NCBI RefSeq assembly: GCF_017831975.1
Contig: NZ_JAFDSS010000001.1
Location: 1,364,001-1,428,000, forward strand
Direction of reading: 5' to 3'
DNA: 64,000 nt
Origin: Microbacterium terrae
Lineage (GTDB): Bacteria; Actinomycetota; Actinomycetes; Actinomycetales; Microbacteriaceae
Numbering within the stretch: the stretch's first letter is position 1; each line of letters begins with the position of its first letter. Below the pieces are notes generated by a model. The model was given only the letters and a program-made list of their open reading frames with translations, was not told the DNA's origin and ran no database searches. The position numbers and the translations under genes are program-made. This document shows, in pieces, positions 1-64,000 of this stretch.

Positions 1-1217
1 TGGGCTCGGCGCTCCCGCTCGGCGACCCGGTCCCCGCCGACGGCTCACTTCCCGAGGGCACGGCGGTCGATCCGCACACCCCGTTCAGCGTGTACCTGCA
101 CGTGCCGTTCTGCCGCGTGCGGTGCGGGTACTGCGACTTCAACACGTACACCTCGTCGGAGCTGCGGGGTGCGCGACAGGACGAGTACGCCGACACGCTG
201 CTGACCGAGATCGCCCTCGCCGCGCGCGTGCTCGACGGCGTCGGCGCCCCGCGACCGGCATCCACGGTCTTCTTCGGCGGAGGCACGCCGACACTCCTGC
301 CTCCCGGAGATCTCGCCCGCATGCTCGACGGGGTCCACGCGACGTTCGGCCTCGAGCCCGGTGCCGAGGTCACCGTCGAGGCGAACCCCGACACCGTGAC
401 GGACGCCGTCGCCGACACGCTCGCGGCGGCCGGCGTGACGCGACTGTCGATCGGCATGCAGTCGGCAGTTCCGCATGTGCTCGCCGCCCTCGACCGCACG
501 CACGAGCCCGCCAACGTGGCGACGGCAGTCGCCGCCGCGAGACGCGCGGGTCTCGACGTGAGCGTCGACCTCATCTACGGCGCACCGGGGGAGTCTCTGG
601 CGGACTGGCGCGCATCCCTCGATGCGGCGACGGCGCTCGCACCCGACCACATCTCGGCCTACGCGCTCATCATCGAGGAGGGGACCAAGCTCGCCCGGCA
701 GATCCGCCGCGGCGAGGTCCCGGCTCCCGACGACGATCTGCAGGCCGACATGTACGAGCTCGCCGACGAGCTCCTCGCCGCAGCCGGATTCTCCTGGTAC
801 GAGGTGTCGAACTGGGCGCGCACCGATGCCCAGCGCTCACGCCACAATCTGGCCTACTGGCGCGGATCGGACTGGTGGGGCTTCGGTCCGGGCGCCCACA
901 GCCACGTCGCCGGCACGCGGTTCTGGAACGTCAAGCATCCGGCCGCCTACGCGCAGCGTCTCGCCGCCGGGGAGTCCCCGGCCGCCGGGCGCGAGGTTCC
1001 GGATGCCGCGGCGCTCGAGCTCGAGCGCATCCTGCTCGGCTCGCGGATCCGGGAGGGCCTTGTGATCGCCGACCTGCCGGCACCGGCGCGCACAGCGGTG
1101 GCCGGCCTCATCGCCGACGGTCTGGTCGAGGCGGGCCCAGCGCTTCGCGGGAGCCTCGTGCTCACCCGCCACGGGCGGCTCCTGGCGGATGCCGTCGTGC
1201 GCGCACTCACCGAGTGA
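1..1217 (+). CDS. hemW: HemW-like radical SAM protein (5' edge of window)
   Basis: A radical SAM protein of the HemW / coproporphyrinogen III oxidase-like family, thought to be a heme chaperone in bacteria. The [4Fe-4S] cluster motif is visible as CRVRCGYCDF near the N-terminus, followed by the glycine-rich FFGGGTPTLLP stretch that binds S-adenosylmethionine. The coding frame runs open to the left edge. Its first complete codon is at base 3, and bases 1-2 (TG) are the end of a codon that would be ATG, GTG or TTG if the missing base is A, G or T. The protein would then begin M-GSALPLGDP, so probably only one base of the gene is missing. It ends 85 bases before hrcA. HemW is often found beside hrcA-dnaJ, as here. 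Confidence 0.9.
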   Translation, partial: GSALPLGDPVPADGSLPEGTAVDPHTPFSVYLHVPFCRVRCGYCDFNTYTSSELRGARQDEYADTLLTEIALAARVLDGVGAPRPASTVFFGGGTPTLLPPGDLARMLDGVHATFGLEPGAEVTVEANPDTVTDAVADTLAAAGVTRLSIGMQSAVPHVLAALDRTHEPANVATAVAAARRAGLDVSVDLIYGAPGESLADWRASLDAATALAPDHISAYALIIEEGTKLARQIRRGEVPAPDDDLQADMYELADELLAAAGFSWYEVSNWARTDAQRSRHNLAYWRGSDWWGFGPGAHSHVAGTRFWNVKHPAAYAQRLAAGESPAAGREVPDAAALELERILLGSRIREGLVIADLPAPARTAVAGLIADGLVEAGPALRGSLVLTRHGRLLADAVVRALTE

Positions 1218-1249
1218 CGCGCCTCGCCGTCGTGGGGGAGGGCATCCGA

Positions 1250-1255
1250 TAGAAT
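1250..1255 (+). promoter_or_regulatory. Candidate -10 element of hrcA (TAGAAT)
   Basis: TAGAAT fits the actinobacterial TANNNT -10 consensus and would place transcription start near 1262, inside the CIRCE operator. That position suits repression by HrcA. I see no good -35 hexamer. Confidence 0.45.
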
Positions 1256-1281
1256 TGGCACTCCGGTCATGTGAGTGCCAA
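1255..1281 (+). promoter_or_regulatory. CIRCE operator for HrcA
   Basis: A perfect 9-base inverted repeat, TTGGCACTC-N9-GAGTGCCAA. The known CIRCE consensus is TTAGCACTC-N9-GAGTGCTAA, so it differs by one symmetrical base pair. It lies directly before hrcA, so hrcA and dnaJ are very probably autoregulated by the heat-shock repressor. The operator overlaps an in-frame GTG at 1275, which argues for a later start of hrcA. Confidence 0.93.
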
Positions 1282-1301
1282 TCTCGGGACGAGGAGGCGT
1301 G

Positions 1302-2342
1302 GTGGTCAGCGAACGAGGACTGCAGGTGCTGCGGGCTATCGTCCAGGACTATGTCGACACGCGCGAGCCCGTCGGCAGCAAGGCGATCGTCGAGCGTCAC
1401 GCCTTCGGCGTCTCGGCTGCCACGATCCGCAACGACATGGCCCAGCTCGAGGACGAAGAGCTGATCACGGCACCCCACACGTCGTCGGGCCGCGTCCCGA
1501 CAGACAAGGGGTACCGCGTCTTCGTCGACCACCTCGCCGAACTCCGCCCGCTGAGCGCGGCCCAGCGGACCGCCATCTCGTCGTTCCTCGAAGGCCCCGG
1601 CGACCTCGACGACGTGATGGCGCGCACCGTGCGCGCACTCACGCGGCTCACCGGCCAGGTGGCGATCGTGCAGTACCCGTCGTTCGCCCGCGCGACGGTC
1701 ACCCATGTCGAGCTCGTGCAGCTCGGCGGGGGACGGATGCTGGTCGTCGTCGTCACCGACACCGGACGGGTCTCGCAGCGCCTCGCGTTCGTGCGCGACG
1801 AGTTCGACGACGCCGACCTCGCCACCATGCGCGCATCGATCGCCACGCTGGTCGTCGCTCAGCCCGTGCAGAACGGAATGCAGCGCATCGCCGATCACCT
1901 CGCCGGCGACCGGCTCGCGCCGTCGCCGCGCGTGCAGGCTACCGACGAGATCGCCCGCCTCGTCGCCGAGGAGCTCGACGAGTTCCGCCAGGACAAGCTG
2001 GTGATGGCCGGCAGCGCCAACCTCGCTCGTCGCGAGGCGGACTTCCGCGGCAGCATCTATCCGCTCCTCGAGGCGATCGAGGAGCAGGTGACGCTGCTCC
2101 GGCTGATGGGCGAGATGGTGGCCGACGAGCAGGGCCTCGCGACCAGCATCGGTCGCGAGAACGAGCCGTTCGGCCTCGCCGAGGCGTCGATCGTGACGAG
2201 CGACTACGACGCGACCGGGTCGCGCGCCCGCGTGGGCGTGCTCGGCCCCACACGCATGGACTACCCCACCAATCTTGCGGCGGCACGTGCCGTCGCCCGC
2301 TACCTCACGCGCCTGCTCGAAGAAGACGAGAGCAGCCGCTGA
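1302..2342 (+). CDS. hrcA: Heat-inducible transcription repressor HrcA
   Basis: HrcA binds CIRCE operators and represses class I heat-shock genes; GroEL is known to assist it in other bacteria. The N-terminal winged-helix region reads SERGLQVLRAIVQDYVDTRE, followed by GSKAIVE and AATIRNDMAQLEDEELI, all typical of the family; the C-terminal GAF-like part follows. At 346 residues it has the usual length. An open frame exists from 1275, but that start lies inside the operator. A strong GAGGAGG at 1291-1297 fits GTG at 1302 best (GTG 1299 is possible). It is followed 51 bases later by dnaJ, the usual hrcA-dnaJ pair of actinobacteria. Confidence 0.94.
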   Translation: MVSERGLQVLRAIVQDYVDTREPVGSKAIVERHAFGVSAATIRNDMAQLEDEELITAPHTSSGRVPTDKGYRVFVDHLAELRPLSAAQRTAISSFLEGPGDLDDVMARTVRALTRLTGQVAIVQYPSFARATVTHVELVQLGGGRMLVVVVTDTGRVSQRLAFVRDEFDDADLATMRASIATLVVAQPVQNGMQRIADHLAGDRLAPSPRVQATDEIARLVAEELDEFRQDKLVMAGSANLARREADFRGSIYPLLEAIEEQVTLLRLMGEMVADEQGLATSIGRENEPFGLAEASIVTSDYDATGSRARVGVLGPTRMDYPTNLAAARAVARYLTRLLEEDESSR

Positions 2343-2393
2343 CGCGGAACGAACACCACGACCCCGCGGCGCGCCGCGGGCAGGAAGGCGAAA

Positions 2394-3509
2394 GTGGCTG
2401 ACCACTACGAGGTCCTCGGCGTCTCGCGCGAAGCGACCACCGACGAGATCAAGAAGGCGTACCGTCGCCTCGCGCGGGAGCTGCACCCCGATGTGAACCC
2501 CGGCGAGGAGGCATCCGAGCGCTTCAAGCTCGTGACCCACGCGTACGACGTGCTGAGCAACCCCGATCAGCGCGCCCGCTACGACATGGGCGGCGACAAC
2601 GCGTTCGGCGGCGGCGGCGCAGCCGGATTCGGCGGGTTCGGCGACATCTTCGAGACGTTCTTCGGCGCCGGCGGCGGTGCCCGCGGCGGGCGTCCGCGCT
2701 CCCGGCGCGAGCGCGGTCAGGACGCCCTGGTGCGGGTCACCCTGGACCTCGGCGACGTCGTCTTCGGCGCCCACCGCGACATCGAGGTCGACACCGCGGT
2801 GCTCTGCGAGACGTGCGAGGGCTCCTGCTGCCAGCCGGGCACCCAGCCGGTGCGGTGCGACATCTGCCAGGGCAGCGGCCACGTGCAGCGTCAGGTGCGC
2901 AGTCTCCTCGGCAACGTCGTGACCAGCGCCCCGTGCAACATCTGCCAGGGCTACGGGACGACGATCCCGTACCCGTGCGGCACCTGCCAGGGACAGGGCC
3001 GCGTGCGCGCCCGGCGCACCGTGTCGCTCGACATCCCCGGTGGCGTCGAGACGGGCCTGCGGCTGCAGCTGCCCGGATCGGGCGAGGTCGGGCCCGCGGG
3101 CGGCCCCAACGGCGACCTGTACGTCGAGGTGACCGTGACGAACCACGACGTCTTCAGCCGTGACGGCGATGATCTCCTGGCGACACTCGAGGTCTCGATG
3201 CCCGACGCCATCCTCGGCGCGAACACCACGATCGAGTCGCTCGACGGTCCGGTCGACCTCGAGGTGCGCGCGGGCGTGCAGTCGGGCGACGTGCTCACGA
3301 TCAAGGGGCGCGGCATCACGCCGCTGCGCGGCACCCAGCGCGGAGACCTGCGCGTCGGCGTCCACGTCGTGACCCCGACCCGGCTCGACCACAAGGAACG
3401 GGCGCTCATCGAGGACTTCGCCGCGCGCACGAAGGCACCCGCGCCCCGCCTGGCCGAGTTCCACCAGGGCCTGTTCGCCAAGCTGCGCGACCGCTTCCGC
3501 AACGGCTGA
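2394..3509 (+). CDS. dnaJ: Chaperone protein DnaJ
   Basis: Hsp40 co-chaperone that stimulates the ATPase of DnaK. The J domain occupies the first 70 residues and carries the HPD tripeptide (ELHPDVNPG). A Gly/Phe-rich linker follows at about 75-105, then the zinc-binding region with four cysteine repeats: [24 protein letters not shown] and CGTCQGQG. The first repeat ends in SCC rather than the common SGA/SGC, so it carries one more cysteine than usual. The 371-residue length is normal. GTG start; it lies in the CIRCE-controlled hrcA transcript and is followed three bases later by rsmE. A second DnaJ with dnaK would be expected elsewhere in the genome. Confidence 0.95.
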
Positions 3510-3512
3510 GCC

Positions 3513-4247
3513 ATGGCGCTGCACTTCCTGCTCGAAGGACCGCTGACCGCCGAGGCCGGCGACGAGGTCGTGCTCACCGGCGCCGAGGCGCACCATGCGG
3601 CGACGGTGCGGCGCGTCCGCGCCGGCGAAGCAGTGACGGTGGGCGACGGTGCAGGCGTCTGGCTCACCGGCGAGGTCGCCTCGGTCGCGGCGCGCGAAGT
3701 GGTGGTGGTGATCGCTGCGCGTCGCACCGATCCGCAGCCGTCCCCCCGCGTCGTGCTGGTGCAGGCGCTGGCGAAGGGCGACCGCGACGAGCTGGCGATC
3801 CAGGCCGCGACCGAGCTCGGCGTCGATGCGATCATCCCGTGGCAGGCGTCCCGGAGCGTCTCGCGCTGGGACTCGGCGAAGGCCGAGAAGGGGCGGGCCC
3901 GCTGGGCCACGATCGTGCGCGAGGCTGCGAAGCAGGCCCATCGCTCGTGGGTTCCCGAGATCGGCGAGCTCACGACCACCCGCGCCCTCGCGGCGCTGGC
4001 ATCCACCGCGCGAGTCCTCCTCCTCGAACCGACCGCCGACACGCCGCTCACCGGACTCGACCTGGCCGCCGGCGACGGCGACCTCGTGTTCGTCGTGGGC
4101 CCGGAGGGCGGGTTCGCCCCGGAGGAGCTGGCAGCGCTCACGGCTGCCGGTGCGACCGCGGTGCGCCTCGGCGCGACCGTGCTGCGCACCTCGACCGCCG
4201 GGCCGGCCGCACTGTCGGTCGTCAACGCCGCACTCGGCCGCTGGTGA
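3513..4247 (+). CDS. rsmE: 16S rRNA (uracil-1498-N3)-methyltransferase RsmE
   Basis: SPOUT-class methyltransferase of the RsmE family, which methylates N3 of U1498 in 16S rRNA. The SAM-binding knot is recognised from VFVVGPEGGFAPEEL and the C-terminal LGATVLRTSTAGPAAL, both typical of RsmE. An RNA-binding N-terminal domain occupies the first 70 residues (HHAATVRRVRAGE). The length of 244 residues is normal. The ATG lies three bases after the dnaJ stop, so the two are co-transcribed; this dnaJ-rsmE order is widespread in bacteria. Confidence 0.94.
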   Translation: MALHFLLEGPLTAEAGDEVVLTGAEAHHAATVRRVRAGEAVTVGDGAGVWLTGEVASVAAREVVVVIAARRTDPQPSPRVVLVQALAKGDRDELAIQAATELGVDAIIPWQASRSVSRWDSAKAEKGRARWATIVREAAKQAHRSWVPEIGELTTTRALAALASTARVLLLEPTADTPLTGLDLAAGDGDLVFVVGPEGGFAPEELAALTAAGATAVRLGATVLRTSTAGPAALSVVNAALGRW

Positions 4248-4276
4248 CCGACCGGTCCGCGCACCGCCCTGCTGGC

Positions 4277-4282
4277 TAGACT
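4277..4282 (+). promoter_or_regulatory. Leaderless -10 element (TAGACT) of the HIT gene
   Basis: TAGACT ends exactly six bases before the ATG at 4289, so transcription should begin at or next to the start codon. There is no Shine-Dalgarno sequence. This suggests a second promoter inside the rsmE-PhoH gene run. Confidence 0.5.
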
Positions 4283-4288
4283 GAATCC

Positions 4289-4636
4289 ATGAGCGAGCCC
4301 AGCGTGTTCACGCGCATCCTGAACGGCGAGATCCCCGCCGAGGTCGTCGCCGAGACCGAGAACGCGGTGGCCATCAAGGACATCGCGCCGCAGGCTCCGG
4401 TCCACGTCGTCGTCTTCCCGCGCGACGCGACGTACCGCGACGTCGTGGAGCTCGCAGCCGGTGATCCGGCTCTCCTCACCGAGATCGTCGGCCTCGCGAA
4501 CTCGGTGGCCGCAGACCTCTCCGACGGTGATTTCCGTCTCGTGTTCAACCGCGGCGCCGGCGCCGGCCAGACGGTGTTCCACGTTCACGCCCATGTGCTG
4601 GCCGGCGGACTGAAGGAGTCGAGCCTCGGTGGCTGA
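4289..4636 (+). CDS. HIT (histidine triad) family protein
   Basis: Small nucleotide hydrolase or transferase of the histidine triad superfamily (HINT/PKCI-like branch). The signature is FHVHAHVLAGG near the C-terminus, with the N-terminal part FTRILNGEIPAEVVAE and the GAGAGQTVFH approach also typical. HINT proteins hydrolyse adenosine phosphoramidates; the physiological substrate here is unknown. At 115 residues it is complete. It overlaps the next gene (PhoH) by eight bases, so the two are likely translated together. A TANNNT element six bases before the ATG suggests a leaderless start. Confidence 0.9.
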   Translation: MSEPSVFTRILNGEIPAEVVAETENAVAIKDIAPQAPVHVVVFPRDATYRDVVELAAGDPALLTEIVGLANSVAADLSDGDFRLVFNRGAGAGQTVFHVHAHVLAGGLKESSLGG

Positions 4637-5708
4637 CGAACCCACGATCGAACGCGTGTACGCCGACGGCGTCGCCATGGTGCAGCTGCTCGGCCCGCAG
4701 GACCGGCTGCTGCGCGTCGTCGAGCGCGAGCACCCCGGCGTCGACGTCCACGTCCGCGGCAATGAGATCACCCTGACGGGAGAGGCGGATGCCGTCGCCG
4801 CCGCACGCACGCTCGTCGACGAGCTGCTCGCTATGACGAAAGCGGGGCACGCGCTCGGCGAGTCCGACGTGTCGTCGTCGAACCGCATCCTCCGCAGCGA
4901 CGGCGGGCCGCGCCCCTCGGAGGTGCTCGGGGAGGCGATCCTGTCGTCGCGAGGCAAGGTGATCCGCCCGAAGACCCTCGGTCAGAAGGCATACGTCGAC
5001 GCCATCGAGGAGAACACGATCGTCTTCGGCATCGGCCCGGCCGGTACCGGCAAGACGTATCTCGCGATGGCCAAGGCCGTGCAGGCGCTGCAGCGCAAGG
5101 AGGTCAGCCGCATCATCCTCACCCGGCCGGCGGTCGAGGCGGGGGAGCGGCTCGGATTCCTGCCGGGAACGCTCACCGACAAGATCGACCCGTATCTGCG
5201 GCCGCTGTACGACGCGCTGAACGAGATGCTCGACCCCGAGCTCGTGCCGAAGCTGATGGCGACGGGGACGATCGAGGTCGCCCCGCTCGCCTACATGCGC
5301 GGCCGTACGCTGAACGACTCGTTCGTCGTGCTCGACGAGGCGCAGAACACCACGCCCGAGCAGATGAAGATGTTCCTCACGCGTCTCGGCTTCGGCACGC
5401 GCATGGTCGTCACCGGCGACATCACGCAGGTCGACCTGCCCCAGGGGGCCTCGGGACTCCGCCTCGTGACCCGGGTGCTCGGCGACATCGACGACATCCA
5501 CTTCTCGTACCTGACGAGCGACGACGTGGTGCGCCACACGCTGGTGGGCCGCATCGTCGACGCGTACAGCGAATACGACGAGCGTCGGCTGGCCGCGCGC
5601 CGCGAGCGCGACGAGGCGAGCGAATTCGCCAACCGAGCCGAGCGCCGAGGCGCCCCGCGCCCCGGCGGCCCGCGCGACCACATGCCCAAGCGAGGACGTT
5701 CATCATGA
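4629..5708 (+). CDS. PhoH family protein (PhoH-like ATPase)
   Basis: P-loop ATPase of the PhoH/PhoL family. Walker A is seen as GPAGTGKTYLAM and Walker B as FVVLDEAQNTTPEQM, followed by the sensor-like TRMVVTGDITQVDLP. The first 100 residues form a small KH-like domain found in the PhoH-like branch. In many bacteria this gene is paired with ybeY and linked to RNA metabolism and phosphate stress, but its exact reaction is unsettled. The GTG start overlaps the end of the HIT gene, and the stop overlaps ybeY by four bases. A length of 359 residues is within the usual range. Confidence 0.92.
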   Translation: MADEPTIERVYADGVAMVQLLGPQDRLLRVVEREHPGVDVHVRGNEITLTGEADAVAAARTLVDELLAMTKAGHALGESDVSSSNRILRSDGGPRPSEVLGEAILSSRGKVIRPKTLGQKAYVDAIEENTIVFGIGPAGTGKTYLAMAKAVQALQRKEVSRIILTRPAVEAGERLGFLPGTLTDKIDPYLRPLYDALNEMLDPELVPKLMATGTIEVAPLAYMRGRTLNDSFVVLDEAQNTTPEQMKMFLTRLGFGTRMVVTGDITQVDLPQGASGLRLVTRVLGDIDDIHFSYLTSDDVVRHTLVGRIVDAYSEYDERRLAARRERDEASEFANRAERRGAPRPGGPRDHMPKRGRSS

Positions 5709-6175
5709 CCATCGAGATCAGCAACGAATCCGGGATCGCCGTCGACGAGACGGTGCTGCTGCGCCTGATGGAGCACAACTTCGCCGAACTGCACGTGAGC
5801 GCCGACGCCGACGTGGCGATCCTCCTCGTCGACGAGGGCGCGATGGAGTCGCTCCACGTGCAGTGGATGGACGAGCCCGGCCCCACCGACGTGCTCAGCT
5901 TCCCCATGGACGAGCTGCGACCGGGCACCGAAGACGCGCCGACGCCTCCGGGTCTGCTCGGCGACATCGTGCTGTGCCCGCAGGTCGCCGAGACCCAGGC
6001 GGTCGCGGCGAAGCACTCCACGCAGGACGAGCTCGTCATGCTCACCACCCACGGGCTCCTCCACCTCCTCGGCTTCGACCACGCCGAGCCCGAGGAGGAG
6101 CGCGAGATGTTCGGACTGCAGCGCGAGCTGATCTCGGCGTTCGAGGCATCCGAGCGCCGACGACCCCGCGCATGA
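5705..6175 (+). CDS. ybeY: rRNA maturation factor / endoribonuclease YbeY
   Basis: YbeY is a zinc-dependent single-strand endoribonuclease linked to 16S rRNA 3'-end processing and ribosome quality control. The zinc motif HxxxHxxxxxH is visible as HGLLHLLGFDH at about residues 118-128. The DVLSFPMDE stretch is also typical of the family. It is 156 residues long. The ATG overlaps the PhoH stop and its own TGA overlaps the next ATG (ATGA), so PhoH, YbeY and the CBS membrane protein are translationally coupled. Confidence 0.95.
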   Translation: MTIEISNESGIAVDETVLLRLMEHNFAELHVSADADVAILLVDEGAMESLHVQWMDEPGPTDVLSFPMDELRPGTEDAPTPPGLLGDIVLCPQVAETQAVAAKHSTQDELVMLTTHGLLHLLGFDHAEPEEEREMFGLQRELISAFEASERRRPRA

Positions 6176-7530
6176 CCGCCGCCCTCCTCCTCGCCGCCGC
6201 CGTCGTCCTGCTCGCCTTCGGCGCCCTCATGGTCGCCGTCGACGCGGCGCTCGGCGTCACCTCCCGCGCCGACCTGGCCGATCTCGCCGCCGGCGGCCGC
6301 AACGCCGCCGCGCTCGGGCGGATCGGCGCCGACCCCGAGGCGCACTCGACCGCGGTGAACTTCATCCGCGTGCTCGCCGAGACGACGGCTGCCGTGCTCG
6401 TCACGGTCGCGCTGGTCGACCTGTTCAACAGCATCTGGTGGGCCATGCTCGCCGCCGCCGTGCTCATGACGGGGATCTCGTACGTCGTCGTCGGCGCGAG
6501 CCCCCGGTCGGTCGGTCGTCGGCACGCGAAGGGTCTGCTGCGCTGGGCCGCACCCATCATCCGCGGAGTGCGCATCATCCTCGGGCCGCTCGCGCATGGC
6601 CTCGTCGCCCTCGGCACACGCATCACGCCCGGCGCTCGGAGCTCGTCGTTCGCGTCGGAGGAGCAGCTGCTCAGCATCATCGACGAGGCGACCGAGAACG
6701 AGCTCATCGAGGAGGACGACCGGGAGCTCATCCACTCGGTGTTCGACTTCACCGACGCGTTCGTGCGCGAGGTGATGGTGCCGCGCACCGACATGGTCAC
6801 GGTCGACGCATCCTCGACCACGCGCGAGGCGATGGCGGTGTTCCTCGACAAGGGGGTGTCGCGCGTCCCCGTCGTCGATGACGACGCCGACGACGTCACC
6901 GGCGTCCTCTATCTCAAAGACCTCGTGCAGTTCGGCTTCCGCGATGAGGCCGGCTGGCGCGATGCCCCGATCACGCGCATCACCCGGCCGGCGGTGTTCA
7001 TCCCCGAGTCGATGAAGGCCGAGACGCTCCTGCAGCAGATGAAGCGCGATGCGGTGCACGTCTGCCTCGTCGTCGACGAGTACGGCGGCGTCTCGGGCCT
7101 CGTGACCCTGGAAGACCTCATCGAGGAGCTCGTGGGCGAGATCGCCGACGAGTACGACCCCCGCGCCGACGAGGTCACCGAGCTCGCGCCCGGGCACTAC
7201 CGGGTGAGCTCGCGCCTCGGACTCGACGAGGTCGGCGACCTGTTCGGGCTCGAACTCGACGACGAGGACGTCGACTCGATCGGCGGGCTCCTCGGCAAGG
7301 CGCTCGGACGCATCCCGCAGCCGGGCGCGACGGCGGACTACGCCGGCCTCGTGATGACCGGCGGCGCCACGCGCGGCCGCGGTCGCGGGATCGCGACGGT
7401 CTTCGTCGAGCGCAGCGACACGGCCGACGAGGCCGAGCCTGCCGCCGCACGACACCCGCGCACCGGCGAGATCCGCGTGGTCGCACCCCGCACGGGCGAG
7501 ACCCGTGTGGTCAAGAAGGGCGGAAGATGA
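6172..7530 (+). CDS. CNNM/CorC-family CBS-domain membrane protein
   Basis: Hemolysin C / CorC-type (CNNM) protein with an N-terminal DUF21 membrane part, a CBS pair and a C-terminal transporter-associated domain. Hydrophobic segments lie at about residues 4-26, 65-82 and 87-107. The CBS pair spans about 200-330 (FVREVMVPRTDMVTVD ... VCLVVDEYGGVSGLVTLEDL), and the CorC_HlyC domain covers about 345-430. Relatives act in magnesium or cobalt homeostasis; substrate and direction cannot be read from sequence. I place the start at ATG 6172, overlapping ybeY, although the frame is open further upstream. The 452-residue length is typical. Confidence 0.9.
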   Translation: MTAALLLAAAVVLLAFGALMVAVDAALGVTSRADLADLAAGGRNAAALGRIGADPEAHSTAVNFIRVLAETTAAVLVTVALVDLFNSIWWAMLAAAVLMTGISYVVVGASPRSVGRRHAKGLLRWAAPIIRGVRIILGPLAHGLVALGTRITPGARSSSFASEEQLLSIIDEATENELIEEDDRELIHSVFDFTDAFVREVMVPRTDMVTVDASSTTREAMAVFLDKGVSRVPVVDDDADDVTGVLYLKDLVQFGFRDEAGWRDAPITRITRPAVFIPESMKAETLLQQMKRDAVHVCLVVDEYGGVSGLVTLEDLIEELVGEIADEYDPRADEVTELAPGHYRVSSRLGLDEVGDLFGLELDDEDVDSIGGLLGKALGRIPQPGATADYAGLVMTGGATRGRGRGIATVFVERSDTADEAEPAAARHPRTGEIRVVAPRTGETRVVKKGGR

Positions 7531-8426
7531 TGGCCGAGCAGACCCGATCCGGTTTCGTGACGTTCGTAGGACGACCCAATGTGGGCAAGTCGACGCTCAC
7601 GAACGCACTCGTCGGCGAGAAGGTCGCCATCACCAGCGACAAGCCGCAGACGACGAGGCGCGCGATCCGCGGCATCCTGAACCGCCCGAGCGGCCAGCTC
7701 GTCATCGTCGACACCCCGGGCCTCCACAAGCCGCGCACCCTCCTCGGGCAGCGCCTGAACGACCTCGTCGAGCAGGTGCTCGGAGACGTCGACGTGATCG
7801 GCTTCTGCGTGCCGGCGACCGAGAAGGTCGGCCCCGGAGACCGGCGCATCGCCGAGTCGCTGTCGGGGTACGGGCGCGCCAAGAAGGTCGCGATCGTGAC
7901 GAAGACGGATGCCGCGTCCCGCGACCAGATCACGGAGCGCCTGATGGAGGTCGACAGCCTCCGCGAGGACTGGGCGGCCGTCATCCCGCTGTCCGCCGTC
8001 GCCCACGAGCAGCTCGACGTGCTCTCCGACGAGCTGCTCGCCCTGATGCCGGTGGGTCCTGCGCTGTACCCCGAGGGCGTCGTCACCGACGAGACGCTCG
8101 AGGACCGCATCGCCGAGATCATCCGCGAGGCCGCGCTGGAGGGCGTGCGTGACGAGCTGCCGCACTCGATCGCGGTCACGATCGAAGACATCGCGCAGCG
8201 CGAGACGGGGTCGATGACCGACATCCACGCGAACCTCATCGTCGAGCGCGACAGCCAGAAGGCCATCATCATCGGCCACAAGGGCTCGCGCCTGCGCGAC
8301 GTGGGTGCACGCGCCCGCGCGCAGATCGAGCCCCTGGTGGGGACGAACGTGTTCCTCAAGCTCCACGTGCGCGTCGCCAAGGAATGGCAGCGCGACCCCA
8401 AGCAGCTCGGGCGGCTCGGGTTCTGA
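7527..8426 (+). CDS. era: GTPase Era
   Basis: Era binds the 3' end of 16S rRNA and assists 30S assembly. The GTPase motifs are G1 GRPNVGKST, G3 VDTPG and G4 TKTD (in place of the commoner NKxD, a change I do not regard as disabling). The C-terminal KH RNA-binding domain is recognised from IVERDSQKAIIIGHKGSRL. At 299 residues it is full length. Two tandem ATGs (7527 and 7530) could start it; the first overlaps the preceding stop. It ends the run of ribosome-related genes that began at rsmE. Confidence 0.96.
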   Translation: MMAEQTRSGFVTFVGRPNVGKSTLTNALVGEKVAITSDKPQTTRRAIRGILNRPSGQLVIVDTPGLHKPRTLLGQRLNDLVEQVLGDVDVIGFCVPATEKVGPGDRRIAESLSGYGRAKKVAIVTKTDAASRDQITERLMEVDSLREDWAAVIPLSAVAHEQLDVLSDELLALMPVGPALYPEGVVTDETLEDRIAEIIREAALEGVRDELPHSIAVTIEDIAQRETGSMTDIHANLIVERDSQKAIIIGHKGSRLRDVGARARAQIEPLVGTNVFLKLHVRVAKEWQRDPKQLGRLGF

Positions 8427-8427
8427 C

Positions 8428-9363
8428 GTGGCCGCGCACTGGATCGCGCCGCGGCCGGGCACCCCGGAGGTCTGGGAGTTCGTCGAGCACGAGGTGCCGG
8501 CGCCCGGCAGCGGCGAGGTGACGATCGCGGTGCGCGCCGCGGGGATGAACCCCGCCGACGTCAAGCACGTCGCGTCGGAGCGCCCTGGGGCGACGTTCCC
8601 CGTGCCGATCGGGTACGAGGTCTCCGGCGTGCTCACCGCGATCGGCCCCGACACCGTGATCGGCTCCGGCGCCGCGCGGATCGGTGACGAGGTGGTGGCC
8701 TTCCGTGTGCAGGGAGGCTACGCCACCGCACTCACGGTCGACGCGTCGACGGTGTTCGCGAAGCCGGCGCGGCTCAGCCACGCCGAGGCCGCGAACCTCC
8801 TCCTCGCCGGCACGACGGCGGCCGAGATGCTCGACGTGGTGAGCGCCGGAGCGGGCGAGACCATCCTGGTGCACGGCGCCTCCGGCGCGGTCGGGGTGAG
8901 CGTCCTCCAGCAGGCTCGGCTTCTGGGCGTGCGGGTCGTGGGGACGGCGGGTGAGCACGGCGCCGAGCGTGTACGACGGTACGGCGGCATCCCGGTCCGC
9001 TACGGCGACGGGCTCGCCGCGCGGGTGCGCGAGGCCGCGCCGTCGCCGGTGGCGGCGGCGCTCGACTGCGTCGGCACGGCCGAAGCCGTCGACGTGTCGC
9101 TCGACCTCGTCGCCGACCGCTCCCGAATCGTCACCATCGTCGCCGCGGCACGCGCCGCGGAGTCCGGATTCCGCGCCGTCGCGGGGGCGCTGCCGGCCAG
9201 CGCCCGGTTCCGCGACGCCGCCCGCGCCCGGCTCCTCGACCTCGCAGCGTCGGGCTCGCTCGAGGTGCCCCTCGCGACGACCTACCCGCTCGCCGACGCG
9301 AAGGAGGCCGCGGCCCACCTCATGGCGGGGCACACCGGCGGGAAGATCGCACTCATCCCGTGA
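8428..9363 (+). CDS. Zinc-independent quinone oxidoreductase-type dehydrogenase (MDR family)
   Basis: Medium-chain dehydrogenase/reductase related to NADPH:quinone oxidoreductase. The N-terminal GroES-like domain includes GMNPADVKHVASE and the Rossmann fold carries the nucleotide motif HGASGAVGVSVLQQAR. Structural zinc cysteines are missing, as expected for the quinone reductase branch. The substrate cannot be predicted. I use GTG at 8428, one base after the era stop; the frame is open into era but upstream starts would overlap heavily. Length is 311 residues. It is probably co-transcribed with era. Confidence 0.85.
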   Translation: MAAHWIAPRPGTPEVWEFVEHEVPAPGSGEVTIAVRAAGMNPADVKHVASERPGATFPVPIGYEVSGVLTAIGPDTVIGSGAARIGDEVVAFRVQGGYATALTVDASTVFAKPARLSHAEAANLLLAGTTAAEMLDVVSAGAGETILVHGASGAVGVSVLQQARLLGVRVVGTAGEHGAERVRRYGGIPVRYGDGLAARVREAAPSPVAAALDCVGTAEAVDVSLDLVADRSRIVTIVAAARAAESGFRAVAGALPASARFRDAARARLLDLAASGSLEVPLATTYPLADAKEAAAHLMAGHTGGKIALIP

Positions 9364-9378
9364 CGGCGGTCGGGCAGC

Positions 9379-10011
9379 TCAGCCGTCGATCGCGCGCAGC
9401 GCGGAGCGGATGACGACGACGCCCTCCCCGTAGTCGGCATCGGCGGCGTCCTGCCAGGTGCCGTCGTCCCAGACGACGTCTACCCAGAGCCACCCGTTGT
9501 CGGGAGTCGATCCGAGGAGCGCGTCGCCGAGTGCATCCGGCAGCCCGTCCTGGATCTCCTGCAGCTCAGCCTCGTCTCCGGCTCCCGGCTCGCCGCCGGT
9601 CGGGTCGTCGAGCATCATCGGGTCGTAGAGCGCCAGCATGATCGGCGGCTGGGTGACGGTGAACGTCTCGCCGTCGTACGTGCCCTGCACCGCGTAGGAG
9701 CCCCACGTCACGTCGCCCGAGGTCTCGGAACCGTCGAGCCTGTCCCACGACCACTCGGCGAGGGGGAGTCCGGAGCACTGCGGCGGGTACGACTCCTGAA
9801 CCGCGCCGAGGCACAGCTCGACAACGCCCGCGACGTCCATCACCATCCCCTGGGCGATCACCTCGCCCTCCGGCGGCGCCGGCCACAGCGAGCCGAGAGA
9901 GCTTCCGGGCGGGGCATCGCCGGCGGGCGCTGCGGTCGCGCAGCCGGTCACCAGCACGGCGGCGACGATCGTGAGGGCGGTGAGAGCAGGAAGTCGGCGA
10001 TGACGGGTCAT
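9379..10011 (-). CDS. Secreted lipoprotein of unknown function
   Basis: A 210-residue predicted lipoprotein. The N-terminus has a basic start (MTRHRR), a hydrophobic stretch and a lipobox ending in VTGC at about residue 24, so it should be lipidated and anchored on the outer face of the membrane. The mature part is acidic and rich in Gly, Pro and Trp, with several short segments such as VVELCLGAVQES. I recognise no domain. It is convergent with the dehydrogenase gene and its 5' end faces leuA, about 70 bases from the leuA leader peptide. No terminator is evident at its 3' side. Confidence 0.75.
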   Translation of the reverse strand: MTRHRRLPALTALTIVAAVLVTGCATAAPAGDAPPGSSLGSLWPAPPEGEVIAQGMVMDVAGVVELCLGAVQESYPPQCSGLPLAEWSWDRLDGSETSGDVTWGSYAVQGTYDGETFTVTQPPIMLALYDPMMLDDPTGGEPGAGDEAELQEIQDGLPDALGDALLGSTPDNGWLWVDVVWDDGTWQDAADADYGEGVVVIRSALRAIDG

Positions 10012-10064
10012 ATCTGGTCAGTGTCGTGCACAAAGCGATCGTCTCGCCCGCTTCGGCGACATCC

Positions 10065-10073
10065 TGCTAACAT
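10065..10073 (+). promoter_or_regulatory. Extended -10 promoter of leuA leader (TGCTAACAT)
   Basis: TG-N-TAACAT is an extended -10 element. It ends six bases before the ATG of the leader peptide at 10080, so the leader would be translated from a leaderless transcript. No good -35 is visible, as is common with extended -10 promoters. Confidence 0.55.
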
Positions 10074-10079
10074 CGACGC

Positions 10080-11992
<1,913 letters not shown>

Positions 11993-12017
11993 CGCCCGAC
12001 TCGAGCAGATGCGCTTG

Positions 12018-12050
12018 CTCGACGGCCGGGACCTGTGCCCGGCCGTCGAG
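12018..12050. terminator. GC-rich hairpin terminator between leuA and the TRIC gene
   Basis: A perfect 13-base stem (CTCGACGGCCGGG / CCCGGCCGTCGAG) with a 7-base loop between the converging ends of leuA and the minus-strand channel gene. There is no U-tract, so it is typical of high-GC actinobacteria and could serve both strands. Confidence 0.75.
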
Positions 12051-12101
12051 TGAGGAGCGCCGAGCGAGACCGCAGCGACAGGATGAGACGCGCGCAGCGG
12101 G

Positions 12102-12788
12102 TCAGGGCTTGATGATCGGGATGGCGGTCGTCTCGACCGCGACCTTGCGCCGGTAGAGCGCGCGCTGCTCGGGCAGCGAGATGTCGAAGATCACGGCGAG
12201 CAGCCGGATCACCGTGGTCACCACGATGCCGATGATCGAGGCCACGACGATGTCGACGCCGAGCGCGTGGGTGGCCGCGAGCACGAGGCATCCGACGCCC
12301 GCCGCGACGGCGTACAGCGAGCCGACGTGCATGATCGCGACGGGCAGACCCATGATCACGTCGCGCAGGATGCCGCCGCCCACCGCCGCGCAGACGCCGA
12401 CGAAGATCGCGGGCACGGGCGGCAGACCGACGACGAGCGCCTTGCTGGTGCCGAAGGCGCCGAACATGCCGATCACCAGGGCATCGAGGCCGAGGATGAC
12501 GGCGTTGACGCGCTGGAAGACCCCGGCCAGCAGCATCCCGACCAGGGCCGCGCCGGTGGCGGTGAGCAGGTACCAGTTGCTCTGCAGGGTCGTGGGAGTC
12601 ACGTTGAGGAGCAGATCGCGGATGAGTCCTCCGCCCATGCCGACGACGATGCCGATGATGGCGACGCCGAGGAAGTCGAGGCGGCGGTCGCCGCGGAAGC
12701 CCGACGCGAACAGTGCACCCTGGATGCCGCCGAGGCCCACGGCGATGAGGTCCGCCCAGAGCGGGATGACGAAGACCGGCTCGTTCAC
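12102..12788 (-). CDS. TRIC-type cation channel / UPF0126 membrane protein
   Basis: Integral membrane protein of the UPF0126 family, which has the fold of trimeric intracellular cation channels; the E. coli homologue YadS has been linked to glycine transport. Two repeated glycine-rich units of three helices are visible ([24 protein letters not shown] and the later [15 protein letters not shown]), each ending in the GGxxRD motif that defines the family, plus a seventh helix. It has 228 residues and begins at GTG 12788. A GAGAAT hexamer six bases before the start suggests a leaderless promoter, back to back with recO. Confidence 0.87.
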
Positions 12789-12794
12789 CCGTAC

Positions 12795-12800
12795 ATTCTC
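12795..12800 (-). promoter_or_regulatory. Leaderless -10-like element of the TRIC gene
   Basis: Read on the minus strand this is GAGAAT, six bases before the GTG at 12788. It keeps the key second A and sixth T of the -10 hexamer but lacks the first T, so the call is weaker than its counterparts. Confidence 0.35.
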
Positions 12801-12889
12801 GCGGCATGGCGCGCGAATGCGCGCATCCGGATTCTCACACGGGGAGCACTCCGGCGGTGCGCCATGGCGCCGCCGGTGCGGCGGCGGAG

Positions 12890-12895
12890 GATAAT
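12890..12895 (+). promoter_or_regulatory. Leaderless -10 element of recO (GATAAT)
   Basis: GATAAT ends six bases before GTG 12902. It supports that start over in-frame starts further upstream, which would place the promoter inside the coding region. Confidence 0.5.
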
Positions 12896-12901
12896 CGTCT
12901 G

Positions 12902-13642
12902 GTGCCCACCTACCGCGATGAGGTCGTGGTCCTGCGCACCCACAAGCTGGGTGAGGCCGACAGGATCGTGACGATGCTGAGCCGCCGTCACGGCAAGCTC
13001 CGCGCCGTCGCGAAGGGCGTCCGACGCACCTCGTCGCGCTTCGGCTCGCGCCTCGAGCCGTTCATGGTCGCCGACGTGCAGCTCTACGAGGGCCGCTCCC
13101 TCGACGTGGTGCAGCAGGCCGAGTCGCTGGGCTCGTACGGCGCCGACATCGCGGTGCACTACGACCGCTACACGTCGGCGCACGCGATGGTCGAGGCTGC
13201 CGACCGGCTCAACGAGGCCGAGGCCACCCCCCAGCAATACCTGCTCCTGGTAGGAGGCCTCCGCGCTCTGGCGAAGGGCGAGCACGCGGCACGCAGCATC
13301 CTCGACTCGTATCTGCTGCGCGCGATGGCGCTGTCGGGCTGGGCGCCTGCCCTCTCCGAGTGCGCGCGCTGCGGCACCGTCGGCCCCCACGACGCGTTCG
13401 TCGCGCAGCTGGGCGGAACGATCTGCCGGGACTGCGCGCCGGTCGGCGCCGCACGGCTCGACGACGCGACAGCCGGCCTCCTGCGGTCGCTGATGGCGGG
13501 GGAGTGGGACGAGGTGGATGCCGCGCCCCCACGGGCGACGGCCGGCGCATCCGGACTCATCGCCGCCTACGCGCAGTGGCACCTCGAGCGTGGCATCCGC
13601 TCGCTCGCCCACGTCGCCGCACCCGAGGAAGGACCCCGGTGA
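12902..13642 (+). CDS. recO: DNA repair protein RecO
   Basis: RecO loads RecA onto SSB-coated DNA with RecF and RecR, and anneals strands. The N-terminal OB-fold begins [19 protein letters not shown], which is diagnostic, and the middle zinc-binding part shows CARCGTVGP followed by CRDC. At 246 residues from GTG 12902 it has the usual length; the longer open frame from 12806 would add an unconserved tail. The stop overlaps the uppS start (GTGA), a recO-uppS coupling common in actinobacteria. Confidence 0.94.
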
Positions 13643-14448
13643 CACCGAAGCCCTACACGCACCGCGATGCGGTGCCGTACCGACCGCTCGACTGGACCGG
13701 CGTGTACCCGCCCGCCTTTCCGCGCGGCGCGGTGCCGAACCACGTCGCGATCGTCATGGACGGCAACGGCCGGTGGGCGAACCGGCGCGGACTCACGCGC
13801 GTCGAAGGTCACAAGGCAGGCGAGGCAGCCCTGCTCGATGTCGTCGCCGGCGCGATCCAGGCCGGCGTCAAGCACCTGTCGGTCTACGCCTTCTCGACCG
13901 AGAACTGGTCGCGGTCGCCCGACGAGGTGCGCTTCCTCATGGGGTTCAACCGCGATGTCCTGCACCGCCGCCGCGACCAGCTCAACGAATGGGGGGTGCG
14001 CGTGCGCTGGGCTGGGCGCAAGCCCCGCCTGTGGTCGAGCGTCATCAAGGAACTCCAGCATGCGGAGCGGCTGACCGCCGGCAACGACGTGCTCACGCTC
14101 ACGATGTGCGTGAATTACGGCGGGCGTGTCGAGATCGCCGACGCGGTGCGCTCGATCGCCGACGACGTGGCGGCCGGCATCCTCAAGCCGTCGGCGGTGT
14201 CGGAGAAGCTCATCCAGAAGCGGCTGTACCTGCCCGACATGCCCGACGTCGATCTGTTCGTGCGCTCCAGCGGCGAGCAGCGCACGTCGAACTTCCTCCT
14301 GTGGGAGTCCGCCTACGCGGAGTTCGTCTTCCTCGACACGCTGTGGCCGGACTTCTCCCGAGTCGATCTGTGGGAGGCGATCGGGCTGTACCTCGACCGC
14401 GACCGGCGATTCGGCGGCGCCGTGGACACCCCGGGAACCGCCGGCTGA
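13639..14448 (+). CDS. uppS: Isoprenyl transferase (undecaprenyl diphosphate synthase family)
   Basis: cis-Prenyltransferase that makes the long-chain polyprenyl diphosphate carrier for cell-wall synthesis. The catalytic region is [17 protein letters not shown] with the essential aspartate, followed by GHKAGEAAL; later [10 protein letters not shown] and the C-terminal [20 protein letters not shown] are family signatures. Length is 269 residues. GTG 13639 overlaps the recO stop by four bases. Chain length cannot be told from sequence alone: C50 and C55 products both occur in actinobacteria, so UppS is the conservative name. Confidence 0.95.
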
Positions 14449-14505
14449 GCATCCCAGTATGCATCCGCCGGAATAGACGCGGGGTGAGCGGTGGTTGCCC
14501 TCAGC

Positions 14506-15186
14506 ATGACGGATGCCATCAAGATCGACGTGTGGAGTGACATCGCCTGCCCCTGGTGCTACATCGGCAAGCGGAATCTCGAGAACGGACTGGCAGCCGC
14601 GGCCGCCGACGAGGATGCCCCCGAGGTCGAGGTGGTCTTCCATTCCTTCGAGCTCTCACCCGACACCCCCGTCGACTTCGACGGCGGTGAGGCAGAGTAC
14701 CTCGCCACGCACAAGGGCGTGTCGACCGAGCAGGCACAGCAGATGCTGGAGCGCGTCACGGGCGTCGCGGCGGACGCCGGTCTCGCCTACCGCTTCGATC
14801 TGCTCAAGCACACCAACACGGTGAAGGCGCACGAGCTCCTCCATTACGCGAAGGAGCAGGGTCGCCAGGCGGTGCTCGCCGAGCGCCTCATGTCGGCGTA
14901 CTTCACCGAGGGCCGACACCTCGGTGAAGAGGACGAGCTCGTCTCGCTCGCCGCCGACGCCGGACTCGACGCCGACGGCGCACGTGAGGCCCTGCGGAGC
15001 GGTCGCTTCCTCGCCGCGGTGCGTGCCGATCAGGCGCAGGCATCCGCCTACGGCATCAACGGGGTGCCGTTCTTCGTCATCGACGGCAAGTACGGCGTGT
15101 CGGGCGCCCAGCCGGCCGACGCCTTCGCGCAGATCGTGCGGCAGGTGTGGGCCGAGCACCGCGAGCCCGCAGACGTCGACGCCTGA
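14506..15186 (+). CDS. DsbA-family thiol oxidoreductase (FrnE-like)
   Basis: Cytoplasmic DsbA-like thioredoxin-fold protein of the FrnE type. The active site is CPWC in WSDIACPWCYIGKRN, followed by an all-helical insertion and the cis-proline loop GINGVPFFVID near the C-terminus. No signal peptide is present. FrnE relatives act as disulfide isomerases or oxidoreductases in oxidative stress; the partner is unknown. An alternative GTG at 14491 adds five residues and has a GGGGTGAG stretch ahead of it, so the start is uncertain. Ends at a bidirectional hairpin shared with glutathione peroxidase. Confidence 0.88.
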   Translation: MTDAIKIDVWSDIACPWCYIGKRNLENGLAAAAADEDAPEVEVVFHSFELSPDTPVDFDGGEAEYLATHKGVSTEQAQQMLERVTGVAADAGLAYRFDLLKHTNTVKAHELLHYAKEQGRQAVLAERLMSAYFTEGRHLGEEDELVSLAADAGLDADGAREALRSGRFLAAVRADQAQASAYGINGVPFFVIDGKYGVSGAQPADAFAQIVRQVWAEHREPADVDA

Positions 15187-15201
15187 TTCGGCCAGACAGC
15201 G

Positions 15202-15239
15202 ATCAGCCCCCGATGCTCACCGGAGTGTCGGGGGCTGAT
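15202..15239. terminator. Bidirectional hairpin terminator
   Basis: A perfect 12-base stem (ATCAGCCCCCGA / TCGGGGGCTGAT) with a 14-base loop, lying between the converging DsbA-like and glutathione peroxidase genes. Confidence 0.78.
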
Positions 15240-15263
15240 GCGCGTCTGGATCAGGAAAGCGGG

Positions 15264-15767
15264 TCAGCGCGGAAGGTTCGCCTCGATGACCGCCACGATG
15301 GCCGGGTCGTCGGGCTTCGTCTTCGGGCGGAAGCGGTGCAGTTCGCCGCCGGGCGCGATGACGAACTTCTCGAAGTTCCACTGGATCGGGCCGCGGTTGC
15401 CCTCGGCGTCGTCGGCCTTCTTCAGGGCCTTGTACAGCGGCGCGGCCTTGCCGCCGTTGACCTTCACCTTGTCGAAGACGGGGAAGCTGACCCCCCAGGT
15501 CGTCGAGCAGTACTCGAGGATCTCGTCCATCGACCCCGGCTCCTGCCCCATGAACTGGTTGCACGGGAACCCGAGCACAGTGAATCCGCGGTCGGCGTAC
15601 GCACGCTGAAGCTGCTCGAGCTGCTCGTACTGCGGTGTCAGTCCGCACCGCGAGGCGACGTTCACGACGAGCACGACCTGGTCGGCGTAGTCCGCCAGCG
15701 TCGCGCTGCCGCCGTCGGCGGTCTGGAAGGGGATGTCGCGAAGATCAGTGGTCGTGGCCTCGGTCAT
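15264..15767 (-). CDS. Glutathione peroxidase family protein (Cys type)
   Basis: Thiol peroxidase of the glutathione peroxidase fold. The catalytic cysteine is in VVNVASRCGLTPQYEQL, with GFPCNQFMGQEPG carrying the second conserved stretch and the WNFEKF motif near the end. It has cysteine, not selenocysteine, and 167 residues. Actinobacteria generally lack glutathione, so the reductant is more likely thioredoxin or another thiol system; that is inference. It starts at ATG 15767 with TAGCCT six bases upstream, suggesting a leaderless transcript. It faces the DsbA-like gene across a shared terminator. Confidence 0.93.
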   Translation of the reverse strand: MTEATTTDLRDIPFQTADGGSATLADYADQVVLVVNVASRCGLTPQYEQLEQLQRAYADRGFTVLGFPCNQFMGQEPGSMDEILEYCSTTWGVSFPVFDKVKVNGGKAAPLYKALKKADDAEGNRGPIQWNFEKFVIAPGGELHRFRPKTKPDDPAIVAVIEANLPR

Positions 15768-15773
15768 AGCGAC

Positions 15774-15779
15774 AGGCTA
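15774..15779 (-). promoter_or_regulatory. Leaderless -10 element of glutathione peroxidase (TAGCCT)
   Basis: On the minus strand TAGCCT ends six bases before ATG 15767, matching the TANNNT pattern seen before other genes here. Confidence 0.5.
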
Positions 15780-15857
15780 ACCGCTCTTCACGTGGCGGGG
15801 GCCGCCGCACGCCCGGTTCGCCGCGCTCGCACAGCCTGCGTCTGGGAGGATGGGGGA

Positions 15858-17024
15858 GTGACAACCGCCATCGCCCCCGCTCGGACGCTCCGGATCGGAC
15901 CCATCGAACTCGATGCGCCCGTCGTGCTCGCGCCGATGGCCGGCATCACCAACACCGCTTTCCGGCGACTGTGCCGCGAGTACGGGGCCGGCCTCTACGT
16001 CAGCGAGATGATCACCACCCGCGCCCTCGTCGAGCGCAACGCGACGACGATGCGCCTCATCACGCACCACGAGTCCGAGAAGCCGCGGTCGATCCAGCTC
16101 TACGGCGTGGACCCGGCGACCACCGAAGCGGCAGTTCGGATGCTGGTCGCCGAAGACCGTGCCGACCACATCGATCTGAACTTCGGATGCCCGGTGCCCA
16201 AGGTCACGCGCAAGGGCGGAGGCGCCGCGCTGCCGTGGAAGCTGGGGCTGTTCCGCGAGATCGTCACGCGCGCCGCGCGCGCGGCAGGCGATACCCCGCT
16301 CACGGTGAAGATGCGCAAGGGCATCGACGGCGACCACCTCACCTACCTCGACGCCGGTCGCATCGCCGAGGACGCCGGTGTCGCAGCCGTCGCCCTGCAC
16401 GCCCGCACCGCCTCGGAGTTCTACTCGGGCGAGGCCGACTGGTCGGCCATCACCCAGCTGAAGCAGGCGGTCACGAGCATCCCCGTCCTCGGGAACGGCG
16501 ACATCTGGTCGGCTGAGGACGCCGCGCGCATGATGGCCGAGACCGGCTGCGACGGCGTCGTCGTCGGTCGCGGATGCCTCGGACGGCCCTGGCTGTTCGG
16601 CGACCTCGCCCGCGCGCTCGGGCGGCCCGGCTCCGCGCCCGAGATGCCGGTAGATGCGACGCTCGGCTTCGTCGCCCGCGCCTTCCGACGACATGCGGAG
16701 CTCCTCGTGGAGTTCTTCGAGGACGAGGGTCGCGGCTGCCGCGACATCCGCAAGCACGTCGCGTGGTACTTCAAGGGCTATCCCGTCGGCGGAGAGCTGC
16801 GTGCGAGCCTCGCCACCGCGTCGACGCTCGCCGAGATCGACGATCTGCTGGCGACGCTCGATCTCGACGCGCCCTATCCTGGAGCGGCGGCCGAGGGGCA
16901 GCGCGGCCGCGCGGGCACACCCAAGCGCCCCGCCCTCCCCGAGGGCTGGCTCGATTCGCGCGACCTCGCCCCCGAGGCATCCAGCGCCCTGGCAGAAGCG
17001 GAGCTCGACCACAGTGGCGGCTGA
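15858..17024 (+). CDS. dusB: tRNA-dihydrouridine synthase (DusB type)
   Basis: Flavin enzyme that reduces uridines in the tRNA D-loop. Recognised from VLAPMAGITNTAFRRLCREY at the N-terminus, HIDLNFGCPVPKVTRKGGGA with the catalytic cysteine, LHARTASEFYSG and GNGDIWS. The C-terminal helical RNA-binding part includes RDIRKHVAWYFKGYP. Length 388 residues from GTG 15858, chosen because the protein begins where family alignments do although the frame is open much further upstream. The stop lies inside dgt (11-base overlap), so dusB, dgt and dnaG form a coupled operon. Confidence 0.94.
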   Translation: MTTAIAPARTLRIGPIELDAPVVLAPMAGITNTAFRRLCREYGAGLYVSEMITTRALVERNATTMRLITHHESEKPRSIQLYGVDPATTEAAVRMLVAEDRADHIDLNFGCPVPKVTRKGGGAALPWKLGLFREIVTRAARAAGDTPLTVKMRKGIDGDHLTYLDAGRIAEDAGVAAVALHARTASEFYSGEADWSAITQLKQAVTSIPVLGNGDIWSAEDAARMMAETGCDGVVVGRGCLGRPWLFGDLARALGRPGSAPEMPVDATLGFVARAFRRHAELLVEFFEDEGRGCRDIRKHVAWYFKGYPVGGELRASLATASTLAEIDDLLATLDLDAPYPGAAAEGQRGRAGTPKRPALPEGWLDSRDLAPEASSALAEAELDHSGG

Positions 17025-18390
17025 CGGCATCGCGGCGACGCGCCCGACCGGATACGGCGACGTCGATGCCGAACGGTTCCACTCCGAGACGCACCGGTCG
17101 CAGCGCGATGACTTCGCCCGTGACCGCGCCCGCGTGCTCCACTCGGCGGCGCTGCGCCGCCTCGCGGCGAAGACGCAGGTGCTGAGCCCGGCGAGCCCCG
17201 CCGACTTCGCCCGCAACCGCCTCACCCACTCCCTCGAAGTGGCGCAGGTGGGGCGCGAACTCGCGACGTCGCTCCATCTGGCAGCCGACGTCGTCGACAC
17301 CGCATGCCTCAACCACGACCTGGGGCACCCGCCGTTCGGCCACAACGGCGAACGGGCGATGAACGACTGGGCGGAGGACATCGGCGGGTTCGAAGGCAAC
17401 GCGCAGACCCTGCGGATCGTCAGTCGTCTGGAGCCGAAGGTGATCGCCCCCGACGGCCGCAGCCACGGTCTCAACCTGACGCGCGCGAGCCTCGACGCGA
17501 CGTGCAAGTACCCCTGGACCGCCGACCACCCCCTTCCCGACCCCGGCGGCCGGCTGAAATTCGGCGTGTACCCGGAGGACGAGGACGTGTTCCGGTGGAT
17601 GCGCGCCGGCGCTCCCGGGCGCGTCCGGTGCATCGAGGCCGAGGTGATGGACCTCTCGGACGACATCGCCTACTCCGTGCACGACTTCGAGGATGCGGTG
17701 GTCAACGGCTACCTCGACCCCGCGCGCCTGGCGGACCCCGCCGAGCACGAGTCGCTCCTCACCGCGATCCAGACCTGGGTCGGTTTCGACTTCTCGCGCG
17801 AGGAGCTCGAAGACGCGATGTTCCGCCTCACGCGTCTGCCCGAGTGGATCACGTCGTTCGACGGGGCCCGCGCCGATCTGGCCGGGCTCAAGAACCTCAC
17901 GTCAGACCTCATCGGACGCTTCGCCCGTGCCGCGACGACGGCGACCCGAGATGCGTACGACGTGTCGGTGCTCACGCGGTACCGTGCGCACGTCGTCGTC
18001 CCCCGCGTGGTCGAGGCCGAGATGGCCGTGCTCAAGGGCATCATCGGCGCGGTGGTCGTCTCGATCGACGGTCGCCGCGAGCTCTACAAGGAGCAGCGGC
18101 GCGTCCTCAAGCGCCTGGCGACCGCGCTGTGGGAGCGGCCCGAGGCGCTCGATGCGCTCCACGCTGCCGACTTCCGCCACGCCGAGACCGATCGTGCGCG
18201 TCGCCGCGTGATCGTGGATCAGGTCGCGAGCCTCACCGACCAAGTCGCGATCTCGTGGCACGGCCGGCTGGTGGGGGAGATCGACGCGGCGTCCCTCGGC
18301 ATCTGGGCGCCCGGTGCGCGCGCTCGGGTCGACGTGGCGGCTCGTGCGCTGCCCGCGATCGACACGCCACTGTTCGACGGGCACCGCTGA
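17014..18390 (+). CDS. dgt: Deoxyguanosinetriphosphate triphosphohydrolase-like protein
   Basis: HD-domain hydrolase that converts dGTP (or other dNTPs) to the nucleoside and triphosphate. The metal-binding HD motif is seen in NRLTHSLEVAQVGRE and CLNHDLGHPPFGHNGE, followed by GNAQTLRIV, all typical of the family. Length is 458 residues from GTG 17014. It overlaps dusB upstream and touches dnaG downstream (TGATG), the standard actinobacterial order. Substrate range in this subgroup is not certain. Confidence 0.93.
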   Translation: MAADGIAATRPTGYGDVDAERFHSETHRSQRDDFARDRARVLHSAALRRLAAKTQVLSPASPADFARNRLTHSLEVAQVGRELATSLHLAADVVDTACLNHDLGHPPFGHNGERAMNDWAEDIGGFEGNAQTLRIVSRLEPKVIAPDGRSHGLNLTRASLDATCKYPWTADHPLPDPGGRLKFGVYPEDEDVFRWMRAGAPGRVRCIEAEVMDLSDDIAYSVHDFEDAVVNGYLDPARLADPAEHESLLTAIQTWVGFDFSREELEDAMFRLTRLPEWITSFDGARADLAGLKNLTSDLIGRFARAATTATRDAYDVSVLTRYRAHVVVPRVVEAEMAVLKGIIGAVVVSIDGRRELYKEQRRVLKRLATALWERPEALDALHAADFRHAETDRARRRVIVDQVASLTDQVAISWHGRLVGEIDAASLGIWAPGARARVDVAARALPAIDTPLFDGHR

Positions 18391-20240
18391 TGGCGCGCAT
18401 CCGCCAGGCCGACGTCGAAGAGGTCAAATCGCGGACGAACATCGCCGATGTCATCGGCGAGCGGGTCGCCCTGAAGTCGGCGGGCGTCGGAGCGATGAAG
18501 GGTCTGTGCCCGTTCCATGACGAGCGGAGCCCGAGCTTCAACGTGCGCCCGCAGGCCGGCTTCTACCACTGCTTCGGCTGCGGCGAGTCCGGCGACGTGT
18601 ACTCGTTCCTGCGCAAGATGGACCACGTGTCGTTCCAGGAGGCGGTGGAGCGCCTCGCCGGCCGCATCGGCTTCGCCCTGCACTACGAAGACGGCGGGCC
18701 GGCGCCGGAGAACACCGGCCGCACCCGGCTGTATCAGGCCAACAGCGCCGCCGCGGAGTTCTTCCGCTCGCAGCTGCTCGCCCCCGAAGCCGACATCGCG
18801 CGCCGCTTCCTCGGCGACCGCGGCTTCGATGCCGGCGCAGCGGCGCACTTCGGGGTCGGCTACGCGCCCAAGGGGTGGTCGGGGATGCACAACGCGCTGC
18901 GCGCGCAGGGCTACAGCGACGAAGAGCTGAGCGCCGCGGGCCTCGTGTCTCAGGGCCAGCGCGGCGTCTACGACCGCTTCCGCGGGCGCGTCGTCTGGCC
19001 GATCCGCGACGTCACCGGGCAGGTCATCGGCTTCGGTGCGCGCCGCCTGTACGAAGACGACCAGGGCCCCAAATACCTGAACACGCCCGAGACGACGATC
19101 TACAAGAAGGCCCAGGTGCTGTACGGCCTCGACCTCGCCAAGCGCGACGTGTCGCGCGAGCATCGCGTCGTCGTGGTCGAGGGGTACACCGACGTCATGG
19201 CGTGCCATCTCGCCGGGATCACCACCGCGATCGCGACCTGCGGCACGGCATTCGGGTCGGACCACATCACGGTGCTCCGCCGGGTGATGGGCGACGATTC
19301 GACCGCCGGCGAGGTCGTCTTCACCTTCGACCCGGATGCCGCGGGGCAGAAGGCGGCGCTGCGCGCCTTCGCCGATGCCAAGCGCTTCAACGCCCAGACG
19401 TACGTGGCCACCGGCCCGGAGGGCCTGGACCCGTGCGACCTGCGCCTCGCGCGCGGCGACGGCGCCGTGCGCGCCCTCCTCGAGGGCAAGGTGCCGATGG
19501 TCGAGTTCGTGCTCGATCAGCGCATCGCCGGCTTCGACCTCGCGAGCGTCGAGGGTCGCGTCGGCGCGCTCCGCGCCTCCGCCCCCGTCGTCGCAGAACT
19601 GCGCGACGCGCTCCTGCAGCCGGAGTACATCCGCGTGCTCGCACGACGGCTCGGAATGGACACCGAGGACGTGCGCCGCGAGGTCGAACGGGCCGGTCGC
19701 AGCGCCGTACGCCGTGATGACGGTCCCGCGCCGAGCGCCGCCGGCGGCGACGAACCGGCTCCCGCGGTCCGCGTCTCGCTCGCTTCCCTCCCGCGCACCC
19801 CCGACGTCACCCTCGAACGCGATGCCCTGATGGGCTTCCTGCAGTTCGGCCACCGCCTCGACGGCGCCACCGTCGCCGGAGCCCTCGCACTCCCGTTCCG
19901 CCACCCCGCGCTCGAGGCGGTCCGCGCGGCGGTGTCGCAGGCCGCCGACATGCAGCGTCCCGGCTGGGCGGTCGATGCGATCGACCAGGTGCGGGAGCCG
20001 TATCGCTCCCTCGCTGCCGAGCTCCTCGCCGGCGATTTCCCCGCTCTGAGCGATGATGCCGCCGTCACCTCCGCCGGCGACCTCGCCCGGCGGCTCGCGA
20101 TCCGCGCGCTCGCGCAGGAGAAGAGCGAGCTGCTCGGCGCCATCCAGCGTGTTCCGGCGCAGTCCGAAGAAGGCATGCGCATCCGGGTGCGCCTGCGCGA
20201 ACTCGACGCCGAACGCGAACGGGTGCTCGCCGAAGCCTGA
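18390..20240 (+). CDS. dnaG: DNA primase DnaG
   Basis: RNA primase for lagging-strand and origin replication. The zinc-binding domain shows CPFHDERSPSF and CFGCGESGDVY; the central RNA polymerase domain holds GYAPKGWS and the TOPRIM motif VVVEGYTDVMA, with FDPDAAGQKAALRA as the metal-binding DxD region. The C-terminal DnaB-interaction part is present. The protein has 616 residues. ATG 18390 overlaps the dgt stop by one base. Long open frames in other phases exist but only this one carries the primase domains. Confidence 0.97.
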   Translation: MARIRQADVEEVKSRTNIADVIGERVALKSAGVGAMKGLCPFHDERSPSFNVRPQAGFYHCFGCGESGDVYSFLRKMDHVSFQEAVERLAGRIGFALHYEDGGPAPENTGRTRLYQANSAAAEFFRSQLLAPEADIARRFLGDRGFDAGAAAHFGVGYAPKGWSGMHNALRAQGYSDEELSAAGLVSQGQRGVYDRFRGRVVWPIRDVTGQVIGFGARRLYEDDQGPKYLNTPETTIYKKAQVLYGLDLAKRDVSREHRVVVVEGYTDVMACHLAGITTAIATCGTAFGSDHITVLRRVMGDDSTAGEVVFTFDPDAAGQKAALRAFADAKRFNAQTYVATGPEGLDPCDLRLARGDGAVRALLEGKVPMVEFVLDQRIAGFDLASVEGRVGALRASAPVVAELRDALLQPEYIRVLARRLGMDTEDVRREVERAGRSAVRRDDGPAPSAAGGDEPAPAVRVSLASLPRTPDVTLERDALMGFLQFGHRLDGATVAGALALPFRHPALEAVRAAVSQAADMQRPGWAVDAIDQVREPYRSLAAELLAGDFPALSDDAAVTSAGDLARRLAIRALAQEKSELLGAIQRVPAQSEEGMRIRVRLRELDAERERVLAEA

Positions 20241-20271
20241 ACCGCGCTGGCGCCGTCCTCGGCTTTCGAGG

Positions 20272-20277
20272 CAGGAT
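20272..20277 (+). promoter_or_regulatory. Candidate -10 (CAGGAT) of the ABC ATPase gene
   Basis: CAGGAT ends six bases before ATG 20284, with the key A and T in place. This could give a leaderless transcript independent of dnaG. An AGGATGAAG stretch could also serve as a weak ribosome binding site, so the call is tentative. Confidence 0.3.
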
Positions 20278-20283
20278 GAAGTC

Positions 20284-21072
20284 ATGCCCCATCGCCCCGC
20301 CGACGACGCCGCCATCCGCGTCGACGACCTCTCGATCGCCCGGTCCTCCCGCTCCGGTCCTCTCCAGCGGGTGGTCGACGGGGTGACGTTCACCCTCGCC
20401 GACGGCGGCGTGCTCGCCGTCATGGGGCCGACGGGCTCCGGCAAGTCGAGCCTCGTCGCCGTGCTCGCCGGCGAGAGCGGAGGAGGCCTCGCCGTCGTGG
20501 GTGGCGAGGCTCACGTCGCCGGCATCCGCGTCCGTCGTCCGGGGCGCGCCCACCGGCAGCTCACGTACTACACGGGGTACTTGCCCCAGGGCGCCGGCGC
20601 CCACCTGCCCGCACGGCTCACCGTGTCGGAGGTGATCGCCCAGCCGATCACCAGCCGCGATCGACGAGTCAACGCTCGTGCTCTCGAGGTGCGGGTCGCC
20701 ACGCTCCTCGACGAGCTGATGCTGCCGCTCGGAGCCGCCGCGAAGTACCCGTACGAGCTCAGTGCCGGCATGCGCCAGCGCGTCGCCCTCGCGCGCGCTC
20801 TCGTGCTGCAGCCGCGCATCCTCATCGCCGACGACCCCTTCGCCAACCTCGACGTCGAGGTGCGGCGTTGCGCGAAGGATGCGGTCCTGCGGAGGCGCGC
20901 AGATCTCGGCATGGCGGCGCTCATCGTGACCAACGATCGCGACGTCGTCGACGACCTCGACGCCGACGTGATGGTGATGCGCGGGAGCCACGTCGTGGCC
21001 TACGGTCGCAGCGTCGACGACCTGCTCTGGACGCCGAGCGCGGGCGAGAATCGCCGACTCGTGGCCGGCTGA
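20284..21072 (+). CDS. Lone ABC-type ATPase with altered catalytic residues
   Basis: A 262-residue ABC ATP-binding protein. Walker A is GPTGSGKSS at about residue 50, the Q-loop lies in YLPQGAGAH, and the signature motif reads ELSAGMRQRVALARAL. Walker B is ILIADDPFANLD: the position after the Walker B aspartate, normally the catalytic glutamate (ADEP), is aspartate. The switch histidine, normally in VTHD, is replaced by asparagine in LIVTNDRD. Both changes predict slow or absent ATP hydrolysis. No permease or binding protein gene lies nearby, so it may be a regulator or partner of a distant transporter. The transported substrate is unknown. Confidence 0.85.
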   Translation: MPHRPADDAAIRVDDLSIARSSRSGPLQRVVDGVTFTLADGGVLAVMGPTGSGKSSLVAVLAGESGGGLAVVGGEAHVAGIRVRRPGRAHRQLTYYTGYLPQGAGAHLPARLTVSEVIAQPITSRDRRVNARALEVRVATLLDELMLPLGAAAKYPYELSAGMRQRVALARALVLQPRILIADDPFANLDVEVRRCAKDAVLRRRADLGMAALIVTNDRDVVDDLDADVMVMRGSHVVAYGRSVDDLLWTPSAGENRRLVAG

Positions 21073-21136
21073 TGTCATGAGCACCCCCTGAGCTTTGCTA
21101 CTATTGACTGGTTGCCCGCGCGACAGCGCAGCACAT

Positions 21137-21209
21137 TCCTCCATAGCTCAATTGGCAGAGCAATCGGCTGTTAACCGATAGGTTCTTGGTTCGAGTCCAA
21201 GTGGGGGAG
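21137..21209 (+). tRNA. tRNA-Asn (anticodon GTT)
   Basis: A complete cloverleaf of 73 bases. The acceptor stem is TCCTCCA paired with TGGGGGA (one T-G wobble), the D-arm GCTC/GAGC, the anticodon stem ATCGG/CCGAT around loop CTGTTAA, and the T-arm CTTGG/CCAAG with loop TTCGAGT. The CCA end is not encoded. A possible -10 element TACTAT lies at 21099-21104 without a clear -35. Confidence 0.96.
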
Positions 21210-21211
21210 CG

Positions 21212-21243
21212 AAAGCCCCGGGGCTCCACCCCCGGGGCTTTTT
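21212..21243 (+). terminator. Intrinsic terminator of tRNA-Asn
   Basis: A perfect 12-base stem (AAAGCCCCGGGG / CCCCGGGGCTTT) with a 6-base loop followed by a run of five T residues. This is the clearest rho-independent terminator in the window. Confidence 0.93.
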
Positions 21244-21271
21244 CATTCGGCCCGCCGATTTCGAGGGATGC

Positions 21272-21949
21272 ATGACGGCTCGACGCGCTCGTACGACCAT
21301 CACCGCGGTCGAAGGCTCCGTTCCCCGGCCGGCGCCGATCCATCGCTCGGTTCCGCTGCTGATCGCTCTCGCCGTGTACGCCGCCGCGGTCGCCTGGGTG
21401 GGCATCTCGGTCGCCTTCGACCGGATGCCGCTCACCGTTCCGTTCGCGGTTCCGGCGCCGTGGGTGTTCCTGCTCCTCGTGCCGTCCGCGGCAGCGATCC
21501 TGCTCGCGCTGCGCGGAATCGTGCTGTGGTCCATCGTCGCGGCCGTGCTCGGGCTCGCGCTCGTCCTTCCGGGGGCGGCGGCATGCGTCGCGGTCGTCGT
21601 GGCGTCGTGGGTCGTCGCGCGCACACGCGGCCGCTGGGCCGCGCACGACCTCGACACCGTGCTCACCACGGCTGCGGAACGCGATCTGCCGGTGCTCGTC
21701 GTCGAGCACGTCGCAGGCGGCGCCCGGCGCCGGCGCGACGCACAGAGCATCCAGGTGCAGGTTCGCGACGTCGACTCCGGTGCTCTCGCCACGGCGCGCC
21801 TGTGGGGGACGACGACCGTGGGAACCCACCTCGTGCGTCAGGGGATGAACGTCATCGCCTCGGCGCCGCCCGGTGCGGAGGCGCACCTGCGCCGCTGGGT
21901 CGAGCGTCAGAACCGGGTCGCCGCGTCGACGGCGCACTCGCGCCCCTAG
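21272..21949 (+). CDS. Two- to four-pass membrane protein of unknown function
   Basis: A 225-residue protein with hydrophobic segments at about residues 27-48, 64-82 and 84-115, then a soluble C-terminal half of about 105 residues (from RTRGRWAAHDLDTV) likely in the cytoplasm, ending in a basic stretch. I recognise no domain. GAGGGA at 21263-21268 precedes ATG 21272 by three bases. Its TAG stop and the stop of the convergent def gene share the bases CTAG, so neither gene has room for a terminator between them. Confidence 0.72.
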   Translation: MTARRARTTITAVEGSVPRPAPIHRSVPLLIALAVYAAAVAWVGISVAFDRMPLTVPFAVPAPWVFLLLVPSAAAILLALRGIVLWSIVAAVLGLALVLPGAAACVAVVVASWVVARTRGRWAAHDLDTVLTTAAERDLPVLVVEHVAGGARRRRDAQSIQVQVRDVDSGALATARLWGTTTVGTHLVRQGMNVIASAPPGAEAHLRRWVERQNRVAASTAHSRP

Positions 21950-22512
21950 GCGTCGAGGTCGTCGACGCCCGGCATCCAGGAGCTCCCGGGCCGGCCCCAT
22001 CCGCGCTTGCGCGCGATCTTCTGCGCCGTCTTCCAGTCGCCGTCGCCGAGACGGTCGACGTAGATGATGCCGTCGAGGTGGTCGAACTCGTGCTGCATGA
22101 TCCGCGCGCGCCACCCGCTCACCTGGATGCTGACCGGGGCGCCGTCGAGATCGGTGCCGGTGACGAGCACCTCATCGGAGCGCCGCAGCGGGAACCGCTC
22201 GCCGGGGAACGACAGGCACCCCTCGGACTCCTCATCGGGGTCGGGTTCGCCCGGTTCGAGCGGGCGCATCCACAGCTGCGGGTTGATCAGGACGCCGCGC
22301 CAGGGCGCACCCTCATCGTCTTCGTACGTGTACGTGTAGATGCGCAACGCGACGCCGACCTGCGGCGCGGCGAGTCCGACGCCGGGCGCAGCATCCATCG
22401 TCTCGAACATGTCTGCGACGAGGGTGCGGATCTCGTCGTCGATCTGCGCGACGGGGGCGGCGGGAGCGTGAAGGACGGGATCGCCCATGATGCGAATCGG
22501 GAGAACAGCCAC
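21946..22512 (-). CDS. def: Peptide deformylase
   Basis: Removes the formyl group from nascent polypeptides. All three metal-site motifs are present: GVGLAAPQVG, EGCLSFPGE (cysteine ligand) and QHEFDHLDG (HExxH-type; here HEFDH). It has 188 residues. The GTG start at 22512 has TAGGCT exactly six bases upstream on the minus strand, which indicates a leaderless transcript. It converges on the membrane protein gene, with stop codons overlapping in CTAG at 21946-21949. Confidence 0.96.
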   Translation of the reverse strand: MAVLPIRIMGDPVLHAPAAPVAQIDDEIRTLVADMFETMDAAPGVGLAAPQVGVALRIYTYTYEDDEGAPWRGVLINPQLWMRPLEPGEPDPDEESEGCLSFPGERFPLRRSDEVLVTGTDLDGAPVSIQVSGWRARIMQHEFDHLDGIIYVDRLGDGDWKTAQKIARKRGWGRPGSSWMPGVDDLDA

Positions 22513-22518
22513 GCCTTG

Positions 22519-22524
22519 AGCCTA
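22519..22524 (-). promoter_or_regulatory. Leaderless -10 element of def (TAGGCT)
   Basis: TAGGCT on the minus strand, six bases before GTG 22512. It is divergent from a similar TAGGGT element of the DMT transporter gene 18 bases away. Confidence 0.55.
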
Positions 22525-22542
22525 TCGAGCGCGCGCGGCGGC

Positions 22543-22548
22543 TAGGGT
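22543..22548 (+). promoter_or_regulatory. Leaderless -10 element of the DMT transporter gene (TAGGGT)
   Basis: TAGGGT ends six bases before GTG 22555. No Shine-Dalgarno sequence lies between them. Confidence 0.52.
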
Positions 22549-22554
22549 CTTCAT

Positions 22555-23634
22555 GTGGTCTTGACCGGTGAGGTGCTCGAAGACGTCGGCGATCAGCTCG
22601 TCGGCGCCTTCCAGAATCCCGACATCCTGATCGGCATCCCGCTCGCCCTCGTCGGCGCGGTGTTCATGTCGTTCGGTGCGCAGTATCAGCACCGGGGCGT
22701 GACGAAGGTCGAGGCGATGAGCGGGTCCGCCGCGAGCGGCGGGCTCAGCCTCGCGCACCTCGGACGCCTGCTGAGCCGGCCGTCGTGGGTGATCGGCACG
22801 ATCATGCTGGGCCTCGCCATCGTCTGCCAGCTGACCGCGTTGTCGTTCGCGCCGCTCATCGTGGTGCAGCCGCTCGGCGCGATCTCGCTGGTGATCACGA
22901 CACTCCTCAACGCGCAGATCTCGGGGCACCGCCCGACGCGGCGATCCATCACGGCGATCTCGGCCTGCGTGGGCGGCATCTTCGTGTTCGTCACGATCGC
23001 TGCGCTGTTCGCGACCGAGAAGCCGGTGTCGAACCAGCAGGTCATCACGATCCTGCTGCTGCTCCTGCTCGTCACGATCGTCTTCACGGGTCTGTGGATC
23101 TGGCTGCGCGCGCGGATGGGAGCCCTGTTCTACATCTCGGCGGCGGGCGTGATCTATGGTTTCGTCGCCACCCTCGCGAAGGTCGTGATCTCGCGCATCC
23201 AGTCCGGCGACTTCGAATGGCTGACGCTGCTGTGCCTGTTCGCGCTCGTCGCCGCCACCATCGTGGGTGCGTACTTCGTGCAGACTGCGTACTCGTCGGG
23301 CCCGCCCGACCTCGTGATCGCCGGCCTGACGGTGATCGACCCCATCGTCGCCATCCTCATCGGCCTGTTCGTGCTGGGTGAGGCGACCGGCGCCCCGCTG
23401 TGGGCGTACATCGCGTTCGGTGTGCTCGGTGCGATCGCGATGTGGGGCGTGTACCAGCTGGGCCGCTACCACCCGCAGGTGCTCAGCGACAGCCAGGGAC
23501 TGCCCATCGAGCGGGGGAGCGGCGGTGACGCCTCGCACCCGATGACCGGGTCCATCCGCGTGCAGGAGGCCGTCGCGAAGGTCTGGCCCGATCCTCCCGT
23601 CAAAGACAAGGCCGACGAGGCGGAGAACCGCTGA
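22555..23634 (+). CDS. DMT-superfamily (EamA-like) membrane transporter
   Basis: A 359-residue integral membrane protein with about nine hydrophobic helices, in two halves, which fits the drug/metabolite transporter superfamily. Recognisable stretches include IPLALVGAVFMSFGAQYQHRG at the start and GLTVIDPIVAILIGLFVLGE in the second half, resembling the EamA repeat. The cytoplasmic C-terminus is soluble (about 45 residues). Magnesium-transporter-like NIPA proteins share this look (VxPLGAISLV), so magnesium is a possible substrate, but this is inference. Starts at GTG 22555, leaderless by its promoter spacing. Confidence 0.82.
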   Translation: MVLTGEVLEDVGDQLVGAFQNPDILIGIPLALVGAVFMSFGAQYQHRGVTKVEAMSGSAASGGLSLAHLGRLLSRPSWVIGTIMLGLAIVCQLTALSFAPLIVVQPLGAISLVITTLLNAQISGHRPTRRSITAISACVGGIFVFVTIAALFATEKPVSNQQVITILLLLLLVTIVFTGLWIWLRARMGALFYISAAGVIYGFVATLAKVVISRIQSGDFEWLTLLCLFALVAATIVGAYFVQTAYSSGPPDLVIAGLTVIDPIVAILIGLFVLGEATGAPLWAYIAFGVLGAIAMWGVYQLGRYHPQVLSDSQGLPIERGSGGDASHPMTGSIRVQEAVAKVWPDPPVKDKADEAENR

Positions 23635-23640
23635 AGCAGC

Positions 23641-23940
23641 TCAGTCGTCGAGGTCGATGACGATCGATCCGTCGTCGATGCTGCCTCCGTCGCCGGGGCT
23701 CGGAGCCGGTGCGGGCAGCTCGATCTGAGCCTCCCACTGGGCGTTCGCATCTTCGGCAGACGGCCTCCAGACGGCGTCGAAGCCCGACCCGATCCCGGCC
23801 AGGGCTCCGCCCGCAGAACCGGCCGTCTGACGACGCAGCTGGTCGCGCTTGAGCGCCGGGGCGCAGGCGACGAGCGTGATCGCCACGGCGCCCACAGCGC
23901 CGAGAATCGTCCACGCGATGGCATCCATGTCGTGAATCAT
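23641..23940 (-). CDS. Small membrane-anchored hypothetical protein
   Basis: A 99-residue protein with one hydrophobic helix near the N-terminus (AIAWTILGAVGAVAITLVACA), a short basic stretch (KRDQLRRQ) and an acidic, proline-rich C-terminus ending in DLDD. The topology is probably N-out with a cytoplasmic tail. No domain is recognised. ATG 23928 is an alternative start four residues later; neither has a ribosome binding site. It converges on the DMT transporter gene six bases from its stop. Confidence 0.6.
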   Translation of the reverse strand: MIHDMDAIAWTILGAVGAVAITLVACAPALKRDQLRRQTAGSAGGALAGIGSGFDAVWRPSAEDANAQWEAQIELPAPAPSPGDGGSIDDGSIVIDLDD

Positions 23941-23977
23941 CGCACAGCGCGCTCTGCCGGATGCCCCGCAGACGAGC

Positions 23978-24003
23978 GGAGGGCCGCCCGCAGGCGGCCC
24001 TCC
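23978..24003 (-). terminator. Hairpin downstream of the CAT tRNA
   Basis: A perfect 11-base stem (GGAGGGCCGCC / GGCGGCCCTCC) with a 4-base loop, six bases beyond the 3' end of the minus-strand tRNA. No U-run follows. Confidence 0.65.
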
Positions 24004-24009
24004 CGGGAG

Positions 24010-24083
24010 TAGGGCGGGTGGGACTTGAACCCACGATCGTCGGGTTATGAGCCCGCTGCCTTGACCAGCTTGGCCACCGCCCC
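24010..24083 (-). tRNA. tRNA with anticodon CAT (Met elongator or Ile2)
   Basis: A 74-base cloverleaf on the minus strand. Acceptor GGGGCGG pairs with CCGCCCT (first pair G-T), T-arm GTGGG/CCCAC with loop TTCAAGT, and anticodon loop CTCATAA. The acceptor begins with a paired base, which argues against the initiator tRNA. It does carry three G-C pairs next to the anticodon loop (GGG/CCC), which is often an initiator trait. It may be elongator tRNA-Met or the tRNA-Ile that is modified to lysidine; the sequence alone does not decide. The 3' CCA is not encoded. Confidence 0.9.
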
Positions 24084-24114
24084 GCGCACCGAGCCTATCT
24101 GCCCGGCGCAGGGC

Positions 24115-26103
24115 CTACATCGCGTCGCCGATGTAGGAGTACTTCACGAACACCTCGGGAGCGATGCCCGCCTCTTCGAGCACGCCCTGGACGGCACCCA
24201 TCATGTAGCTGTAGTCCCAGCCCATGTAGAGCCAGTGGCCGTCGTCGATGCGGTCCCAGTGACCCGTCCACGACTGCTCGGTGTACACCGGGCCTCCTCG
24301 GCGCGCGCTGTACGTCACCACGGCGTCGCGGTCGTCGGCCCACAGACGCTTGAACACGCGGTTGAAGAGGTACTTGAGATCGGGGACCTCCCAGTGCTCG
24401 CCCTGATACTCGACGTACGACCACTCCCGGTGCCATCCTGCGGGCCATCCCCGGCGGCGCACCGCATCGAGGATCGGTGTGAGCCCGTCGTCGTCGATAT
24501 GCGTGATCTGCGGGCGGCGCCAGGTCTCGGTGAACCGGCCGGTCAGCGCGGCGGTGCGTGCACCGATAGCCGCGGTGTTCCAGGTGGTCGTCTCTGCGAC
24601 GGCGGTCGTCAGGTCGACCGCGCTTCGCCGGTACAGCGCCTGCTTGACCGGGAACGGCGCATCGAAGGCCTGCAGGGCCAGCGGCTCCTCGATGAGCGTG
24701 AGGTTGCCGAGCGTCGGCGCGAGGGCGCGCAGGCTGTTCTGCTCGTCTTCGCTGAGGTCGGCCCAGGCGCGGGCGCCGTCGCCCGACCAGGCGTCGGACG
24801 GCGTGAGCGGCACGATGTGGTCCACATCGACGGATGCCGCCGCTTCGACCCCGGCGAGGCGCCCGAGAACGTATCGCGGGTGGGGGAGCGGCGAGAACTT
24901 CAGCGCGAGCGCCATTCGCTCGTCGGAGGGCATGATGCGCGCGGCGGCGACGACGAGCGCGTCGTGCCCCTCCGCGCGTGCCCGGCACAGCCGCGCGACC
25001 AGTCGGTCGACGGTGATCCCCGCCACGGCGCGTCGCAGCAGGAGGGACTGCACGAGTTCGAGGGTGTCGATGAGCTCGGCGCGCGGGATCCTGCCCCGCC
25101 GGTGCTCCTGATACGCCCGCATGGTGAGCGGGTGCATGGTCGATCCGAAGGCGGCGATCGCTGCGAGGTGACCGGCGATCTCGTCGTCACCTGCGCGGGC
25201 CGGATCGCGGAGGATGCCGTAGACCTCGGCGTAGTCGCGCCACGTCGACGCGTGGGCTTCGAGCGTCTCCACGGTGAGCATCGGGAAGACCTCGCGGAAG
25301 GTGTCGTAGACGCCACGCCGGCGCGCGTCGATCTCGCGCCCGGTCTCCATCACGAGGTACTGCCGCCAGAACTGCGCGATCGCCTCGCCCGTGCTGCGTT
25401 CGATCGGCAGCCAGAACTCCTCTTCGACGCGCCGCTGCTGCTCGGGAGTGAGCCCCATCAGCACGTAGTTGTGGATCAGCTCGTGATCGCGCAGCGGTTC
25501 ACCGGTGGAATTGAGGCTCTCGAAGATCTGCTGCGCGTTCGCACCGGCCCCGAGGGTGATCGCGACGTGCTCGAGCTTCTGCAGCCCCCGCCAGATGCGC
25601 GGCGCCTCGACGGCGCTGATCTGGCTGCGGAAGAAGGCGTAATTGTCGGCGAAGCGCGACTCCCGAGCGCCATCCACCCCGGGCACGTCCGACACCACGG
25701 ATTCGAAGACGTCGGCCCAGGCGGAGTGGGGGAGGAGCCGGGTGCGCGTGGGCTCGGAGACGAACAGCACCCGAGACAGTTCCCGGGCGAGATCGGGATC
25801 GCTCTCCTCGACCGTGTGGTGCAGGGCTGCCGCCATCAGCATGAGCGTGGTGATCCGCTGCTGACCGTCGATGAGCAGCAGGTCGGGACCGGCCCCCTGC
25901 GACGAGAGCACCGAGCCGATGAAGTGCATGCGGTGATCGTCGAGATCGGCGACCGCGCGGATGTCGCGAAGCAGCTGCTCGCACGCCCCGATGTCCCAGC
26001 GATACTGGCGCTGGTAGACGGGGACGACGATCCGCCCCGACCCGCCGGCGAGCCAGCCGATCGTGTTCACCGCGGTCGCGGCGACGTTCGTGGCAGTGAC
26101 CAT
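24115..26103 (-). CDS. GmrSD-type DUF262/DUF1524 protein (putative type IV restriction)
   Basis: A 662-residue protein that joins the two halves of GmrSD-like restriction enzymes. The N-terminal DUF262 (ParB/Srx-like) part has VPVYQRQYRW at about residue 27 and the DGQQR motif (IDGQQRITTL) at 79-83. The DUF1524 HNH nuclease is intact, with VDHIVPLTPSDAW and the downstream LGNLTLI. About 190 residues follow, whose Trp- and Tyr-rich end (GHWLYMGWDYSYMMG) I cannot assign. Family members cut modified phage DNA (GmrSD, BrxU) or sense phosphorothioate (SspE). It is solitary, 31 bases from the CAT tRNA. I use ATG 26103 (MVTATNVA); the frame is open to 26181. Confidence 0.85.
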   Translation of the reverse strand: MVTATNVAATAVNTIGWLAGGSGRIVVPVYQRQYRWDIGACEQLLRDIRAVADLDDHRMHFIGSVLSSQGAGPDLLLIDGQQRITTLMLMAAALHHTVEESDPDLARELSRVLFVSEPTRTRLLPHSAWADVFESVVSDVPGVDGARESRFADNYAFFRSQISAVEAPRIWRGLQKLEHVAITLGAGANAQQIFESLNSTGEPLRDHELIHNYVLMGLTPEQQRRVEEEFWLPIERSTGEAIAQFWRQYLVMETGREIDARRRGVYDTFREVFPMLTVETLEAHASTWRDYAEVYGILRDPARAGDDEIAGHLAAIAAFGSTMHPLTMRAYQEHRRGRIPRAELIDTLELVQSLLLRRAVAGITVDRLVARLCRARAEGHDALVVAAARIMPSDERMALALKFSPLPHPRYVLGRLAGVEAAASVDVDHIVPLTPSDAWSGDGARAWADLSEDEQNSLRALAPTLGNLTLIEEPLALQAFDAPFPVKQALYRRSAVDLTTAVAETTTWNTAAIGARTAALTGRFTETWRRPQITHIDDDGLTPILDAVRRRGWPAGWHREWSYVEYQGEHWEVPDLKYLFNRVFKRLWADDRDAVVTYSARRGGPVYTEQSWTGHWDRIDDGHWLYMGWDYSYMMGAVQGVLEEAGIAPEVFVKYSYIGDAM

Positions 26104-26249
26104 CGGGTGCGCTCGCCTCCCCAGGCTCTCGGATCGGGATGCCCATCGGGCACGCCTCGACGAGTTTAGACGACGCGTCACGTCAGCCCGGCGAGCACGA
26201 CGCGAGCATCCCGATATTCACGGCCCGCCCCTGTGGCCGCCTCGAGGCT

Positions 26250-26268
26250 CCAAGGTAGGCTTGCCTAA
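26250..26268 (+). promoter_or_regulatory. DtxR/IdeR-type iron box
   Basis: A 19-base site matching 13 of 19 positions of the consensus TTAGGTTAGGCTAACCTAA; the core AGGCTTGCCTAA is well kept. It contains TAGGCT at 26256-26261, which fits a -10 hexamer, so a bound repressor would block the promoter. It lies 48 bases before the oxygenase-like gene and about 150 bases from the divergent GmrSD gene. Confidence 0.6.
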
Positions 26269-26316
26269 GTCGAGCCTGTTAAAACGTGCTGGCTCACTGA
26301 CGAAAGGCAACCTGAC

Positions 26317-27090
26317 ATGGGTTACATCAAGTCCGCCGCGCTCGAGGAGACCGGCTACGTCGTCCTCGACAGCTACGCCCAGGAACTCGATCCGAAGGAG
26401 TGGCTCGACATCGAGTACGTCGACTGGAAGTCCTCCGGCGACACCCGCTTCGCACCTCTCGCCTCGGCGAAGGGCGAGATCGAATGCAACGGCTTCTGGA
26501 ACCACAAGCCGCCGCGTACCGACAAGGACGGCGTCTGGGTCGAGTCGCAGGTCGCGAAGGCGCCGAACCTCACCCGTCGCGCGCAGGAGCCGGGTGCGAA
26601 CGTCGGCCGCTGCCGCGTGATCGAGTTGCAGCCGACCCCGTACGGCGAGTGCCTCTACAACCTGCACCAGGACGACAACAACCGCCTGAACCCCGACGGC
26701 ACCGGCTGGGTCGTGCGCGGCTTCTTCAACCTCACCGACGACAAGGACAGCTTCTTCGTCCTGCGTGAGAACCGCACCGACCCCCTGGGCGAGGTGCGCA
26801 TCGCCCTGCCCGCGGGCGCCCAGCTGATCATCGACACCCAGCGGCTGTGGCACGCGACGACCCACGTCGGCACCGATCCGCGCTACAACCTCATCACCTC
26901 GTGGACGAGCGGTCCCGAGCTCGACGCGTACATCGAGAAGTACAACGGACGCAACCGCGTCGAGAGCGTGCATGTCGACCAGGCGATCCTCGACGCCGGC
27001 TACGCCGAGCAGGCCCGCAAGGATGCCGCGCGCGCTGCCTACTACGCGGCCAAGGGCCAGGCCGAGGTCCTCGCCATGAGCGAGGCCTGA
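26317..27090 (+). CDS. Putative 2-oxoglutarate/Fe(II)-type oxygenase
   Basis: A 257-residue protein conserved in actinobacteria as far as I recognise it, usually without a name. It shows the facial triad expected of Fe(II)/2-oxoglutarate oxygenases: H117-x-D119 in YNLHQDDNN and a distal H179 in RLWHATTH, followed ten residues later by R189 (DPRYNLITSW), placed to bind 2-oxoglutarate. The surrounding beta strands (RGFFNLTDDKDSFFVL, QLIIDTQRLW) fit a jelly-roll fold. The substrate is unknown. An iron box upstream suggests expression when iron is low. ATG 26317 is preceded by AAAGG. A terminator hairpin follows. Confidence 0.72.
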   Translation: MGYIKSAALEETGYVVLDSYAQELDPKEWLDIEYVDWKSSGDTRFAPLASAKGEIECNGFWNHKPPRTDKDGVWVESQVAKAPNLTRRAQEPGANVGRCRVIELQPTPYGECLYNLHQDDNNRLNPDGTGWVVRGFFNLTDDKDSFFVLRENRTDPLGEVRIALPAGAQLIIDTQRLWHATTHVGTDPRYNLITSWTSGPELDAYIEKYNGRNRVESVHVDQAILDAGYAEQARKDAARAAYYAAKGQAEVLAMSEA

Positions 27091-27104
27091 GCCTCACCAG
27101 CCGA

Positions 27105-27136
27105 GACGGGTCCCGATCGAGCGGTCGGGACCCGTC
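27105..27136 (+). terminator. Hairpin terminator of the oxygenase-like gene
   Basis: A perfect 12-base stem (GACGGGTCCCGA / TCGGGACCCGTC) with an 8-base loop, 15 bases after the stop. Confidence 0.78.
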
Positions 27137-27157
27137 GTCGTTCCCGCGACACGCGGG

Positions 27158-27175
27158 AATCACAGCCTTGTGATT
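27158..27175. promoter_or_regulatory. Operator-like palindrome AATCACA-N4-TGTGATT
   Basis: A perfect 7-base inverted repeat overlapping the -35 element of the DUF3145 promoter. The half-site resembles a Crp/FNR half-site but in inverted order, so the regulator is unknown. A second hairpin, TTCCCGCG-aca-CGCGGGAA, adjoins it at 27141-27159. Confidence 0.45.
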
Positions 27176-27197
27176 TGCGGCGTCGCCGGGTGATAAT
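27168..27197 (+). promoter_or_regulatory. Promoter of the DUF3145 gene (TTGTGA-N18-GATAAT)
   Basis: A -35 hexamer TTGTGA at 27168-27173 and a -10 hexamer GATAAT at 27192-27197, spaced 18 bases. This is one of few recognisable two-part sigma-70-type promoters here and predicts an untranslated leader of about 70 bases. Confidence 0.6.
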
Positions 27198-27275
27198 GGC
27201 CGCAGACAACCGAACAAGCCATGAGGCGCCCGTCAGGTCGTAGGGGAAGACGCACCTGAACGAACGGGAGAGATC

Positions 27276-27779
27276 ATGGCGACATCACAGGCGCGCGGGG
27301 TGATCTTCATCCACTCGGCGCCACGGGCGTTGTGCCCGCACCTCGAGTGGGCTGTCGGGCGTGCGCTCGGCCGCGCCATCAATTTCGACTGGGCGGAGCA
27401 GCCCGTGCTCGCCGGCAGCCGCCGGGCCGAGTTCTACTGGGAGGGCCCGGTCGGCACCGGCGCCGCTCTCGCGACCGCGATCCGCGGGTGGGAGCACCTC
27501 CGGTTCGAGGTGAGCGAGGATCCCACGCCGCGCAGCGACGGCGGCCGCTGGCTCCACACGCCGAGCCTCGGAATCCACTACGCCCAGACCGACACGGCCG
27601 GCAACGTCGTCATCGGCGAGGACCGGCTGCGGTACGCCCTCGACATCGCCGGAGCCGATGTCTTCGAACTGCACCGCGAGCTGCACGTGGCGCTCGGCGG
27701 TGCGTGGGACGAAGAACTCGAGCCCTTCCGCCACGCCGGCGACGACGCGCCCGTGGTCTGGCTGCACAAGGTCGGCTGA
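27276..27779 (+). CDS. DUF3145 family protein
   Basis: A 167-residue soluble protein of the actinobacterial DUF3145 family, recognised from the N-terminal ARGVIFIHSAPRALCPHLEW and the C-terminal APVVWLHKVG. No catalytic motif is visible and the function is unknown. The family is widely kept in actinobacteria, often near fatty-acid synthesis genes, as here (fabF faces it across a terminator). GGGAGAG before ATG 27276 is a good ribosome binding site. A leader of about 70 bases with a possible operator precedes it. Confidence 0.9.
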   Translation: MATSQARGVIFIHSAPRALCPHLEWAVGRALGRAINFDWAEQPVLAGSRRAEFYWEGPVGTGAALATAIRGWEHLRFEVSEDPTPRSDGGRWLHTPSLGIHYAQTDTAGNVVIGEDRLRYALDIAGADVFELHRELHVALGGAWDEELEPFRHAGDDAPVVWLHKVG

Positions 27780-27868
27780 CCCACAGACTCAGGCGGTCGG
27801 AGGCGCGACTACCGAAGCTCGGTGCACAGTCCCGGGCAGCGGGAAAGCGAATCCCCGCCTGACACGAC

Positions 27869-27903
27869 AAGACGCCCCCCGGTGGCTTCCCGGGGGGCGT
27901 CTT
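27869..27903. terminator. Bidirectional terminator between DUF3145 and fabF
   Basis: A perfect 14-base stem (AAGACGCCCCCCGG / CCGGGGGGCGTCTT) with a 7-base loop, followed on the plus strand by CGTTCG. It can end both converging transcripts. Confidence 0.85.
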
Positions 27904-27940
27904 TCGTTCGATGCGACGTCGTGCGCGCGTCGACTGCGCG

Positions 27941-29179
27941 TCAGACGCTGGCGAACGCGGCGACCGCGTTGTGGCCGCCGAAGCCGAACGAGTTGCTGAT
28001 CGCGAGGTGCGGACCGTCGCCGAGCGGAGTCGGGGCACCCGAGATCCGGAACGGCACCGCCGGGTCCTGCGTGCTGATGTTGATCGTGGGCGGCGCCACG
28101 CGATCGCGGAGCGCGAGCACGGTGAACATCGCCTCGAGCGCACCGGTGCCGCCGAGCAGGTGCCCGGTCGAGGCCTTGGTGGCCGAGACGGGGATGTCGT
28201 GGATGCGGTCGCCGAACACGGCCTTCAGCGCCTGGTACTCGTTCGGGTCGCCGACCGGGGTCGACGTCGAGTGGGCGTTGATGTGGGTGACGTCGTCGAT
28301 CGACGCATCCGCCATCGCCAGCGCCATCTCGACCGCGCGCGCCGCACCGAGGCCCTCGGGGTCGTTCGCGGTGATGTGGTACGAATCCGCCGTGACGCCG
28401 CCGCCGACGATCGCTGCGTAGATCTTCGCGCCGCGAGCGCGGGCGTGCTCCTCGGTCTCGAGGATGAGCACCGCGGCACCCTCGCCCATGACGAATCCGT
28501 CGCGGTCGATGCTGCAGGGGCGCGATGCGGTTGCAGGGTCATCGTTGCGCCGCGAGAGGGCCTGCATCGACGAGAAGGACGCGATCGTGACGGGGTGGAT
28601 CACCGACTCGGTGCCACCGGCGATCACGACGTCGGCGAGACCCGAGCGGATGTGCTCGACCGCGTTGACGAGCGACTCCGTGCTCGAGGCGCAGGCGCTC
28701 GCGACCGTTCGCGCATAGGCGCGTGCGTTGAAGTGCAGCGACAGGTTGCCCGCCGCGGCATTGGGCATGAGCATGGGCACGGTCATGGGCAGCACGCGAC
28801 GCGGGCCCTTCTCGCGCAGGGTGTCCCAGCCGTCGAGCAGGGTCCAGAGGCCGCCGATGCCGGTGGCGAAGTCGACGCCCAGGCGCTCGGGGGCGACGTC
28901 GGGCTCGCCGGCATCCGCCCACGCCTCCATGGCCGCCACCATCGCGAACTGCGACGACGGGTCGAGCCGCTTGGCGAGCGGGCGTGCGAGGACGGTGTCG
29001 GGACGCACCTTCGCCTCGGCGGCGAAGGTGACGGGCAGGTCGTACTTCTCCACCCAGTCGTACTCGAGGGTGCGCGTGCCCGAGACGCCGTCGAGCAGGG
29101 CCGCCCAGCTCTCGGGGGCGGTGCCGCCCAGGGGGGTGGATGCTCCGATGCCGGTGACGACGATGCGGGGAGTGCTCAT
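27941..29179 (-). CDS. fabF: 3-Oxoacyl-[ACP] synthase II (KAS II)
   Basis: Condensing enzyme of type II fatty acid synthesis that extends acyl-ACP with malonyl-ACP. The thiolase-fold catalytic triad is complete: cysteine in VASACASSTESL, histidine in INAHSTSTPVGDPNE and histidine in KASTGHLLGGTGAL. The start MSTPRIVVTGIGA at 29179 fits the family; an upstream extension to 29227 is unconserved. 412 residues. It is the last gene of fabD-fabH-acpP-fabF. Confidence 0.96.
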   Translation of the reverse strand: MSTPRIVVTGIGASTPLGGTAPESWAALLDGVSGTRTLEYDWVEKYDLPVTFAAEAKVRPDTVLARPLAKRLDPSSQFAMVAAMEAWADAGEPDVAPERLGVDFATGIGGLWTLLDGWDTLREKGPRRVLPMTVPMLMPNAAAGNLSLHFNARAYARTVASACASSTESLVNAVEHIRSGLADVVIAGGTESVIHPVTIASFSSMQALSRRNDDPATASRPCSIDRDGFVMGEGAAVLILETEEHARARGAKIYAAIVGGGVTADSYHITANDPEGLGAARAVEMALAMADASIDDVTHINAHSTSTPVGDPNEYQALKAVFGDRIHDIPVSATKASTGHLLGGTGALEAMFTVLALRDRVAPPTINISTQDPAVPFRISGAPTPLGDGPHLAISNSFGFGGHNAVAAFASV

Positions 29180-29237
29180 GCTGTGTGCTCCTCGTGTGGA
29201 CGTGCCGGTGGGGGCCGAAGCCCCCACCGGAGGGACG

Positions 29238-29486
29238 TCACGCCTGGTTGGACGTGATGAAGGTGACCGCGTCGCCGACGGTCTTGAGGTTCTTGACCTC
29301 GTCGTCGGGGATGGTCACGCCGAACTTCTCTTCGGCGTTGACGACGATCGTCATCATCGAGATCGAGTCGATGTCGAGGTCGTCGGTGAACGACTTCTCG
29401 AGCGCGACCTCGTCGGCCGAGATGCCGGTCTCGTCGGTGATGAGCTCAGCGAGCCCGGCGAGGACCTCGTCGGTGGTGAATGCCAT
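29238..29486 (-). CDS. acpP: Acyl carrier protein
   Basis: An 82-residue acidic carrier protein for type II fatty acid synthesis. The phosphopantetheine attachment serine is in DLDIDSISMM; most bacterial ACPs have DSL at this point, so DSI is a mild variation. It lies between fabH and fabF and is certainly part of their operon. GGAGATACCC before the ATG provides the ribosome binding site. Confidence 0.95.
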   Translation of the reverse strand: MAFTTDEVLAGLAELITDETGISADEVALEKSFTDDLDIDSISMMTIVVNAEEKFGVTIPDDEVKNLKTVGDAVTFITSNQA

Positions 29487-29563
29487 GGGTATCTCCTGTT
29501 TTTCTTCGGGGAATCACGGACCCGGGCGGGCCGGGTCTCAGTCTAGGGTCGAACGTTTGCGGC

Positions 29564-30583
29564 TCAGGGGAGCACGACCACCTGGGCGCCGAACACCAGG
29601 CCGGCGCCGAATCCGATCTGCAGGGCGAGACCGCCGCTGAGCTCGGGGTGCTCCTCCAGGAGGCGGTGGGTCGCGAGCGGGATGGATGCTGCCGAGGTGT
29701 TGCCGGTCGTCTCGATGTCGCGGCCGATGACCACCGACTCCGGGAGACCGAGCTGCTTGGCGAACTCGTCGATGATGCGCATGTTCGCCTGGTGGGGCAC
29801 GAAGGCGGCGAGGTCGGATGCCTCGATGCCGGCGGCCTCGAGGGCCTGACGCGCGACCTTGACCATCTCCCAGACCGCCCAGCGGAAGACCGTCGGGCCC
29901 TCCTGACGCAGAGTGGGCCACGGTGCGGCGCCGTCGCGGAACTCGGTGAGCGTGAAGTTCATGCCCACGGCCTCGGACTTCGATCCGTCGGAGCCCCAGA
30001 CGGTCGGGCCGATCCCCGGCGTGTCGCTCGGGCCGATCACGGCGGCGCCGGCGCCGTCGCCCAGCAGGAACGAGATGGACCGGTCGGCGGGGTCCACGAT
30101 GTCGCTCAGCTTCTCGGCGCCGATCACGACCGCGTACTTCGCCGCACCGGCGCGGATGAGCGCATCGGCCTGGGCGACGCCGTACGCGAAGCCGGCGCAG
30201 GCGGCGTTGAGGTCGTATGCGGCCGCAGGGTTCGAGCCGACACGGTCGGCCACGATCGCCGAGACCGACGGTGACTGCTTGGGGTTGCTGATCGTCGCGA
30301 CGATGACGGCGTCGATGTCGGATGCCGGGATTCCCGAGCGTTCGATCGCCTCGCGGGCGGCGTCGGTGGCGAGGTCGATCGCGTCGGTGTCGGCGACCGC
30401 GCGCATCCGCGTGATGATGCCGGTTCGCTGACGGATCCACTCGTCGCTCGAGTCGATCGGGCCGATGAGATCCTCGTTGGGCACGGCGACCTCACCGCGC
30501 GCGGCGCCGTACGCGTAGATGCGGGTGTGCGCCGCGCCGGTGGGCTGGACGAGGGTGGGGGTCATTCGCTTGTCTCCGCTCAT
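29564..30583 (-). CDS. fabH: 3-Oxoacyl-[ACP] synthase III (KAS III)
   Basis: Starts fatty acid synthesis by condensing an acyl-CoA primer with malonyl-ACP; in actinobacteria the primers are usually branched. The catalytic triad is seen as cysteine in LNAACAGFAYGV, histidine in FVPHQANMRIID and asparagine in TGNTSAASIP. ATG 30583 (MSGDKRMTPTL) overlaps the fabD stop as ATGA, which argues for this start over the later ATG 30565. 339 residues. Confidence 0.95.
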   Translation of the reverse strand: MSGDKRMTPTLVQPTGAAHTRIYAYGAARGEVAVPNEDLIGPIDSSDEWIRQRTGIITRMRAVADTDAIDLATDAAREAIERSGIPASDIDAVIVATISNPKQSPSVSAIVADRVGSNPAAAYDLNAACAGFAYGVAQADALIRAGAAKYAVVIGAEKLSDIVDPADRSISFLLGDGAGAAVIGPSDTPGIGPTVWGSDGSKSEAVGMNFTLTEFRDGAAPWPTLRQEGPTVFRWAVWEMVKVARQALEAAGIEASDLAAFVPHQANMRIIDEFAKQLGLPESVVIGRDIETTGNTSAASIPLATHRLLEEHPELSGGLALQIGFGAGLVFGAQVVVLP

Positions 30584-31488
30584 GCGTCGGCCCCGACGAG
30601 AGCGCCGGCGGCCGGGAGGTCTTCGGGAGTCTTGACCGCGACGGCCGGGACTCCACGCAGCCCGCGCTTGGCGAGCCCCACGAGCGTACCCGCCGGCGAG
30701 AGCTCCACGATGCCGCTCACCCCGTGTTCGGCGAACGCCGCCATGCACAGGTCCCACCGCACCGGTGACGCGACCTGCGCCACGAGGAGGTCGCGGAACG
30801 CCGTGCCCGACGACACCACGGATCCGTCGCGGTTCGTCCAGACGGTGACGCGCGGGTCGGATGCCTCGACCTCGCCCGCAGCGGCGGCGAGCGTGTCGAC
30901 CGCGGGAGCCATGTACCTGGTGTGGAAGGCACCTGCGACCTGGAGCGCGATGACCCGCGTGCCCGCGGGCGGTGCGGCGCTCAGCGCCTGCAGCGATTCG
31001 ATCGATCCGGCGGCGACGATCTGCCCGCCGCCGTTGTGGTTCGCCGGGGTGAGGTCGAGCTCTTCGAGCCGAGCGATGACGGCGGACTCGTCGCCCCCGA
31101 GCACCGCGCTCATGCCGGTCACCTCGGCGGCTGCGGCCTCGGCCATCGCCCGTCCGCGGATGCCGACGAGACGCAGGGCGTCCTCCTCGGAGAGGATGCC
31201 CGCCGCCGCTGCGGCCGCGAACTCACCGACCGAGTGTCCGGCGACGCCGGTCACGCGCTCACGCGAGGGCAGGGCGTTCCACGACAGAAGGCTCGCCGCG
31301 ACGATGAGGGGCTGGGCCACCTGCGTGTCGCGGATCCGGTCGGCGTCCCACTCGGTTCCGGCGGCGACGAGGTCGACCCCCGACCACTCCGAGTAGCGCG
31401 CGAGGCGCTCAGCGGCGCCGTCGAGCTCGAGCCAGGGGGAGAGGAACCCGGGGGACTGCGAGCCCTGTCCGGGGAAGACCGCGATCAT
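30580..31488 (-). CDS. fabD: Malonyl-CoA:ACP transacylase
   Basis: Loads malonyl groups onto ACP. Recognised from VFPGQGSQSPGF at the N-terminus, the active-site serine in VAGHSVGEFAAA and the conserved histidine in VAGAFHTRYM. Length 302 residues from ATG 31488. Two GTG codons precede it in frame, but GGAG is correctly spaced only for the ATG. It is the first fab gene, 91 bases downstream of a PucR-type regulator gene. Confidence 0.95.
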   Translation of the reverse strand: MIAVFPGQGSQSPGFLSPWLELDGAAERLARYSEWSGVDLVAAGTEWDADRIRDTQVAQPLIVAASLLSWNALPSRERVTGVAGHSVGEFAAAAAAGILSEEDALRLVGIRGRAMAEAAAAEVTGMSAVLGGDESAVIARLEELDLTPANHNGGGQIVAAGSIESLQALSAAPPAGTRVIALQVAGAFHTRYMAPAVDTLAAAAGEVEASDPRVTVWTNRDGSVVSSGTAFRDLLVAQVASPVRWDLCMAAFAEHGVSGIVELSPAGTLVGLAKRGLRGVPAVAVKTPEDLPAAGALVGADA

Positions 31489-31579
31489 CACCACTCCATC
31501 CTGCCAAGGATCGGCGGAGCGGATCTGGCGATCCTGTCACAAGAATCGGAGAAGCCTTTGTGCGCGGCGCACAGCGGGA

Positions 31580-32791
31580 TCAGGGCCGCGGGCGGCGGGG
31601 AACCGAGGAGCGCCGGCGCGTCGCGTCTGTTCCGATGGAGCCGAGGATGAGCGCCGTCTGCAGGATCAGCGCCTCGCGCGGGCCCGTGGCATCCCACCCG
31701 ATGACCTCGGACACCCGCTTGAGGCGGTAGCGCACGGTGTTGGGGTGCACGAAGAGCTCCCGCGCGGTCGCCTCGAGCGAGCGCCCGTTGTCGAGGTAGC
31801 TCCACAGCGTCGTCACGAGGTCCGCGCTGTGCGCCTGCAGCGGGCGGTAGATCCGCTCGACGAGCGTCTGCTTGGCGAGCGGATCGCCTGCCAGCGCGCG
31901 CTCGGGGAGCAGGTCGTCAGCCTCGACGGGTCGGGGCGCGTTCCGCCAGGCCCGGGCGACGGCGAACCCGGCGAGCGAGGCCCGCGCGCTCTGCCCGGCG
32001 TCGACCAGTGCCGGCACCGTCGGCCCGAGCACCAGGTGCCCGGGGCCGAAGCCCGGCTCGAGCCGACGCGCGATCTCGGTGAACGGCAGGTCGGCCGCGA
32101 GGTCCTCGGTGCGCGCGGGAGGCTCCGCCCGACCGAGGACGAGCACGAGGCGCGACCCCTGCACGCCGATGAGCACGTCGACGCCCAGCTTGCGGGAGGT
32201 GCGGCGCAGCTGATCGACGTCGAACTGCGCCGGCGTCGTGCCCACCAGCACCGCGACCTCGCCGTGACCGTGCCATCCGAGAGCGGCGATGCGACTGGGC
32301 AGCTCCTCGTCGGCCTCGCCCGTGAGGATCGAGTCGACGACGAGCGCCTCCAGTCGCGCGTCCCACAGGCCGCGGGCCTCGGCCGCGCGGGCGTAGACGT
32401 CTGCGGCCGCGAAGGCGACCTCGCGCGAGTAGAGCAGGATCGCCTCACGCAGGTGCTCGCCCTTGCCGGCGACCCGCTCCTCGGTCACCTCCACGGTGAC
32501 GCGGATGAGCTGCAGCGTCTGTGTAAGGCTGACGCTGCGCAGCAGCTCCCGCGGCGCGGCCGCGAAGATGTCGGCCGCGATCCACGGAGTGGACTTCGGG
32601 TCCTCGTACCACTGGATGAACGAGGTGATGCCCGCCTGCGCGACGAGTCCGACGGCGGACCGTCGCGCAGGCGGCATCTCGGCGTACCAGGGGAGCGAGT
32701 CCTCCAGCCGCTTGATCGTGGCCGTCGCGAGGTCTCCCGAGATGCGTCGCAGCCACGCGAGCGTCTCGGTCTTGTCCATCGTCTGGGCCAT
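31580..32791 (-). CDS. PucR-family transcriptional regulator (FasR-like)
   Basis: A 403-residue regulator of the PucR family, with an N-terminal ligand-like region, a central GGDEF-related part (GVDVLIGVQGSRLVLVLGRAE) and a C-terminal helix-turn-helix (ATARELFVHPNTVRYRLKRV). In Streptomyces a homologue upstream of fabD, FasR, activates the fab operon; the position directly before fabD supports the same role. It begins eight bases after the aceE stop, so it may be co-transcribed with aceE. ATG 32791 (MAQTMDK) is used; ATG 32779 is also possible. Confidence 0.9.
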   Translation of the reverse strand: MAQTMDKTETLAWLRRISGDLATATIKRLEDSLPWYAEMPPARRSAVGLVAQAGITSFIQWYEDPKSTPWIAADIFAAAPRELLRSVSLTQTLQLIRVTVEVTEERVAGKGEHLREAILLYSREVAFAAADVYARAAEARGLWDARLEALVVDSILTGEADEELPSRIAALGWHGHGEVAVLVGTTPAQFDVDQLRRTSRKLGVDVLIGVQGSRLVLVLGRAEPPARTEDLAADLPFTEIARRLEPGFGPGHLVLGPTVPALVDAGQSARASLAGFAVARAWRNAPRPVEADDLLPERALAGDPLAKQTLVERIYRPLQAHSADLVTTLWSYLDNGRSLEATARELFVHPNTVRYRLKRVSEVIGWDATGPREALILQTALILGSIGTDATRRRSSVPRRPRP

Positions 32792-32799
32792 CGGGGGTG

Positions 32800-35529
32800 T
32801 CAGCTCTCGCCGCCGGCGTTTCCGCTCGTACCGGCGGTCACGTCGTGCAGGCGGTACTTCTCGATCGCCTGAGCCGACAGAGCGCGGTCCACCTTGCCTT
32901 CGGCGGCCAGCGCCTGGAGCGTGCGCACCACGATCGACGGACCGTCGATCTTGAAGTAGCGGCGCGCTGCGGCGCGGGTGTCGCTGAAGCCGAAGCCGTC
33001 GGCACCGAGGGTCACGAACGAGTTCGGCACCCACGGCCGGATCTGGTCCTGCACGGCGTGCATGAAGTCGCTCACGGCGACCACGGGGCCCGCGGCATCC
33101 TTGAGCTTCTCGGTGATGTACGCGGTGCGCGGCTCTGCCTCGGGGTGGAGGAAGTTGTGCTCGTCGGCGGCGAGACCGTCGCGGCGCAGCTCGCCCCACG
33201 ATGTGACCGACCAGATGTCGGCCTGAACGCCCCAGTCGTCGCGCAGGAGCTGCTGCGCCTCGAACGCCCACGGCACGCCGACGCCCGATGCGAGGATCTG
33301 GACCCGGGGGCCCTCGCCCTCAGCGGTCGACACCCGGTGGATGCCGCGCACGATGCCGTCGACGTCCACATCCGCGGGCTCGGCCGGCTGGACGAGCGGC
33401 TCGTTGTACACCGTCATGTAGTACATGACGTTGGGGTCGGGGTGGTTGCCGCCGTACATGCGCTCGATGCCCGAGCGGACGATGTGCGCGATCTCGTACC
33501 CGTACGCCGGGTCGTACGACAGCGTGGCCGGGTTCGTGGATGCGAGCAGCGGCGAGTGTCCGTCCGCGTGCTGCAGACCCTCACCGGTGAGCGTGGTGCG
33601 ACCGGCGGTCGCGCCGATGATGAAGCCGCGGGCCATCTGGTCGCCCGCCGCCCACTGGGCGTCGCCGGTGCGCTGGAAGCCGAACATCGAGTAGAAGACG
33701 TAGACCGGGATGAGCGGCTCGCCGTGCGTCGAGTACGAGGTTCCGGTGGCCGTGAACGCCGCGACGGCGCCGGCCTCGTTGATCCCGACGTGAAGGATCT
33801 GGCCCTGCGGGCTCTCCTTGTAGGCGAGGAGCAGTTCGCGGTCGACCGACGTGTAGTTCTGGCCGTGCGGGTTGTAGATCTTCGCCGTCGGGAAGTAGGC
33901 GTCCATACCGAACGTGCGCGCCTCGTCGGGGATGATCGGCACGATCCGGTGGCCGAAGTCCTTCGAGCGGAGCAGGTCCTTCAGGAGTCGGACGAACGCC
34001 ATGGTCGTGGCGATCTCCTGCGTGCCCGAGCCCTTCTTGGGGAGCGCGTACGCCTCATCGCCGGGCAGCTGCAGGCCGACGTGGTGCGTGCGGCGCTCGG
34101 GGAGGAATCCGCCGAGCGCGCGGCGACGCTCCAGCATGTACTGGATCGTCTCATCCTGAGCGCCGGGGTTGTAGTACGGCGGGGCGTAGGGGTTCTCCTC
34201 GAGCTGCGCGTCCGACACGGGGATGCGCATCGAGTCGCGGAAGTACTTGAGGTCCTGCAGGGTCATCTTCTTCATCTGGTGGGTCGCGTTGCGTCCCTCG
34301 AAGTGATGACCGAGGCCGTAGCCCTTGATCGTCTTGGCGAGGATCACGGTGGGCTGGCCCTTGTGCTCCATCGCCGCCTTGTACGCGCCGTACACCTTGC
34401 GGTAGTCGAGCCCGCCGCGGCGGAGCTTGCCCCAGATGTCGTCGTCGGACCAGTCCTTCACCAGCGCGGCCGTGCGCTCGTCGCGCCCGAAGAAGTGCTC
34501 GCGGATGAAGGCGCCGTCCTCGGCGCGGTAGGTCTGGAAATCGCCGTCGGGCGTCGTGTTCATGAGGTGCACGAGCGCGCCGTCGGTGTCCTTGGCCAGC
34601 AGCTCGTCCCAGCCGGAGCCCCAGACGACCTTGATGACGTTCCATCCGGCGCCGCGGAAGTAGCTCTCGAGCTCCTGGATGATCTTGCCGTTGCCGCGGA
34701 CCGGGCCGTCGAGGCGCTGCAGGTTGCAGTTGACGACGAAGGTGAGGTTGTCGAGGCCCTCGTTCGCCGCGACCTGCAGCTGGCCGCGGCTCTCGACCTC
34801 GTCCATCTCGCCGTCGCCGAGGAACGCCCACACGTGGGAGTTCGAGAGGTCCTTGATGCCGCGGTTCGTGAGGTACTTGTTGGTCATCGCCTGGTAGATG
34901 GCGTTGATCGGGCCGAGACCCATCGAGACCGTCGGGAACTGCCAGTACTCCGGCATGAGGCGCGGGTGCGGGTACGAGGGCAGCGCGTTCGGGGCCTTCG
35001 ACTTCTCCTGGCGGAAGCCGTCGAGCTGCTCCTCCGACAGGCGTCCTTCGAGGAAGGAGCGCGCGTAGATGCCGGGGGAGGCGTGACCCTGGATGAACAC
35101 CTGGTCGCCGCCGTTGGGGTCGTCGAGCCCGCGGAAGAAGTGGTTGAAGCCCACTTCGTACAGCGACGCCGACGAGGCGTACGTGGAGATGTGGCCGCCC
35201 ACGCCGATGCCGGGGCGCTGCGCGCGGTGCACCGTGAGCGCGGCGTTCCAGCGGATCCACCGGCGGTAGCGGCGCTCGAGCTCCTCGTCGCCCGGGAAGG
35301 CGGGCTCCGCGTCGGGCGAGATGGTGTTGATGTAGTCCGTGGTGGGCACCTGCGGGACGTTCAGCTGCAACTCGTGGGAGGTCTGCAGCAGGCTCAGCAT
35401 GATCTCGCGTCCGCGCCCGTGGCCCCGCGACTGCACGAGCTGCTGGAGGGACTCCTGCCACTCGGCGGTCTCTTCGGGATCACTGTCGAGGGGGTCCTGC
35501 GAATACGGATCCTGATCGTTGACAGTCAC
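32800..35529 (-). CDS. aceE: Pyruvate dehydrogenase E1 component (homodimeric)
   Basis: Thiamine-diphosphate enzyme that decarboxylates pyruvate and acetylates the lipoyl E2. The TPP motif starts at GDGEMDE and ends in the NCNLQRLDG stretch; [20 protein letters not shown] is typical of AceE. The 909-residue size marks the single-chain type shared by actinobacteria and gamma-proteobacteria. GTG 35529 ([12 protein letters not shown]) matches the family start; the frame is open upstream to 35607 but unconserved. It is followed by the fab regulator and operon, joining acetyl-CoA supply to lipid synthesis. Confidence 0.96.
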
Positions 35530-35546
35530 AGAAGACCTTTCGTCGT

Positions 35547-35619
35547 CTGGCAGATCGTGCCAGGGAATCGCTGTCGGCGCCCGGTGGGCTTTGTCCGCCG
35601 CACACAATGCACCGTGTGC
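35547..35619. promoter_or_regulatory. Two palindromes upstream of aceE
   Basis: CTGGCA-N5-TGCCAG at 35547-35563 and GCACAC-N8-GTGTGC at 35600-35619 lie between aceE and the tRNA-Val gene. Both may be operators for aceE, but six-base arms also arise by chance. I see no certain -10/-35 pair. Confidence 0.3.
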
Positions 35620-35703
35620 CAGCCTACAGATTCGCGGGACCGCCGGATGCCGCTCGCGCCGACGGATGCCCGCACCGGGTTTGCTCCTAGACTGAAGGGG
35701 TCA

Positions 35704-35776
35704 GGGCCTTTAGCTCAGCTGGTAGAGCGCCACGTTTACACCGTGGATGTCGTCGGTTCGATCCCGGCAGGGCCCA
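35704..35776 (+). tRNA. tRNA-Val (anticodon TAC)
   Basis: A 73-base cloverleaf: acceptor GGGCCTT with AGGGCCC (one T-G wobble), D-arm GCTC/GAGC, anticodon stem CCACG/CGTGG around loop TTTACAC, and T-loop TTCGATC. The CCA end is not encoded. Confidence 0.95.
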
Positions 35777-35801
35777 CCGCATAGCCGCCGTCCCGTCGGG
35801 G

Positions 35802-35807
35802 TAGGTT
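35802..35807 (+). promoter_or_regulatory. Leaderless -10 element of the zinc-ribbon gene (TAGGTT)
   Basis: TAGGTT ends six bases before GTG 35814, with no ribosome binding site between. Confidence 0.5.
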
Positions 35808-35813
35808 TGATCC

Positions 35814-36545
35814 GTGAACGCCAGCCCTGCAGACCAGAGCCGCCTCGTCGAGGTCGCCGCTCTCGACGCCCGCATCCGCAACGCGGACAACGCCCGCAAG
35901 AACCCGCCGCAGGCCGCGCGTGTGAGGGAGCTGATCGCGGCCCGGCAGGAGCTCTCGCAGGAGCTGACGACCCGCCTCGGTGCGCGCGACGACCTCCGCA
36001 CCGAGCTGTCGCGCCTCGAGTCCGATGTGGCCGTCGTCGACGCCCGCACGGCACGCGACGCCGGACGCCTGGCCGCATCCACCAACCCGAAGGAGGCGCA
36101 GAGCCTCGAGAGCGAGCTGGCCGCCCTCGCGCGGCGCAAGAGCGACCTCGAAGACACCGAGCTCGAGCTCATGGAGCGCATCGAGACGGCGGACGCTGCG
36201 GTGGCGGAGCAGGAGGCGCTCATCGCGAAGACCAACGGCGAGGGTGCGGAGCTGAGCGCCGAGGCGAAGCGCATCGTGGCCGAAGCGACCGCGGCCGTCG
36301 ACGCGGCCACGCGGGACCGCGCAGCCGTCGCATCGGCGCTGCCCGCCGAACTGCTGGCGATGTACGACCGGCTCGCTCAGCGCAGCGCCGGCGCCGCGTT
36401 CCTGCGGCGCGGCACGTGCGAAGGATGCCGCATGGTGCTCTCCGGCACAGACCTGCAGATGCTCCGGCGCACCGAGGACGAGGTCATCGTGAACTGCCCG
36501 GAGTGCGGATGCATCCTGGTCCGGGACGGCGAGTCCGGACTGTGA
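35814..36545 (+). CDS. Coiled-coil protein with C-terminal C4 zinc ribbon
   Basis: A 243-residue protein of the widespread actinobacterial C4-type zinc-ribbon family. The first 180 residues are almost wholly helical coiled coil (for example ARRKSDLEDTELELMERIE). The zinc ribbon follows: CEGCRMVLSG and, 24 residues on, CPECGCILV. Homologues in mycobacteria are reported to act in RNA or cell-envelope biology, but I do not assign a function. It probably starts a leaderless transcript that continues into the polymerase-like gene 18 bases downstream. Confidence 0.85.
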   Translation: MNASPADQSRLVEVAALDARIRNADNARKNPPQAARVRELIAARQELSQELTTRLGARDDLRTELSRLESDVAVVDARTARDAGRLAASTNPKEAQSLESELAALARRKSDLEDTELELMERIETADAAVAEQEALIAKTNGEGAELSAEAKRIVAEATAAVDAATRDRAAVASALPAELLAMYDRLAQRSAGAAFLRRGTCEGCRMVLSGTDLQMLRRTEDEVIVNCPECGCILVRDGESGL

Positions 36546-36563
36546 ACGTCGCGGGCGTCCGTC

Positions 36564-38288
36564 ATGGACGTCACTGACACCGCAAGCTGGGTCGTCCTCG
36601 GCCGATCGGCCGGCGATGCCGTCGCGGTGCACCTCGACGCCGACGGCGCGGAGGTGCGGCGTGAGCGCATCGCCCTGACGGCGCTCCCCGGCCGGGTGCG
36701 TGAGATCGAGGCGAGCGCCGCGCCCCGCTGGGTCTGGGGAGACACCCCCGGTTGGTACGAGCCGCTCCTCGCCGCAGGGGTGCGTGTCGCCCGATGCCAT
36801 GACCTGCGCCTGGCCCACGCCATCCTCCGGTGGGCGGCCTCGGTCGACTCGGCCGCCGAGGTGCGGCGATCCACCGCATGGGATGCTGCGCCGGCTGTCG
36901 AGTCGGGCCCGGCCACCGCGACGCTGTTCGATCTCGACGACGAAGCGTCGGCGGATGGTCCGCCGAGCGACATCGCCGCGGCGGAGTCCGAATTCGTCCG
37001 CCAGCGCGACGCCGTGGCCTCGAGCACCGAGCCGTCGCGGCTCCGCCTCCTCCTTGCCGCAGAGTCCGCCGGCGCGCTCATCGCGAGCGAGATGCGCGCC
37101 GCGGGCCTGCCCTGGGACGCAGCCGAGCACGACCGCATCCTCACCCGCACGCTCGGTGAGCGCTCCGCCGGCGGAACGCCCGCGCACGTGGCGGCAGCGG
37201 CCGCACGCGTCCGGGCGGCGCTGGGCGATCCGTCACTGAGCATCGATTCGCAGCCGAAGCTGCTGCGTGCGCTTCACCGCGCGGGCGTCCTGGTCGAGTC
37301 CACCAGCAGGTGGGAGCTCGCCGAGCAGCGGCATCCGGTGATCGAGCCGCTCCTCGAGTACAAGAAGCTCGCCCGGCTGCAGTCGGCGAACGGCTGGGCG
37401 TGGCTCGCGGAATGGGTGCACGATGGACGCTTCCGCCCCGTCTACGTGCCGGGCGGTGTCGTGACCGGCCGCTGGGCGTCGTCGGGCGGCGGCGCGCTCC
37501 AGCTGCCGCGACAACTGCGCGCGGCGGTGCGCGCCGACGAGGGGTGGACGCTCGTCGTCGCCGACGTCGCACAGCTCGAGCCGCGGGTGCTCGCCGCGAT
37601 GTCGTCGGATTCCGCGCTGGTCGCTGCGGCGCGCGGCCGCGACCTCTACGCCGGCATCGTCGAGGGCGGTGCGATCGCCGATCGCGCGGATGCGAAGATC
37701 GCCATGCTCGGCGCGATGTACGGCGCCACGAGCGGTCAGAGCGGTCGCCTGGTGCCCCGGCTGCGCCGCGCCTACCCGCGCGCGATGGGGCTCGTCGACG
37801 AGGCTGCCCGGATCGGCGAAGACGGGGGAGTGGTATCGACCTGGCTGGGCCGCTCGTCACCCCCGCCGTCCGACGGGTGGCGCGAGATGCAGTCGCGCGC
37901 GTCGCAGGTCGAGACGACGAGCGCCGATGTCGACCGCGCGCGGCGCCATGCCCGCGATCGCGGCCGGTTCACGCGCAACTTCGTGGTGCAGGGCACCGCT
38001 GCCGAGTGGGCGCTGTGCTGGCTGGCAGAGCTGCGCACGCGGCTCGCCGCCCTGCCGCCGGTCTCGGCCTCACCCGCCGTGCACTCCGGGCCGGCGTTCG
38101 CGCGGCATCCTCACGTCGCGTTCTTCCTCCACGACGAGGTCATCGTGCACACCCCGCGCGAGCATGCGGATGCGGCAGCTCGTGCCGTGACGGATGCGGC
38201 GGCTCAGGCGGCACGCATCCTGTTCGGTGACTTCCCCATCGACTTCCCGCTCGACATCCGCATCGACGCCACCGCCTCGAAAGGCTGA
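36564..38288 (+). CDS. Family-A DNA polymerase-like protein (PolA-related)
   Basis: A 574-residue protein with the polymerase domain of family A, often annotated as bifunctional 3'-5' exonuclease/DNA polymerase. Motif A reads VVADVAQLEPRVLA, keeping the metal aspartate and glutamate but without the usual Tyr-Ser (DYSQIELR). Motif B keeps the lysine and the YG of the O-helix in ADAKIAMLGAMYGATSG, and motif C is intact as FLHDEVIVH. An exonuclease remnant occupies the first 250 residues; only CHDLRLAHAIL resembles an exonuclease motif. The 5' nuclease domain is absent, so it is not the main PolA. ATG 36564 assumed. Confidence 0.82.
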   Translation: MDVTDTASWVVLGRSAGDAVAVHLDADGAEVRRERIALTALPGRVREIEASAAPRWVWGDTPGWYEPLLAAGVRVARCHDLRLAHAILRWAASVDSAAEVRRSTAWDAAPAVESGPATATLFDLDDEASADGPPSDIAAAESEFVRQRDAVASSTEPSRLRLLLAAESAGALIASEMRAAGLPWDAAEHDRILTRTLGERSAGGTPAHVAAAAARVRAALGDPSLSIDSQPKLLRALHRAGVLVESTSRWELAEQRHPVIEPLLEYKKLARLQSANGWAWLAEWVHDGRFRPVYVPGGVVTGRWASSGGGALQLPRQLRAAVRADEGWTLVVADVAQLEPRVLAAMSSDSALVAAARGRDLYAGIVEGGAIADRADAKIAMLGAMYGATSGQSGRLVPRLRRAYPRAMGLVDEAARIGEDGGVVSTWLGRSSPPPSDGWREMQSRASQVETTSADVDRARRHARDRGRFTRNFVVQGTAAEWALCWLAELRTRLAALPPVSASPAVHSGPAFARHPHVAFFLHDEVIVHTPREHADAAARAVTDAAAQAARILFGDFPIDFPLDIRIDATASKG

Positions 38289-38292
38289 GCGG

Positions 38293-40068
38293 TCACCCGC
38301 AGGTCGGGGAGAGCGCCTCGTACTGCGCGTCGCCGAACAGTGGGGTGTGCAGGACGTGGAGGTCGTCGGACGCCGCCTCGTGCACGAAGCGGAACTCCGC
38401 GTGCAGGGTCTCTCCGGGCGAGACCGTCATCCGAGCGGCGCTCGACGGGAAGCCGTTGTCCTCCACGTCCGTCGAGACGACCCGCTCCCCGTCGACCGTG
38501 ACCCCGCCCGCGAACGCGTCAGCGGGCCCCGCGACCGTCACGTTGGTCGCGATGTCGCCGATGGGCACGCCGACGATGCCACCGCCGGTGATCCACCACG
38601 GGAGTTCGGCGGCCATCTCGGGAGTCACTCTGCTGCCCAGATCCACGCCGATCACGGTTTCGATGAGCCCGTCGGATCGGCACGAGATCGTGCCTGCCGA
38701 GAAGGTCACATCGAGGAGCGACCCCATCTTCCCCGCAGTCGCATCGTTGAGGTAGACGGCGAAGGAGTTGTCGCCCGCCTGCGCATGGCGCGACACCGGA
38801 CCGCCGAGCGGGCCGTCGTCCAGCGAGTCCTGCTCATCAGCGATCGCGCTCCACGCCGAGATGCGCCCCTCCTCGATCGGCCCCAGCAGCACCTGCATCC
38901 ACGTCATGACGTCCACGGGCGTGGACAGCACATGCTCGACGATCCGCCCCGTCAGCTCCCGCTGATAGGCCGTCTGCTCTTCGACGTCGTACGTCAGGTA
39001 GGGCTCGATGAGAAGTCTCTCGACGGCGTTGTCGGTGGTCAGCTGCGAACCGTCGTCGAGGGTCACCGGACCGGTCGCGGCGAGCAGCGCCGCGATCACG
39101 GTGGGGTCGATGCTCACGACCGCATCAGGGACCTCGTCGGAGACCGTCGACCACCACTCCCGCGCGAGGTCGGCGGTGAGGGCGAAGTCCGGCGTCATCG
39201 AGGTGTTCTGCACATACGTGCCGACCGTCTCGCCGTACAGCTCGACCGTGCTCTCGGGGACGGGCAGGATCGGTTCGACCGTCGGCTGGAACCTGCTCGA
39301 GTCGACGAGTTCTCCCATGGCGATGTCTCCGGCGTCGGCGTGGAGCAGCGCGAACGTGCCGGTGATGCCCCCGCCGGTGCGGAGCTCGGCGTTGTTCTGG
39401 AGCATGAGCAGGATCGACCGCGGTCCATCCTCGCCGAGCATCCCGGGCAGCACCGACACCGCGCTCGCGGCTGTGCCTGCCACCGGAGCGGCGTCGCCCA
39501 CGATCCTCGTCAGTTCGGAGAATCCCGAACGCAGCTGCGGGATCAGCATCTCCGGATCGACGTCCGCCATGTCGGTCTGCCCGCGCTCGAGCGCGTCTGC
39601 GAGGGAGACCACCGGACCACCGATCGAACGGAGGAGTCCGACGTCGAGACCCTCGGACGTCATCGCTTCCGCGGCAGCGAGTGTCGTGAGCAGCTCCGAC
39701 GCGGGTTGCGCCACCTCATCCAGCGTGCGGGAGGTGAGCCGGACCGCCGTCAGGTTCACGCCGACGCCCGGGATCCACTCGGCGACACGCCAGACCGGGT
39801 CGCTGGTGAGGCCCGCCGCCCGCGCGGAGCCGTCGGCCAGCTCATCGACAGACGAGCGGAGCGCCGCGATGTCGCCGATCTCGGCGGCGCCGCGCACCTG
39901 CCCGGCGACCGGGAGAAGCCTCTCCAGTTCGTCCTTCACCATCAGCCCGCGGATGCCTACCCAGGCGGCCGCGGCGACTAGGGCGAGCACGACTCCGCCG
40001 ATGACGAGCCAGATCGTGAGACGTCGCGACCGGCGAGGCGCTGCCGCCTCGCCGTCGGCGACGCTCAC
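38293..40068 (-). CDS. DUF4012 domain membrane protein
   Basis: A 591-residue protein with one N-terminal membrane helix (IWLVIGGVVLALVAAAAWVG, about residues 19-38) after a basic cytoplasmic tail, and a large extracytoplasmic region of the DUF4012 type. The central part, VTLDDGSQLTTDNAVERLL and QNNAELRTGGGITGTFA, fits that family, which is often found beside polysaccharide or surface-polymer genes; the function is unknown. GTG 40068 overlaps the stop of the LPATG protein gene by four bases, so the two are coupled. It converges on the polymerase-like gene without an evident terminator. Confidence 0.85.
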   Translation of the reverse strand: MSVADGEAAAPRRSRRLTIWLVIGGVVLALVAAAAWVGIRGLMVKDELERLLPVAGQVRGAAEIGDIAALRSSVDELADGSARAAGLTSDPVWRVAEWIPGVGVNLTAVRLTSRTLDEVAQPASELLTTLAAAEAMTSEGLDVGLLRSIGGPVVSLADALERGQTDMADVDPEMLIPQLRSGFSELTRIVGDAAPVAGTAASAVSVLPGMLGEDGPRSILLMLQNNAELRTGGGITGTFALLHADAGDIAMGELVDSSRFQPTVEPILPVPESTVELYGETVGTYVQNTSMTPDFALTADLAREWWSTVSDEVPDAVVSIDPTVIAALLAATGPVTLDDGSQLTTDNAVERLLIEPYLTYDVEEQTAYQRELTGRIVEHVLSTPVDVMTWMQVLLGPIEEGRISAWSAIADEQDSLDDGPLGGPVSRHAQAGDNSFAVYLNDATAGKMGSLLDVTFSAGTISCRSDGLIETVIGVDLGSRVTPEMAAELPWWITGGGIVGVPIGDIATNVTVAGPADAFAGGVTVDGERVVSTDVEDNGFPSSAARMTVSPGETLHAEFRFVHEAASDDLHVLHTPLFGDAQYEALSPTCG

Positions 40069-40739
40069 CGCTGCGCGCGTCGCCGACGAGCGAGGATCAC
40101 GCCGGCGCCCGCGAGGGCGAGGACACCACCCACGGCGGCGACGGGAAGCATGCTCGCGCTGAGTCCCGTCGCGGGCAGGTTGCCCTCGGGGTCCTCACCC
40201 GGGTCGCGCGGGCCGGTCACACACACCGGCGTCGCGGGCGGGTACGAGAGCGCAACGTCGAGCTCGGGGTTGACCTCGATCCGAGCGTCGATGCTGCCGC
40301 GGGTCCACGCGAAGTTGCCGTCGGTCTCGACCCACTGGCCGTTCTCGAACGCCCACCCGGGCCAGCCCGTCGGATTGCCCTGAGCGTCGACCGAAGCACC
40401 CGGCCAGAGGATGCGCCCGCTGAGCTCGCCGTCGACGAGCTCACCGAGGTCGATGGTCGTCGTGTTGGCCGAGTTGGTCGTATCCGTGAGGATGAGGCGC
40501 GCGAAGTTGCCGGTCGACTGGTCGTCGGGATCGGTCATCTCCACGGCGTACGAGATCCATGGGACATCGCCGTCGCACTCGCCGACGGCGGTCGACCCCG
40601 CGAGCGTCGGATCGGTGGGTTCGTCCGGCGTGTAGCCGGAGTCCGTGTCGTCCATCGGGACGAGCGCCGTCGCGGATGCCACGGGAGCGAACAGGATCAC
40701 AGCGGCGGCAGCAGCGGCCGCGAACAGAGTCTTGCGCAT
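40065..40739 (-). CDS. LPxTG-anchored surface protein
   Basis: A 224-residue secreted protein. It has a signal peptide (MRKTLFAAAAAAAVILFAPVAS, about 22-25 residues) and a complete sortase sorting signal at the end: NLPATG, a hydrophobic stretch (MLPVAAVGGVLALAGAGVIL) and the tail ARRRRAQR. A sortase should therefore link it to the cell wall. The acidic mature part with two cysteines is not recognised. It is coupled to the DUF4012 gene (four-base overlap). No sortase gene lies in the window. Confidence 0.85.
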   Translation of the reverse strand: MRKTLFAAAAAAAVILFAPVASATALVPMDDTDSGYTPDEPTDPTLAGSTAVGECDGDVPWISYAVEMTDPDDQSTGNFARLILTDTTNSANTTTIDLGELVDGELSGRILWPGASVDAQGNPTGWPGWAFENGQWVETDGNFAWTRGSIDARIEVNPELDVALSYPPATPVCVTGPRDPGEDPEGNLPATGLSASMLPVAAVGGVLALAGAGVILARRRRAQR

Positions 40740-40880
40740 TGCGAATCAGCCTCCCCAAAGGCTCTCAAGGCGCACACTCGACCCCCATCGGTGCGCGTGG
40801 ATTACAGGATACCCCGTGAAGCCGACTCGGGCGAGGGCGGCACGGCGAGATTGCAGATTCGCAGGCTAGCATGAACCACG

Positions 40881-41245
40881 CGAATGGGTCGGCTGGACGG
40901 TCGCGTCGCGGGATACCGCGCCGAGGAACGTCCGGGCTCCACAGGGCAGGGCGGTGGGTAACACCCACCCGGAGTGATCCGCGAGACAGTGCCACAGAGA
41001 GCAGACCGCCGCAGCCTCGGCCGCGGTAAGGGTGAAAGGGTGGTGTAAGAGACCACCGGGGTCGTGGTGACACGACCCGCACGGTAAACCTCGCCCGGAG
41101 CAAGGCCAGACAGAGGATGCTGACGCGGCTCGCCGAGTCCTCGGGTAGGCCGCTGGAGCGGCACGGCAACGTGTCGCCGAGAGAGATGACCGTCCACGGG
41201 GCACTCGCCCCCGGACAGAACCCGGCGTACAGGCCGGCCCATTCG
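40881..41245 (+). ncRNA. rnpB: RNase P RNA (type A)
   Basis: The catalytic RNA of RNase P, which trims tRNA 5' ends. Conserved blocks are GAGGAACGTCCGGGCTCCAC near the 5' end, the internal GGTAAGGGTGAAAGGGTG and TAAACC, and ACAGAACCCGGCGTAC near the 3' end. The ends are closed by the long P1 helix, CGAATGGGTCGGC at 40881-40893 with GCCGGCCCATTCG at 41233-41245. About 365 bases in all. A TAGCAT hexamer at 40867-40872 could be its -10. End positions are good to a few bases. Confidence 0.96.
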
Positions 41246-41268
41246 CCCTCTCGGAACCGACGTAGGCG

Positions 41269-42030
41269 TCAGCCGAGCGCGAGCGCGGCGGCGCCGATGA
41301 TGCCGGCGTTGTTGCGGTGCACCGCCGGGACGATCGGAGTCTTCAGATCGAGCAGCGGCAGGAACTGGTCGGCGTGCTTGGAGACGCCTCCGCCGACGAT
41401 GAACAGATCCGGGCTGAAGAGGAACTCGATGTGGCCGTAGTACCACTGCAGCCGCTTCGCCCAGTGCTTCCAGTCCAGACCCTCGCGCTCCATCGCCGAG
41501 TAGGCGGCGTAGGCCTCGGCATCCTTGCCGTGCTTGGCCCGCTGCACGTGACCGAGCTCCGAATTGGGGATCACGACGCCGTCGTAGATCAGCGCGGAGC
41601 CGATCCCCGTGCCGAGGGTCGTGAGGATCGTGAGTCCTGACTTCCCCTTCGCGGCGCCGTAGCGCAGCTCGGCCACACCCGCGACATCCGCATCGTTGGC
41701 GAAGTGGATGTCGCGACCGAGGCCGTCCTCGAAGAAGCGCTCGGCCCCGAAGCCGATCCACTTGTCGGAGACGTTGGCTGCGGAGAGGGTCCGCCCGCCC
41801 TTCACGATCGCGGGGAAGGCGACCCCGAGCGGGATCGGCTCATCCGCCACGCCGAGCGTGGTGAGCACCTCGGTGACGGCTGCGAGCACGTCCTTCGGCT
41901 CGGCGCCGGGGGGCGTCGCGACCTTGACCCGGTCGCTCGCAAGCACTCCCTGTTCGAGATCGACGATCCCGGCCTTGATCCCGGTGCCCCCGATGTCCAC
42001 TCCGACTGCGCGCGTCGCCTCAGCTGCCAT
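41269..42030 (-). CDS. ppgK: Polyphosphate glucokinase
   Basis: Glucokinase that uses inorganic polyphosphate as well as ATP; a ROK-family protein. The phosphate motif is AVGVDIGGTGIKAGIVD, and TLGTGIGSALI marks the second phosphate site; the short 253-residue length and the region HFANDADVAG fit actinobacterial PPGK rather than generic ROK kinases. ATG 42030 has TAGAGT six bases upstream on the minus strand, again a leaderless arrangement. Its stop lies 24 bases after the 3' end of rnpB. Confidence 0.93.
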   Translation of the reverse strand: MAAEATRAVGVDIGGTGIKAGIVDLEQGVLASDRVKVATPPGAEPKDVLAAVTEVLTTLGVADEPIPLGVAFPAIVKGGRTLSAANVSDKWIGFGAERFFEDGLGRDIHFANDADVAGVAELRYGAAKGKSGLTILTTLGTGIGSALIYDGVVIPNSELGHVQRAKHGKDAEAYAAYSAMEREGLDWKHWAKRLQWYYGHIEFLFSPDLFIVGGGVSKHADQFLPLLDLKTPIVPAVHRNNAGIIGAAALALG

Positions 42031-42036
42031 GCCGTC

Positions 42037-42042
42037 ACTCTA
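42037..42042 (-). promoter_or_regulatory. Leaderless -10 element of ppgK (TAGAGT)
   Basis: TAGAGT on the minus strand ends six bases before ATG 42030. It is divergent from a TAGGAT at 42076-42081 that may serve the small plus-strand gene. Confidence 0.5.
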
Positions 42043-42104
42043 TCGATCGCCGGCGCGCCCCCGGGGGAGCCTCGCTAGGATCGAGGCCAGAGCGAGGAGC
42101 GGCG

Positions 42105-42329
42105 ATGACCCACGACAGCGAGAAGTACTGGTACAACCTCCGCACCGGAGCCGTGGAGAAGGGGTTCGAGTCGCCGTCGGTCGACCGCGCCGGCCCGTTC
42201 GACACCCCGGAAGAGGCGGCTGCCGCCCCGCAGCGGATGAAGGAGCGCTCACGCGCGTGGGCCGAGGACGACGCCCGAGACGACTCCTGGGGCACGGATG
42301 TGTCGGGCGGGACGCCTGGCTCGCACTAG
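42105..42329 (+). CDS. Small conserved actinobacterial protein (SPOR-like)
   Basis: A 74-residue acidic protein. The start, SEKYWYNLRTGAVEKGFESP, and the following AGPFDTPEEAAAA match a small family common in actinobacteria, sometimes labelled SPOR-domain-like or, wrongly, methionine aminopeptidase. No function is known. GAGCGAGGAGCGG precedes the ATG and gives a good ribosome binding site; the -10-like TAGGAT at 42076-42081 leaves a leader of about 17 bases. It lies 72 bases before glnA2. Confidence 0.78.
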   Translation: MTHDSEKYWYNLRTGAVEKGFESPSVDRAGPFDTPEEAAAAPQRMKERSRAWAEDDARDDSWGTDVSGGTPGSH

Positions 42330-42401
42330 TCTGGCAAGGGCTGGGACGCGCCCTTGGCGCGCGACCGGCACCGACGTCGGAGTGGCACCGGAGAGGATGC
42401 G

Positions 42402-43739
42402 ATGGACAAGCAGCGGGACTTCGTTCTGAGGACGATCGAGGAGCGCGGCGTGAAGTTCGTGCGCCTCTGGTTCACCGACGTGATCGGCACGCTCAAGTCG
42501 GTCGCCATCGCACCCGCCGAGGTCGAGGGCGCGTTCGGCGAAGGCCTGGGCTTCGACGGCTCGGCGATCGAAGGCCTCACGCGCTCCTACGAGTCGGACC
42601 TGTTGGCTCACCCCGACCCCACCACGTTCCAGATCCTGCCGTGGCGCGGAGAGATCGACCCGACTGCGCGGATGTTCTGCGACATCACGACTCCTGACGG
42701 ACAGCCGGCGGTCGCCGACCCCCGTCACGTCCTCAAGCGCTCCCTCGCGAAGGCCGCCGATGCGGGGTTCACGTTCTACACGCATCCCGAGATCGAGTTC
42801 TACCTGCTCAAGTCTTCGTCGTTCGGTCCGGACGGCCCGGAGCCCGTCGACTCGGCCGGATACTTCGACAACGTCCCCGGCGGCACGGCGCACGACTTCC
42901 GCCGACGGTCGGTGCGGATGCTCGAAGACCTCGGCATCTCCGTGGAGTTCAGCCACCACGAGGGCGGCCCCGGGCAGAACGAGATCGATCTGCGGTACGC
43001 CGACGCCCTGGCGACGGCCGACAACATCATGACTTTCCGCACCGTCATCAAAGAGGTGGCGATCGAGCAGGGCGTCTACGCCACCTTCATGCCGAAGCCG
43101 ATGACCGGCAAGCCCGGCAGCGGCATGCACACCCACATGTCGCTGTTCGAGGGCGACGTGAACGCCTTCTACGAGGAGGGCGCCCAGTACCAGCTCTCCA
43201 AGGTCGGCCGCCACTTCATCGCGGGCCTCCTGCGGCACGCGAACGAGATGTCGGCGGTGACCAACCAGTTCGTCAACTCGTACAAGCGCATGTGGGGCGG
43301 CGACGAGGCCCCGAGCTTCAACTGCTGGGGCCACAACAACCGCTCTGCGCTCGTGCGCGTGCCCATGTACAAGCCGAACAAGGGGCAGTCCTCGCGGGTC
43401 GAATACCGCGGCCTCGATTCCGCTGCGAACCCCTACCTCGCCTACGCCCTGCTGCTCGCAGCCGGCCTCAAGGGCATCGAGGAGGAGTACGAGCTTCCGC
43501 TCGAGGCAGAGGACAACGTGTGGTCGCTCACCGACGCGGAGCGTCGCGCGCTCGGCTACGCCCCGCTCCCGGCGAGCCTCGACCACGCGCTCGAGTTCAT
43601 GGAGGAGTCCGAACTCGTCGCCGAGACCCTCGGCGAGCAGGTGTTCAACTACGTCCTCCTGAACAAGCGCCGCGAGTGGCAGGAGTACCGTTCGCAGGTC
43701 ACGGACTACGAGCTGAAGAGCAACCTCGAGATGCTCTGA
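42402..43739 (+). CDS. glnA2: Type I glutamine synthetase, GlnA2-like
   Basis: ATP-dependent ligase making glutamine from glutamate and ammonia, or a relative that uses another amine. Recognised by GLGFDGSAIEGL, FYTHPEIEFYLL, GSGMHTHMSLFEG and NRSALVRVP. At 445 residues it belongs to the shorter GSI-alpha type; the site near the adenylylation tyrosine reads EYELPLEAEDN instead of LYELPPEE found in the second synthetase here. Its position just before glnE matches GlnA2 of mycobacteria. A 7-base hairpin (42335-42356) lies in its leader. GAGAGGATGCG precedes ATG 42402. Confidence 0.93.
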   Translation: MDKQRDFVLRTIEERGVKFVRLWFTDVIGTLKSVAIAPAEVEGAFGEGLGFDGSAIEGLTRSYESDLLAHPDPTTFQILPWRGEIDPTARMFCDITTPDGQPAVADPRHVLKRSLAKAADAGFTFYTHPEIEFYLLKSSSFGPDGPEPVDSAGYFDNVPGGTAHDFRRRSVRMLEDLGISVEFSHHEGGPGQNEIDLRYADALATADNIMTFRTVIKEVAIEQGVYATFMPKPMTGKPGSGMHTHMSLFEGDVNAFYEEGAQYQLSKVGRHFIAGLLRHANEMSAVTNQFVNSYKRMWGGDEAPSFNCWGHNNRSALVRVPMYKPNKGQSSRVEYRGLDSAANPYLAYALLLAAGLKGIEEEYELPLEAEDNVWSLTDAERRALGYAPLPASLDHALEFMEESELVAETLGEQVFNYVLLNKRREWQEYRSQVTDYELKSNLEML

Positions 43740-43751
43740 TCGGGTCTGCGC

Positions 43752-46700
43752 ATGTCCGCACCCGAACGCTCCGCCTCCCTGACCCGCCTGGCACGCCTGG
43801 GCTTCGGCGACCTCGCCGTGGTCGCCGACCTCCTCGATGAGATCAAGCGCGACGGCGGCATCGAGGCCGACGTCCTGCTCGACGGTGTCGCCGAGGCGGC
43901 TGATCCGGATGCCGCCCTCGGCGCCGTCGCGCGCATCGCGCGGCGCGACCCGGTCGCGCTCCGCGCCATCGCAGCGCTCCCGCAGGGGCGCCGCGTGCTG
44001 TGGGCGCTGCTGGGCGCATCGACGGGGTTCGCCGACTTCTTCCTCCGACACCCGGAGGAGCTCGCGCCGATCGCGGGTGGCGGCGTCGCCCTTCCGTCCG
44101 AGGCCGAGATGCGCGCCTCCCTCCTCGAATCCGTCGGCGCCGAAGAGGGCTTCGCATCCGACGGATCGGAGAGTGCGTGGGTCGCGCTGCGCGTGCGCTA
44201 CCGGCGCCAGCTGGCGCTGATCGCGGCGTACGATCTGCTGCACGCGTCACCGGTCGACGCAGTGGCCGACGTCGCCGCGCGCCTCGCCGACGCCGCCGGG
44301 GCGGCTCTGGAGGCATCCCTGGCCGTCGCCCGCACCCGGGTGTCGGGCGGTGCCGCCGGCGCCGGGCTCTTTCCGCGTGACCAGGTCGCCGGTGCGCACC
44401 TCGCGATCATCGGGATGGGCAAGACCGGGGCACGCGAACTCAACTACGTCAGCGACGTCGACGTGATCTTCGTCGCGGGCGCCGCTCCGGCTCTCATCGA
44501 CGACATCGGAGAGAGTCGGGTCGTCGACATCGCAACGCGGCTGGCGGTGCAGACGATGCGCGGCATCTCAGGCGTCGAGATCGAGCCTCCCCTCTGGGAG
44601 GTCGACGCCAATCTGCGCCCGGAGGGCAAGCAGGGCGCCCTGGTCCGCACGCTCGACTCGCACCTGGCCTACTACGAGCGGTGGGCGAAGAGCTGGGAGT
44701 TCCAGGCCCTGCTCAAGGCGCGGCCGATCGCCGGTGACACTGCACTGGGGGAGGCGTACGTCGCGGCGGTGCAGCCGAAGGTGTGGACGAGCGCGGCCCG
44801 CGAGAACTTCGTCGACAGCGTCCAGCGCATGCGCGAGAGGGTGACCGAGCACATCCCTGCGGAGGACGTCCCGTACCAGCTCAAGCTCGGCCCGGGCGGC
44901 ATCCGCGACATCGAGTTCACGGTGCAGCTGCTGCAGCTCGTGCATGGGCTCTCCGACGACCGCATCCGTCAGCGCGGAACGCTTGCCGCGCTGGACTCGC
45001 TCGTCGACCAGGGGTACATCGGCCGCAGCGACGCCGCCGTCTTCGCGCGCGACTATCGGGTGCTGAGGCTCCTCGAGCACCGGGTGCAGCTGCGGCACCT
45101 GCGCCGCACCCACCTCATGCCCTCTCGGCCCGAGGAGCTGCGCGTGCTGGCGCGTGCGACGCTGCTCGCCGACACGGGCGAGCAGATCTGGCAGGTGTGG
45201 GAGTCGGTCAAGCGCGAGGTCCGCGAGATCCACGTGCGCCTGTTCTACCGCCCGCTACTCTCCGCGGTCGCTGCGCTGCCCGCCGAGGAGCGTGCGCTCT
45301 CGACCGAACAGGCGCACGACCGGCTCGCGGCCATCGGATTCCGCGATCCTGCCGGCGCCCTCCGGCACATCGCTGCGCTGACGAGCGGCCTCAGCCGCAA
45401 AGCGACAATCCAGCGTCATCTCATGCCGGTGATGATCCGCTGGTTCGCCGACGGGGTCGACCCCGACTACGGCCTGCTCGCGTTCCGCCGCCTGAGCGAG
45501 CGCCTCGGCGACACGCACTGGTTCCTGCGGATGCTGCGCGACTCGTCGGGCGCCGCGGAGAGCCTCACCCACGTGCTCTCGGGCTCCCGCTATGCGGGGG
45601 AGCTGATGGAGTGGATCCCCGAGTCCGCCGCCTGGCTGGACGACTCCGACCTCGTGCGCCCGCGGTCGGGAGTCGCCCTGCAGGAGGAGGCTCGCGCCAT
45701 CCAGACCCGGCATGCGACGGTGACCGACGCCATGCGTGCGGTGCGGGCTCTGCGCCGTCGTGAGCTGCTGCGCACCGCCATGGCCGCCCTCGTGGGCACC
45801 CTCACCATCGAAGAGCTCGCGGAGGCGCTCACGACCATCACCGACGTCACCATCCAGGCGACACTGCGGGCCGTGCGCCGCGAGGTCGTCCCTCCGGAGG
45901 ACGACGCCATCGACTTCTCGGTGATCGGGATGGGCAGGTTCGGCGGCCGTGAACTGGGTTTCGGTTCGGATGCCGACGTCCTGTACGTCTACCGTGCGAA
46001 CGGCGTCGCCCCGCAGCGGGCGCACGAACTCGCGACGAAGCTCGTGGCCGAACTGCGAAAGCACAGCGAGGACCATCGCGTGCCCCTCGACCTCGACGCC
46101 GATCTGCGTCCCGAGGGTCGCAACGGTCCCATCGCGCGTTCGCTCGAGTCGTACGCCGAGTATTACCGCCGATGGTCGCTCTCGTGGGAGGCGCAGGCCC
46201 TGTTGCGGGCTCGCGGAGTCGCCGGCAGCACCAAGCTCATCGGCGCCTTCATGGAGCTCGCCGACGAGGTGCGCTACCCCGCCGCGGCCGACCCGCAGGG
46301 TCTGCGCGAGATCAAGCGGATCAAGGCTCGCGTCGAGAACGAGCGGCTTCCGCAGGGCGTCGACCCGTCACGCCACCTCAAGCTCGGCCCGGGTTCGCTC
46401 AGTGACGTCGAGTGGCTCGTGCAGCTGATCCAGCTGCAGCACGCGCACCGGGTGCCCGAACTGCGCACCACCTCGACGATCGGGGCCCTCCGCGCGGCAG
46501 AGGCTGCCGGGCTCGTCTCGACCGCCGCGACGGAGCGCCTTGCCGAGGCGTGGCGCCTGGCGAGCCGGCTCCGTTCGGCCAACACGCTCCTGTCGGGACA
46601 GACCAGCGACGTGCTGCCCGCCGACCGCCAGCGCCTCGACGGCATCGGGCGTCTGCTCGAGTATCCGCCGCGATCGGCCACGCAGGTCGAAGAGGACTAC

Positions 46701-46754
46701 TTCGGCACGACGCGTCGCGCACGGCGCGTGTTCGAGAAGCTCTTCTACGGCTGA
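43752..46754 (+). CDS. glnE: Glutamine synthetase adenylyltransferase/adenylyl-removing enzyme
   Basis: Bifunctional regulator that adds AMP to, and removes it from, glutamine synthetase I. Two nucleotidyltransferase domains are visible: the N-terminal one with GMGKTGARELNYVSDVDVIF and the C-terminal one with GMGRFGGRELGFGSDADVLY, both keeping the paired aspartates. Full length at 1000 residues. It begins 12 bases after glnA2 and is probably co-transcribed; its target should be the glnA product on the opposite strand. A strong bidirectional terminator follows. Confidence 0.96.
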   Translation: MSAPERSASLTRLARLGFGDLAVVADLLDEIKRDGGIEADVLLDGVAEAADPDAALGAVARIARRDPVALRAIAALPQGRRVLWALLGASTGFADFFLRHPEELAPIAGGGVALPSEAEMRASLLESVGAEEGFASDGSESAWVALRVRYRRQLALIAAYDLLHASPVDAVADVAARLADAAGAALEASLAVARTRVSGGAAGAGLFPRDQVAGAHLAIIGMGKTGARELNYVSDVDVIFVAGAAPALIDDIGESRVVDIATRLAVQTMRGISGVEIEPPLWEVDANLRPEGKQGALVRTLDSHLAYYERWAKSWEFQALLKARPIAGDTALGEAYVAAVQPKVWTSAARENFVDSVQRMRERVTEHIPAEDVPYQLKLGPGGIRDIEFTVQLLQLVHGLSDDRIRQRGTLAALDSLVDQGYIGRSDAAVFARDYRVLRLLEHRVQLRHLRRTHLMPSRPEELRVLARATLLADTGEQIWQVWESVKREVREIHVRLFYRPLLSAVAALPAEERALSTEQAHDRLAAIGFRDPAGALRHIAALTSGLSRKATIQRHLMPVMIRWFADGVDPDYGLLAFRRLSERLGDTHWFLRMLRDSSGAAESLTHVLSGSRYAGELMEWIPESAAWLDDSDLVRPRSGVALQEEARAIQTRHATVTDAMRAVRALRRRELLRTAMAALVGTLTIEELAEALTTITDVTIQATLRAVRREVVPPEDDAIDFSVIGMGRFGGRELGFGSDADVLYVYRANGVAPQRAHELATKLVAELRKHSEDHRVPLDLDADLRPEGRNGPIARSLESYAEYYRRWSLSWEAQALLRARGVAGSTKLIGAFMELADEVRYPAAADPQGLREIKRIKARVENERLPQGVDPSRHLKLGPGSLSDVEWLVQLIQLQHAHRVPELRTTSTIGALRAAEAAGLVSTAATERLAEAWRLASRLRSANTLLSGQTSDVLPADRQRLDGIGRLLEYPPRSATQVEEDYFGTTRRARRVFEKLFYG

Positions 46755-46802
46755 CCCGTCGCGCGGCGTGCTGCCGCGACGGCATCCTCGACGACAAGAC
46801 GA

Positions 46803-46838
46803 CAGAACGGCCCCGGGATCGCTCCCGGGGCCGTTCTG
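46803..46838. terminator. Bidirectional terminator between glnE and glnA
   Basis: A perfect 16-base stem (CAGAACGGCCCCGGGA / TCCCGGGGCCGTTCTG) with the stable 4-base loop TCGC. Confidence 0.9.
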
Positions 46839-46853
46839 CTGCTGGAACCAGTC

Positions 46854-48278
46854 TCAGACGCCGAAGTACAGCTCGAACTCGAACGGGTGAGGACGCGCCG
46901 CGAGCGGCTTGATCTCGTTCTCGATCTTGTACTCGATCCACGTCTCGATGAGCTCGGGCGTGAACACGTTGCCCGCGAGCAGGAACTCGTGGTCGGCGCG
47001 CAGCGCCTCGAGCGAGTCGAGGAGCGAGTTGGGCACCTGAGGGATGTTCTTGGCCTCCTCGGGCGGCAGCTCGTAGAGGTCCTTGTCGACCGGCTCGTGC
47101 GGCTCGATGCGGTTCTTGATGCCGTCGAGGCCGGCCATCATCTGCGCGGCGAATGCGAGGTACGGGTTGCCCGAGGCGTCGGGAGCGCGGAACTCGATGC
47201 GCTTCGCCTTGGGGTTCGAACCGGTGATCGGGATGCGGATGGCAGCCGAGCGGTTGCCGGCCGAGTAGACCAGGTTGACCGGAGCCTCGTAGCCCTTGAC
47301 CAGGCGCTTGTAGGAGTTCAGCGTCGGGTTGGTGAACGCGAGCACCGCGGGGGCGTGCGCGAGCAGGCCGCCGATGTACCAACGTGCGGTGTCGCTCAGA
47401 CCGCCGTAGCCCTTCTCGTCGTAGAAGAGCGGTTCGCCGTCGAGCCACAGCGACTGGTGGGTGTGCATGCCCGAGCCGTTGTCTCCGAAGAGCGGCTTGG
47501 GCATGAAGGTCGCGACCTTGCCCCACTGCTCGGCGGTGTTCTTGACGATGTACTTGAACTTCAGGATGTCGTCGGCCGCGTGCACCATCGTGTCGAAGCG
47601 GTAGTTGATCTCCTGCTGACCGCCCGTGCCCACCTCGTGGTGAGCGCGCTCGAGGATCAGACCCGCCTCGATGAGCTTCAGGCTGATGTCATCGCGCAGG
47701 TCGGCCGTCTTGTCGACGGGCGAGACCGGGAAGTAGCCGCCCTTGTAGGGGGTCTTGTTGGCGAGGTTGCCGCCCTCTTCGGCGCGGGCCGTGTTCCAGG
47801 CGCCCTCTTCGGAGTCGACCGAGTAGAAGCTGGAGTTCTGCTTCACTTCGTAGCGGACGTCGTCGAAGATGTAGAACTCCGCCTCGGGCGCGAAGAACGC
47901 GGTGTCGGCGATGCCGGTGGAGGCGAGGTACTTCTCCGCCTTCTTGGCGACCTGACGCGGGTCCTTGGCGTAGATCTCGCCGTTGCGCGGGTTGTAGATG
48001 TCGAAGATCATCACCAGCGTCTTGGCCTCGCGGAACTGGTCGAGGTACGCCGTCGACACGTCCGGGATGAGCTGCATGTCCGACTCGTGGATGTTCGCGA
48101 ACCCTCGGATCGAGGAGCCGTCGAACAGCTGGCCGACCGTGAAGAACTCTTCATCGACGGTCGAGGCCGGAATGTTGAAGTGCTGCTGCACGCCAGGAAG
48201 GTCCGTGAAACGGATGTCGAGGAACTTGACGTCCTCGTCCTTGATGAACTTCAGCACCTCGGATGAATCTTTGAACAT
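46854..48278 (-). CDS. glnA: Glutamine synthetase type I (GlnA, adenylylated type)
   Basis: The main glutamine synthetase, a dodecameric GSI-beta enzyme of 474 residues. Motifs: [16 protein letters not shown], the glutamate- and metal-binding [11 protein letters not shown], and NRSAAIRIP. The adenylylation site [14 protein letters not shown] with its tyrosine is intact, so it should be a substrate of the neighbouring GlnE. The start [12 protein letters not shown] at 48278 matches the family; upstream frame is unconserved. A GlnR-type box lies 72-109 bases upstream, so transcription probably responds to nitrogen supply. Confidence 0.97.
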
Positions 48279-48349
48279 GAAGACTCCAGAGGTAGGGCAT
48301 CGGGATGGCCGCGCGAACGCGGGCTTGACCTGCACGGTATCGGGAGGGG

Positions 48350-48387
48350 ATTGCCCGCCAGTGACACCTATGTTTCCGGCATGTTAC
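48350..48387 (-). promoter_or_regulatory. GlnR-type nitrogen regulator box upstream of glnA
   Basis: On the minus strand the sequence reads GTAAC-N6-GAAAC-N6-GTCAC-N6-GCAAT, matching the actinomycete GlnR pattern gTnAC-N6-GaAAC repeated twice; only the last half-site is poor. It points toward glnA. An RDD gene start at 48351 would place it inside coding sequence, which supports the later start 48411. Confidence 0.72.
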
Positions 48388-48398
48388 ACGGCCCTGGT

Positions 48399-48404
48399 TA
48401 CGCT
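48399..48404 (+). promoter_or_regulatory. Leaderless -10 element of the RDD gene (TACGCT)
   Basis: TACGCT ends six bases before GTG 48411. It directly adjoins the GlnR-type box, so both divergent genes could be affected. Confidence 0.45.
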
Positions 48405-48410
48405 GGAACC

Positions 48411-48803
48411 GTGACGCATGATGCCCCCGACCACCCCGGCGAACGACTCGGACTGCCGCGGGAGGGGAGCGGCTCGATCGCTCGCATCGGCCGGCGCATC
48501 GGTGCGCTCTTCGTCGACTACGGCGCGGCCTATCTGATCTCGGGCTTCTTCGGCTGGGATCCGATGGCGATCCTCGCGATCTTCGCCGCGATCCAGATCG
48601 TCTTCATCCCGACGCTGCAGGGCAGCCCGGGGCACCGCATCTTCGGACTGCGGCTCGTGAGGGTCGACGGGGCCTGGGTGGGCCTGTGGCGCCCGGTCGT
48701 CCGCACAGCGCTTCTCGTGGTCGTCATCCCGGCGGTCATCTGGGACGCCGATCAGCGCGGACTCCACGACAAGGCCGCCGGAACGGTGCTGCTGCGCGCC
48801 TGA
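48411..48803 (+). CDS. RDD family membrane protein
   Basis: A 130-residue RDD-family protein with two clear hydrophobic segments (ALFVDYGAAYLISGFFGW and PMAILAIFAAIQIVFIP) and a third near the end (TALLVVVIPAVIW). The family's Arg-Asp motif region is seen as RIGRRIGALFVD, and QGSPGHRIFGLRLVR is typical. The function is unknown. In mycobacteria an RDD gene and a DUF4191 gene also adjoin glnA, so this neighbourhood is ancient. GTG 48411 is preferred over 48351 on promoter and operator grounds. Confidence 0.82.
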   Translation: MTHDAPDHPGERLGLPREGSGSIARIGRRIGALFVDYGAAYLISGFFGWDPMAILAIFAAIQIVFIPTLQGSPGHRIFGLRLVRVDGAWVGLWRPVVRTALLVVVIPAVIWDADQRGLHDKAAGTVLLRA

Positions 48804-48827
48804 GCGGGCGCAGCAGCACGGCATCCG

Positions 48828-49538
48828 TCAGCGCGGGCGGGGGGCCCGCGCCTTGGTGGGGTCGACGCCCTTGGGGATCGGAAGCGACGTCACCGACTGC
48901 GAGACCGAGTCGATGCGCTTGATGACGGCGGCCATGGTGGTGCGGTCGATCGACTTCGGCAGCGACTTGATCGTCGGGGCGAGCTTGGCGATCGTCACCT
49001 CGTCGTCGCCGTGACCGACGTACAGAACTGTGACCGGCACGCCGGACGCGACGCGCTGGACCTTCATCTTCTCGTCGTTGATGAGCCGCGTCAGCCGTCC
49101 GCGGGCGCCCTCGCCGACGATCACGACACCGCCGCGGCCGACCGCACGGTACACGGCCTCCTGCGTCTTGGGGTTGATTCCCACCGGCATCTCGCTCGAC
49201 TGCCACTTGCGGCCGAGCGAGGTCGACATCACGTGCCCGGTCGCACCGGGCATGCCGTCGATGCGGCGGTACATCGCGTTCGTCGACAGACGCGTCATCG
49301 TCATGAGCGACGCGAGCACACCGAGCATGAGGCCGGTGATTCCCCAGAGGATGACGCTCCACACCGCTGCGGGCGGGATGAACAGGCCGGCCGACACACC
49401 TGCGGCGACGCCGAGCAGCAGCACACCCGCGAGGAGGAACGGCAGCCACCGGAATTCCTTCTGCGTGAAGGTGTAGAGGGTGCGAAGCTGCGAGAAGAAG
49501 CCGGGGCGCTTCTCCGGCACGGTACTGCGTGAAGACAT
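48828..49538 (-). CDS. DUF4191 membrane protein
   Basis: A 236-residue protein with two adjacent hydrophobic segments (LPFLLAGVLLLGVAAGVSAG and AAVWSVILWGITGLMLGVLA) after a short basic N-terminus, then a cytoplasmic part with YRRIDGMPGATG and VIVGEGARGRLTRL, typical of actinobacterial DUF4191. The function is unknown. ATG 49538 is supported by a TAGGCT seven bases upstream (49546-49551); an upstream TTG is unlikely. It is convergent with the RDD gene. Confidence 0.85.
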   Translation of the reverse strand: MSSRSTVPEKRPGFFSQLRTLYTFTQKEFRWLPFLLAGVLLLGVAAGVSAGLFIPPAAVWSVILWGITGLMLGVLASLMTMTRLSTNAMYRRIDGMPGATGHVMSTSLGRKWQSSEMPVGINPKTQEAVYRAVGRGGVVIVGEGARGRLTRLINDEKMKVQRVASGVPVTVLYVGHGDDEVTIAKLAPTIKSLPKSIDRTTMAAVIKRIDSVSQSVTSLPIPKGVDPTKARAPRPR

Positions 49539-49545
49539 GGCCAAC

Positions 49546-49551
49546 AGCCTA
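49546..49551 (-). promoter_or_regulatory. Leaderless -10 element of the DUF4191 gene (TAGGCT)
   Basis: TAGGCT on the minus strand with a seven-base gap to ATG 49538, one base longer than the usual six. Confidence 0.42.
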
Positions 49552-49657
49552 CCTTCCGCCGCCCGTCCGTTCCTCCACAGGACCGCACGCGGGCCGCGAC
49601 TCCCCAGGGGCTCGAGCGGGCGCTCGGCGCCGATTCGGGCGGTGCGATCGTGGCGGG

Positions 49658-51016
49658 GTGGATGAGCGATCCGATCTCCTGCACGGCGTCTACCGGCCCG
49701 TGCGGCGCATCGTGGCCGGGGAGGCGCCGTGGCCGGGTCTGCTGGTGTGGCTGCCCTCGGGCGGAGGGCGGATCCTCGTCGACTGCGGCGTTCTCCCGCC
49801 CGGCTGGCCGGGATGGGATGCCGCGCCCGGCGGACACCTCCTTTCGGCGGACGACGTCTCCCGAGAGGGCACGGGGCACTGTGCGGTCATGTCCGTGTGT
49901 GTGGAACGCGTCTCGGACTTCCTGGAGCGCCGGCGACGCGCGCGCGTGTCCCTCACCGATGGCGAGGCGGTCACCCTGGCGATCAGCATGGTGCGCGCCG
50001 TCGACGACTGCCGCGGCATCGAGAACCCGCATGGCCAGTGGTGGCTCACCGACGACGGGCGCCCGGTGTTCGCGCTCGGCGCCGGCGACGCACCGCTGCG
50101 CGACGCGTGCGTCTCGCTCACCGCGGCCGGGGAGGGCGGGGGAGTCGTCGCCCGGGTGTGGGACGTCGTGCGGTCCCTCCTGAGCGAGCCACGGCTCGCC
50201 GACGCGGATCTCGACGCCGCCGAGGCGGAGATCTTCGCGCTCTGCGAGCCCGCACAGCTCGCGACCATCGTCCCGGGCTCACCGGTGCCCGCGTCCGATC
50301 ACGCGAACTCGCGGGGCGCGGTGGTCGAGGACACCGCGCCCGACACGCTGATGGCCCGTCTGCTGAGACACGTCGACGCAGACCTCGCCGACGCGGTGTC
50401 GAAGGCGATGCACGACGCGTGGCGGCGCCTCCGCAGGACGCGAGCTCCGCGACGCGCGCCACTGATGCTCGGAGCCGCGGCTGCCGCCGTCGTGCTCGTC
50501 GGTGGCCTGCTCTGGCCCACCGGCGACGGTTCCACCGACACCGAGGCGGTGGCCGCATCCGCGGGGAACGCAGCGGGTTCCACCACGACACCCACCGCGA
50601 TGCCGTCGAGCGACAGGAATGCCGACACCGACTCCTCAGGTGCTTCCGGTGCGGATTCCGCGGGTGATGGGGCGCGATCGTCGGATGCACGTGACCAGGG
50701 GACGGAGTCGGATGACGGCGGCGCCACCGATGACGCCGTGGGCGCCGCGGAGGAGCTTCTCGACCGGCATCGCGAGTGCACGGACTCGGGCTGCGTCGCG
50801 GCGCTGCTCGCGCGCCCCGACGCAGTCATCGCCCCGGGCGCGATCGACCTGCCCGCGGAGGAGCTCTCCCTCACGCTTCTCGACGACCTGGGGGGCGTGA
50901 TCGTGCTGCGCGCGACTCCCGCCGACGGCGACCTGACGGATCAGATCGTCGTCATCGAGCGCCGGGACGCAGAATGGCTGCTGCGCGACGTCTATGACAT
51001 CGCGCAGCAGCCATGA
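49658..51016 (+). CDS. Single-pass membrane protein with kinase-like N-terminus
   Basis: A 452-residue protein I do not recognise fully. The first 240 residues are soluble; LTDGEAVTLAISMVRAVDDC and NPHGQWWLTDDGRPVFALG recall the C-lobe region of protein kinase-like folds without catalytic residues, which is only a resemblance. One membrane helix lies at about 270-290 (APLMLGAAAAAVVLVGGLLW), followed by a Ser/Thr/Asp/Gly-rich linker of about 75 residues and a compact extracytoplasmic domain of about 90 with two cysteines (HRECTDSGCVAALL). GTG 49658 chosen; upstream frame overlaps the DUF4191 promoter. Confidence 0.65.
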   Translation: MDERSDLLHGVYRPVRRIVAGEAPWPGLLVWLPSGGGRILVDCGVLPPGWPGWDAAPGGHLLSADDVSREGTGHCAVMSVCVERVSDFLERRRRARVSLTDGEAVTLAISMVRAVDDCRGIENPHGQWWLTDDGRPVFALGAGDAPLRDACVSLTAAGEGGGVVARVWDVVRSLLSEPRLADADLDAAEAEIFALCEPAQLATIVPGSPVPASDHANSRGAVVEDTAPDTLMARLLRHVDADLADAVSKAMHDAWRRLRRTRAPRRAPLMLGAAAAAVVLVGGLLWPTGDGSTDTEAVAASAGNAAGSTTTPTAMPSSDRNADTDSSGASGADSAGDGARSSDARDQGTESDDGGATDDAVGAAEELLDRHRECTDSGCVAALLARPDAVIAPGAIDLPAEELSLTLLDDLGGVIVLRATPADGDLTDQIVVIERRDAEWLLRDVYDIAQQP

Positions 51017-51033
51017 GCGCAGGGCGCCGGGGG

Positions 51034-52755
51034 TCAGTACCCCAGCTGCGCCTCGAACTGTGCAGCCTCGAGACGGGCCTTGACCGCACCGAGGAAGCGG
51101 GCCGCGTCGGCACCGTCGATGATGCGGTGGTCGTACGACAGCGCGAGGTAGACGTACGAACGGACCGAGATCGCGTCCTTGCCGTCGACCGAGACGATGC
51201 CCGGCTTCTTCACAACGGCGCCGAGGCCGAGGATCGCCGACTGCGGAAGGAACACGATCGGGGTGTCGAACAGCGCGCCGCGCGACCCCGTGTTGGTGAG
51301 CGTGAAGGTTCCGCCGGCCAGCTCGTCGGGAGTCAGCTTGTTGTCGCGGGTGCGTGCAGCCAGGTCGGCGATCTCGCGAGCGAACTGCGCGAGGTTCTTG
51401 CCGGCTGCGCTCTTCACGACGGGCGTGAGCAGACCGCGCTCGGTGTCGACGGCGATCGAGATGTTCTCCGTCGCCGGGTACACGATGTCGGTGCCGTCGA
51501 CCGTCGCGTTGATGATCGGGAACGCCTGGAGCGCCTCGACCGCCGCGACCGCGAAGAACGGCAGGAACGACAGCTTGTCGCCCGTCTTCGCCTGGAAGTC
51601 GCCCTTCACCGCGTCGCGGAACGCCGCGAGCTTGGTGACGTCGACCTCGACGACCGTGGTCAGCTGCGCCGTCGCCTGCATCGAGGCGACCGCACGCTCG
51701 GCGATCACCTTGCGCAGGCGCGACATGGGCTGAGTGGTCCCGCGCAGTGCGGACACCTCGAGCGGAGCCGGAGCAGCGGCGGCAGCCGGGGCGGCGGCAG
51801 CCGGAGCAGCAGCCGCCTCAGCGGCCTTGAGCACGTCTTCCTTGCGGATGCGACCACCCACGCCGGTGCCCGTGACGGACGCGAGATCGACGTTCTGCTG
51901 CTGAGCGAGACGACGCACCAGCGGCGTGACGTACGCGACGTCGTCGTCTCCGGTGAGAGCCGGTCCGGCGGCGGGCGCCGGGGCCGCGGCAGGTGCCGGT
52001 GCTGCGGGGGCCCCAGCCGGCGCGGGGGCAGCCGCGGCGGGCGCAGCTGCGGCGGGTGCCGGAGCGGGCTCAGCAGCTGCGGGAGCAGGCTGCGCAGGTG
52101 CGGCTTCCGCGGGAGCGGCGGCACCGGCTTCGCCGATGCGGGCGAGCGCGCTGCCGACCGCGACGGTCTCGTCCTCGGGAACGAGGATCTCCTGCAGCAC
52201 GCCGGCGAACGGCGACGGGATCTCGGTGTCGACCTTGTCGGTCGAGATCTCGAGAAGCGGCTCGTCGACGGCGACCTCGTCGCCGATCTGCTTGAGCCAC
52301 CGGGTCACGGTGCCCTCGGTGACGCTCTCACCGAGTTCGGGGAGGACGACCTCCTTGCCGCCCGACGCCGGTGCGGCAGGGGCCGCCTCGGTCGCGGGCG
52401 CCTCGGCAGCGGGCGCCTCAGCGGCAGGTGCCTCGGCTGCGGGAGCCTCTTCTGCGGGGGCGGCTGATGCCTCTGCGGGCGCGGCCTCGGGGGCGTCGTC
52501 GGACGCGGGCGCACCCGAGCCGTCGCCGATCTTCGCGAGAATGGCGCCGACCTCGACCGTCTCGTCCTCCTGGACGAGGATCTCTTCGATGACCCCGCTC
52601 ACCGGCGACGGGATCTCGGTGTCGACCTTGTCTGTGGAGATCTCCAGCAGCCCCTCGTCGGCCTGTACCGTATCGCCGACATTCTTCAGCCAGCGGGTGA
52701 CCGTTCCCTCGGTGACGCTCTCTCCGAGCGCGGGGAGGACGACGGAAGTGCTCAT
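51034..52755 (-). CDS. sucB: Dihydrolipoamide acyltransferase E2 (SucB-type)
   Basis: E2 core of 2-oxoacid dehydrogenase complexes, 573 residues. Two lipoyl domains carry [12 protein letters not shown] with the lipoyl lysine, separated by Ala/Pro/Glu-rich linkers. The E1/E3-binding domain reads [20 protein letters not shown]. The catalytic domain ends with [19 protein letters not shown] (histidine and aspartate). In actinobacteria one such E2 can serve pyruvate dehydrogenase and, with Kgd, 2-oxoglutarate dehydrogenase; which it does here is not visible. It follows lpdA in the same direction, 64 bases apart. Confidence 0.94.
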
Positions 52756-52819
52756 TGACTTGTCTCCTTCAGGATGCCTGATGTCGTTCTAGCTTAGTGA
52801 TGCCCGCGGGCATCGGGTG

Positions 52820-54193
52820 TCAGAGCGCGTGCAGCGGTTTGCCCGCGAGCGCGAGGAAGGCCTCACCCAGGGCCTCGCTCTGTGTGGGATGTGCGTGGAT
52901 GAAAGGTGCGATGTCTTCGGGGTGGGCTTCCCAGACCACCGCGAGCTGCCCCTCGGTGATGAGCTCGCCGACGCGATCGCCGAGAAGGTGCACCCCGACG
53001 ACCGGGCCGTCCGCGACGCGCACCACCTTCACGGTGCCCGCGGTGCCGATGATCTCGCTCTTGCCGTTGCCGGCCAGGTTGTACTCGTACGCGGTGACGG
53101 CCTCGGCGCCGTGCGTCGCGACGGCCTGAGCCTCGGTGAGGCCGACGGATGCCACTTCGGGGCTGCTGTACGTCACGCGCGGGATCTGCGCGTCGGCGAC
53201 GACGACGGGGTGGAGTCCCGCGATCTCCTCGGCGACGAAGATGCCCTGCTGGAAGCCTCGGTGCGCGAGCTGGAGCCCGGCGACGATGTCGCCCGCGGCC
53301 CAGACGTGCTCGACGCCGGTGCGCAGGCGATCGTCGGTGACGACGAACCCGCGCTCGATCGCGACGCCCGCTTCCTCGAACCCCATGCCGGCGGTCGCCG
53401 GGCCGCGGCCGACCGCGACGAGGAGGTAGTCGGCCTCGAGGGTCGTGCCGTTCTCGAGCGTGACGGAGACCGCGTCGGCCGTCTGGGCCGCCGACTGGAA
53501 CCGCACGCCCAGGCTGTATCCGATCCCGCGGCGACGGAAGGCGCGCTCGAGGCCCTTCGACAGCGCGATGTCCTCATTGGGCACCAGGTGGTCGAGCGCC
53601 TCGATGATCGTGACGTCCGCTCCGAACGAGCGCCAGACGCTCGCGAACTCGACGCCGATCACGCCGCCGCCGAGGATGAGCACCGAGCGGGGCACCTCGT
53701 CGAGTTCGAGCGCCTGCTCGCTGGTGAGGATGCGGCCGCCGATCTCCAGACCCGGAAGGCTGCGGCTGTACGAGCCGGTGGCGAGCACGACGTCGGCGCC
53801 GCGATAGAGGTCGTCGCCGACACGCACCGCGGGACCGGCCTCGAGCCGCCCCTCGCCTGCGACGACGGTGATGCCCCGGGCCTTGACGAGCCCTTCGAGA
53901 CCTTTGTACTTCTTGGCGACGATCCCCTCGCGGTAAGCGCGGACGCCGGCGACGTCGATGCCGTCGAAGGTCGCGCGGATGCCGACGGATGCGGCATCCT
54001 TCGTCGCCTCTGCGACCTCGGCGGCATGCAGCAGCGCCTTGGTGGGGATGCACCCGCGATGCAGGCAGGTGCCGCCGACCTTGTCCTTCTCGATGATGGC
54101 GACGCTCTTGCCGAGCTCCGCAGCGCGCAGCGCCGCAGCGTAGCCGCCGCTGCCGCCGCCCAGGACGACGAGGTCGAAGGAGTGGTCCGTCAT
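52820..54193 (-). CDS. lpdA: Dihydrolipoyl dehydrogenase (E3)
   Basis: FAD enzyme that reoxidises the lipoyl groups of E2. The FAD motif is VVLGGGSGGYAAALRAA; the redox disulfide is GGTCLHRGCIPTKALL; the NAD fold starts at SVLILGGGVIGVEFASVW; the C-terminal catalytic histidine lies in FIHAHPTQSEALGEA. The length of 457 residues is normal. ATG 54193 overlaps the pepA stop by four bases. pepA-lpdA-sucB therefore form an operon that supplies E3 and E2 for AceE. Confidence 0.96.
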   Translation of the reverse strand: MTDHSFDLVVLGGGSGGYAAALRAAELGKSVAIIEKDKVGGTCLHRGCIPTKALLHAAEVAEATKDAASVGIRATFDGIDVAGVRAYREGIVAKKYKGLEGLVKARGITVVAGEGRLEAGPAVRVGDDLYRGADVVLATGSYSRSLPGLEIGGRILTSEQALELDEVPRSVLILGGGVIGVEFASVWRSFGADVTIIEALDHLVPNEDIALSKGLERAFRRRGIGYSLGVRFQSAAQTADAVSVTLENGTTLEADYLLVAVGRGPATAGMGFEEAGVAIERGFVVTDDRLRTGVEHVWAAGDIVAGLQLAHRGFQQGIFVAEEIAGLHPVVVADAQIPRVTYSSPEVASVGLTEAQAVATHGAEAVTAYEYNLAGNGKSEIIGTAGTVKVVRVADGPVVGVHLLGDRVGELITEGQLAVVWEAHPEDIAPFIHAHPTQSEALGEAFLALAGKPLHAL

Positions 54194-55668
54194 CGCGCAC
54201 CTCCCGGAGCGATCATGTCGATGAGGCTGCGCACGCTCGCGGCGGTCGCGCCCTTGTCGGTGTAGCCGTACGGAGCGCCCTTGTTCATGCCGGCTCCGGC
54301 GATGTCGAGGTGCACCCACGGGATGCGCGGAGCGTCGGCGGCTTCGCCGGTGCGCCCGACGAAGTGGCGGAGGAAGAGCCCGGCGAACAGCGCCCCGCCG
54401 GCGGGGTCGCCGATCTTCGCGTTCTGGAGGTCGGCGATCGGGGAGTCGAGTTCGTCGACCATGTGGTCGGGGAGCGGCAGGCGCCAGGCGGGCTCACCCG
54501 CGCCCTCCGCCGCCGCGAGGTACTCCGCGACGGCGTCATCGGCACCCATGACGCCGATGTGACGCGTGCCGAGCGCCACGGTGATCGCGCCGGTGAGCGT
54601 CGCGACGTCGACGAGGAGATCGGGATGCTCGCGACTGGCCGCGACCAGCCCGTCAGCCATCACCAGACGGCCTTCGGCGTCGGTGTTGAGCACCTCGACG
54701 CTCGTGCCGTCGAGCGTGCGCAGCACATCGCCGGGTCGGATGGCGCTGCCGGAGGGCATGTTGTCGGCGAGGCAGAGCCAGGCACTCACCTTGACCGGCG
54801 CGCCGACGGCTGCGGCCGCGCGCACCACGGCGAGTGCCACTGCAGCACCGCACATGTCGTACTTCATTCCGACCATCGACGACGCCGGCTTCAGCGAGAG
54901 CCCGCCCGTGTCGAAGGTGATGCCCTTGCCGACGACGGCGACATGGCGCTCGGCGTCGGCGGGGGAGTACTCGAGGCGCACGAGTCGGGGCGGGCGGGCG
55001 GATCCCTGACCGACGCCGAGGATGCCGCCGTAGCCGCCCTCCGCGAGCGCCGTCTCGTCGAGGATCTCGACGGTGACGGGCAGGTCGACGACGGACTCGA
55101 CCGCGCGTGCGGCGAGGTCGGCGGGACCGAGCCATTCGGCCGGGACCGCCACGAGGTCCTTGACGAGCGCGACCGCGTCGGCGACGACACGCGCGCGGGT
55201 GAGCGCCGTCTCGTCGGCGTCTGCGCTGCCGTGCACGACGAACGTTCCGGCGCGCGACTTGGGCGCCTCCGACTTGTAGCCGTCGAACCGGTAGCCGCCC
55301 AGCGCTGCACCCTCGGCGATCGCGGGCCAGAGCGCGGCATCCGCCGCCGGTGCCGCCACCGCGATCGTGGGGAACCCGACGAGGGTGCGCGCGGCTGCGC
55401 CGACGGCATCGCGCAGGCCCGCCGCGGTGGGGGCTGCACCGGTGCCGACGACTGCGAGCGGCCGATCGGTGCTCTCCGGGGCGTAGACCCGCTGCATCGA
55501 TCCGGCGGCGCCGGTGAAGCCGGTCGCCTCGAGCGATGCGCGCACTCCGGGCCAGTCGGCCAGGACCTCAGCGACGCCGTCGTCGAGCGGAGGGAGGGCG
55601 AGGAGGATCGCGTCGGCGTCGGACTCTCGGACAGGGGATGTGCGGTATTCGAGGTCGGGAAGCGACAT
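54190..55668 (-). CDS. pepA: Leucyl aminopeptidase (M17)
   Basis: Cytosolic two-metal aminopeptidase that trims N-terminal residues. The metal-binding and catalytic region shows VVGKGITFDTGGLSLKP and NTDAEGRLVMADGL, the family signature. 492 residues from ATG 55668 (MSLPDLEYR), chosen because GGAG and a TAGGAT element fit it; ATG 55677 adds three residues. The first gene of pepA-lpdA-sucB. It is divergent from the PAC2 gene. Confidence 0.95.
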   Translation of the reverse strand: MSLPDLEYRTSPVRESDADAILLALPPLDDGVAEVLADWPGVRASLEATGFTGAAGSMQRVYAPESTDRPLAVVGTGAAPTAAGLRDAVGAAARTLVGFPTIAVAAPAADAALWPAIAEGAALGGYRFDGYKSEAPKSRAGTFVVHGSADADETALTRARVVADAVALVKDLVAVPAEWLGPADLAARAVESVVDLPVTVEILDETALAEGGYGGILGVGQGSARPPRLVRLEYSPADAERHVAVVGKGITFDTGGLSLKPASSMVGMKYDMCGAAVALAVVRAAAAVGAPVKVSAWLCLADNMPSGSAIRPGDVLRTLDGTSVEVLNTDAEGRLVMADGLVAASREHPDLLVDVATLTGAITVALGTRHIGVMGADDAVAEYLAAAEGAGEPAWRLPLPDHMVDELDSPIADLQNAKIGDPAGGALFAGLFLRHFVGRTGEAADAPRIPWVHLDIAGAGMNKGAPYGYTDKGATAASVRSLIDMIAPGGAR

Positions 55669-55675
55669 GTGCTCC

Positions 55676-55681
55676 ATCCTA
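55676..55681 (-). promoter_or_regulatory. -10 element of pepA (TAGGAT)
   Basis: TAGGAT on the minus strand with a seven-base gap to ATG 55668. It overlaps the alternative ATG 55677, which would therefore not be in the transcript. Confidence 0.42.
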
Positions 55682-55741
55682 GGTACCCGCGTTGTTCGCT
55701 CTGAGCGAGACAGGGTCGGATCCTCGAGGGGCGGCGACTCG

Positions 55742-55747
55742 TAGCAT
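55742..55747 (+). promoter_or_regulatory. Leaderless -10 element of the PAC2 gene (TAGCAT)
   Basis: TAGCAT ends six bases before ATG 55754. Confidence 0.52.
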
Positions 55748-55753
55748 GGGAGC

Positions 55754-56674
55754 ATGCCCATCTCCGGCCAGCTGTACGAACGAGCCGCCTCGGCGCCGCC
55801 GATCCCGCGCGGCCTGCCGCTCGTGATCGCTCTGACCGGGTTCACCGATGCCGGCAGCGCCGTGAGCCAGATCGTCGACTATCTGCGCGACGACCTCGAT
55901 CCCACCCCGGTCGCCGTCTTCGCGAACGATGTGCTGCTCGACTACCGGGCGCGCCGCCCGATCGTGTCGTTCGAAGAGGATCACCTCACCGACTACCGGC
56001 CGCCGCGCCTCGAACTGTCGTTCGCGCACGACTCGCTCGGCCAGCCGTTCCTCGCCCTCACCGGGTACGAGCCGGACTTCGCGTGGGACGGGTTCTCGGC
56101 AGCAGTGCTCGAACTCGCCGAGCTCTACGCGGTGAGCACCGTCACCTGGGTGCATGCGATCCCGATGCCGGTGCCGCACACCCGCCCGATCGGCACCACC
56201 GTCAGCGGCACGCGGAACGACCTGACAGCCGCGCACTCGGTGTGGAAGCCGCACACCCAGGTTCCCTCGACCGCCGGGCACCTGCTCGAATACCGCTTCG
56301 CCGCGTCGGGCGCGCTCGTCGCCGGATTCGTGCTGCTCATCCCGCACTATCTGGCCGATACGGAGTACCCGGCGGCTGCGCTGGCCGCGCTCGACAGCAT
56401 CGCGGTCGCCACGGGCCTGGTGTTCTCGGGCGACGATCTGCGCGACGAGAACCGCGACTACCTCGAGAAGGTCGGCGAGCAGGTCGCGGGCAGCGATGAG
56501 CTTTCGCAGATGGTGCACGGCCTGGAGGAGCGCTACGACTCCTACATGGCCGGCTCCACGCAGGCCACCGCGATGGTGCACACCGGCGATCTGCCGAGCG
56601 CGGACGAGCTCGCCGCCGAGCTGGAGCGTTTCCTCGCATCGCATCCCGGCGACGAGGACAAGCGCGGCGTCTGA
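55754..56674 (+). CDS. PAC2 family protein (proteasome assembly chaperone-like)
   Basis: A 306-residue protein of the PAC2 family, related to eukaryotic proteasome assembly chaperones and widely kept in actinobacteria, including those without a proteasome. Recognised from PLVIALTGFTDAGSAVSQIVDYL and VTWVHAIPMPVPHTRPIGTT. A role in protein quality control is possible but not shown. No membrane segment. It may be transcribed from a leaderless start and ends 221 bases before sigA, with a 9-base hairpin (56712-56751) as a possible terminator. Confidence 0.87.
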   Translation: MPISGQLYERAASAPPIPRGLPLVIALTGFTDAGSAVSQIVDYLRDDLDPTPVAVFANDVLLDYRARRPIVSFEEDHLTDYRPPRLELSFAHDSLGQPFLALTGYEPDFAWDGFSAAVLELAELYAVSTVTWVHAIPMPVPHTRPIGTTVSGTRNDLTAAHSVWKPHTQVPSTAGHLLEYRFAASGALVAGFVLLIPHYLADTEYPAAALAALDSIAVATGLVFSGDDLRDENRDYLEKVGEQVAGSDELSQMVHGLEERYDSYMAGSTQATAMVHTGDLPSADELAAELERFLASHPGDEDKRGV

Positions 56675-56894
56675 CGGAATTCGCGCCGCCCCGCCGGTGT
56701 TGACACAGGGGTGCGGCGCGTCGCAGCGGCTCGTTCCGATGCCGCGCCGCAGGTATGAGAGAATAGACACTCTGACCCGTTGTCAAACCGTTCTCCGCGT
56801 GCATCACGCGAGTCCGGGGACTTGACAAGGGTCATACTAGTGTCCGAAGACGACCGGGGGCGTGCGCCAGCCGACCCTCGGTGAAAGGCTCACC
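56675..56894 (+). promoter_or_regulatory. Upstream region of sigA
   Basis: A 220-base region with a GC hairpin (TGCGGCGCG / CGCGCCGCA at 56712-56720 and 56743-56751), TTGACA at 56700-56705 and 56823-56828, and an inverted TTGTCAA/TTGACAA pair (56780-56786 and 56823-56829). No TTGACA has a well-spaced -10, so I cannot name the promoter. AAAGG at 56884-56888 is the ribosome binding site. Confidence 0.35.
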
Positions 56895-58223
56895 GTGACT
56901 CCAGCCACGAAAACCACCGCTCGGTCGAAGGCGGCGAAGGACACCGACGTCGACGAGACCACCCCCGCGAAGCCGGCCGCCAAGGCCGCCGCGACCAAGA
57001 CCGCCGCCAAGGCCCCGGCCAAGAAGGCCCCCGCCAAGGCGACGCGCGCCAAGACGTCGAAGAAGGCCGACGACGAGCTCGAAGACGACGTCGAGATCGA
57101 AGACGACGCCGACCTCGATGAGACCGCGGCCGAAGACGCCCCCTCTGCGACCAAGCCGGGCGACAAGGCCGGCGAAGACGCGGGCGACGACGAGGACGAC
57201 GAGGAGAGCACCAAGCCGGCGTTCACCGAGCCGCTTCCCACGGGCGCGATCGTCATCTCGTCGAACGACGACGAGGACGTCCCGGTCTACTCGACCCAGA
57301 TCACCGGCGCCACCGCCGACCCGGTCAAGGACTATCTGAAGCAGATCGGCAAGGTGCCGCTGCTCAACGCGGCCGAAGAGGTCGAACTGGCGATGCGCAT
57401 CGAGGCGGGTCTGTTCGCCGAGGAGAAGCTGTCGCACATGTCTGCTGCCGAGAAGACCTCGCAGCTCGGCCTCGACCTGCAGTGGGTCGCCCGTGACGGA
57501 CAGCGTGCGAAGAGCCACCTGCTCGGCGCGAACCTGCGTCTGGTCGTCTCGCTCGCCAAGCGCTACACCGGTCGCGGCATGCAGTTCCTGGACCTCATCC
57601 AGGAGGGCAACCTCGGCCTCATCCGCGCGGTCGAGAAGTTCGACTACACCAAGGGCTTCAAGTTCTCGACCTACGCGACGTGGTGGATCCGCCAGGCGAT
57701 CACCCGTGCGATGGCCGACCAGGCCCGCACGATCCGCATCCCGGTGCACATGGTCGAGGTCATCAACAAGCTCGCCCGCGTCCAGCGCCAGATGCTGCAG
57801 GACCTCGGCCGCGAGCCCACGCCCGAAGAGCTGAGCCGTGAGCTCGACATGACCCCCGAGAAGGTCATCGAGGTGCAGAAGTACGGGCGCGAGCCCATCT
57901 CGCTGCACACGCCCCTCGGCGAAGACGGCGACAGCGAGTTCGGCGACCTCATCGAGGACACCGAGGCGGTCGTCCCGGCCGACGCGGTCGGCTTCACGAT
58001 GCTCCAGCGTCAGCTCGAGTCGCTCCTCGACTCGCTCAGCGAGCGTGAGGCGGGCGTGATCCGCATGCGCTTCGGCCTCGGCGACGGCCAGCCCAAGACG
58101 CTCGACCAGATCGGCGACACCTTCGGCGTCACGCGCGAGCGGATCCGTCAGATCGAGTCGAAGACCATGGCGAAGCTGCGTCACCCGAGCCGCTCGCAGT
58201 CGCTGCGGGACTACCTCGAGTGA
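56895..58223 (+). CDS. sigA: Principal RNA polymerase sigma factor
   Basis: Housekeeping sigma-70 factor of the RpoD/HrdB/SigA type. The first 130 residues are low-complexity, Lys/Ala-rich then acidic, as in other actinobacterial principal sigma factors. Region 1.2 begins [16 protein letters not shown]; region 2 is [21 protein letters not shown] with [20 protein letters not shown]; region 4 has the helix-turn-helix [20 protein letters not shown]. Length 442 residues from GTG 56895. It overlaps the CofE-like gene by four bases (GTGA). Confidence 0.97.
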
Positions 58224-58915
58224 GCGAGGCGAACGCAGGCAAGGCGCTCACCGTCCAGATCGAGGGATCCTCGTTCGCCCGCATCCCGATCCGCACGCGT
58301 GTCGTGATGCCGGGCGACGACCTCGACGGATTCATCCGGGAGTACGCCGCCGACCTCGTGCGCGACGGCGACCTGCTGTTCGTGACCGAGAAGATCGTGG
58401 CGATCACCCAGGGCCGTTCGTACCTCGTCGAAGACATCGCACCGCGCCGCCTCGCCCTGTTCCTCTCGAAGTACGTGACCCGCACGCCGTACGGCATCGG
58501 ACTCGGCATGCCCGAGACGATGGAGATGGCGCTGCGCGAGTGCGGCACACCGCGGATCCTGTTCGCTGCCGCCGTCTCGGCGGTGACGAAGCTCTTCGGC
58601 CGCAAGGGCGACTTCTACCGCATCGCGGGCGACAAGGCGCGTGCCATCGACGGGCCCACGAGCGGCACCATCCCGCCGTACAACAAGGCGGTCGTGCTCG
58701 GCCCCGAGCGTCCGCGCGAAGTCGCGGCGCACCTCAAGTCGCTCCTGCGCGGCGTCCCCGAGGTGGCGGTCGTCGACATCAACGACCTCGGCGGGAACAT
58801 CCTCGGCTCGACGCTCGACAAGGCAGCCGAGAAGCGCCTGGTCACGATCCTGAGCGACAATCCGCTGGGCCAGGGCCACCAGTCGACGCCGCTCGGCATC
58901 GTCCGCCGGGCCTGA
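58220..58915 (+). CDS. CofE-like F420-0:gamma-glutamyl ligase family protein
   Basis: A 231-residue protein of the coenzyme F420-0:L-glutamate ligase (CofE) fold. Recognised from [20 protein letters not shown] and [14 protein letters not shown], with ligase-like [18 protein letters not shown] at the end. The true CofE adds glutamates to the F420 side chain. Its coupling to sigA (four-base overlap) is odd, and no other F420 genes lie here, so it may have another substrate. A terminator follows. Confidence 0.82.
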
Positions 58916-58925
58916 CCTCGACTCA

Positions 58926-58968
58926 GCGAAACGGCGCGGCCACCCTCAGGGGTGCCGCGCCGTTTCGC
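58926..58968. terminator. Bidirectional terminator after the CofE-like gene
   Basis: A perfect 15-base stem (GCGAAACGGCGCGGC / GCCGCGCCGTTTCGC) with a 13-base loop, lying between converging genes. Confidence 0.87.
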
Positions 58969-58981
58969 ATTCCTGCGCGCG

Positions 58982-60004
58982 TCAGAATCCGATCGCCGCG
59001 CGATAGCGCGGCTTGTGACCGGTGCGGATGCCGGTGACGCTGGGCTTGTTCTCGTACACGCCCGCGCCCCAGTTGCCCTCCACGAGCACGGGTCCGTCGG
59101 GGGTCACCACGATGTCCCAGCCGACGTACTGCACCTGCGGCACCACGCGGGCCACCTCGTCGACGAAGGCGATGACCTCGTCGATCATCGGCAGCTGGAA
59201 GTCGCCGATGACGAAGCCGCTGTCGGGGTGCTTCTCGTGCACGTGGCCGTGGGAGTCGTAGCCGGGGCCGACGGCGTGGCCGCGCTCGTCGAGCATCGTG
59301 TAGAACCCGCCAAACGTCATCTGATCGCTCACGGCGCCGCGTCCGAACTTCTGCGCCATCGCCAGGATGTGCGTCTTCCGCCCGTCGAAGAACGCGGTCA
59401 CGCGGGTCGTGTTCACGGTGCCCGGGCAGACCGCCGCGAGATCGGCGTGCTGCCGGATGACCTCTTCGATGAGGAGCTCGCCTCGCGCGAGAAGGCCCGT
59501 GTGGAACTCGGTCCAGTCCGTGATCTCGGCGGCGTGGTAGCGGTGCACGCCGGTGCCGGCCTGGCCGACCGGCTCCTTGGTGACGATCGTGCCGTGACTC
59601 TCGGTGAACGCGCGCACGGCGTCGGCGTTGCCCGCCTCGACGATCATCCAGTCGCGCCGCAGCAGATCGCTGAACCGACGGTCGAACTCGACCTTGTCCT
59701 GGAAGATGTGGCGGAAGTCGGGGTGGTCGTACTTCTGCGAGATCTCGTTCGACACCGGATGGGTCATGTACGTCGCGCGCTCAGCCTTGTTGAGGATCGC
59801 GAAGTCGTAGTCGACGTAGTCCTGGAATCCGACCTGGCGGAATCCGGCCGACCAGAGCATGTCGACGGCGACGGCCGGGGTCCACTTGTCGTGGTCGCGC
59901 GCCGCCTCACGAGCGCGGTCCACCACCGATCCCAGATCGATGCGGCGGACACGCCAGGCGAGATAGCGAAGGCGGGGACCAAGGCGGAAGCCCTGAGAAG
60001 ACAT
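58982..60004 (-). CDS. Sugar-transfer-associated ATP-grasp protein
   Basis: A 340-residue ATP-grasp enzyme, of the type named sugar-transfer associated. The nucleotide loop is TKEPVGQAGTGVHRY, and the metal-binding end is WDIVVTPDGPVLVEGNWGAG with glutamate and asparagine. ATP-grasp enzymes join a carboxylate to an amine or thiol through an acyl phosphate; the substrates are unknown. The start MSSQGFRLGP at 60004 is used although the frame is open beyond. It is 45 bases from, and divergent to, the split racemase genes, so the two units may share control and pathway. Confidence 0.82.
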   Translation of the reverse strand: MSSQGFRLGPRLRYLAWRVRRIDLGSVVDRAREAARDHDKWTPAVAVDMLWSAGFRQVGFQDYVDYDFAILNKAERATYMTHPVSNEISQKYDHPDFRHIFQDKVEFDRRFSDLLRRDWMIVEAGNADAVRAFTESHGTIVTKEPVGQAGTGVHRYHAAEITDWTEFHTGLLARGELLIEEVIRQHADLAAVCPGTVNTTRVTAFFDGRKTHILAMAQKFGRGAVSDQMTFGGFYTMLDERGHAVGPGYDSHGHVHEKHPDSGFVIGDFQLPMIDEVIAFVDEVARVVPQVQYVGWDIVVTPDGPVLVEGNWGAGVYENKPSVTGIRTGHKPRYRAAIGF

Positions 60005-60037
60005 GCGTGCTCCGGGATCGGGATCGGGGGACCCCGA

Positions 60038-60043
60038 TAGTCT
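60038..60043 (+). promoter_or_regulatory. Leaderless -10 element of the racemase pair (TAGTCT)
   Basis: TAGTCT ends six bases before GTG 60050. Both racemase genes would be made from this one transcript. Confidence 0.5.
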
Positions 60044-60049
60044 AGAGGC

Positions 60050-60781
60050 GTGAGTTCCTCGATCCCTGGGCGCGACGCGTCGGCGCCGGGATCGGAGCCG
60101 CGGAGCACCCCGATCGCCCGTGTGTCGCGGACGGCGCTGACCGCGAACCTCCGCATGGCGCAGCGGCGAAGCATCCGCGCCTTCGCGCCGTCGCTGCTCG
60201 ACGCGGATGCGTGGGGGCACGGCGCCGGTCTCGTGCAGGAGGTCCTCGACTCGGCCTCGATCCCGCCGGCGGACGCGGCGGGAGCGCGGGACCTCTCCAC
60301 GACCGCAGCTGACCGCGGCGCGCCGACCCCCGCTCCTGACACGCTGACGGCGTCGATGCTGTTCGGGATGCCGGCAAGCGGCGCGACACCGGCCCTCCGG
60401 CTGAGCGGCTCGGTGCTGTCCGTCAAAGCCCTCCGCGCCGGCGAGGGCGTCTCGTACGGCTTCCTGCACCGGGCCGACCGCGACACGCGGGTCGCCCTCG
60501 TGACCGGTGGCTACGCGCAGGGCATCTTCCGCGAGCTCGGCGGCAGGGTCGAGGTCGCGATCGCGGGGGAGCGGCATCCGATCATCGGGCGTGTCGCGAT
60601 GGATGTCTGCGTCGTCGACGTCGGCGAAGCGGCGGTCGCGCGCGGTGACGAGGTGCTGTTCCTCGGAGACCCTGCGCAGGGCGAGCCCGCGCTCGACGAC
60701 TGGGTGCTGGCGACCGGTCTCGACCCCGCCGAGCTCATCACCGCCGTCGGCCTGCGCTGCATCCGCGAGGCGGCGCCATGA
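60050..60781 (+). CDS. Alanine racemase C-terminal-domain protein, barrel largely lost
   Basis: A 243-residue protein. Residues 115-243 form an alanine racemase C-terminal domain with the catalytic tyrosine in GEGVSYGFLH (Y136), TGGYAQGIFR and IIGRVAMDVCVVDVG. The N-terminal TIM barrel is nearly gone: residues 20-62 resemble its first strand and helix, but the PLP lysine of the usual VVKADAYGHG is missing (LLDADAWGHG), and residues 65-100 are a Pro/Ala-rich linker. It cannot bind PLP alone. Its ATGA stop overlaps the next gene, which has the complementary defects. Confidence 0.85.
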   Translation: MSSSIPGRDASAPGSEPRSTPIARVSRTALTANLRMAQRRSIRAFAPSLLDADAWGHGAGLVQEVLDSASIPPADAAGARDLSTTAADRGAPTPAPDTLTASMLFGMPASGATPALRLSGSVLSVKALRAGEGVSYGFLHRADRDTRVALVTGGYAQGIFRELGGRVEVAIAGERHPIIGRVAMDVCVVDVGEAAVARGDEVLFLGDPAQGEPALDDWVLATGLDPAELITAVGLRCIREAAP

Positions 60782-61830
60782 CCACGCGAATGCACGTGGA
60801 CCTCGACGCCCTCCGAACGAACATCGCGCGCGTGCGGGAGACCGTCGCCCCTGCGCAGCTGATGATCGTCGTCAAGGACGACGCGTACGGCCACGGACTC
60901 GAGGCTGTCGCGCGCACCGCCGCCACCGCCGGGGTGACCTGGTTCGGGGCCTTCGACGTGCGCACCGGATCGGCCGTGCGCGCGGCTGTCGGCCCGGTGC
61001 CCCGCATCTTCGCCTGGATCGCGGCGTCGCGATCCGAACTCGATGAGGCCATCGCGGCCGACCTCGACCTGGGGATCGGCGACAGCGATCTGCTGGAGGA
61101 GCTCGCCGTGGCTGCTCAGCACGCCGCGGTCGTCGCCCGCGTGCACCTGAAGATCGACACCGGCCTGCATCGCAACGGGGTCCGCCCCGAGCACTGGTCG
61201 GCGTTCGTCGACCGCGCCGCCGCGCTGGAGACCGGGGGACTGATCGAGGTCGTCGGCGTGTGGAGCCACATCGCGGAAGCGTCCGACGCCGAGGACGACG
61301 AGGCGCGCGTCGCGTTCGAGCACGCCGTCGCCGTCGCCCGGGCCGCGGGCCTCCGGCCGCGCGTGCGCCACCTCGCCGCCAGCGCCGCGTCGTTCGCCCG
61401 GCCCGAGTTCCGCTACGACATGGTCCGCGTCGGCGCGTTCTGCTACGGCATCCGTTCGGCGGGCGGCCCGTCGGCATCCGACCTCGGCGTCACGCCGATC
61501 GCGCGACTGGATGCAGCAGTCACCGCCGTGCGCGGCGACGACGTGCACATCGCGCTCGGCGGGCTCCAGGGCCTTCCGACCGCGCTGCGCGGCCGCGGTG
61601 CCGTCGTCGGCACACCGGCGGGTGCACGGGAGCTGCGGCTCGTCGGGCTGCACGAATCCATCGTGGCGTCCTGGCCGGGCGCGCAGAACGGCGACGCCGT
61701 GACCGTCTACGGTCCCGGCGTCGCCGGAGAAGTGTCAGCCACCGATCTGGCCGAGCTCATCGGCACGATCGGCGAGGAGATCGCGGTACGCGTGTCACCT
61801 CTGATCCCGCGCACCTACGCGGGAGAGTGA
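60778..61830 (+). CDS. alr-like: Alanine racemase barrel protein lacking the catalytic tyrosine
   Basis: A 350-residue PLP-dependent racemase of the alanine racemase family. The barrel is complete: MHVDLDALRTNI, PLP lysine K33 in VVKDDAYGHG, KIDTGLHRNG, GVWSHIAEA, HLAASAAS and MVRVGAFCYGI. The C-terminal domain (from about 240) is degenerate: no SYG/GYG tyrosine and no MDMxxVD, only ALRGRGAVVG and the end IPRTY. The missing tyrosine is supplied by the preceding, overlapping gene, which suggests a two-subunit enzyme. Substrate could be alanine or another amino acid of the peptidoglycan. It ends four bases before the small zinc gene on the other strand. Confidence 0.85.
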   Translation: MTTRMHVDLDALRTNIARVRETVAPAQLMIVVKDDAYGHGLEAVARTAATAGVTWFGAFDVRTGSAVRAAVGPVPRIFAWIAASRSELDEAIAADLDLGIGDSDLLEELAVAAQHAAVVARVHLKIDTGLHRNGVRPEHWSAFVDRAAALETGGLIEVVGVWSHIAEASDAEDDEARVAFEHAVAVARAAGLRPRVRHLAASAASFARPEFRYDMVRVGAFCYGIRSAGGPSASDLGVTPIARLDAAVTAVRGDDVHIALGGLQGLPTALRGRGAVVGTPAGARELRLVGLHESIVASWPGAQNGDAVTVYGPGVAGEVSATDLAELIGTIGEEIAVRVSPLIPRTYAGE

Positions 61831-61833
61831 GAG

Positions 61834-62058
61834 TCAGACCGCCTCGGCCAGGCGAGCGGTCTCGTCGTGCCACGAGGTGGCGATGGCCCGAAGCTTCTCT
61901 TCGTACTTGCGCCCGTGGTGAGCGCAGAAGAGCAGCTCGCTGCCGTTGACCTCTGCCGCGATGTACGCCTGCGCGCCGCACGAATCGCAGCGATCGGCGG
62001 CGGTGAGGCGGTACTCGAGGACTGCTCCGGTCTCGGTCGGTGTCGAAACTGCGTTCAT
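61834..62058 (-). CDS. Small DUF7455-type zinc-binding protein
   Basis: A 74-residue protein with a likely zinc site: CDSCGAQAY and, about 20 residues on, LLFCAHHGRKY. Widespread in actinobacteria under DUF7455; the function is unknown. ATG 62058 has the strong site GAGGAGGCACCGAG upstream, which decides the start over the open frame extending to 62109. It converges on the racemase pair. Confidence 0.85.
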   Translation of the reverse strand: MNAVSTPTETGAVLEYRLTAADRCDSCGAQAYIAAEVNGSELLFCAHHGRKYEEKLRAIATSWHDETARLAEAV

Positions 62059-62227
62059 CTCGGTGCCTCCTCGTATGAATAGAACGTCGCGCTCGGTCAT
62101 GAAATACAACCACGCCGATGTTTCGAGAATGCCGCGAACGGGTCACATTTCGCTGAGCGCGTACCCCGGGGGCACCGGAAGCGTGTCGGGGGAGCCGTTT
62201 CGCCGGGGGCGAATACGATGGGAGATT

Positions 62228-64000
62228 GTGACGTCCGAGTACTCCGCCCATCACCTTCAGGTGCTCGAAGGACTCGAAGCGGTCCGCAAGCGCCCCGGCA
62301 TGTACATCGGGTCCACGGACTCCCGCGGACTCATGCACTGCCTCTGGGAGATCATCGACAACGCCGTCGACGAGGCCCTCGCCGGGCACGGGTCGAAGAT
62401 CGAGATCCTCCTGCACGCCGACGGCAGCGTCGAGGTGCGCGACCAGGCGCGCGGCATCCCCGTCGACGTCGAGCCGCGCACCGGTCTCACCGGCGTCGAG
62501 GTCGTCTTCACGAAGCTGCACGCCGGCGGCAAGTTCGGCGGCGGCTCGTACGCGGCTTCCGGCGGTCTCCACGGCGTCGGCGCATCCGTCGTCAACGCCC
62601 TCTCCGAGCGACTCGACGTCGAGGTCGACCGCGGCGGCAAGACCTGGGCGATGTCCTTCCACCGTGGCGAGCCCGGGATGTTCTCCAACGGCAGCCCCGA
62701 CTCCACGTTCACGCCCTTCGAGGACGGCAGCGAGCTCCGGGTCGCCGGACGCGCCGCCCGGGGCGTCACCGGCACGCGCATCCGCTACTGGGCCGACCGG
62801 CAGATCTTCACGAAGGATGCCGCGTTCAATCTCGCCGACCTCGAGCAGCGCGCGCGCCAGACCGCGTTCCTCGTTCCCGGGCTCGAGATCCTCATCCGCG
62901 ACGAGCGCACCGACGAGAAGGTGGAGACCAGCTACCGCTTCGACGGCGGCATCTCGGAGTTCGCGGACTTCCTCGCCCCGGACGCCCCGATCACCGACAC
63001 CTGGCGGCTCACGGGCACCGGGTCGTTCACCGAGACGGTACCCGTCCTCCAGCCGTCCGGCGCGATGGTGCCGACCGAGGTGGAGCGCGAGTGCGAGGTC
63101 GACCTCGCCGTGCGGTGGGGGACCGGCTACGAGACCACGACGCGCTCGTTCGTCAACATCATCGCGACGCCCAAGGGCGGCACCCACCAGGCCGGCTTCG
63201 AAGCCGGGCTCATGAAGGTGATGCGCGCGCAGGTCGAGCAGAACGCCCGCAAGCTCAAGGTCGGCACCGACAAGATCGAGAAGGACGACATCCTCGCCGG
63301 TCTCAGTGCGGTGCTGACGGTGCGCCTTCCCGAGCCGCAGTTCGAGGGCCAGACGAAGGAGGTGCTCGGCACGCCCGCCGTGCGCCAGATCGTCGCCAAC
63401 GTCGTCGCCCGTGAGCTCACCGCCCGCTTCGCGTCGACCAAGCGGGAAGACAAGGCGCAGAGCGCCCTGCTCCTCGAGAAGGTCGTCTCGGAGATGAAGG
63501 CGCGCATCTCGGCGCGCACCCACAAAGAGACGCAGCGCCGCAAGAACGCGCTCGAGTCGTCGACGCTCCCGGCGAAGCTCGCGGACTGCCGCTCGAACGA
63601 CGTCGCCGAATCGGAGCTGTTCATCGTCGAGGGCGACTCGGCGCTCGGCACCGCCAAGCTCGCCCGGAACAGCGAGTTCCAGGCGCTGCTGCCCATCCGC
63701 GGCAAGATCCTCAACGTGCAGAAGGCGTCGGTGAGCGACATGCTCTCCAACGCCGAGTGCGCAGCCATCATCCAGGTGATCGGCGCCGGCTCCGGTCGGT
63801 CGTTCGACCTCGACGTCGCCCGCTACGGCAAGATCATCCTGATGAGCGACGCCGATGTCGACGGGGCGCACATCCGCACGCTGCTGCTGACCCTCTTCTT
63901 CCGGTACATGCGCCCATTGATCGACGAAGGCCGCGTCTACGCCGCCGTGCCGCCGCTGCACCGCGTGATCGTGATGAATCCGGGTTCGAAGCCCAACGAG
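62228..64000 (+). CDS. parE: DNA topoisomerase IV/gyrase-type subunit B (ParE), partial
   Basis: ATPase subunit of a type IIA topoisomerase, running off the right edge. The GHKL ATPase domain is seen as YIGSTDSRGLMHCLWEIIDN, then HAGGKFGGGSYAASGGLHGVG; the TOPRIM domain shows FIVEGDSALGTAKLA and LMSDADVDGAHIRTLLL. About 590 residues are present of about 700 expected. Position a few genes after sigA and the sequence fit ParE rather than GyrB, which in actinobacteria lies near dnaA. GTG 62228 is assumed; TACGAT at 62214-62219 is a possible -10 eight bases upstream. Confidence 0.9.
   Translation, partial: MTSEYSAHHLQVLEGLEAVRKRPGMYIGSTDSRGLMHCLWEIIDNAVDEALAGHGSKIEILLHADGSVEVRDQARGIPVDVEPRTGLTGVEVVFTKLHAGGKFGGGSYAASGGLHGVGASVVNALSERLDVEVDRGGKTWAMSFHRGEPGMFSNGSPDSTFTPFEDGSELRVAGRAARGVTGTRIRYWADRQIFTKDAAFNLADLEQRARQTAFLVPGLEILIRDERTDEKVETSYRFDGGISEFADFLAPDAPITDTWRLTGTGSFTETVPVLQPSGAMVPTEVERECEVDLAVRWGTGYETTTRSFVNIIATPKGGTHQAGFEAGLMKVMRAQVEQNARKLKVGTDKIEKDDILAGLSAVLTVRLPEPQFEGQTKEVLGTPAVRQIVANVVARELTARFASTKREDKAQSALLLEKVVSEMKARISARTHKETQRRKNALESSTLPAKLADCRSNDVAESELFIVEGDSALGTAKLARNSEFQALLPIRGKILNVQKASVSDMLSNAECAAIIQVIGAGSGRSFDLDVARYGKIILMSDADVDGAHIRTLLLTLFFRYMRPLIDEGRVYAAVPPLHRVIVMNPGSKPNE

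Follow-up and report, generated by a model that had tools for sequence, protein, structure and literature searches.

Two adjacent genes of Microbacterium terrae, here termed A and B, very probably encode together an obligate heteromeric racemase, and it appears fairly likely that this enzyme makes a D-diamino acid for the group-B peptidoglycan cross-bridge. Alanine racemases (Alr) are known from textbooks as homodimers whose two shared active sites are identical, and the active site lies between two subunits, with the Lys from one and the Tyr from the other. A heteromeric racemase formed by A and B had been proposed in the original prediction from the letters of the window, i.e., the whole 64,000-nucleotide stretch of DNA analysed, and it is supported by our sequence comparisons. 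The invariant and reciprocal retention of the Tyr and the Lys, the purifying selection on both genes, their divergence in step, and the gene arrangement in one genus, g32, are what an obligate heteromer predicts. A literature search of open-licence papers found no description of a heteromeric or split Alr.

Gene A (60050..60781, + strand; 243 aa) encodes an alanine racemase C-terminal domain with the catalytic Tyr, preceded by a vestigial barrel start. The Pfam model Ala_racemase_C (PF00842) matches A at residues 116-239 with 106.7 bits (cut-off 25), and Ala_racemase_N gives no match to A. The GTG at 60050 was taken as the start since the alignment of some close homologues begins at residue 1; one database record of the A protein has 219 aa, its start probably being at residue 25. 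The catalytic-Tyr motif of A is GEGVSYG with Tyr136 (codon 60455..60457, +), the equivalent of Tyr265 of Geobacillus stearothermophilus Alr, and GRVAMD is present as well. The N-terminus is a vestige of the first beta-alpha unit of the barrel with a weak HMMER match of 8.6 bits, and by alignment to canonical Alr its vestigial PLP-Lys motif is LLDADAWGHG (60194..60223, +), in which Asp51 occupies the Lys position. In the AlphaFold model of A (pLDDT 85.7) the N-terminal remnant is well folded, and the TM scores to Alr chains were 0.47-0.76 among the 50 matches listed, covering the C-terminal domain and the small remnant only.

Gene B (60778..61830, + strand; 350 aa) encodes a full alanine racemase barrel with the PLP Lys and a C-terminal domain without the Tyr loop. 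Ala_racemase_N (PF01168) matches residues 7-226 with 183.3 bits, and Ala_racemase_C only the tail, with 23.9 bits, which is under the cut-off of 25. The PLP-Lys motif is VVKDDAYGHG with Lys33 (codon 60874..60876, +), the equivalent of Lys39. The Tyr loop and the Met-Asp motif are missing from the C-terminal domain, which is itself retained as a predicted fold; the AlphaFold model of B has a pLDDT of 94.8 and a TM score of 0.95 to Alr 5faj across both domains. Both proteins score below the 168-bit cut-off of the NCBIfam equivalog TIGR00492 (A, 94.1; B, 145.3). In databases, A is named alanine racemase or alanine racemase C-terminal domain-containing protein, and B alanine racemase. Sequence, Pfam and alignment agree with what had been noticed at first, namely that in A the Tyr domain is kept (GVSYG and GRVAMD) and the PLP lysine is gone together with the greater part of the barrel, and that B keeps the whole barrel with Lys33 and lacks the Tyr and Met-Asp of its C-terminal domain.

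The two genes are co-directional and presumably share one promoter, and they overlap by an ATGA stop-start (60778..60781, +), which had been seen in the sequence; the same spacing of -4 is found in 100 of the 122 related pairs. When A was used as query against named genome contigs, 130 stretches matched and the best 80, nearly all from Microbacterium, were taken as loci; B directly follows A in 79 of these 80, and in the last one the contig ends after A, so that the adjacency is far beyond chance. Adding 38 loci from 26 other Microbacteriaceae genera and six more from Microbacterium gave 124 loci, chosen by match to A or B and hence no measure of how often either gene stands alone, after two loci of g32 with a different arrangement had been set aside. 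The same tandem pair, for which the original prediction had suggested searching, was found in related genomes as 122 A-B pairs from 121 of the 124 loci (one locus with two) in 27 Microbacteriaceae genera; the other three loci (L025, L027 and L066) are cut or frameshifted. All 122 B proteins are distinct, forming 116 groups at 90% ungapped identity, and the reading frame of B differs from that of A in 122/122 pairs. In a search with B of 297 genomes of the order, the two best matches outside the family (L288 and L290) are ordinary full-length Alr with the Tyr and GTINYE.

With the window included, 123 A and 123 B proteins were compared. The equivalents of Tyr265, Arg290 and Met312 are found in all 123 A, those of Arg309 in 120 and of Asp313 in 119, and the Tyr284 position is Tyr in 115 and Phe in eight; the Lys39 equivalent is kept and the Tyr loop deleted in 123/123 B. 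At the Lys site of A, readable in 109 of the 122 proteins from the pairs (13 have no readable Lys motif), R occurs 69 times, A 23, D six, T five, E three, G twice and L once, and K never. Longer A proteins occur in the g58, g9 and g54 loci, with a spacing of 165-228 from the Lys site to the Tyr (canonical, 227) and with the Lys already gone, and these are likely intermediates.

Both genes are under purifying selection. By the Nei-Gojobori method on close pairs, A had a median dN/dS of 0.21 over 55 pairs (maximum 0.72) and B one of 0.18 over 25 pairs (maximum 0.40), and the neighbouring CofE and ATP-grasp genes gave 0.27 and 0.26; close pairs were used because the all-pairs values (medians 0.49 and 0.46) are near saturation, and ParE, intended as a control, gave values above 2 and was left out of use. 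A pseudogene or a sequencing split of A-B is ruled out by the conservation, the ATGA overlap and the dN/dS.

A complete alr (366 aa) is found elsewhere in the M. terrae genome, beside glmS at about G000 C1:2450430-2451500, with the Lys, Tyr, Met-Asp and Tyr354 all in place. This rules out A-B as a replacement of the housekeeping Alr; A-B would therefore be an additional and specialised enzyme, of which D-alanine is not likely the product. That a normal Alr exists and that A has lost a domain could also fit a decaying alr duplicate lying in two pieces without function, but the presence of the pair in 121/124 loci and 27 genera, the dN/dS near 0.2 and the invariant catalytic residues leave this explanation hardly any credibility. 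A normal Alr had been named beforehand, together with loss of synteny and non-synonymous drift of the pair, as what would speak against the heteromer; the Alr is indeed present, whereas synteny is kept and no such drift is seen.

The divergence of the two genes bears on which partner each protein has. A diverges fast overall, yet conserves the active-site residues of an Alr partner, and A and B diverge in step, with a distance correlation of 0.84 and a partial r of 0.60 after correction for CofE in the 49 loci with all four genes, against partial r values of 0.22 for A-ATP-grasp and 0.01 for B-ATP-grasp. As the Alr dimer fold is common to A, B and Alr, A might instead pair with the canonical Alr in mixed dimers, and B likewise; this is quite improbable, given that A and B are adjacent, mostly overlapping, diverge in step, and are both missing in the 11 lacking loci that can be read from sigA to parE. 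Another alternative is that B by itself catalyses a different PLP-dependent reaction (as a decarboxylase, aldolase or transaminase), with A as a regulatory or scaffolding remnant; for this, the complete Alr-like fold of the B model and the missing second base could be cited. We consider it unlikely, although somewhat less so than the mixed dimers, as the fast-diverging A still conserves Tyr265, Tyr284, Arg290, Arg309, Met312 and Asp313, and as no A adjoins the B-type gene of g32 that carries a Tyr of its own.

The genus g32 is the only one seen with a B-type gene carrying its own Tyr. At both of its loci (L161 and L162), two full-length genes stand in tandem in what seems to be the alr locus on the glmS side, and no short A was found in the region adjacent to the B-type gene at either. 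The second gene of the tandem holds the Lys and the Tyr in one chain, plus the acid pair typical of B. In the barrel tree it falls inside the clade of the B proteins (100/98 for the branch of 21 B and the two g32 sequences), and it also joins B in the tree of the C-domain (94/87), in which the C-domain of the first gene, at the canonical locus, groups weakly with A (88/77). The second gene may have either kept or regained its Tyr loop, as the trees leave both histories possible.

The acid pair of B consists of Glu333 and Glu167. Glu333 (codon 61774..61776, +) stands at the position of the substrate-gating Tyr354 and is Glu in 100, Asp in 22 and a gap in one of the 123 B; Glu167 (codon 61276..61278, +), three residues past the active-site His, is Glu in 104 and Asp in 19. 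The two positions co-vary as EE in 100, DD in 19 and ED in three B proteins, with one without call. In 41 canonical Microbacterium Alr, the Tyr354 position is Tyr and the Glu167 position Asn in 41/41. By the numbering published in passages of PMC3485190 and PMC3245724, the Tyr354 position is an inner-layer entry residue, and by our own count on the alignments the Glu167 position immediately precedes the inner-layer Ala. According to parts of PMC3485190 and PMC4517790, the size of the substrate is governed by Tyr354, in place of which lysine-preferring racemases have Thr or Ala. Since the gating Tyr354 is Glu or Asp in B, alanine is probably not the substrate of A-B, and the residues suggest a substrate with a cationic side chain, the acid pair being a putative diamino-acid signature.

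The overall similarity to Alr and the database names of A and B would fit a heteromeric racemase that acts on alanine or serine as a second or regulated D-Ala supply. This is still an unlikely reading, marginally ahead of B acting alone, as a complete Alr with Tyr354 exists elsewhere in the genome, 122/123 B have Glu or Asp instead of Tyr354, a charged residue at this position lowered the Ala activity of AlrTt in the data given in part of PMC4517790, and the pair is dispensable, not being found in 47/295 Microbacterium genomes.

The pair that we read as a diamino-acid racemase sits in a recurring cassette, sigA-[CofE+ATP-grasp or MurT-GatD]-(A-B)-DUF7455-parE. In the window, a PF14397 ATP-grasp ligase-like gene (58982..60004, - strand; Pfam 109.7 bits) is divergent from A and 45 bases off, and a CofE-like gene with the F420-0:gamma-glutamyl ligase domain (PF01996; 58220..58915, + strand; Pfam 39.3 bits) lies next to it. 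The ATP-grasp at the corresponding locus of related genomes is an orthologue or another type.

The distribution of the pair was followed in 295 Microbacterium genomes searched with B. At the threshold of E 1e-60, B was found in 244, and the other 51 gave weaker matches only; four of the 51 still carry the pair or pieces of it (G384 and G543, frameshifted drafts; G580, rearranged; G443, with A at a contig end), which leaves the 47 genomes without A-B, three of them less than 90% complete (G341, G507 and G552). Twelve lacking loci were fetched: 11 (L209-L211, L213-L216, L222, L223, L299 and L300) run from sigA to parE without A-B, and in the twelfth genome, G575 (L212), neither sigA nor parE is in the stretch examined. 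The ATP-grasp of the 47 lacking genomes is of another type, being single with 54-59% identity in 21, in tandem or pieces with about 36-43% in 22, and none in four, and eight of the 47 also carry a 66-71% identical ATP-grasp elsewhere. Among the pair-bearing genomes, 25 were tested: a single orthologue with 70-86% identity is present in 17, a diverged set in three, and none in five.

No ATP-grasp match was found in 10/76 Microbacterium genomes compared, and these ten, 29 others and G000 made up a chosen, non-random sample of 40 for a MurT search. In this sample, a protein search found a full-length MurT relative in 8/10 genomes without ATP-grasp and in 0/30 with it; the Pfam MurT model gave seven and zero, missing G580, which the protein search had found. 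The two with neither ATP-grasp nor MurT (G507 and G552) are incomplete drafts, and five partial MurT matches at 28-35% identity in the 30 ATP-grasp genomes are probably other Mur ligases. The MurT and GatD of Microbacterium occupy the place of CofE and ATP-grasp, and their homologues adjoin six pair-bearing loci, five directly (L263 and L301-L304) and one beside a rearranged A-B (L305). In L299 and L300 MurT-GatD stands without A-B, and the MurT-bearing genomes G502 and G561 without the pair indicate that the ligase side does not always need it. Outside Microbacterium (38 loci), MurT-GatD lies beside A-B in 23 clear cases and a weak one, CofE and/or ATP-grasp in 13, and neither was seen in one.

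According to parts of PMC6113224, the Staphylococcus aureus MurT-GatD amidates lipid II at the alpha-carboxyl of D-Glu, and Cys94 and His189 have been proposed as members of its catalytic triad. In an alignment to the S. aureus protein, all 32 GatD-like sequences (L276 being a weak match) have Gly or Ala where the cysteine would stand, none has Cys, and the His is kept in 12/32. Lacking the glutaminase cysteine, the enzyme may join an amino acid instead of glutamine-derived ammonia, and a glutaminase-dead GatD beside a diamino-acid racemase suggests that an amino acid is joined to D-Glu, the group-B link. In the open-licence literature searched for D-Orn, group-B or MurT genes of Microbacteriaceae, no paper was found that assigns genes to the supply of the D-diamino acid of group-B peptidoglycan or to its attachment to D-glutamate.

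Cell-wall chemistry gives a mixed comparison with the presence of the pair. Excerpts of PMC10757982 report D-Orn, L-Lys or Dab by clade for Microbacterium walls, a table in PMC7033078 lists D-Lys, D-Orn and Dab for Microbacteriaceae genera, and part of PMC4156110 reports a D-Ala-D-Dab peptide in the wall of Rhodoluna of the same family. The lacking genomes took their species names from ATP-grasp identity to named proteins: M. invictum (99.7%), M. dauci (100%), M. radiodurans (100%), M. laevaniformans (99.1%) and M. flavum (100%). M. laevaniformans and M. flavum, both without the pair, belong to the M. lacticum clade and are presumably of the L-Lys type. The M. lacticum ATP-grasp itself was nearest at 91.5%, and this species was not placed among the lacking genomes. 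M. invictum lacks the pair and its wall is reported as Lys in PMC10978784, as the D-diamino-acid reading expects. Against it, M. radiodurans lacks the pair though its wall is reported to contain D-Orn, and L-Lys is the diamino acid reported for M. gubbeenense (DSM 15944, L074) and M. enclense (ZYFD042, L036), yet both carry the pair, with the Lys, the Tyr and the Glu that replaces Tyr354 all intact. The predicted D-diamino-acid role of A-B is a well-supported proposal.

Based on these findings, we propose how A-B might work. First, the C-terminal domain of A would dock on the barrel of B as the second subunit does in the Alr homodimer, so that Tyr136 of A would face PLP-Lys33 of B, giving one complete active site per A-B pair, the second site being abandoned. 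Glu167 and Glu333 of B, both Asp in many genera, could then bind the side-chain ammonium of the substrate, and the product is predicted to be D-ornithine here and D-Dab or D-Lys in relatives. The D-diamino acid would subsequently be attached to the D-Glu alpha-carboxyl, either by the neighbouring CofE-like and ATP-grasp enzymes or, in genomes that have MurT-GatD in their place, by MurT together with the GatD that lacks the glutaminase cysteine. The scenario in full, for and against which we see the chances evenly balanced, is that an alr duplicate split one dimer site over two proteins and discarded the other, and that an acid pair (EE or DD) retuned the remaining site for D-ornithine, D-diaminobutyrate or D-lysine, feeding a previously unassigned group-B ligase made of the CofE-like protein and the PF14397 ATP-grasp, or of MurT and the glutaminase-dead GatD. 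If true, this would be a natural heteromer spread across the family, with a single site left and the longer intermediates still visible, namely a clean case of the passage from homodimer to obligate heteromer, and the locus would offer candidate genes for the supply of the D-diamino acid of group-B peptidoglycan and for its joining to D-glutamate.

Compared with known systems, A-B resembles Alr (EC 5.1.1.1, fold type III PLP; PDB 5fac, 1vfh and 1xfc) in the PLP-lysine barrel, the catalytic-tyrosine beta domain and, for A-B in a predicted complex only, an active site between two subunits. However, the catalytic Lys and Tyr of A-B lie on two gene products, Tyr354 is replaced by Glu or Asp in B, and one of the dimer active sites would be lost. 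Lyr and Bar/BsrV (PDB 4dza, 4dyj and 7agz) share the Alr fold, and the gating Tyr354 is lost in both Lyr and Bar, which according to part of PMC3485190 leaves space for larger, cationic substrates; yet these are homodimers of a single chain, in which the site is Thr in Lyr and Ala in Bar, whereas A-B has an acid pair and two genes. The lipid II isoglutaminyl synthase MurT-GatD is represented by homologues adjoining A-B in many genera, although the GatD beside A-B is without the glutaminase cysteine in 32/32. The trypanosome deoxyhypusine synthase, of a different fold and from a different domain of life, also consists of paralogues which arose by duplication and each lack catalytic residues that the partner supplies; neither of those partners, however, is known to have lost a whole domain.

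At the sigA-parE locus, the cassette running from sigA to parE, the CofE-like gene (58220-58915 in the window) and the PF14397 ATP-grasp gene (58982-60004) alternate with MurT-GatD, and the type of ATP-grasp that a genome has tracks the presence versus absence of A-B, the putative heteromeric racemase pair. In genomes lacking A-B (L220, L221 and six others), an ATP-grasp with 66-71% identity to that of the window is located elsewhere, and A-B was not found in the two stretches read, L220 and L221. The pair is not truly missing from G543 (L066/L262) and G384 (L260), as these are draft assemblies with frameshifts in several genes at the A-B locus.

One genome (G225, L168) carries two A/B pairs on the same strand, at about 2335-4055 and 7500-9535, which are separated by two ATP-grasp genes, and the A of the second pair is longer. 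Genus g32 (L161, L162) has a canonical-type alr in tandem with a full-length B-type gene that carries both the Tyr and the EE pair, the two Glu of B at the Tyr354 position and three residues after the active-site His. Microbacterium-like genes also occur under the titles Planococcus sp. and Coraliomargarita sp. (plasmid) (L065, P0213), probably through mislabelling or contamination.

MurT-GatD homologues are present at the sigA-parE locus of L263, L299-L305 and 24 loci from other genera, and Gly or Ala occupies the glutaminase cysteine site of GatD in 32/32 sequences, one of which (L276) is a weak match. MurT and the Cys-less GatD of this locus are a candidate group-B peptidoglycan ligase.
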